From Zancudomyces culisetae (Eukaryota; Kickxellomycota; Harpellomycetes; Harpellales; Legeriomycetaceae): 38,638 nucleotides of DNA. The notes beneath the pieces are model-generated. The model saw nothing but the letters and a program-made list of their open reading frames with translations, was not told where the DNA came from and did no database searches. How positions within the stretch are numbered: the stretch's first letter is position 1; every line of letters starts with the position of its first letter. Both the position numbers and the translations under genes were made by a program. The DNA is taken from NCBI GenBank assembly GCA_001969505.1, contig LSSK01000637.1, positions 1 to 38,638 on the forward strand. Reading direction: 5' to 3'. Positions 1 to 38,638 of this stretch are shown one piece after another.

Positions 1-278
1 CTTGAATCAATCTGACATCTGATAGCTAAACGTTTCATATCCTTTAAAAAACCTTCGACGTCTGATCCATCGAATAGCGGTGCTTCTGGTGTACCAGGCT
101 TCGGCATCCTTGGTATGTCTTCGTCATCATCATCATCTGAGAATTCGGGCGCGGGCTTTTGGATCCTATTAAAAGAGAAGAGTAGTGAAGGCTTTTGTCG
201 ATCAGATATCCTCAATTGCTCTATTCCTGTCTGTCCAGCGGTTGATGTTTCTAAGCTAGTAAAAAGCTGGCTGTTCAT
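1..278 (-). CDS. gag-like protein, N-terminal part, cut by window edge
   Basis: An open frame runs from an ATG at 278 to the left edge without a stop (92 codons). It begins MNSQLFTSLETS, has an acidic run of Asp and Glu about residues 47-54, and then the stretch PLFDGSDVEGFLKDMKRLA. The pattern Pro-x-Phe-x-Gly followed by an amphipathic FLxxMxxLA helix resembles the start of the capsid domain in Ty3/Gypsy retrotransposon gag and in domesticated gag genes. That is a resemblance judged by eye. The frame stays open upstream of the ATG for at least 25 codons without another Met, so the start may lie further right or after an intron. No long terminal repeat, primer-binding site or pol domain is visible inside the window. 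It could also be an unrelated fungal gene. Confidence 0.4.
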   Translation of the reverse strand, partial: MNSQLFTSLETSTAGQTGIEQLRISDRQKPSLLFSFNRIQKPAPEFSDDDDDEDIPRMPKPGTPEAPLFDGSDVEGFLKDMKRLAIRCQIDS

Positions 279-1194
279 CTCGGCTAAGTCAAAGTTGGGT
301 CTGTTAATTAAAGTTAAGCGATAGTTTAATTCCTTTGAAGTTTGTTTATTTTTGTAAAAATAAAATAAATAAAAAAGATGTGTTTTTAAACTACGTATCC
401 TAAAAGATAAACTAATCCGAACAAACTAACTCACTAAAATATATTATTTTGCATTACAAAATGCGAACTGTAAACAATCCACAAATGTATGGGTTTACGT
501 GATCTAAGTTAAACTATGTTCTTGTATATTTAGCTTTTAAGTGGGTTTATTATCTTTAGAATAAAACCCTTCGCTTCATTCTCTTCTTTTTTGCCCCTCA
601 ATTATAATAAAAGCTAAACATTCAAAATTATCATTATAGAAAAACTGTAGTCATTTAAATAATGTTCTTTCTCAAAAGACATCAATATAATTTATCTGGA
701 ATTTGTTATTATCGATAAATTATTAGAGGTTTGTATAACATTTTGAATGGATAACCAAATCAAGTCACAGGTTTTACCTTTCTACAAAGGGTTTCCAACA
801 AAAGTTGAACACCTCTCTGACTATGTGGCATTTCTTGAGGATTTATCTGCGATTATCATTTCCAGCTAGATGCACAGTATCAGAAAGAAGATAAGTGAAT
901 AAATATAAGCCGCCCGAACTCCAAAGTACTAAGAAATGGTATTAGAAATAAACGCTTATCACGCCTGAGACATGTACCTTAACTAAGGTTCACGAAATGC
1001 AAAAAAAAGTATGACAATCTGTGCAATTCTTTCCAACTAATGCAAAAGGAGATCTAAAACAAGGGGAAAAGGGAATGATGAGGGGGTCCGTGATAAAAAA
1101 AATAAATATTTTTTTTAAAAAAAAGAGTAAAAACAACTACTTGAGTTGCAATACCACCTAGAAAAAAGAGAGATGGGATTATAGACACTATGGT
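279..1194. other. intergenic stretch, mostly AT-rich
   Basis: This stretch lies upstream of the gag-like frame and downstream of the MTA1-type gene. The only coding-like piece is a 40-codon ATG frame at 747-869 (+), described separately. I see no tRNA, no LTR pair and no long repeat. Around 1090-1135 there is a poly-A/poly-T block that may belong to the 3' end of the minus-strand methyltransferase transcript. Confidence 0.6.
747..869 (+). CDS. short unassigned ORF, possible gag-type fragment
   Basis: A 40-residue ATG frame begins MDNQIKSQVLPFYKGFP and continues with KVEHLSDYVAFLEDLSAI before a TAG stop. Composition and the spacing Pro-Phe-x-x-Gly then an acidic amphipathic helix recall the gag-like frame at the left edge, on the opposite strand. 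It is too short to be a known domain. I see no splice partner. It may be a degenerate retroelement remnant or chance. Confidence 0.2.
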   Translation: MDNQIKSQVLPFYKGFPTKVEHLSDYVAFLEDLSAIIISS

Positions 1195-2667
1195 TTACAG
1201 TTCATTTCCTACTGTTACCCAATAATCACGCAGATTATTTTTTCTTCCAAAAATCTCGAGATATCTTCCACCAGGAACTAACTCCTCAATTAGCTCGTAT
1301 AATTCTTCAGGCTTCTGACTTTGGCCTCTGCGCTCTGAAAAAATGACGTCGGAACCAATATTGTAGTGGGTTCCCTTAGGTTCCAAAATATCATGGTGAG
1401 GATTTGGAACGGTGGTACCATTTGTGTCCTGAGCGGAAGAGTCATGCGGTAAGAGAAGTTGTGTAGGCAAAGGACATGATATTGATGAGGCGGGTGGGTC
1501 TTGGGGAGTGCTTGCTTTGTTTTTGACACCAATTAGACACGACTCCTTTGCATGCTGAAGATAATACCCGTGCCCTTTTGCCATTCGGCGATTAACAGTT
1601 TGTTTTACCCATGCGATCTCATCTACATATGTATATCCCCAGGCCCTGAAAAGCTCAAACGCCTTGGAGAATTTGTTATTAATAACCCAGATAAACAAAA
1701 AACCACCCTCTTGCTGAAGACCCCCAATAGGTAGCGATTCAATACAAACATCCGGGAGTTGCTGGTAGGCGATGGCGACGCCGCGCGTTGGTGCCTGAGA
1801 AGCCAACTGCCATGGCGGATCCATAACAATCACATCAAACTGACAAGCAGCCGCTAGCTTACTCCAATCAAAGTCCATGACATTGGCTTTAATTGGAACG
1901 CAGTATTCGGGAGCCTGAAACTCTTCTGTATCTTGTTGGGTATCCTGTGTCGATTCAGTTTTTTCTGGAACTTCTCCTAGAGATATCTCCAGATTTTTTA
2001 TCTCTTTTTTTATTTCTTCTATTTTTGCTAGTATCTCGGCCTCACGGTCCAGAAGTTGTCTTTTTCTAGAATTATCGCCTATTTGCGGTTTGGGTGTTTT
2101 TCAATATGATACTTTAATTGTTAAAAGCAGAGTAAAAAAATGTATACTCCTACTCTCACCCCCCCCTCCTCCTACAGAAAAAAATAAGAGAAAACAAAAA
2201 TTGATGCACAAAAGTACCTTTAGTATCTGATCCTGTCTCCACTTTTACATCCCGATCAACAAAATCATCTAAAATTTATCACCATTACTTATAAAAAATC
2301 TGCCATTTTGTAACAAAAAACATAACTATGATACACAAAATGTATGTATGTATGTGTATATATATGTGTGTATACCTTCTTCTTCAGATATCATTACTAT
2401 CTCTCGTTTTCTGAATTCGTCTCTTGGTGATATACTTTTGGGTGAACTTTCGGGAGACACTTTAGACCCCTTTATAAAGTCGCCCAGACTGGTCTGGATT
2501 CGACCATGTTGTGGATCTGTAGTATTTTTATAGTCGCCATCAAAGTTCCCAGAGTCACTATTGGAGTTGAGACTGTTTTTCGAACTTTCATTTGTCCTTA
2601 GATCATGGTCTACACAATTTGAGCCTTTTATATCTAGTTTGTTGTCAATGTCGTGAGAATTGACCAT
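1195..2667 (-). CDS. MTA1: MTA1-type MT-A70 adenine methyltransferase (three exons)
   Basis: Exons read as 2667-2376, 2268-2218 and 2078-1195, joined at G|GTATAC...TTTTAG and G|GTACTT...AAATAG. Both joins keep frame and give 408 residues. Residues 1-115 are acidic and Ser-rich, probably disordered; 117-150 form a charged coiled-coil-like helix; the MT-A70 domain follows. The catalytic DPPW is at 201-204, preceded by FDVIVM. Further signatures are GVAIAY, AKGHGYYLQHAKESCLIG, SDVIFSERRGQSQKP and a C-terminal GNEL. These match the ciliate MTA1 catalytic subunit of the DNA N6-adenine methyltransferase complex as I know it. IME4/METTL3 instead has a GRTGHWLNH-type segment, and METTL14/KAR4 lacks DPPW. 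The expected activity is SAM-dependent N6-adenine methylation, probably of DNA with an MTA9-like partner not in this window. Residues about 302-352 are a Pro/Ser/Thr-rich insertion. The gene diverges from BMT2. Function is inferred from family, not shown. Confidence 0.85.
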
Positions 2668-3076
2668 TCTTTGTATTTTATGAGTATATTCTAGTACAAA
2701 ATTATATTAATATTTCTTTTTTTTACTACAGTTATTTTAGTAAACAGACTCGTATTATACTAAACGAATAGCAAGAATCATATTTCAAGTAGTGCTTTCA
2801 CACTTTATTTACATTTTGGAAATTGTATAACTGAGCTTGTTCATTCGCTGTGCTTATTATGATGTAAATCGAAAATATGCTCAATCAAATCTTTTTTTCT
2901 ATTCTTTTTACACGCCAATCTGGTGCAAATTAGACTTGTGGAGCAAATATAACAAAAAAAATTTTTCAACAAGTTTAGCCTTTCTCACTCCTTCAAGCAT
3001 CATATTATTCAAAAATACTAAAACAGAGCAGGATTAGACAAAGTACAAAGCGACTTTCAATTGTTCTATATACATA
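2668..3076. promoter_or_regulatory. divergent upstream region shared by MTA1-type gene and BMT2
   Basis: There are 409 bases between the two divergent ATGs. The region is AT-rich with T-runs near 2715 and A-runs near 2950. It presumably holds both promoters. No specific operator is recognised. The 66-codon ORF inside it has AT-rich noise composition and is not called. Confidence 0.5.
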
Positions 3077-3931
3077 ATGAAAAAGAAGAGAGTAAAAGAA
3101 TCTATAGCACAACAACAGCTCAACCGAGATAAAGCCCAAGGCACAAAAGCCAAAAAGCTAAAACCAAGGCAATTGATCAACGAGTTTCACAGGCTAACAA
3201 AAATCGAACAAGAGCTATCAAAAGCAGATGGAATAAATAATCCGAGACTCTTGGCAGAGATTTCCGAAGCTAAGAGCCAGCTGGGCGGAATCGAGGCATA
3301 TCAAAAAAGCAGTTTATTTGGACAGAGCAAAAAAAAAGGTGGCGATAGTAGCCGATGGCTAATAAAGCAGCTCAAGGACCTTGGTATCCACGAAACGGCT
3401 TCTCAAAGGCTGCGGTTACTAGATGTTGGGGCTTTAAGTGTGAACTATCTTAAAGAAAAGAATTGGATTGAAGCTAGGGCAATCGACTTGAACAACGCCT
3501 TGAAGATCGAAGGGGTTATAAAAAAAGACCTTTTAGAGCTTGATAATTACTACGATCCTGACGGCGAGAAAACCGAGGAGAATAAATACGACATTGTCAG
3601 TCTGTCGCTAGTAATAAACTTTGAGGGAGAAAGGGCGAAACGGGGCCAAATGCTGGTTAAAGCAGCCAACTTGCTAAAAATCGGAGGATACCTTTATGTT
3701 GTGTTACCAAAAAGCTGTATTTTCAACTCCAGGTATTTGAACAACGAAAGATTTATAGAAATTGCACGGGATCTGGGGTTTACAGAAACTACAAGACATC
3801 ACGTATCAAATAAACTTGTATATTACTTGTTTAGGCTCACGAAAAGAGTCTCACAATGGGTTAATCATCCAAAGAAAAAAATTCCTGAGAATGATGGACC
3901 TGGCAAGAATAACTTTTCTATAGAAATTTAA
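3077..3931 (+). CDS. BMT2: 25S rRNA adenine-N1 methyltransferase, Bmt2 family
   Basis: This 284-residue protein follows the Bmt2 plan. It has a basic N-terminus (KKKRVKES) fit for nucleolar location, then the family signature GGIEAYQKSSLFGQ followed by GGDSSRWL at residues about 70-95. The SAM-binding strand is LLDVGALSVNYL, and the segment YDIVSLSLVINFEGE corresponds to the SLVLNFVP-type motif. The C-terminus NDGPGKNNFSIEI is characteristic. In Saccharomyces this enzyme makes m1A in helix 65 of 25S rRNA in the nucleolus. The product is SAM-dependent and monofunctional. Intronless and complete; the ATG at 3077 is the first in frame and sits in an A-rich context. It diverges from the MTA1-type gene. 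Identification is by motif recall. Confidence 0.88.
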   Translation: MKKKRVKESIAQQQLNRDKAQGTKAKKLKPRQLINEFHRLTKIEQELSKADGINNPRLLAEISEAKSQLGGIEAYQKSSLFGQSKKKGGDSSRWLIKQLKDLGIHETASQRLRLLDVGALSVNYLKEKNWIEARAIDLNNALKIEGVIKKDLLELDNYYDPDGEKTEENKYDIVSLSLVINFEGERAKRGQMLVKAANLLKIGGYLYVVLPKSCIFNSRYLNNERFIEIARDLGFTETTRHHVSNKLVYYLFRLTKRVSQWVNHPKKKIPENDGPGKNNFSIEI

Positions 3932-3980
3932 AGGCGTGGTGAGATCTAATAAAAGCTGAATAATTGAAAGGTTGATGTAA

Positions 3981-4193
3981 ATTACAAAAATAAGGAGGGC
4001 GGCTATCGAACAAATAGAATCAAAGGTAAATGAAAAAAACGATGGCTACATAGAAATTACAATATCGCCACTGACGGAGGCAGATGCTAATTTAGAATTA
4101 TCATTCGATATACACACAGAACCAACCATATTGCTATGGAAATTCAGTTTTGTTCTTGGCCTATCCTATAATTATGCGAAAATAAAAAATTAG
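3981..4193 (+). CDS. unassigned open frame lacking an ATG, possible exon or gene remnant
   Basis: A frame open from 3981 to a TAG at 4191-4193 encodes 70 residues with protein-like composition, including YIEITISPLTEADANLELSF and TILLWKFSFVLG. It has no in-frame ATG, so it would have to be a downstream exon or a broken gene. A possible acceptor lies near 3994. The upstream BMT2 stop is only 50 bases before it, leaving little room for other exons. The LELS...P..LLWKFxFxL pattern resembles the last strands of the XRCC4/XLF-type head domain, a weak visual likeness only. It sits tail to tail with the WD40 gene on the other strand. Confidence 0.3.
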   Translation: MTKIRRAAIEQIESKVNEKNDGYIEITISPLTEADANLELSFDIHTEPTILLWKFSFVLGLSYNYAKIKN

Positions 4194-4285
4194 ACAAGAA
4201 AAGGATTGTGGCTTGATTAGATCATCTTCTCGCTCTTTTTTTTAGTTTGGCAGAAAAATATGAGCTAGATCTAAGTTTATACATG

Positions 4286-5795
4286 TTAGTAGATGATAGT
4301 AACCTCGGTAATTTCCCAGATATATATCAAACCGTCTTCAGATCCACTAATTACGAATTGGTCTTCGTTATCCAAGCATGCCTGTAACCTGTAGTCCCTG
4401 TTCTTATGGCCTTGAAAGCTACAAGTTTATAATTTCCGCATTTATATTTCCGTTTGGTCATGATTTCATTAGTATTTTCGTTTTTCAAGGTATATGATCT
4501 AGTATTGAAAATGAAAAACATTATTACGTATTTAGCAGTGTTCCGTCCTGTTTATCCAAAAGACGTATCTTGTTGTCAAGCGACGATATTAGTTGACAAT
4601 TACTATCCAGAGTCTCAGTAACGCACGTTATAGGCTCTAAAGTTAGATTAATTATACTTTTGCTACTTTCACAAAAAAAAACGTGTTGCAGGAGAGTCCT
4701 TCACACAATTTGATAGCTATCTCTATACTAAAAAGGTACTTTACCCGAAATGAAATCTGAAACCAGCTTTCCTGTTCTTATATCATAGGTTCGTACAAAC
4801 CCATCAACCGAACTACGAACACGATTTATTTGTTTATTGAGTTTTGTTTTGTCTTTTGGAAATATCTTGCAAAGTAGAAGTAGTCAAATATGCGAATTAC
4901 CCTGTAACTATCTGAAAGTTATTTACAAATACACTTGAAATACTATCCTTGGCCTCGCCAAGTGTCTGTATTGCATGTTTATTATATGATCTAGTTTTAT
5001 ACAAAAGTCATATTTAAACCAATGAAAGCTACAATTCGATTGAATCATGAGTAGAGTAGTTAGAAAAAAACAGGATACTTACTTTATATCATAGATTTTG
5101 ACACTTGTATCATACGAACCTAGTACGAGTTTACTTCCAGATATCAGTGATTTTCAAGGTGATTATAATGAGCGTAAACAAACATGGTAAATAGTCAAAA
5201 ATAGAGCAGCGTATTACCACTAAATAGGAGAGATCCTTCTTGATTCATACAGACCGTGTTAATTCTCTATGTTATACACATACTTTTATTTCTGGATGTT
5301 CTGAAACGCTAGGCGTGAGACTTCGTTTCTAAAAGAAAAATGGTTGAAGAAAATTCCATACCTGAGTGTGCCCGCCGTATTTACGTGGAATTTCACCCTT
5401 TTCGATATCCCATAAGCAGACGGATCTATCGCCACCGCACGAGGCAAACCGTTTATTAAAAGGATCCCTTTGGTTCAGAAGGAATACACAAAGAATGTAC
5501 ATACATTTATTTGGTGAGTTGATTGTAATTGCTTAGTTTTGAGTACATTTTAAATCGCAAGAAGAGTGGTAATAGGAAACATAACTTACACACAAACATC
5601 TAGCACTTCTCTGCCATGTCCTTCGTAACTTGTAATGACTTTTCCAGAATTCGAATTCAAAAGTATTATTCGTTTGTCTTGACCTCCCGAAAACAGGTAA
5701 TCGCCTGAATTGTCAAACGCGACAATGTTTACTGCGCCCTCCTTGTGGGGTTTTATTTTGTGCTTTAGATTACTCCAATATGCGTGTGGCTCCAT
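4286..5795 (-). CDS. WD40-repeat protein, WDR83/MORG1 family (eight exons)
   Basis: Exons read as 5795-5590, 5467-5362, 5266-5218, 5119-5083, 4990-4901, 4812-4745, 4636-4528 and 4418-4286. All phases agree and give 265 residues. The product covers about six to seven WD40 blades, with blade-like pieces such as YLFSGGQDKRI, RFASCGGDRSVCLWD, GSYDTSVKIYD, LISSLDNKIRLLD and FVISGSEDGLIYIWE. It aligns from end to end with human WDR83 (scaffold for ERK modules, also found in spliceosomes), including the QTLGEAKDSISSV segment. Seven introns in 0.8 kb of coding sequence is dense for a yeast. Introns are about 67 to 121 nt and use GTAAGT, GTATGG, GTAATA, GTAATT and GTAAAG donors. Intron 1 appears to use a CAAAG acceptor. 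An upstream in-frame ATG at 5885 adds a hydrophobic stretch and is less likely. I know of no Saccharomyces orthologue. Confidence 0.85.
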
Positions 5796-6193
5796 TATTA
5801 TAATTTTCCAGTGAAAAAAAACCACAAAAACGGTAGTAAAGAACAAAATGAGATGGGAGTTGTGTTTTTTTTTGTTAATTAGCACTCACGCTTTGTGCAG
5901 TATATTCATAGAACAATTTGTTTAAATGTATTTATATAAATAATAACGGCAAATCTACTCGTTGGCTGATTTCACACTATTCACACTTTGCGACCTGACC
6001 TCGCAAAATGCACCTTTATTATAAAAAAAAGCTTTTACATGGTGAAGCATCAATAAAGACATTAGTACCATAGTTCGTAATACAATTATGATAAACCGCA
6101 TTACTACCTCATCCCCTTACCATTACTACAAAAACACGCTAACAAACAAGACAACTCTATAAAAAATATAAAGTTTTTTTATTCTGCAAGCTG
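5796..6193. promoter_or_regulatory. gap between CLEC16A-like 3' end and WD40 gene start
   Basis: Both neighbours are on the minus strand, so these 398 bases hold the 3' end of the upstream gene and the promoter of the WD40 gene. There is a short direct echo CACACTATTCACACTTTG near 5970-5990. No other element is recognised. Confidence 0.45.
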
Positions 6194-9100
6194 CTAACCA
6201 GGGCCACAAACTGCTTTGAGGATAGGGTTTGTGGTTCGCTGATGGTTCTTGAATTTAGATACCCAATCTAGCGTTTTCTCAAAATCAACAGAATCTTTAA
6301 ACCACAAATTGACGCACTGGAAATCCGGCTGTGACGACGACGGTCCCAATCTAGCAATCGTTTGCTTCAACTTTCGGTACAGGGGAAGGTATTTTGCAGT
6401 GCAGTCCAAATTAGGAAGGGTAGTGGTAGTCGCCTTGGGCCTGATCGACAAATGTGTCTTTGGAGTTGGTGAAATACAAGCAAGTGCGGAGTATATACCC
6501 ACCTCGTTAAAATTAGTACCGGCTTTTGTGGGTGATTGCGGCATCGAATACTGCTGTTTTGATAGTAAAAATAAATCAAGTGTATTAAAGACATAAAGTA
6601 CAAAGTACTTTTGGTCTTGCTCAGAATCACAGAGGTACTTGTCATCGTCTAACTTTTCCTGAGAAAATGAGGGCTTCAGCAGTATCAGCAAATACTCGTC
6701 AGAATACGGGTATATAAAGCATTGAACCAGTTCAACGTTTTCGCCAAAAAGAAGCTTAGTTGGTGATGTAGAGCCGCCATTGGTTGCTTGCAACTGAGAG
6801 GGGTTTGTATCTACAGTTTGAGATGTACTACAGCTTTTCTTTGTTTCTTGTTTTCGATCCTGCTGCTGGGTGGTGTCGTTCGCGTTTTCAAAATCACTGG
6901 CACCTGTGGGTGGAGTTCCAAACGATAGGTAGTTTGAAATAAATGACTTGATTGATAGCGCCTTCAATGGACTAAATCTCTCTATCAATTTACTTTCGTT
7001 TATACCCGGTAGCATAAACAATGATCGTGGAGTCGCGCTCACAGGGCTTTGCTGTTGGGTATAAATATTATTACTGTTCGCGTATCCCAAACCTCCAGAA
7101 CTTGCAGGTTTAGCACAGCTATCCGCATATCCACGGGGAAGTGAATACTTTTTGTTAATATCTTTAATAACGCTTATTGAGCTAATGGTGTTGTTACTCC
7201 CTGGTCTGGTGCTATAGCTCTTTTTGGTTGGAATAAAGATATTGGTTTTTGAGGGTTCACGAATCAAAATAACCGGTATTAGTTTTTCGGGCTGGACTTG
7301 TATGTGTGTGTATTGAGTCGGAAAATATCCCAGATTATCTTCCACTGCATCTTTATGAGAAACTTCAAGGTCCAATACCTTTGTTTCTTCTGGCTGATGC
7401 GTAAGTTTCTCCTTCCATCGTTCCATATAATACAACCGAGTCACTAAGCTGCTTAACAAGCTAGAGTTACTTTCTAGCTCATCGATTTCCCGCCTTTTCA
7501 CGTTTGTGTTGTTGAATAATACGGAGTACTCCCAGAAAGGGTCATTGGCTGGTTGCAGTGGTTGCGAAAACAAGAGTCTGCTACTGTTGTTGGTTACAAT
7601 CTCTAGTAATTTTTCTTCTGAGATTTCGACAATATTAACAATTGCTTGAAAAACCTCTCCTGCTCTACAAGTATCCATTTTTATAACATTCTTTATTTGC
7701 TGTGTAAATTTAACAATAGTTTCATCCAGCTTGATCACAAAGTCTGCTCTAGTCTCTCGTAGCATAGGTGTTTGATGATTCAATAACGTTCGCTCGTATA
7801 ACTTTGCCAGTATCTAGAAGTAAGTAATGATGTTGTAAATTGTTAGAACTAGTCATCGAAACATATAGCCCATTAGCATTAAAAGGCTTTTGCTTCAAGT
7901 TAAATAATAAATACTTACGCCAAACACTCTCCAGTCAAAATATCTCGAATCATCGGTAATTAAAGCCTCTAGTGTCAGCAGTAGGCTTGTATTATACTCA
8001 CTATCATGTTTATTGCCCATGTAGGTTTTCTCGTAAATATCATTATTGATAATGGGATTCCGTGCTATTTGCAGACAGAGGCAGACCCAAGGAGTTATAT
8101 TATTGAGCTTGGAAATATTATGTAACTCAAAGTACGACTTTTCATTGCTAACAACTTTCGATTCTATAGATATACGCTCCCCACTGTCTCCATCCCCACC
8201 GCCCCTGCTAATATTGTGCGTGTCGTGCCTATCTACAAAAAAATGTGTCACGAGATATTCCAAAAATGCTTTGTGTTTGATTACTGAGAACGTCTGTGTC
8301 AAAAATATTGTGGATGCTTGATAAGATAAAAATTCTGGCGGTGTTGCAGAATCTCTATTTCCCATCTCAATATAATGGCTATATGTAAAGCATGTTAAGC
8401 GCTCGTGAAACTCTGCTATTAGTTGCTCAACAACATTTTTGCTTCCCAGTGACATCAAATCATTTATAAAAGATAGTATTTCTGTATGATCCTCCAAGAT
8501 CGATTCCAGGTGCTTGTAATCCCTACATCTACCTGAATCGCACAACATTCGTATAATATCATCTAACTTTTCCCTAACATTCCGAATTATCCACAGGAAA
8601 AACCCACTGCCGCGGTTATTTTCTTCAATAAACGAATCGATCCGTTCATCCCTAACTATATTTTACAAGAGACTACTTGTTATTTCCTAACTTCTACCCA
8701 GATCGATGGAAAAAAACAACAAAATGAAATATTAATAGATTATGTTTTTACTAGCACATGAGCATAACCTACCTTTCAAAATATTCAGCATCACCGTTTT
8801 AACTGCAACTATCGCCATATAGTCATTGCTATCAAATAACTTTGTGATTGCCCAATATAGGGGGAAGTGCTGACGATTTTTGTCACAAAATAGGTCTACC
8901 GTATCCTTGTTTAGTTTGAACGAGAGCGCCTTAAGGAATGTCGTATAATATCCCAATACCTCCTCATCCTGTATATCGAATTCAACCACCATTACCGCAT
9001 TCGCAATCCCTTGAAACAATAAATAATCTATTTTGGTTTTGAGCGTATCTTTTATGGTTTGTTCCATATGTAAACTATTGTTATCAAGTTATTTTATGTA

Positions 9101-9563
9101 TTTAAAATAATATTTACGCATTAATTCCTCTTTTTCCACGCCATTTATAATGATATTGTATGTTTGTAGTATCTGTATTAGCATCGCCTTATTTTCACTT
9201 CGTTTCTCCAGAATTTCAGAGATACTTTCAAAGATGCCCGACTCTACAATATACTCTATTAGTTCGGGCCTTTTTCTATCACAAAGTATCACTAGTTCTG
9301 ACACCTTTCGAATCGCTTCTATAGTAAAACTGTCATGCTTCCCGGTGGTTTTAAATTTTTCCAATTTGTAGGCTATAAATCTATTGATACAATTGCTTGT
9401 TAGTACATACCACTGTATAAATAAAATTCCTCTGGTAGTAGTATTGTGAAGCTCTATATCGTCACAGTAAGCCTAAATGGCGAACAATAATCGGTGCATA
9501 CCTCGACTCTTTCCTGATGTCGTTTTCAATCGGTTCTTTTTGTTCAGTCTTAAAATGTGCCAT
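6194..9563 (-). CDS. CLEC16A/Ema/GOP-1 family protein with N-terminal FPL domain (five exons)
   Basis: Exons read as 9563-9502, 9431-9118, 9048-8773, 8655-7919 and 7813-6194, all in phase, giving 1002 residues (human CLEC16A has about 1050). The N-terminus starts MAHFKTEQKEP. The FPL domain carries WYVLTSNCINRF, IRKVSELVILCD, LIQILQTYNIIING, FDIQDEEVLGYYTTFLKAL and KLNKDTVDLFCDKNRQHFPL. These match CLEC16A segments in order, including EEIMAYYISFLKTLSLKLN. Family members act on endosomes, lysosomes and in mitophagy. The C-terminal half (from about residue 470) is Ser/Thr/Gln-rich and poorly conserved. Introns end CCAG, AAAG, ATAG and CTAG; the last has a clear CTAAC branch site. The AAAG acceptor at 9049 was chosen because the ATAG at 9075 breaks frame, so that boundary is less sure. 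No Saccharomyces orthologue is known to me. Confidence 0.82.
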
Positions 9564-10481
9564 TCAGTCCGTCATGTGCTTCATTGGTTCGCCTGTTTAT
9601 CGGGAAATGCTCTATAGAGTCGTGTACCTATCTTTCTATATGGTTGTCTATTTATACATATATTATCCTGTTGCTTAAACCGACACTCTATTTCTCTTGA
9701 GCAACCTCTAACCACGTGTATTAATGGTGTACTTGCTACTTTACTGTTCAAAATGGTGTTACTTTCTCCCCGCTATATTTTGCGTGTACCATTCAATGTA
9801 TTGGTGTTTTTCGCAAAGGTCTGAATACTCGCATTTGTTTGGTTGGTAATTCTTGGTAAAAAGCGCTGCGTTTATTTTTCCGTTTTCCCATTTGCCTTAT
9901 TTATCAATTTTATTTACTTTGAAATGTCCAATTACCAAAATAAAGCAAAATAAAGCAAAATAGCAATATAAAACCAAAAAAAAGCTTCACAATGAACATT
10001 TTAGAACGCACAAAGGCCAATAAATAATGCCCCCTTTTAATCTGCGCAGAACATGTAGGTATTAAGGCAGTAATTCTTTTTTTTTTACGGGAAGGAGGAG
10101 AGTAGGGGAGCGAGAAAGGATTACATACAATTGCAATATTTATAAAAAAGACAGTATTCACCGCATTTGTTTGTAGAATCTTTTTTCTCAGCTCCTTTTA
10201 TAGCCAATTTAGAACGCTTTTGCTTTGCTTAGAAAAAGAAGGCCAGTCCAATCACATACGATTCCACGTGAACTACAGCAGTTGCATACTGGTTTGTAGT
10301 TGCAGACAACTTGTTGATTTGATCTTTCATTGTGGATTTGAAATTTTATATCTGCTTTCTTACTAGGTTTAGGGCTGTGACAACCTGTGAAGGTCTTGGG
10401 TGCTGAAAGGGAACAGTATTCGTCTTTGACATTTAATTTACACGAGAAGGTAGAACGGTACGCAAACACTTAGTAATTATG

Positions 10482-10738
10482 CTACTGTGACCCTTTCACC
10501 TGTCGTAGCGAAAATATTTCTGGAAGCATTATGCTGTTGGAAACAAGTGCTAAAAGGGCTGTATCCATAGTTAGATCCATATGCGGATGCATCAAATGGA
10601 ATCTTTCTTTACGTACACTGTAAAGATGGGATTGATGATTGAAAACTAGCAAAAAAAAACAAACAAATAAACAAACCTGGGTACGAAATTGTACTTTTGT
10701 ATACCAACATCACTTAGATGATATGACATGTATGACAT
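10482..10738 (-). CDS. candidate small two-exon gene, unassigned
   Basis: Exon 1 (10738-10677) encodes MSYMSYHLSDVGIQKYNFVP and ends AG|GTTTGT. Exon 2 (10617-10482) follows a pyrimidine-rich TTTACAG acceptor and reads VRKERFHLMHPHMDLTMDTA onward to a TAG stop. The join is in phase and gives 65 residues. The donor GTTTGT is unusual. No family is recognised. It could be chance, or the front of a longer gene whose later exon is the Cys-containing frame at 10209-10469. Confidence 0.2.
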
Positions 10739-11519
10739 GATATGCAGATGAACGCAAACCTAGATCGAGCGGGATCTACAAGTAGGCGTTGTACACAGAA
10801 TCCAGTTCTTTAGAACTAGCTTTATATTAGCTATTTATCACTGATACATCTTTGTTTATGCTCTACTCAAACTGAGAGCATACAAACCTAAAGATGGAGT
10901 CAACAATATAACAGAGCAAGTAGAAAATCAAAACAAAAAAAAAGCATTCTTAAGCTTTTGGAGTAGAAAATATAACTGGTAACAATCACAGCTAATTACT
11001 AATTACTTTATCAATCACATTTGTTTATGTAAGGTCGAATTTCAGTGCTTTAAAAAAAAGGGACGTTTCTAAATCGATAGGAGGTAGTAAAGTAATTTAG
11101 GGCCAATTAGTACATGTGATTACATACAACGCTCCTGATAACATTTCAAGAGCCTTTTGCCCCCATTCCATTAGACGAGAATTGATGATGGGAGATAAAA
11201 TATTAAATAAAACAAAACATAATACACATGAAAAACCAGTCTTAACACGCTATAACCACCGTATTCCACCTACCATTTTTTTCTTTTTTTCCTTTTTCCT
11301 TGGTGCATATGCCTTCTGAAATTAACCAATGAGTCGGTAGTTGATCATTGAAAAAAAAATTTTTTTTATCAGCCATTGATGCGATTAAAAAACGATTCAC
11401 TGCTCAAAGGTACATATTAGAAGGCAGATCTCCTTTTACAAAAAAAAGAGAGAAAAAGAAAAATGTACTATATAGTAACCCGCTTATATTAAGCTTTTAG
11501 CAAAAGGAACAGTTATACG

Positions 11520-11548
11520 ATCTTTATTTAATTATTTTAAATAAAGAT
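11520..11548. repeat. inverted repeat, 12-bp perfect arms, in ADE6 leader
   Basis: Left arm ATCTTTATTTAA at 11520-11531 and right arm TTAAATAAAGAT at 11537-11548 are exact reverse complements separated by TTATT. It lies 112 bases before the ADE6 ATG, so it could form an RNA hairpin if transcribed or act as a dyad protein-binding site. Confidence 0.75.
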
Positions 11549-11660
11549 TAAACATTGAAAGAAAAGAAAAAGGAAATAAAAATTTGTCAGTGAAACTTTA
11601 TATTGACTATCACTGGGAACAAAAAAAAAGAAAAAAAACAGTGCAAAAAATCAAGTAAAG

Positions 11661-14600
11661 ATGGTAAACGAGAAAACAGAATCGCAAAACGCACAATTGG
11701 TGCTCAGCGGAGGCCACTCTCATTCACAATTTCGTCTTAACAACTTGATGAGGCAGCTGGTAGAAAAAAGCGAAAAAATTGAAAAAATTGAGGCAAGGTT
11801 CATGTATTTTGTAAAGCTACACAAAGCCGTCAACGTAGAAAGTGTCAAGAATGCATTGGAAAAAATTGTTGCAAACTCCACTGGAGATACTCAACCAGTA
11901 TGCAGTGTAGAGGAAGAAGGAAAAGTCAAAACTCTATTGCATCTTTTGGGAGTGGATACTGTTTTGGCCGAAAAGAGTGACAGGCTAGTTGGAAGGTACT
12001 ATTTGATGCCAGAGGAGAACGTCGGTAAACAAGGGGATGTGCTCCTTAGTCAAGAGGGAAAAGAAGTGTTGGTGGTAAAGCCTAGGAAGGGAACAATCTC
12101 GCCATGGTCGTCAAAGGCAACCGACATCATGATTCTCTGTGGTGTTGGGAACCTATGCGCACAGGTAGAAAGAGGAATTAGCTATGAGTTCACTTTGTTT
12201 CCAGGAAAAGGTAAATTTACTACAGAAGAGGTAAGAAACATCGAAAAGCAAATGTACGATGAGATGACAGAAAGCATATACTGGAAAATCCCAAGCTATG
12301 AGCAGGTATTTGGAAGAGGTGATGTAAGGAAATTAAAGATGATAGAGCTGGAAGGTGAGCGAAGTGCGGAGCTGACACAAGAAGAGGAAGAAAAACGCTA
12401 CCTCCAAGCAATTGAACGCCTCAAAAAGGCAAACGTTGAAAATGGATTAGCACTGGCACAGGATGAGATTGAATATCTCGTAAAGGCGTACACCGGACTA
12501 GCATCTAGCAACAAAGAAAGCAGCTTAAACAAAAAGCCCACAGATGCAGAGTTGATGATGTTTGCTCAAGTAAACTCGGAGCATTGTCGTCATAAGGTTT
12601 TCAATGCTGAGTGGATTCTCAATGGTGAAAAACAAGGAAAAAGTCTGTTCCAAATGATAAAAAATACCCAAGAGAAAAATGGACAATACGTACTCTCGGC
12701 ATATTCAGACAATGCAGCAGTGCTAGAAGGATATGATGCGCACAAAATCCAGAGCTTTGAGCCAGATGAAAATAATGAATATAGGTTTGTTGGTAGTGAC
12801 GAGGCAGCAAGAGATCCCATCCATATGGTAGCAAAAGTAGAAACCCACAACCACCCAACAGCAGTATCTCCATATTCTGGTGCAGCCACGGGTACAGGTG
12901 GAGAGATTAGAGATGAAGGTGCCGTAGGTGTCGGATCCAAGCCAAGATGTGGGTTGACAGGGTTTACTACATCGAATTTGGAGATTCCAGGGTTTATTCA
13001 GCCATGGGAGAAGCCAAATTTGGAAATAGGAAGAGCAGAGCACATTGCCACCCCATTAGAGATAATGATTGAGGGGCCAATCGGTGCGGCAGCATTTGCA
13101 AATGAGTTTGGAAGACCTGCGATATTGGGATACTTTAGAACATACTTGGAAAGATTCGAACCAAAGGTTGATGAGAATGGCGAGACAAAGGCAGTTATCA
13201 AGGGATATCATAAGCCAATCATGCTTGCAGGTGGTATGGGCAGTGTGAGACAGAGTCAGTGTATAAAGACAGGGATCAAGGCAGGAAGTAAATTGATTGT
13301 TTTGGGTGGACCAGGACTATTAATCGGACTGGGAGGAGGAGCAGCAAGCTCAATGGAGGGTGGTAGTCAAAGCGCAGAGCTGGACTTTGCCTCGGTTCAG
13401 CGTGCAAACGCCGAAATGGAGAAACGATGCCAAATGGTAATTGATGGATGTACAGCAATGGGTGCAGAAGGCAACCCCATTTCATGTATTCATGATGTGG
13501 GTGCTGGAGGACTTAGCAATGCCTTACCCGAATTGGTATGGGACAGCAAGCTTGGTGCCCGAGTTGATTTGCGAAAAGTACAACTTGGCGATTCTAGCTT
13601 GTCACCAATGGAAATATGGTGCAATGAGTCACAAGAAAGATATGTAGTCGCAATTGAAACTGAGGAGAATCTCGCCGTCTTTGAGAAAATAGCCAACCGG
13701 GAACGATGCCCGTTTGCTGTTGTTGGAGTGGCTACTGAGGAGAAACACTTGCTTGTGGAAGATACAATGGCCAGCGGTGACGAACGGTTCGTTGTTGACT
13801 TGCCCATGGAAGTCCTGTTTGGAAAGCCCCCCAGAATGACATGTAAGGATGTATTGATAGATAAGAAAGTTGCCACCACCACCACCAATGTTTCCAAGAC
13901 CGACTTTGATTGCACATTGTCCAAATACTATCCCAATGAAGGAGCTACAATGACATTCAAGGACAGATTGGTTGATTGTGTGGATAGATTGTTGAGACTT
14001 CCAGCAGTCGCAAACAAAAACTTTTTGGTAACAATTGGAGATAGATTTGTTAGTGGATTGGTCGCACAAGAACAAATGGTTGGGCCCAACCAATTGGCTA
14101 TTTCTAACGTAGCAGTAACCAGAAGCAGTTATGAACCTGGAAATTATAGTGGTGAAGCCATGGCTATAGGCGAGAAGCCACTAATAAGTGCTTATAGTGG
14201 CAGTAATGTTGCGGAAAGGGGTGCTGCCAAGTCGGCCAGAATGGCAGTTGGTGAGGCAATTACCAACATAGCTGCAGTGGCATCAACATTACCTGCTGAC
14301 AGTAATGGACTTGAAAGAGTCAAACTGAGTGCAAACTGGATGAGTGCGGTTAAAGTCGAAGGTGAAGGATATCAACTATACAAGGCAGTGGAGACACTGG
14401 GAATGGAATTATGTCCAGATTTGAAAATTAGTATTCCAGTTGGAAAGGATTCAATGAGTATGATGATGAAGGTTGAAAATAAGGATGCTGGAAGTAGCGG
14501 TACCAGTACCACATCAGTTGTACACAGCCCATTAACGGTGGTTATTACAGCTTTTATGACCATCAAGGATGTTCGTAATGTCAAAACACCAAATCTGTTG

Positions 14601-16346
14601 CTACCAAGTGATTTCAAAAATACCGGTAGCAATGTTGGTGATGATTCTGATAAGGAAACAGTTCTATTGTTGCTAGATTTGGGTAGAGGTAAAGACCGAA
14701 TTGGCGCGAGTTGTTTATATCAAATTTACAACCATAACAGTATTGATGAAGGGGAAGCAGGTAGCAAGGATAGTGATAACGTACCTGATGTGGATAGTCC
14801 AGCAGACTTGACCAACTTTTTCAAGAGCATCACAAAGAATAATAAGGATGTATTGGCTTACCATGATCGAAGCGATGGAGGTCTGCTTATTACGCTGTTG
14901 GAAATGGCATTCACTAGTAGAATAGGGCTGGATATTCACATTCCTCACCAAATTGTTGGCGATAGTGATGAGAAATTGACTAAATTCTTGTTTAATGAAG
15001 AACTGGGTGCTGTAATTCAGGTCAAGAAAAACCGCCTTGAACAGTTTGTTTCAAATTTGGTTGATGAATTTGGGTTTACTCAAGATTTCTCTGACAATAC
15101 CAAGCCACACATTGTTGAATTGGCAAGAATTGGTAAAAATTCATCACCAAAACCAGACGCAACTGAAAGGTATAGCAATGATGAGGGTGTAAATGAAGCA
15201 TCTTTCAGAATATTTGTTGATAACTGTAACACCAAATCTGGTGTAAGCCAAAATACATTAGTTTACGAACAACAATGTAGCGATTTGTTGAGAAAATACC
15301 ATGAAACTTCATATAAGATTCAAAGGTTAAGAGACAACCCAGAGTGCGCAGACTCAGAATTCGCTTTGCTATCAGAACACTACTCTAGCCCTCACAACAA
15401 ACTGTTTTATTCAATCAAGGACGAGTCCTTACTAAAAAACACAAACCTTTCGACTTACTTGGCCAAGATTGCAAATAATAATGGTGCCTCACTCACGACA
15501 ACCCCAATATCCTTGCAACGTCCAAAGGTAATGATTCTGAGAGAACAAGGTGTAAATTCTCATGTAGAAACCGCATTTGTTTTCCACTTGACAGGATTCA
15601 CTCCAATTGATGTCCACATGACCGATATTATCAACAACAAGGTTGCGTTGGATGACTGTGTAGGTCTGGTGGCCTGTGGTGGGTTCAGTTATGGTGATGT
15701 CTTGGGTGCAGGAATAGGATGGGCTCAAACCATTTTACAAAACCCCATTGTAAGATCCAAATTCAAAGAATTCTTTGAACGAGAAAATACTTTTGCTCTG
15801 GGAATCTGTAATGGGTGCCAAATGTTAACCAGACTCAAATCAATTATTCCAGGTGCCGAACACTGGCCACTATTTATTACCAATGCCTCTGAACAATATG
15901 AAGCTAGAACCGTAATGGTCAAGATAGATCCTCCAGAAAACTGCATCTTCTTTGACCAAACCACCATGGCTGGCGATTGTTACCCAATCGCCGTCGCTCA
16001 CGGTGAAGGTCGCGCTGTCTTTTCTGATCCTCAACATAAACAGAACTTTATCAAAGAAAATCTACGAGCTATAAAATACCACTCAAATGACCCAGCATAT
16101 CATCACAACCAATCAGCCGCCGAAACTGATTCTGCTATCCTTCCCTACCCACTCAACCCTAATGGTTCCGAGCTCAATATAGCTGGAGTAACTTCTTCAA
16201 CAGGTCGTGTTTTGGCTATGATGCCACACCCCGAACGCGTACTTTTGGCTACATCCAATTCATATCTTCCCCAAGACAAAGTCTTTGAATGGGACTTTGG
16301 TCCTTGGATCAACATGTTCGCCAGCATTCGTAAATGGGTAAACTAG
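11661..16346 (+). CDS. ADE6: phosphoribosylformylglycinamidine synthase
   Basis: This is the fused eukaryotic/gamma-proteobacterial form (PurL). It converts FGAR to FGAM with ATP and glutamine, step four of purine synthesis, in the cytosol. The 1561 residues run in order: N-terminal domain, linker, two PurM-like halves, and a glutamine amidotransferase domain. Visible signatures are [18 protein letters not shown] and [19 protein letters not shown] in the first half and [16 protein letters not shown] in the middle. The C-terminal GATase has [12 protein letters not shown], the nucleophile Cys1383 in GICNGCQ, and His1523 and Glu1525 in MPHPER. It is about 200 residues longer than yeast Ade6. The extra length includes acidic/Asn-rich linkers such as the segment about residues 1025-1045. 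Intronless. The leader is A-rich with a hairpin at 11520-11548. It ends 44 bp from CDC73, tail to tail. Codon choice drifts from purine-rich to pyrimidine-rich along the gene. Confidence 0.97.
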
Positions 16347-16390
16347 TTTTTATTTATTTACTTTTTTTTTTACTTATTATCAGAATCGTT
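16347..16390. terminator. convergent 3' ends of ADE6 and CDC73
   Basis: Only 44 bases separate the two stop codons. The spacer is nearly all A and T with a T9 run. Both transcripts must terminate here or overlap as antisense 3' UTRs. Confidence 0.55.
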
Positions 16391-17596
16391 TTACGCCTTA
16401 CGTTTATTAATAAACTTTTCTAATTGTTCCCAAAAACTCATTACCGTCGCTCTATCTATGTGTCTTTTACTACGTTCAATATTCATTACATACAAATTCC
16501 ATCCAACAGCTGTATCTCTTACTTTTTCATCACTAAACTTGGGATATACTCCAAAAACCCTTTCAAAGATCTGTTGTGGTGCCCCCCAGATCCAGTTTGT
16601 AAACTGCCATGCTGCACCATTTGTTAGTACACATACTACTTTGTCCCAATCTTCTGCTGTAAATCCATTAATGCTATCCACTATTTTGACTTTTCTTTTT
16701 CGCCCGCTAATTTCCTGCTCAATTATTATTTTTCGTGGTTTTTCTTTTCCTGAACTAATTGCTATTTTGTTATCGCTAAATTTATGCCCCTTTAATAACT
16801 CTTCAATGTTGTACATGTTGACTATTGATGTCGCCGCCGAGGGAATAATTATCACCAACTCATCACTTTCCTTCAATGTTTTATCTCGTGTATCCTTCCG
16901 GTGCCCCGCCACCCTTGTAGTGTTTCCACTCTCCACAGCACTCTTAACGCCCCCTTTGTGTACCACACTCTTTGCTCCGCTCTTTTCTTCCTTGCCTCCC
17001 TCCAATGCCTTTTTTAGCATTTCTTCAGAAATCTTTATCACATGTTCAAAGGATTTGTTGCTGGTCAAAATCGAGTTTCTGCCTCCCAAAACCCGTTCTC
17101 TTTTGGCTATTTGTTTGCACATTTGGGTGAGTTCTTCTTCCTCTTCATTACTTCGTTTGCTACCCAACCTTCCTTCGTCCAAATCCTCATTTTCCACATC
17201 TAGACTGTTTTCTAACTGTTCAATTTCCTTTTGATCCTTTAGATTATCGCTAGTCTCCTTCTTACCACTTAGATAATCAATTAAATCTGTTTTAAAAGTA
17301 AAACTAACTCCTTGGATTTTGTTTAGCTGTGTCGCCTTGAGGTATGTATAATATCCTTCATTTCTGTTCTTCCAGAAATAAAGCATGGATATTAAGGAAT
17401 ACCTATCGGCGGCTTTTTTCGAAAAATAGTAATTTGTAAGTTCATTCTTGTCAAAAGTTCCTGCATCGCCAAACTTTATTTGTTCAGCCTCCTCTATTTT
17501 TGTTGTAAGATTACCATCCTTATCCAAAAAATCAATCTCCTTGTTGTTTATTATAAATTCTCTTAAAAGTTGCAGTGGATTATTTCCCGTAGCCAT
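16391..17596 (-). CDS. CDC73: Paf1-complex subunit Cdc73 (parafibromin)
   Basis: The 401-residue product matches Cdc73 in length (about 393 in Saccharomyces) and layout. The N-terminus has LLREFIINNKEIDFLDKDGN, equal to the Cdc73 opening. A charged, low-complexity middle follows (about residues 110-245). The C-terminal Ras-like Cdc73 domain begins at IIIPSAATSIVNMYNIEELL and contains the signatures EDWDKVVCVLTNGAAWQF and SKRHIDRATVMSFWEQLEKF. The protein associates with RNA polymerase II and chromatin, linking elongation to histone modification and 3'-end formation. Intronless; the ATG at 17594-17596 is followed at once by the conserved N-terminus. It is convergent with ADE6 and lies 318 bp downstream of the arrestin gene on the same strand. 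Identification is secure. Confidence 0.95.
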   Translation of the reverse strand: MATGNNPLQLLREFIINNKEIDFLDKDGNLTTKIEEAEQIKFGDAGTFDKNELTNYYFSKKAADRYSLISMLYFWKNRNEGYYTYLKATQLNKIQGVSFTFKTDLIDYLSGKKETSDNLKDQKEIEQLENSLDVENEDLDEGRLGSKRSNEEEEELTQMCKQIAKRERVLGGRNSILTSNKSFEHVIKISEEMLKKALEGGKEEKSGAKSVVHKGGVKSAVESGNTTRVAGHRKDTRDKTLKESDELVIIIPSAATSIVNMYNIEELLKGHKFSDNKIAISSGKEKPRKIIIEQEISGRKRKVKIVDSINGFTAEDWDKVVCVLTNGAAWQFTNWIWGAPQQIFERVFGVYPKFSDEKVRDTAVGWNLYVMNIERSKRHIDRATVMSFWEQLEKFINKRKA

Positions 17597-17914
17597 TATC
17601 GTAATATCGTTTATTCTCTATATGTATTCGTTTTTTACCTGTGCCTGTTTGATATTTGTTTATATATATATATTTTTTTTTAATAAACAAAAATTTTAAT
17701 ACATTTGAAAAAAATGAATTACAAATTGGACAAAGACAATAAAATGAGGAAAATTCATTAGGAAATAAAATTAAAATCTGCAAGATCTATCCTACAACCC
17801 AACTGCTCTTTTAGAATAACATGAAGTTGGTTCTCATGCAATAAACAAGCTAGCTGAAACCAAAAGCAAAAGCAAAACCAAAAGCAAAAAATATGGAAAA
17901 TAAAGCTACAAAGT
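17597..17914. promoter_or_regulatory. gap between arrestin gene 3' end and CDC73 start
   Basis: These 318 bases contain the CDC73 promoter and the arrestin gene terminator. There is an imperfect AAAAGC repeat at about 17860-17890 and a TATATATATATATT tract near 17660. No gene is seen. Confidence 0.45.
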
Positions 17915-20900
17915 TTATTTTTTGAAAAGGTTTTGAAATCCATGGAACATTTTCTCACTAAAACTCTTTACAGATCTTCTGGAATCATTTGAATTTTGTT
18001 TTGTAGTATTGGTTTGGGTATTATGTACATTAGCTCCATTATAAGAATTTCTTGTGCTAGTGTCGTAACTCAGAGTTTCATCAGCAATATTTGAAGGGTT
18101 ATGAGTAATATATTGAGTGTCAGACTTAGTATTGGTGCCAGTGGTATTTTGTTTTTGTTGCTCACTAGTATAAAAATGCTTTTCAAGATTTAGCAAGTTT
18201 ACATGCGGATCAAGAGACAAGTTCATTTTTTTAGTAGTAGTGGATGATGGACCCAAACCCATTTTGCTAAAAAATGCCTTCTTGCTTTTGGTTAAATCAC
18301 CATTGATGTCTGGTGCTCCCAACAGATCAGACTTGAGAGCGGTTCCAAGGTCAATGTAGTCTGGTTCGTCGGGAAGAGCCACTAGCTTTATACTATCATC
18401 ACACCTTTCTATAATGCTGGCAGAATCACGCAGATCTTGTTTGAGCAGTGATGGGATTCTTGTACCATTTGCAGCAGCGTTTTCACAAATATCTACACTT
18501 GCATATTTGGATTTGGATTTGGACTTGGATTTAGAGCTAGAGTTAGAACTAGAGTTAGATATTGGTGGCTCTTCAAGAACTCTTTCCAAAGGAGAAAATT
18601 CAATACGAGTACCATATATACTCTTCTGTTGAGATAAAAGAGTGGTTTGTCGAAGGCTAGAGGACTTTTTAGGCGGGAGGTTTGGTTTAGAATTTCCAGT
18701 AGTATTATCATGTTGATTGTTAGTATCGGTACACGTATCATCCAAACCAAAATAGAAGTCCAGATCACTGTTATTATATGGATTTGAAGGAGCCATATTG
18801 TCATATTTCAAAGTATTATCAGTTGTAATTTTCGCAACTGAAAAAGGATTGATGTTACTTTGGTTATTTTCGGAGAGTTGAATAGGTTGGGAAAACAACA
18901 TCGGAGAAATTTCGGCTTTATGAATGGTATTTGTTACAGGTTTGTGATCTTGAGTTTTTAACGAGCTGCCTTCGTCATGAATTTTGTTTACATTAAAAAC
19001 AAACGGCTCAAATAATCTTGAAAAGGATGATGAATTTTTTTTCAATCTTATTAGGGTATAGTCATGATTAGTATTAGTAGTATTACTAGAACCACCATTA
19101 CTATTGTTGTAGGTAATATTATTATTATAATTATTGCTGCTAGTACTATCAGTATTACCACTAGTACCAGTATGCAGCTTCTCATCGGTAGTTGCAATAC
19201 CGCTGAGTTTCATATTTTGATGATTGTTGTAAAATTTACTTTGATCGTTGCCACAATCGTACGGATGCAAACCAAGGTTAGGAGTGGTTGACTGTAATGG
19301 ATATTTTGTGCAAGTACTGTTTTCAGGGAAGTCGAGTTGTTTTGAAAAATTTTGTAGATTAACATTGGTATTACCATCTGGGTTGGATTTCATTTTTGCA
19401 GGTATGCTAGAAATACTGTTTCTATCAAACTCATTAATATTCGGTTTTTTCTCTTCAAAAAAGTCCTCATAACTAGTTATTGGAATTTCAGGAACGATGC
19501 TTTTATTACCAAGTAAATAGGAATTATCATTTACAGGATCATATGGCAATGATTTATGGATATCGTCCTTAGTAGGGGTTGATATACAATCTTTAGTTAT
19601 CATTAAACTAGTGAAATCCTTTTTCCTTTTCCTTTTACTCTCACTCTCACTCTCGCTCTGACCTCCACCCTCATTCTGTCTTTCATTCTCGCTTTCACTC
19701 TCGCTTTCATTTCCACTTTTATTTTTATCTTTATCCCTATCTTTGCCTTGGCTTCCAAATAATGCATTCATACGCTCTTTATGAGAGAATAAATGGTCAT
19801 TAAGCTCCTTTGATACTTTATCTGTTCTTGTAATAGCAAACATTTCATTTGCAAATACCCCTGTATTGTTGTTATTTACGTAAATATTCTTGTATACTTT
19901 ACTGTTTCTGAACACTCTTTGTGAATTACAATCAAAACGTATTGCTCTGGAATGTCTTTTGTGTATTGTGTTGGTAGTAGCTGTGACAGTGGTGGTGGTC
20001 TTGGTTGATTTGTTGCGATGTAAGCCACTAGTATGTCGCTCTTCCAAACGGGTTTTTGAAACTAGCCCGACATTAGTTGGATTGATTGTTGTTAAAAGTT
20101 TCTGCGATTCATCTGCAAGACCAGGATCACTTTTCACCCTACAGCTCAATATTGTACTTTCATAAATTCCAAATAAAGCATCATTATTGGAAAGGGATGG
20201 TGTAGTGTTATAACTGTGATTACTTTTATTTTCCCCCAGTAAATACAGTGATAAATCATTGTTTTTTTTAGTGTGGGCAATATTGTTTATAGAGATAGGT
20301 TTCTGGCTTCTATCTACGTATCTAGTTGTACTAGCTAAGCTCTTGTTATCATCTTTATGAAAATATTGATTTTTTTGTCTTGATGATAAATCATTTGGTG
20401 GGCTTATAAGAACGATCTCTCGCCTGGTCTTCTTCTTATTGTTGTTGCTATAGATTGATTTTTGATACTTATTTTCATTATCCTGGGCTGTTGTTACTAA
20501 TTCAAAATCATCTTGTTCCAGCGATTTTATACTAAACTTGTTTTCCGAGTACTCAGTGGAATGATATGTTCGTTTTGATGAGATCTTGGACGAGTTTGAA
20601 TTTTCTCTATACAAGTCCGTTGTTGATCCTGCTCCTTTATAGTATGTCTCATTACTATCTCTAAAGCTTATAAGTGATGTGTTTTTTAACTTCAAATACT
20701 CCAACATATTCATGTTTAAGAGCTTAGGTCTTTCGGGTGAGGTAGGTTGTACCATTGGAAATGCCTCCAACGAACTAGTACTTGAATTTTTCAAAGCATC
20801 TATAAACAATTTTTTATACCCCTCTGACATGACTTTTTTGTTGGGTTTTTTTTGTTTAATTGTCAGACTCGCTTGATCGCTCAAAGCCGTGCATGTGCTT

Positions 20901-22680
20901 TGAACTTTTCTATTGAGATTTGATGTATAATGTGGAGCAATAACAACTCGCTTGGATTTGAAATATTCATTCACTAAGCCTCTTGCGTTTCTGTCATTTA
21001 CACGTTTTGTTGACTCTTTATCTATTGTTTCATCGTTGTCATTACTGTTGCTTTGTTTGCCAACTGGTCTGATTTCCAACGCTACATCTATGTAGTGTTC
21101 AACTTTGATATTCGTTGAATTTAAGTCGTAGTTTATGTTTCGGCCAATCTTCAAAGGTATTCTCTCAAAAATCTTGGTCTTACCACGGTCCCTCTTTTCA
21201 TGTTTTTTCCATTCCAACTCGACAATTTCCTGTCTATTAAACTCCTTTAGCTCACTTAATATGTTATCATGCACATCCTCTTTGTATACATATTTCTCCT
21301 CGTCATTATTGAATATATCTTCAAAATTTATTACCCATTCCCTAAACTCGGGATCCTCGTGTCTCCGGTTTTGTGCTGCGTTAAACCCGTCAGACTCTTC
21401 ATCGAAATATTTTGCGTTGGAATCCTTGCTTTTTCTGCTAGTATTGCTATCTCTTTTATTACCACTCCTTTTTATTTCTCTTATCGATTCCACCGGGTTG
21501 GTCTTACTGATACTACCTTCTAATTTTTTACTTCCGCTACCAAGAACCCTTTCTCCTTTTTTCCCATTGTTGCCATAGTAGTTCTCATCTGATATTTTTT
21601 TAAAGCCGCCCTCCAACTCATTAAGCTTAAACGCATCATTCAGAGTCTTTTTAAATTCTTTTGGTATTACCATTGAATGGTAATTATCATTATTTCCTCC
21701 TTTTTTGTCTTTACTTCCTATAATAATCCGTTTCTTGAATATACAACTAGTGTTACAGAATTTTTTAAAATTTGAAACCAAATTATCATCTTTTTTATAC
21801 GGCTCATAAAATCGCAACTGTATTTTTTCCCGAAGAGCAAGTGTCACTATAGCCTCTGTGTTTTCTATAGGCGATTTTGAAACTGTAATTTCCATCCCTA
21901 ACATTTGCCCCTCGGCCAATACTCCATTCTCCCACCTGAGCTTTAACTTGGTATCTTCCATCGTCTTAATACTTATCTGTTCAAACAGGACTTTTTTGCC
22001 TTTTCTTGGCTCGAGATGGCTAGGTAATAGCGAAATGCTACTGTATATTTTTGGTGCCCCCTTCTTGGCCGCAATACTATCATACATAGCCATATACTCC
22101 TCGTACGATCCGAACAGCTCTATACGTGCTCTCCCACCAACCATCACTGTGCCATTCTTCCTTAAGTATGTCACCTTTAGCTCGTACTCTACCGTACATA
22201 ACTTTGTTTGTACTGTATATGGCAAATATGTTGGCACTGGTATATTGAACGGAAACAAATGTGCGCCTTCCTCTAGTTCTACAGGAAGCCCATCTTCTGT
22301 CAGTAGCTGTCCAAATAGTGATTGTTTTGTATGTGTACTGGTTATACTTTTTGATTTATCATGACCATCTTTATCTATAGATACGTGTATATTTTTTTAG
22401 ACAAATGCATCCATACTTTATACTATATAGATATATATATATATTAAATGCACTTTTTTACTTTACCCTTAACAGAAAAAATAGTTACAATTTTAACTAA
22501 TTCGACAAAGAACGTCTCAAACTCGGTCTTTCTTTTAATGTTTACGTGTACAATACCTCTGACTGAGTTGTAATCGTGGTTATTATAGAAACCAGCACTG
22601 CTTTTGTTTTCGCACATATATATCTTTTCATTGTGAAGCTCAATCGAGACATGAGGCTCTGTTTCAGGTTCAGTCGCCAT
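17915..22680 (-). CDS. large arrestin-domain trafficking adaptor (ART-like, two exons)
   Basis: Exon 1 is 22680-22467 and exon 2 is 22374-17915, joined G|GTAAAG...TATAG in phase, giving 1557 residues. Exon 1 supplies the first arrestin strands (VSIELHNEKIYMCENKSS, RGIVHVNIKRKTEFETFFVEL). Exon 2 continues with GAHLFPFNIPVPTYLPYTVQ and LKVTYLRKNG. A likely C-terminal arrestin strand set lies near residues 475-510 (IPLKIGRNINYD, VEHYIDVALEIRP). The remaining 1000 residues are Ser/Asn/Lys-rich and look disordered, with runs of SES and SKSKSK. The end SEKMFHGFQNLFKK is amphipathic and basic. Fungal arrestins recruit Rsp5 ubiquitin ligase to plasma-membrane transporters, usually through PPxY motifs. 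I found no PPxY, only looser PxY pieces. I cannot choose among Rod1, Ecm21 and other subfamilies. Without the intron the real start is missed. Confidence 0.8.
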
Positions 22681-25403
22681 TATTCTTTATTCCTTTTTTT
22701 TGCTTCACTTTTGCTCTAAATACCTTTTCCTTTGTTTTCTTTTCTATTCTTTTCGTCAATATTATATTATTACGGTTCTATTTTTTTGATTCCTCAGCCA
22801 GTCGCTGATTTTTTTTTAGTTATTCTAGTTTTATCAGCTTTAGCTACAAGCCCTCGATTTGAGTTTCTACTACCGCTTTTACACACCCACTAACAGCTGT
22901 TGCTATCAATATTGTCGTCGCTATTTGCACTTGGATAAGCTAATACTATTCAACCTATTTCTTTTTTTCCACAAGCTTTATCACCGTTCCCTCCCTCTTT
23001 CAGGGTTTACAAGGGTAAATAATTGCTTTATACTTGTTAACTATCTATACCTTTTTTTTACATACCATGGATCATCAAGTTTGACATTTATTGTCCGGAA
23101 TCAAACCCGTTCTGTTTCTTTTAGGTTGCAATATCCTCGTATCTATCACTGACGTTTGCTCATATCCAATAAATAGTATTAGGAATAGTAAAAATAATAA
23201 TGGTTATAGTAATATGAATGTTAATAACCGGTTATCTATCGCGTTTAAAAGGCAAGCAGAAAGCGTTTAAATCGATTAAAGTGTTACAAAATCCCATCCA
23301 GTTCTCAATACAGACTACTTTTATTACAAACTTACTACCATCCCTCCCCTTTTTTCAGTTTAAACTGTCAGGATTATAAAAGTATTAAATAGTGTATAGA
23401 ACAATACACATTTGCGTTTTATTCTTCCAAAAGGTTTCGAGTAAATTGTGCAAATGCTTTTACATTTATTACATTTACAATTTATTTTTTTTCTTAAACC
23501 CCTTTTGGACATTGCATGGTTTATATAATCAGTACTTGTGCTAATTATCAAATTATCAATCTTTTTTCCTTAGTAATTTTAATAGATAATAGTACTACAA
23601 ATAAATAAGTGCACAATACCCACAAAAACCTTATTTAGATATACCCTTTTCTACCGGTTAAACCATTACACCAGTATACCGGTCTCTTTTTCGTTTTTTC
23701 ATTTTTTTCTCCTCTAATACCCATAATAAACAATGTTCGTATGTTTTTTTATCATCATTAATTTTTTTAGCGAATAGGATCATAATTACTTAATCAATTA
23801 AAGGAAAAACACCCTAATTTATTTCGTACTACACAAGAATTAAGATTTCCTCAAACTCTCACTTTAATTAAATACTGCATAATTTTATGACGCCCTAAGC
23901 ACATATATAAACTGTAATACTTACTAGGTTCCTATTATTACTAGCATTATATCTCCCTATTTTTTTTCCAATATATTTCAATAAAATTACCCACTGTTTT
24001 AATATGAACATCATGACTAAACTTCCCCCTTGTTTGCTTTTAATCATTATTTTCCTGGTATTGGTTTTTTAATCTCAACTTTGGAGGGAAAGAGAGGAAA
24101 CGAGGGGAAAATATGCAATTGAATTGGGCAATTTAGAAAAGCTGTAATATCATCTAGGCTTATTACAAAAATATTGCATGCATATCAAATTGAAAAGAGT
24201 TGTTTATTCCCGAGAGTTTGTAAACCTCATCTCAATAAGGAAGGTTTTTCTTTCTTTTTATAGCCATATTCCAGGTTTAGAAAAAACAAGCTGTTGAACA
24301 ATGAATTAGGATTCGGTAAACACCGTCGTTTCTTTTTATTTGACACTTGCAAATATTTTTTTAATTTCATCTTTTTTCCGTTTATTTATAACCCCTGGTT
24401 GCTACCATTATATCCACTACACGAAATAATATGCTAGATAGATACAAGATCGTATCATGTCATCCTAGAGTAAAGTCCTGCCATTTCAGTCAATACATTT
24501 TTCATCGTTACCACTTCTTTTATTATTTTCAAAATATCTCCGAAGTTATGAGCTTTAGTCACGATTTGTGACTTTTTAATTCCTGGTATGGACTGAACTT
24601 CAAGCGCAAGAGTGACTATATGAGGAGGGGAAGAGGATCAGAGTTTTTAAAACAAGCATATTGATAGTGCATGTTCTGTAAGATAGTTCTACCTTCGGAT
24701 GGTTATATCCCTATATAACCTTTAATTAACTTGTGATTGGTGTTAATTAAACCTATAAAGTGGTAAAATAAACAGCCCCAAAAAAATTAGAATACACAAA
24801 TCGGGTAGTCTGAAAGCAGTTTTATTTAAAGTTTACTCAAAAAGCCTTTTCAAAATACGCTCTTTTTTTATTTTGAATACTCGACTTGGCTTATCACTAT
24901 TAAGACTATTCTGGATTAATTAGCGAAATTGGATTTCATATCACTATTTTTAGTCAAAACTTATAGAAATATACACCTTAACCCATATATACTTTTATAG
25001 TACATACCCGGCTCAAAATTGATCTCCAGGCCCTGTATACACATTAAACATTTGCTTTTTCACTTTGTAGTCAACTTAAGGACAAGATTCGGATAAATAC
25101 TTGATTCTATTTCTTATATAAGAGAAGGTGTAAACAAAAAAGGATGCTTCAAGTTTTCACACCTAATAGTATCTCTGATGCTGTGCGTTTTTATTAAAGA
25201 GCTAGTAGTTACTGTTGCTTTTGGGCATTAAACAAAAAGTAATAAAAGCCTTTCATACTCAAAATCCACTTTCAGGTGCCTATTTTCAGCTAATGTGCTC
25301 AGATATTCTACTGCTTTTAATTAAACTTTGAAAAACAAAGTAATGTACCTTTTATTCTTTTTGAATTACTGAGAAGGATTGTCCAGTAGGAATATATTCC
25401 CAG

Positions 25404-25646
25404 TGTAATTATAAGCAAATGTTACACATTTTTTGTACCAATTTTGTATAATAAAATAGTCTTTTTTGTTTACAAATATTTTGTGTTAAGGATTACACCC
25501 TTTCTTGACGAATGTAAATGCTCCTAGTCTAAATTATTGCTTTAATTAATATTTATCAATCGTTTTTTTTGATTACACTGTGTAACTCCATATTTTTAAT
25601 TAAGCGAATCTTGTACAGATTTTTCCATTTTGTAACAACTGTGTAA
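25404..25646. repeat. cluster of TTACAC/GTGTAA motifs
   Basis: Six copies of TTACAC or its complement occur at 25404, 25422, 25493, 25573, 25580 and 25641. Two of them form the perfect palindrome TTACACTGTGTAA at 25573-25585. Isolated copies also occur at 25129, 26272 and 28198. This may be a protein-binding array. The binding factor is unknown. Confidence 0.5.
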
Positions 25647-26120
25647 TTCTCATTAAGTTTTCATCTATAATACAAATTACCATTTATATATCACAAAGTA
25701 TTTCCATGACATAAAAAAAGCCTGTACACTTACTTGCAGTAAAAAGAAAATCATTCTAGCTTCTTGATTTCGTTTTTAACATCTTATAGTTTTTAACAAT
25801 GCGATTTGTGATTACCAATGCATTCTTCGTTAGATTTGTTATGTAAACAATTAAAAATACCGGTTTAATTCTGCTGAGTCTGTTATTATAATATATGAGC
25901 CACTCAACCATGCTAATATTTGTAATTTCACAGTTAGGATCAACACATTCTTATAAACACATGATAAAGCCACCAAGAGTAAAGAAAAAGTATTGCAACT
26001 GTTAATGGCAAAATATGCTAGTTTTACTTTTGATGCGCTTATATTTATAACTGTACAATTTATATGCACAAAGTGTATTGTAGGCTAGAGAAACCATTTG
26101 GTTGGGAAAAGCGTGTTGAA

Positions 26121-26170
26121 TGGATATGGATATGGATATGGATATGGATATGGATATGGATATGGATATG
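26121..26170 (+). repeat. tandem hexamer array, (TGGATA)8
   Basis: Eight perfect copies of TGGATA plus two bases occur without interruption. It is a microsatellite in the middle of the gene-free region. It does not match a telomere repeat I know. Confidence 0.95.
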
Positions 26171-29100
26171 ACTTTTCTAGTTGGTGCACTATTTAGGTAA
26201 ATCTCGGAGAGGAAAGTATGTGATGATTAAAAAAGGAATGTTACAAAATTGTGTTTTTATTGAGGAAGATGGTGTAAATGAAACGGCTTTTGTTTTGTTT
26301 TGCTTTGCTTAAATGTTTGTGTTTCCAAAAATATATATATAGTAAACATTCGAAACAAATGCTGTAAAAGTACTACATTTGCCAGTAACTAAGAGAAGGG
26401 GGAAAAGTAAAAGTTCAATTAATTTTACATAGGATAAAACTGGATTGCAAAAAAAAATTCAAACTTGCATCAATGAAACCATTTAATGGAAGTATAAAAG
26501 ATGAAGGATCAGTGGTCCTTAAACCCATCACATAGTTGTCATTTATTTTGCTTTTAATAAATCGGCTTTCCTCTTGTGCTTTAACTCCATGTAGGCTAAA
26601 AATTCATAATAACACAAAAACAGCCGGCCCTATCCATCAATCCACGTTGTTGAAGTATACTAAAAGTATGACTCGTTACCTCTCCTCTTAATTTTTGCAA
26701 CTTTGTGACTTGTAAATATTTCGTGTTTATACATGGAAACCATGAAAACCCGCGGTTCATTTTCGCCTATAGCGATGTTTTTTTCTGGTATATGTTTAGT
26801 TTCTACTTTATAATATTAACACCAAAAAAAAACCAAACGCTTTGGGAAAGGATTGACTTTGCCATTTTTTTTAGCTGAAATGAAACCTAAATGAAAAAAA
26901 ATAAAGAGGATATAAATGAGGATAATTTTTTCCTAAAGCATAGCTGAAATAAGAGGCTTGGGTTATGATAATTTCAAGATTTATCTAGAGTGAAAGAAAA
27001 TCAAAACATATTTGCTGATTAAGGACTGATTGCATTTTTTTTGGGGAGGTTCATATATTCTATTATTATTATTATGGCATGATTTTAACACTAAACAAAA
27101 AAAGTGTTCTGTTACCACATACAAAATAAACTCGGTAACGACTAACAAGTTTTGTTCCTTTAGCCTAATGTGCAAGGGAAATACAAATAATCAACGGTGT
27201 ATCAGAAGTGGACTATTTTAGCTTCCAGCCGTCATTGATGTGGATTTACATAGTTTTCTTTCCTGTAAGTAGATTGGTGTCATTAATTGAATGAGAGTGA
27301 CTAGGTTTTATTACTGGACTGCTTAGTTACGCAGGACAAAGACGTATATTATGTTAATGAACACTATATGACATCAAGTAGCAGTATATCAGGCGGTGTT
27401 TGAGGACGGGTTACATATGAGTTTATGTCGCATTTTTCATGAGAATATAACCACAAATAATGTATTTTGTTTCCCTATCTCTTTTTTTATGAGAACATAC
27501 TCTCATGGTTACAAATTGGCGATAAGTGAATGGCAGTCAAATGATTATATCTGTTCATAATCACAACTCTACATATATTTGTAAAAAATAATACATAGAC
27601 CACAGTTATTTCCTCGATAAACAATGAGGCGGATTTGAAGGTGTATTAGCCAATATTGCCTTGTATGGCGAAGTTGGTAGTGCAATGGCAAAATAAAGGA
27701 CACTTTCTAGTAAAACGGTTTAATTGGTAGTATCATTACTACTAACCAAGAATAGAAATGAAATATTTTGGTTCGTATTGATTTTGAGCACGTGGGTTTT
27801 AACGAACCCAAGATCAAGATGAAGATGAAGGTGCGTGTGAGGATGAGGGTGAAGTTAATGAAGGACATTGTTCAATTTAATTCTAACATTTCTTGGTATA
27901 CAAGTTTGTACCAGCAAGCACACTAAACCACAATAATGAAAATAGTGTGATGGATACTAAACAAGAGAGGATGTAGGACAAATAATATTTATGAGGGGCT
28001 ATGATAATGAAAAGTATGTCATTTAAAGCTCTCTTGCCTTCAATAGACATTAGTTATGACTAAATTGATTTCATTTAGCCTTCATATATAAATGAAGAGA
28101 GAAAATGCATAATTGCATATATTCTTACAACAATATCTAGTTTGAAACCGATAAAGTTTGTTTTCTTATTTGCTTTAAAATTAGAAATTGTACAAAGTGT
28201 AAGAAGCGTTTCTAGATAATTCTATAGGAAAAACACAAATAATCATGTAACCAAAGTTGGTGGCATTTTTGAACAACAATCTTGTAAAAAAAAAATTAAA
28301 AAAAGCACACACACGCCGCATACCACATACACAAGACAGTGAGATGGCTACTTTTTTTAAACTTTAGATTTACAAACAGCATTATTAAATGTTGTACTGA
28401 ACCCCCCAAAAAAACAAGGGCCACATATATTGTTGAAAGTGTTCAAAACTTTCCCATGCACCTGTTTTTTACATTGTTTTTCTGAGTTTTAATTTTGGTT
28501 CTGGCTTTTTATCTCGGCTCTGGTTTTGATTTAGCTCTTGGTTTGGAGAATGAACAATAAATGAAGCGGAAGGTGCAGGTGGTAAAGGAGAGAGGCAGAG
28601 CTTTTTTTTTTGGATTTTTGACTTTGAACATTTGATTGTCATTCACAACAATAGATTGCTTGATTTTCCATGCTCAATATTTATGTTTTTACCTGATTGA
28701 AATCAAGTCAGAGAAAAAGTTAACAAAAACACCAATAAAGACGATTTTTTTTTGAGATTTTAAAGCAAAGTAGAAAAAAAAACCATTAAAAGGGGGGATG
28801 AAAAGTAAGGTAAAGTGAATGAATAGATGGGATCAAGTAACACACACACACACCCACTCAAAAAAGGAGTGGATTGAAGATGTGGTTATCAGCCATGAAT
28901 TATATGCGCAACCTTGTTTTTTCAGTTTATTAATGCAAAAGCGTAGCAAGAACTCCAAAAATAAAACTATCTTTAAAAAATACCATTTGGTTTCTATGCA
29001 TTGTATAGTATATCTTTTAGAGCGAAAATAAGGGAATGGGCGGAGGCAGAGAAGAACGAATCAGTAAAAAAATACAAAAAAAAGAAAGCACGGGATGAAA

Positions 29101-31482
29101 TACTGATAAGAAAGCTCCAAATCAGAATTTCCCCCCTCCCTCCCCGCCCCAGCTGGATTGAAGATTTGACATTCATGCTTATTGTAAAATGGATAGTGGC
29201 TATTTGCTTTAACTAAAAAAAATAAATGGACAAAGGGGGGAGGGGAATAACGAAAAAACAAATTAAGAACGTTGCTTAATCAGAAAAATATTTTTATTGT
29301 TATTTTTTCAATGTATGCATTTATGAATAATTGCAGGGTTTTGGAGAATTGGGGAGGAAGCGGAAGAAACAAGAGGTAAAAGTATATTAGAGGGAGAGGA
29401 AAGGGGGGAGGCAAAGGAGAATACGGGTCCAGTTTTCATGCTAGGTCAAAATAAAGTACTTATTGACCATTAAAACAGCACTCCAAAAGCCACAAATGAT
29501 AAGGGAGGTGGGCCTAGGGTTGACGGATGTCTATTTTTCACCACAAATAATGTGGAATAAGAAAGAGTAAGGCGGAGAGAAATTATAATGAGAGGGTAAA
29601 AAGAAATGAAAAAAGTGAGCAATTATTTTTGAAAATATGAATAGCATTGCTGAAATAAAAAAACAATATAAAAACTAGGAAATTCCCAGACCGAAAAAGG
29701 TCTAGCAAGAAAAAAAAACACCTTTTTTGATGTTCGATATTATAAGCAAATACACATATTTTACTTGGCATAGTCAATAATCAATTGCATTTCATTAATT
29801 TTGGAGCATTATTAAGATACCGAATCATTCAAAGAGGAAAAAGTAAACCAAAAAAATCATTTGCGGATTACTTTATAATTATCTAAAGGCTATTCAGTTA
29901 AACCAATCGATAAATACTAATACATAATATTCATTGGTTACGAACAACGTCGAAATACCAATTTAAAATACAAAGGTAAATTTTTTTACTCATGTTCCCA
30001 CTATTTGGTCAGATGGTTATTTTCTTTCTTTTTCAGGCTTTGATTACATTTTGTTGGCCTTTTTGCCAAAAAAAAAGAAAAAGTATTGCGTATTTTTTGG
30101 CAGTATTGCAAATGTAAGAAAATCATAAATGTGGAAATTAAAAAGAACTAGATATTGGTAAAAAAAAAAAGACACGAATAGTAATAAAATGGGGGAAATG
30201 GAGGAAAGAAGATGAAAAAGAGAGAGATAGGAGGAAAGTAGCTGTGAATGTGAGTGTTGGTACTGGAATGGATAGCCAAGTAGTATGTGTTAATAAACCA
30301 AACAGCAAATCAAATTTATGAATGAAAATTTGTCGAGGACTAAGCCCTACATAATTATCAATTGTGTGATTAGCAAAAAAAAAAGTGGTGTTTATTACAT
30401 AATCCACAGAAATAAAAAGCGATGGGAGGAGAGATAGGAGGGAGAGCGTAATTTTGCAAAACAAGGTTGAAATTTGTTGGTAGTGTAATAAAAAGGAACA
30501 TGAAAATCAATTTTTATATGAAAAATTGAAAGTGTATAGTTGTGCCCAGGCTAGGCCGGGTAAAACAGAGCAACGTGTATTTCTAGATGGTTAAGACTGG
30601 TGGGAAAATAACAAGACAAAAAAATCTAGCCACACACGGCATGACAAAGAACAAATTTAATATCAAATTCTGATTGTGGACAAATAACAAGTAAAGAAAA
30701 AAAGGCAATTAATTAAAACAAAATGACACTTTTTTTGGCTGAAGAAAAATGGACAGATAAATAGAATGGAAATAAAATAAGCACGGGATTTTGAGAAAGC
30801 ACAATAGCTCTGTGTCATATATTTTCATTTATTTTGTAAAAAGGGGGGCAAAAGAAAAAAATAATCAAAAAAAAACTGAAATTATTTTTGGGTGTATTAA
30901 ACTTAAAAGTTGCTAAAACGGCAAAAATATTCAAATAATTTCTTTGATGATAAAGACTAGGCATTTTTATTTTTAACTTTAATATAATTAATATACCTAA
31001 TATAATATAGCACAACCAACGGACTCACTGAGAAGTACCTTGTTTAGGATACTTATTGTAGATCTACTTTAGTAACTGGAAAAAGGAAGCATCATTTGTG
31101 AGGAGAACGCAATAGAAAGCAACAGGTAAGAAAGATTTTGCTTTTTTTAGGAGGGGGGGTGATATTCGATAATATATCGGAAAAGGAGGAATGCGAAGGA
31201 TAGTTGGTGAAGGGTAAATTATTTGTAGTAAAGGGCGAAAGGATAGTTAAAAGAATAGTTAAAAGTTGCTAACTAAGAATAAATTGATCAATAAATAGAG
31301 TAGAAAAATAGTGATATAATTCATAAAAAGTAATAGCTGATATTACAGAAAAAAAAGGAGACAATTGTAATTGTATTTCAAAGATAAAGAATAAGACTAC
31401 TATTCAAGAAGTAAAGACAAGAAGGAGAAAAAAGTAATAGCAAGCACAAAGCAAAATCAAACAGCAGGAAAAAAGAAAAAAA

Positions 31483-34400
31483 ATGATGAAAGAGTTGGAT
31501 ATAAGTAAAGGTACAAAGGTAGAGTACAGTAATACAAATAACACAACAGACACAGCGTATGAAAGAGAGGTAGTGGACAAGATAGTGTTGGATGTATGGA
31601 CCAAGGGTCACAGAGGAGAGGGTATTTATGACAGTAGAGAAACTACAAAAGGCCCAGAGGGAGAGGAGGAGAGAGAAAACGAAAAGTTGGATAAAATGGG
31701 GGGAAAAGAAGGGTTTACGGCGATTAGGGCGGTGAGGACGGATCAAGACGAGGGGATCCGACATATGAGGACAAAGTCATATGGAACATCATTGTTGGAT
31801 ATGATGAATGCAAGATCTGGCGATTATGGAAGAAGAACCTGGCGGTTTTATGATAATGAAGAGATGCCAACAACACAGTTTGAGCGACTAGGATTGAAGA
31901 ATACAGGTGAAAACAAGATGGATGTGGGCTCTCGGGGAAGAGAGGAAATGAGGATAGGAATGGAGAAGGAGAGGCAGCGTGGAGAAGGGTTTGGAGGGCC
32001 AATTGCAGAGATATCAAATGAAAGTATATTTGGGTTGCCACCAGGAATACAACATCCACCACCGGGATTGGAGGATGGGACAGTGAGAGCGAAAGAGACA
32101 GAAGGGAGCAATGAAGTGAATGAAAGAGCAGTGGGGTCATCTGTAGTATATGGGATAGCGGAAGAAAATGTATGGGGAAGTGATAGTGTAGCGGTGCCTA
32201 CAAGAGTGAATAAAGATTTTGGGATGGGATATCTAGACCAAGGAAGTGAAACGGTGATAGGAAAAGAGAAAGGAGTAGGAAGCGGAGAGAAGGAAAGAGA
32301 AATGAAGAGTGTTGAGGGGGTGGAGGGAACGGCTATTAACCGAGGAATTTCAGCACCAGATACATGGGACAACTGGAGAACAACCAAGGCGCGATTGCAG
32401 GGCTATTCGTTTGGAGATACAGCGAGGAACGACAAGCTGAACTTCAGTTCGCTAGGACAAGGGATGGAGTTTAAAGCACATGCTAGATCGCATACTTTAG
32501 GGAATGCAACAGATGTAGATAACTTTATAGGGCGAAGACCGCTAGAAGGACTTGGAACAGCGGGGATTCGCGGATATTTGGGGCGAATGGGGACAGGGTT
32601 CGGGTATGACATGGAATACAATGAGAATGAGATGGCACCGCAAGCACAGATGTTGGGTAACAGACATTTGAGACAAGGGTCACTAAACTTTTTGGGACAG
32701 GGTGATGCAATGCGAATGGGGCGAGGTAAGCCAGCAACTACACTTAGCCACGATGTTCCGGTCTCAGGGTCGAATGAGAATAATTTTTCGGCAGTGGGAC
32801 GAGCAGGAACTAGCGGATTATTGCATGGTATTGGACTTGGCGACAGTCGACACATTAGCTCGATGTCACTGAGTGGAAGTATTGGATCGATTGGTGAGCT
32901 GGCACCAACACGGTCGTTGTGGGTAGGAAACCTGGATTTGGCGATTACACCACGCGAGTTGATATCGATGTTTGGTAAATATGGACGTATTGAGAGTCTA
33001 CGAACTCTGCCAGACAAGGAATGTGCGTTTATTAACTTTATGAGACTAGAGGATGCTATGCGAGCACACGACGAGATGCAAGGTGGAATGGTAGGAAACT
33101 GCACAGTGAGAGTAGGGTATGGGCGTGGCGAGGGATATGCTAGTAGTGATGCACAGGCGATGCAGCCTACACGGGCTTTGTGGGTTGGAAATATATCACC
33201 AAACACAACAGCAGGATCGTTGCGACAATTGTTTGAGCAGTTTGGAGCGGTTGAAAGTGCACGAATTCTGACACAGAAAAACTGTGGGTTTGTGAACTTT
33301 GAAAGATTGGAAGACTCGGTGAGAGCTAAGCAAGCGACTAATGGTAAGGAGTTGGATGGAATGGTTTTGCGTATTGGGTATGCTAAAGTACCACTTAAAG
33401 GTGTTGAGGGTCATCACCGTCTGCGTAATATGATTCCAACAGCACCACCTCTTACAATGAGTGGTCGTATTGCCGAAGCAAATGCCATTTTGGGTACATC
33501 TACAGTTGGGTTGGGAAATGAAGATGTGCTAGAGCCTGGAGTCCCGGCTATGGATGAACAGCTGGTCGCTTTCCCATACGTCACATCTTTGCCACCACTG
33601 CCTGAATCACGCGATTTGCCATTCTCGCAAGCCAAACTGCGCGAAATGCGAAAGCGGCTGGACGTACAGTGTCCATCAGGTGAATTTGATGCTATTTTTA
33701 ACGAATCTCTTCATGTATTGGCAGAATTATGTACAGATTATGTTGGAAACATGTTGGTCCAGCGCCTGGCCGAACGTGCAACCAGCGCTCAGAAACTGGC
33801 TATGATATCTGCAGTTTCTCGCCACATTGCAGCCATTGGTGTTCACAAAAATGGTACCTGGGCTATTCAAAAGCTGATCGACTGCTGCTCCTCTGCTGAT
33901 CAGCAGTCCGCCATTGTCGATGCTTTGCGTCCATTTATTCCTCAGCTGCTGCTCGACCAGCTTGGTAATTATGTTGTCCAGTGCTGTCTTCCATTTGCCG
34001 ATGGTCGCAACCAGTTCATTTTTGAAGCTATCCATGCTCGTTGTTGGGAAATCGCCCAGGGCCGCTTTGGTGCTCGTGCTATTCGCACTTGTTTGGAACA
34101 TCCAAATACTTCTCGATCGCAGCAGAAACTCGTTGCTATCTCTTTGGTTCTTGACTCTGTTTCACTTGCTACAAACCCCAATGGAAATATCCTCATCACC
34201 TGGCTCCTTGATATTTCTGCCTTCCCCGGCCGTTTCCGTGTATTGGCTCCTCAGCTCGCCTGCCATTTGCGCCATCTTTGTACTCACAAACTTGGTTCGA
34301 CCTCTATTCTCAAACTCATTGATCAGCGCCAAGAACCCGATGCCCGTGATCTTTTGCTCAACACTCTCTTCTTCAATCCTGAGCCTCAGGTTCTTGAGGA

Positions 34401-34833
34401 TATTGTTTCTGATCAAGTTCATGGTGCTTCTCTTGTTTTACGCATCTTGTCTTGCTCAAACATCGATGATATCGAAAAGCTTCGTATTTCTGTCCGTGTT
34501 CAAGCCTCATTGCAACCTCTACAAAAACAAGGTGTCCAGGGTTATCAGAAACTTGCCGATCTTGTTGATTCCATTCTGATTTCTTCAAACAAGCTTAGCC
34601 TCCAACCTTCCATCTCCTCTTCATCTTCTTCATCTTCTTCGATTCCTCAAGCTGACCCCATTTCCTCAATCACCATAACTCTTCAAAACTCTGATCTTTA
34701 TTCTTCTCCTTCAAATAACAACGGCTCTACACCTGATTCTTTTTTACCAACTTCACAATCAAACAATCCTACCAATCAACAATACTTCTCTAGTTCTATA
34801 CTATCTTCATCCTATGTGAATTTTTCAAATTAA
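31483..34833 (+). CDS. RNA-binding protein with two RRMs and a Pumilio domain (Jsn1/Puf2 type)
   Basis: The 1116-residue product has a long Gly/Glu/Arg-rich, probably disordered N-terminus (1-470). RRM1 spans about 477-545 (RNP2 LWVGNLD, RNP1-like CAFINF). RRM2 spans about 563-637 (LWVGNIS, CGFVNF). Pumilio/PUF repeats occupy about 726-1026, with repeat cores such as YVGNMLVQRL, NGTWAIQKLI, LGNYVVQCCL and FGARAIRTCL. A Ser/Asn-rich tail follows. RRM plus PUF in one chain is the Jsn1/Puf2 plan of fungi, whose members bind mRNAs for membrane and mitochondrial proteins. Intronless. The ATG at 31483 follows a purine-rich leader that stretches upstream for kilobases. Codon use changes sharply along the gene, from AGA, GGA and TTG codons to CGC, CTC and TCT. 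It runs in tandem with URA4. Orthology to one particular PUF gene is not settled. Confidence 0.88.
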   Translation: MMKELDISKGTKVEYSNTNNTTDTAYEREVVDKIVLDVWTKGHRGEGIYDSRETTKGPEGEEERENEKLDKMGGKEGFTAIRAVRTDQDEGIRHMRTKSYGTSLLDMMNARSGDYGRRTWRFYDNEEMPTTQFERLGLKNTGENKMDVGSRGREEMRIGMEKERQRGEGFGGPIAEISNESIFGLPPGIQHPPPGLEDGTVRAKETEGSNEVNERAVGSSVVYGIAEENVWGSDSVAVPTRVNKDFGMGYLDQGSETVIGKEKGVGSGEKEREMKSVEGVEGTAINRGISAPDTWDNWRTTKARLQGYSFGDTARNDKLNFSSLGQGMEFKAHARSHTLGNATDVDNFIGRRPLEGLGTAGIRGYLGRMGTGFGYDMEYNENEMAPQAQMLGNRHLRQGSLNFLGQGDAMRMGRGKPATTLSHDVPVSGSNENNFSAVGRAGTSGLLHGIGLGDSRHISSMSLSGSIGSIGELAPTRSLWVGNLDLAITPRELISMFGKYGRIESLRTLPDKECAFINFMRLEDAMRAHDEMQGGMVGNCTVRVGYGRGEGYASSDAQAMQPTRALWVGNISPNTTAGSLRQLFEQFGAVESARILTQKNCGFVNFERLEDSVRAKQATNGKELDGMVLRIGYAKVPLKGVEGHHRLRNMIPTAPPLTMSGRIAEANAILGTSTVGLGNEDVLEPGVPAMDEQLVAFPYVTSLPPLPESRDLPFSQAKLREMRKRLDVQCPSGEFDAIFNESLHVLAELCTDYVGNMLVQRLAERATSAQKLAMISAVSRHIAAIGVHKNGTWAIQKLIDCCSSADQQSAIVDALRPFIPQLLLDQLGNYVVQCCLPFADGRNQFIFEAIHARCWEIAQGRFGARAIRTCLEHPNTSRSQQKLVAISLVLDSVSLATNPNGNILITWLLDISAFPGRFRVLAPQLACHLRHLCTHKLGSTSILKLIDQRQEPDARDLLLNTLFFNPEPQVLEDIVSDQVHGASLVLRILSCSNIDDIEKLRISVRVQASLQPLQKQGVQGYQKLADLVDSILISSNKLSLQPSISSSSSSSSSIPQADPISSITITLQNSDLYSSPSNNNGSTPDSFLPTSQSNNPTNQQYFSSSILSSSYVNFSN

Positions 34834-35233
34834 TCTTTTCTATTTATTTTGTACTACTCATATTTATTTAATTATTTAATCTTATCTTTTGGTATTAATG
34901 GTCCATTCATTTATATTTCATTATTTATTTTAAAAAATCCAAGCAGCAAGAGGAGTGGCTGGAGGAGGAGGATATGAAAGACGGAATTAACTAAACTTTT
35001 TAATAATAAACACAAAAAGCTGATCAAGGTATTTAAATCATGTGAATTCGACAAGATAAAAAATTTTCAACTCGTTTCATCTTTTTATTTTTGCGCACAA
35101 ACATTGTTTTTTTTTGAAAGGGAGAAATAATTGATAATGTTAATAGCCAAATCAACTCAAATACAAAATATATTTGCTTTGAATAAATTTGATCTAGTTT
35201 TGTAAAAGAAAAAGAATTTCAAAAGAGCTCAAA
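34834..35233. promoter_or_regulatory. gap between PUF gene and URA4
   Basis: These 400 bases hold the PUF gene terminator (T/A-rich, to about 34930) and the URA4 promoter. A short purine-rich patch with GGAGGAGGAGG lies near 34960. No gene or specific operator is recognised. Confidence 0.45.
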
Positions 35234-36589
35234 ATGGGTTTAAATCAGTATTTCAAGACAAAGACATCAAGACCACCCAAGACCGAGCTAAAAGTAGCAA
35301 AGTTGAGTGATTTCCATGCGCATTTGCGACAAGGGGAGGTTTTGCAGCAATTGGGCAAAATACTGCAAGATGAAAGTACAGCAACACAGCTTTTGTATGT
35401 TATGCCAAATACACAACCACCGATATTAACAACACGGGATGCCCAAAGGTACTATAAAGAAATCAAGACAGCGTTTGGCAATGGTAATAGGGCGGAGGAT
35501 ATAGATGTAGTCATGACATTATATTTTCATCAGGGATTGACAGAGGCAGAAATAGTCGAGGCTAAGCAAAGCGGAATTGTTGGTGGGGTCAAGCTATATC
35601 CAATGGGGGTGACTACAAATTCTTCGCTGGCTGGAATCACAGTTGATTGGAGACGTGAGCATTATATTTCCGAATTTATTGAAAAGTACCATCATGTATT
35701 CGTTGCCATGCAACGCGAAGGATTGGTTTTAAATATTCATGGTGAATGTTGTCCAATAAGCACAACAACAACAACAACAACAACAACATCTGATGATGGT
35801 AATGATAATGATAATGATGATGCTAGTTTAAAAGATGCTGATGTTTGTGTAATGGATGCAGAACTTCGTTTCCTTCCAATTCTTGTAGAACTTTCAACAC
35901 GATACCCTCAACTAAAAATCGTTATGGAACATGCATCATCACTCCAAACCATCCAAACCATACTGGAACTAGGCAACAGCGAGAATAGCGAGAATAGCGA
36001 CAACAGCAACGGTTCTAACGTGGCCTGTTCTATCACCGCCCACCATCTATGTCTTATCGTTGACGATTGGCTTCAGAACCCAAACAATTTCTGCAAACCT
36101 GTCCCTAAATACCCCGCTGACCGCGCCGCCTTACGTAAAATCATTGCTAGTAAAAACCCACGTTTCTTCCTTGGCTCTGACTCTGCTCCTCACCTCTATA
36201 CCGCCAAATACCCCACTTTTAACCCCGATCCTAACCCTTGTGATGCTGCTTTAAATACTAATTGCAACTCTAGAGCCGCTGGTGTATTTACCACCCCTAT
36301 CCTAATGCCCCTCCTTGTCTCTATCTTTGACGCCCTTGATATCCTCGATTGTTTTGACGACTTTGTGTCTAATTTCGGTCGTCAATTCTATAGCTCTGTA
36401 CTCTCTTCACCAAACTATTCTCATAAAAACAATAATGACAATGATAACGATAATAATACTGTTACAGTGATCAAATCTCCTACTCAAATTCCAAACATTT
36501 ATTATCTCAATCAAGATGATCATAATGATAAACGTGGTGTAATTCCATTTTTGGCCGGTTCTGAACTTCCTTGGTCTGTCAAACTTTGA
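35234..36589 (+). CDS. URA4: dihydroorotase
   Basis: A 451-residue PyrC/Ura4-type dihydroorotase, which converts carbamoyl-aspartate to dihydroorotate in pyrimidine synthesis in the cytosol. All zinc-site residues are visible: His28 and His30 in FHAHLR, Lys120 (the carboxylated lysine) in GVKLYPMGVTTNS, His169 in HGE, His233 in EHASSLQTI, and Asp316 in GSDSAPH. A Thr run encoded by ACA repeats plus an Asp/Asn-rich stretch (about residues 175-200) is inserted just after the HGE motif. A second Asn/Ser insertion lies about 248-260, and an Asn/Asp run about 398-412 precedes the C-terminus. These explain why it is longer than the 364-residue Saccharomyces enzyme. Intronless. The ATG at 35234 follows an A-rich leader. 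Its 3' end faces the MRN1-like gene. Confidence 0.95.
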   Translation: MGLNQYFKTKTSRPPKTELKVAKLSDFHAHLRQGEVLQQLGKILQDESTATQLLYVMPNTQPPILTTRDAQRYYKEIKTAFGNGNRAEDIDVVMTLYFHQGLTEAEIVEAKQSGIVGGVKLYPMGVTTNSSLAGITVDWRREHYISEFIEKYHHVFVAMQREGLVLNIHGECCPISTTTTTTTTTSDDGNDNDNDDASLKDADVCVMDAELRFLPILVELSTRYPQLKIVMEHASSLQTIQTILELGNSENSENSDNSNGSNVACSITAHHLCLIVDDWLQNPNNFCKPVPKYPADRAALRKIIASKNPRFFLGSDSAPHLYTAKYPTFNPDPNPCDAALNTNCNSRAAGVFTTPILMPLLVSIFDALDILDCFDDFVSNFGRQFYSSVLSSPNYSHKNNNDNDNDNNTVTVIKSPTQIPNIYYLNQDDHNDKRGVIPFLAGSELPWSVKL

Positions 36590-36711
36590 TTCCTTTTTTC
36601 GTTCTTTATTTCTTTTTTTATTTCTTTAAAATAAAAATAAGTTATATATATATAAATATATAAATATATAAAGAGGGAAAATAATCTAATAGTACTCTTT
36701 GTTTAGAATTA
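36590..36711. terminator. convergent 3' ends of URA4 and MRN1-like gene
   Basis: These 122 bases between the two stop codons are T-rich then A-rich, with a TATATATATA tract near 36645 of the kind that serves as a yeast polyadenylation efficiency element. No gene is present. Confidence 0.5.
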
Positions 36712-38638
36712 TTACCATTTACCATTTGAACCACCATTTGGATGTTGTTGTGGATAATAATAGTTAGAAGAAGGGTAGTGAGAATGGGTATTATTGGTAT
36801 TACCAATAGTGTTGGGATTGGGCATGGTAGTATTTGGATTGGGATATTGAAGCGGATGCTGTTGTGGAGGATAATAATAAGGATTGTGAACAGGTTGAGG
36901 TTGAGGCATTTGTTGCTGTTGTTGTTTTTGAGTAGGAGGAATGGGTTGAGGAATGGGTTGAGGGATCGGAGGAGGAATGGACTGGGAAGGAAGTGGAGGA
37001 GCAGGAGGGTAAAGGTGAGAAGATGGTTGTGTTGGGGGTGGTGGATAATAGGGATAATAACTTTGAGTTGTAGTATTAGGAGGATAAAATGATGGCTTTT
37101 GACTTGTTGGCTGTTGTTGTTGTTGTTGTTCTTGATAATAATAATTAGAAGACTCGTAGTTTTGGTAGGATTGATGCTGTTGGTGTTGTTGTTGTTGTTG
37201 TTGTTGATGGTGAGGAGGGTGTTGTTGATGATTTGATGATCCGGAATAACGATTATTATTGCTATTATAAGGCTTTTTACCTACATAGGGTTTGTTACTA
37301 TTATGTCTGTTAAAAGTTGAAGAACCAGTATTATGTTTATTATCAAGATGCATATTAGAATAATATTGATGTTGATGAGAATTCTGATTTTGATTTTGAT
37401 TTTGATTTTGGTTTTGATAATGACTATGATGATAATGAGGTCGTGTGTGATTAGGATTATGGTTGGGATTAGGATTGCTAACTATTACAGATGAACTACA
37501 TCGATCATTTCCATAACTAAACTCACACTCTCTATACATCTCTGGAAATACTGATGGTCTGTTTCCAGTCACCAATTCAATCGCACTGTTAATATCTGCA
37601 AAATGTAAATAGCCTACATTCTTGCTCATCACCAAATTCGCAAATTCTATTTCTCCAACCCCTTCGAAATCCCGCCGAATCTTCTCCACACTCTGCGCCC
37701 CCGCTGGAAGGTTTCTTACAAACACCGTCCGTGTCGCATTGTTGGTCTGCACTGCCTGCTGGATGTTCTCCGCCAGCTTACCACTATGGCTACCCCACCC
37801 TACCGTCACCGCCTCTCGTTGTACTCCATTATTAACCATTAGCTTTGCATTCGTTGCCACAAACTCTGCTGCGTCACTGGCATATAAAAACGTTACAAAG
37901 CATATTCGCTTGTTTGGAATCAACTTCACTACCTGTATTGGCCCTCCCCGAATCGCATCGCATATTCTCTCAACTGTTGTCTTGGGCGGTAGTCCTCCCA
38001 GGTATATACACCGGTTTCCACTTTCGCTCACACTTTCTCGTTTACCTTTACCTCCAATCGCTCCCCCCATGCCTTGCTGCTGCTGTGGTTGTTGTTGTTG
38101 TTGCTGTGGTTGTTGTGGTTGTGGTTGTTGCTGTGTTTTATTACACCGGTCACGACAATAATTGATTTTAGCTCCCTTTGGCCATCCTGCACTTGCCTCG
38201 GCGCTATTCACACTCTTGATTGCTGATGTCATATTTAAATAATACACAAACACACTTCTCCTTGCTTGACTTACCCTAACATCTTCAATCTCCCCAAATT
38301 GTCCCATATGCTTTTTTATATCCTCCAATCTAACTGTTCCCTCTTTCTCCTCTAAATTTTCTTTTTCTTTTTCTTTTTCTTTTTCCTTTTCATCTCCATC
38401 TCCATCTCCACTTCCCTCTTTCTCTTTCTCTTGTTCATCTTCCTCATTCTTTATTCTAATGTTTCCTACATATACTCCTCGTGTAGCTCCATATTTTCTG
38501 ATACTCGTAGCCACTTCTTTGCTCATCTTTAACGGCTTGCCCCACCCATACTTTACCTCCACTTTCCTTCTCCCCCTTTGATACTCTTTCTCTTTTTCTT
38601 TTTCCTCCTCCTCCGCTTCTTCTTCTATCTCCCTTTCT
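36712..38638 (-). CDS. Mrn1/Nrd1-family multi-RRM protein, N-terminus outside window
   Basis: The frame is open from a stop at 36712 to the right edge, so the 5' end is missing; GTG at 38562 is internal. The visible part opens with a charged Glu/Lys run, then VKYGWGKPLKM, which is the tail of a first RRM in this family. RRMs follow with RGVYVGNI...RRSVFVYYLN, CIYLGGLP...RICFVTFL and RTVFVRNLP...VGYLHFAD. Linkers keep the family marks INYCRDRC and FSYGNDRC. Saccharomyces Mrn1 and fission-yeast Nrd1 bind mRNA and control translation and differentiation. The last 250 residues are Gln/Asn/Pro/Tyr-rich, a prion-like tail. Further low-complexity runs are a Lys/Glu repeat between RRM1 and RRM2 and a Gln run before RRM3. 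No intron is seen in the visible part. Orthology is inferred from the linker marks. Confidence 0.85.
   Translation of the reverse strand, partial: EREIEEEAEEEEKEKEKEYQRGRRKVEVKYGWGKPLKMSKEVATSIRKYGATRGVYVGNIRIKNEEDEQEKEKEGSGDGDGDEKEKEKEKEKENLEEKEGTVRLEDIKKHMGQFGEIEDVRVSQARRSVFVYYLNMTSAIKSVNSAEASAGWPKGAKINYCRDRCNKTQQQPQPQQPQQQQQQPQQQQGMGGAIGGKGKRESVSESGNRCIYLGGLPPKTTVERICDAIRGGPIQVVKLIPNKRICFVTFLYASDAAEFVATNAKLMVNNGVQREAVTVGWGSHSGKLAENIQQAVQTNNATRTVFVRNLPAGAQSVEKIRRDFEGVGEIEFANLVMSKNVGYLHFADINSAIELVTGNRPSVFPEMYRECEFSYGNDRCSSSVIVSNPNPNHNPNHTRPHYHHSHYQNQNQNQNQNQNSHQHQYYSNMHLDNKHNTGSSTFNRHNSNKPYVGKKPYNSNNNRYSGSSNHQQHPPHHQQQQQQQHQQHQSYQNYESSNYYYQEQQQQQQPTSQKPSFYPPNTTTQSYYPYYPPPPTQPSSHLYPPAPPLPSQSIPPPIPQPIPQPIPPTQKQQQQQMPQPQPVHNPYYYPPQQHPLQYPNPNTTMPNPNTIGNTNNTHSHYPSSNYYYPQQHPNGGSNGKW

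Follow-up and report, generated by a model that had tools for sequence, protein, structure and literature searches.

An MTA1/AMT1-type adenine methyltransferase gene and an MTA9 partner gene in the insect-gut fungus Zancudomyces culisetae

A gene for an MT-A70 methyltransferase was identified at positions 1195-2667 (minus strand) of the window, the whole 38,638-nucleotide stretch of DNA that was analyzed. It is very probably the Zancudomyces culisetae orthologue of MTA1 (also AMT1), the catalytic subunit of the DNA N6-adenine methyltransferase complex, acting by the mechanism proposed below. The gene is real, and its product is most likely a DNA-adenine-methylating enzyme, as judged by analogy. 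The gene, its family, its catalytic motif and a partner gene were observed directly, while substrate, ApT specificity and complex formation are predicted from the orthologues.

The contig belongs to Z. culisetae, an insect-gut fungus of the Harpellales (Kickxellomycota), and thus to a type of fungus for which an MTA1/AMT1 gene with an MTA9 partner is to be expected. The original prediction had described a yeast-like fungal genome and suggested that, in an ascomycete, a DNA 6mA system would be new for the group. The contig's identity and the relatives of three genes (MTA1, MTA9 and Bmt2) led to the rejection of an ascomycete or yeast origin, and AMT1 has already been published in early-diverging fungi (PMC8298701, PMC11258239, PMC12695648). 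Because the host belongs to an early-diverging group already known to use the 6mA system, the finding is an ordinary one, and it provides no extension of 6mA to the ascomycetes. Its interest lies in the retention of a DNA 6mA pair in a gut symbiont from which roughly one fifth of the single-copy genes usual in fungi are missing, and in two errors brought to light in the annotation, a name proper to an RNA methylase and a gene model without a conserved helix.

Gene model, active site and partner subunit

Two open reading frames underlie the gene, one at 1195-1878 with 227 codons counted from an internal ATG and one on its 5' side at 2326-2667, both on the minus strand like all features of the gene described here. 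Splicing of 2667-2376, 2268-2218 and 2078-1195 gave a single frame of 408 residues. Exon 1 (2376-2667, start codon 2667-2665) encodes a poorly conserved N-terminal tail, exon 2 (2218-2268) has 51 bases and is the least certain part of the model, and exon 3 (1195-2078) encodes a helix followed by the whole MT-A70 methyltransferase domain and the stop codon. The putative introns at 2269-2375 (GTATAC..TTTTAG), placed from the reading frame, and at 2079-2217 (GTACTT..AAATAG), likewise predicted, are both of the GT..AG type. In the 408-residue protein the catalytic DPPW is located at residues 201-204 (codons at 1810-1821), GVAIAY begins at residue 214, AKGHGYYLQHAKESCLIG at 281 and SDVIFSERRGQSQKP at 357, and GNEL forms the C-terminal end. 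Splicing and motif positions thus bear out the two-intron gene, the complete 408-residue MT-A70 protein and the motifs of the original prediction. In the ranges searched, 62 combinations of GT and AG sites left one terminal stop only, so the N-terminus of the model is less certain than had been implied.

The deposited protein (P0001) has 337 residues and one intron (2435-1977). Compared to the 408-residue model it drops 71 residues, about 78-148, a segment that contains QLLDREAEILAKIEEIKKEIKNLE from residue 122. A helix like QLLDREAEILAKIEEIKKEIKNLE was recognized by eye at the corresponding position of each of the 11 other fungal proteins in the alignment, five from other Harpellales and six from further fungi. 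Because the start of exon 3 encodes this common helix, the 408-residue model is preferred and is, on sequence grounds, better than the deposited one. The helical domain of Tetrahymena MTA1 is described as an 'arm' that grabs p1 and p2, and methylation was reported as unaffected when the N-terminus of the Tetrahymena protein was truncated (PMC9174199). By analogy, the fungal helix may have the same p1- and p2-gripping role.

Thirteen of the 14 Tetrahymena MTA1 positions checked were identical in Z. culisetae, including nine of the ten SAM contacts (D182, D209, K334, E353, F355, R357, N359, N360, N370 and E371). The exception is Asp182, which corresponds to Asn180 (codon at 1882-1884). In Tetrahymena, Asp182 contacts the SAM adenine and an Asp182Ala mutant is inactive; the position is termed highly conserved in MTA1 and METTL3 (PMC9174199). 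Contrary to that description, its conservation was mostly absent from the fungal homologue set: among 119 homologues, unevenly sampled as the best 120 hits of one query with the deposited copy excluded, 112 have Asn, six Asp and one Arg. The Asp carriers are proteins from Gigaspora, Rhizophagus (four) and Glomus; the Ambispora and Geosiphon proteins of the same set are not among them. Since Asn is common to 112 of the 119 homologues, a loss of activity caused by Asn180 appears unlikely.

A search of the same genome, a draft of 23.1 Mb in 859 contigs, detected MT-A70 (PF05063) matches at two loci only, the MTA1 locus and 18871-19116 (minus strand) on contig C18. The original prediction had proposed a search for MTA9 in the rest of the genome, and the C18 locus supplied an MTA9-like partner. 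The C18 protein has DPQL in place of DPPW, and its best match among solved structures was MTA9 (7f4s_D, E 1.4e-9), followed by MTA1 (6.2e-8) and METTL14 (0.0028). Thirteen MTA9 homologues were listed, 12 of them with an organism name, one being Zancudomyces itself; judged by genus, all 12 are from early-diverging fungi. Seven of the homologues were viewed for the motif, which was DPQL in Zancudomyces and DPPL in the other six. Read piece by piece, the frame on C18 extends as far as the C-terminus usual for such proteins, WAPPNFSREGWTCISE. The deposited MTA9 protein (P0121, locus L003, minus strand) skips the conserved RYFCKSKLTCLIF and stops early; the C-terminal piece missing from it is still encoded in the C18 DNA. 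By analogy with MTA1c, the C18 protein would be the inactive MT-A70 partner known as MTA9 or AMT6/7, and pairing with MTA1 is predicted.

Proposed mechanism and expected 6mA

In the mechanism proposed, MTA1 would pair with the inactive MTA9 subunit. Its N-terminal helix would hold it on the DNA together with a DNA-binding partner, which is P1 in Mucorales and p1 along with p2 in ciliates. With SAM as methyl donor, MTA1 would then methylate ApT adenines in both strands, chiefly close to where active genes begin. AMT1 is described as ancestral in eukaryotes and repeatedly lost, and robust 6mA as confined to AMT1-encoding species among 18 eukaryotes profiled (PMC12695648). According to PMC8298701, every early-diverging or mycorrhizal fungus that shows substantial symmetric ApT methylation has AMT1, and none of the Dikarya examined has it. 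All symmetric 6mA sites of Mucor were lost when mta1 or p1 was deleted, and p2 is absent from Mucor. Total 6mA was unchanged without mta1 or p1, which in the mta1 deletion is explained by most of the 6mA there being asymmetric (PMC11258239).

It is improbable, though the least so among the alternatives considered, that Z. culisetae has kept the gene but has little or no 6mA, like some chytrids and Glomeromycota. Some lineages that encode MTA1 have low 6mA (PMC13297926), and Glomeromycota and chytrids are among the several early-diverging groups in which low 6mA has been reported, in their case despite an encoded MTA1 (PMC11258239). Z. culisetae also lacks about 20% of BUSCO genes (PMC12611240). 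Against this stand the intact catalytic motif, the nearly complete set of SAM contacts and the MTA9 frame readable to its C-terminus, and Kickxellomycota are reported among the six groups with the highest 6mA, 0.8-3.8% (PMC11258239). An active MTA1 with symmetric ApT methylation is the preferred expectation. In the open-licence literature searched, no paper was found on 6mA in Zancudomyces, on N6-methyladenine in Smittium or on DNA methylation in Harpellales. For strain HAW-14-8, Nanopore (R9.4 flow cell, 844x), PacBio-CLR (468x) and HiFi sequencing was published in 2025, along with RNA-seq (PMC12611240, BioProject PRJNA1254182); the text of that article contains no word beginning 'methyl' or '6mA'. 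As Nanopore and PacBio sequencing of HAW-14-8 has been published, the question of symmetric ApT 6mA in Harpellales may be answerable without new sequencing, and a direct test from the deposited data may be possible.

Family assignment, other methyltransferases and inheritance

The Pfam scan of the 408-residue protein gave a match to MT-A70 (PF05063, E 9.3e-37) as the sole match at E<=0.001; a zinc finger was not found at this threshold. The best solved relatives were Tetrahymena MTA1 structures, with 226-228 bits for the wild type (E 2.2e-66 at 227.7 bits). Scores were 103-108 bits for METTL3 (maximum 107.7), 51-54 bits for METTL14 (maximum 53.7) and 32.2 bits for a plant METTL4-type structure. 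A tree was built from 33 rows (20 of the 119 MTA1 homologues, eight of the 13 MTA9 homologues and five others), and in it the protein grouped with four other Harpellales MTA1 proteins with a support of 99/99. METTL3 and METTL14 formed a separate pair (99/96) apart from it, each of these and METTL4 being represented by one row, with a METTL4 branch of about 7.9 and an arbitrary midpoint root. Nine of the 30 inner branches were well supported, and Tetrahymena MTA1 stood at the base with no resolved placement. The fungal MTA9 clade (100/100) emerges from among the fungal MTA1 proteins, with a branch length of 4.42 and below a poorly supported fork (80/78), a position that may be an artefact. The bit scores and the tree, the latter a check proposed in the original prediction, agree with the assignment made there to the MTA1 type and not to IME4/METTL3.

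The deposited name of P0001, 'N6-adenosine-methyltransferase 70 kDa subunit', would make the gene an IME4/METTL3-type mRNA m6A methyltransferase. The same deposited name is carried by two Smittium culicis homologues, and a human METTL3 query matches the MTA1 locus in two pieces with 44% identity each. This reading is very unlikely: the bit score to MTA1 is twice that to METTL3, the protein lies outside the METTL3/METTL14 pair in the tree, and the sole other MT-A70 protein found resembles MTA9 and not METTL14. A METTL3 identity was rejected on the scores to solved structures and the placement in the tree.

Queries with METTL3, METTL14 and METTL4 against the 23.1 Mb draft at E<=10 returned the MTA1 locus alone, or this locus together with C18, and no further locus. 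An absence of the three genes from Z. culisetae is thus likely and not proven, because the independent HiFi assembly of strain HAW-14-8, in 26 contigs, is longer at 27.2 Mb (PMC12611240), and because the searches ignore introns and score only the best candidates. Two weak matches to PF02384 (N6_Mtase), the bacterial-type family of MetB, were found in the genome, of 36.9 and 25.6 bits at a curated cut-off of 20.4. General methyltransferase families give either protein a higher score than PF02384 does, and the two look like HemK- and Trm11-like methyltransferases; judged by these family profiles, an identity as MetB is disfavoured.

The search for p1 and p2 gave 14 distinct Myb/homeobox frames in the genome. 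Three of the 14 frames or pieces were compared with solved structures, a ZZZ3-like Myb frame, a multi-Myb piece and a TRF-like telobox piece, and none matched a p1 or p2 chain. The loci L014 and L017 encode the TRF-like telobox protein (TRF2, E 1.2e-8) and the ZZZ3-like Myb protein (E 3e-21). For five of the Myb/homeobox loci, a second copy with the same or nearly the same frame lies on another contig (L009/L010, L014/L015, L017/L018, L026/L027 and L028/L029), which suggests that the draft contains haplotypes left uncollapsed or contigs present in duplicate.

The chances are about even that Z. culisetae has kept only the MTA1/MTA9 pair and lost METTL3, METTL14, METTL4 and MetB, a clean one-writer system combined with the fungus-wide change from Asp to Asn. 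If so, any m6A or 6mA made by an MT-A70 enzyme in Z. culisetae must come from MTA1, and such a change in the SAM pocket of fungal enzymes would be unexpected from the ciliate mutants.

The gene next to MTA1, at 3077-3931 (plus strand), encodes a Bmt2-type 25S rRNA adenine methyltransferase (PF11968, E 3.8e-54). A protein search with it gave 23 hits and no Zancudomyces copy, the best being 46% identical and from Coemansia; the public Z. culisetae annotation may lack Bmt2 or carry a faulty model of it. The top four relatives of Bmt2 come from Coemansia, Furculomyces, Coemansia and Smittium, and the more distant ones include lancelets. Elsewhere in the window, Pfam matches were obtained for Cdc73 of the Paf1 complex (16391-17596, minus strand) and for a protein in which RRM domains are combined with a match to a Pumilio repeat (31483-34833, plus strand). 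A tRNA scan with bacterial settings and an Rfam family scan of the whole window found nothing.

For MTA1, MTA9 and Bmt2, the nearest relatives with an organism name are from Harpellales and Coemansia. The protein search with MTA1 found 714 homologues, and 108 of the best 120, Zancudomyces included, have an organism name; judged by genus, all 108 are from early-diverging fungi. MTA1 in Z. culisetae looks vertically inherited within the early-diverging fungi. It is scarcely credible that the contig is a contamination of another assembly by a ciliate or another fungus, an idea for which nothing speaks beyond the earlier impression of a yeast-like genome. The original prediction had raised contamination by a ciliate or an early-diverging fungus as a concern; the early-diverging fungus is indeed there, as the host, and contamination is contradicted by the relatives of the three genes and by the Zancudomyces MTA9 on C18 (29120 bases) in the same assembly. 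A recent horizontal transfer into the lineage, for which no supporting point was found, is hardly conceivable in view of the single Harpellales clade among early-diverging fungi and of the 108 named homologues.

Comparison with known systems

The IME4/METTL3 enzymes, which form m6A in mRNA, share the MT-A70 family and DPPW with the Z. culisetae protein, but they reach half the score and form a separate clade, and no zinc finger was matched in the Z. culisetae protein at E<=0.001. Linderina pennispora belongs to the same subphylum as Z. culisetae and to a different order. It is included in the tree legend of PMC8298701, and the statement made there on early-diverging fungi implies that L. pennispora itself would have AMT1; among the legend species covered, none from Harpellales was found.

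The MTA1c of Mucor and Rhizopus (Mta1, Mta9 and P1) is of the same family and kingdom and also has MTA9, and in the alignment the Rhizopus delemar protein has the helix before the MT-A70 domain. In contrast, Mucor is reported to have MetB and a METTL4-like protein, metC, in addition (PMC11258239), whereas the METTL4 query found no second gene in Z. culisetae. P1 had no counterpart among the three Z. culisetae Myb frames or pieces compared with solved structures.

The closest likeness among solved structures is to Tetrahymena MTA1/AMT1, the catalytic subunit of MTA1c, with which the Z. culisetae protein shares DPPW, GVAIAY, KGHG-YLQHAKESCLIGVK, SDVIFSERRGQSQKPEE and the C-terminal GNEL. It differs from the ciliate enzyme by the Asn in the SAM pocket and by some 50 residues inserted ahead of SDVIFSERR, which the other five Harpellales proteins of the alignment also carry and its six other fungal proteins lack.
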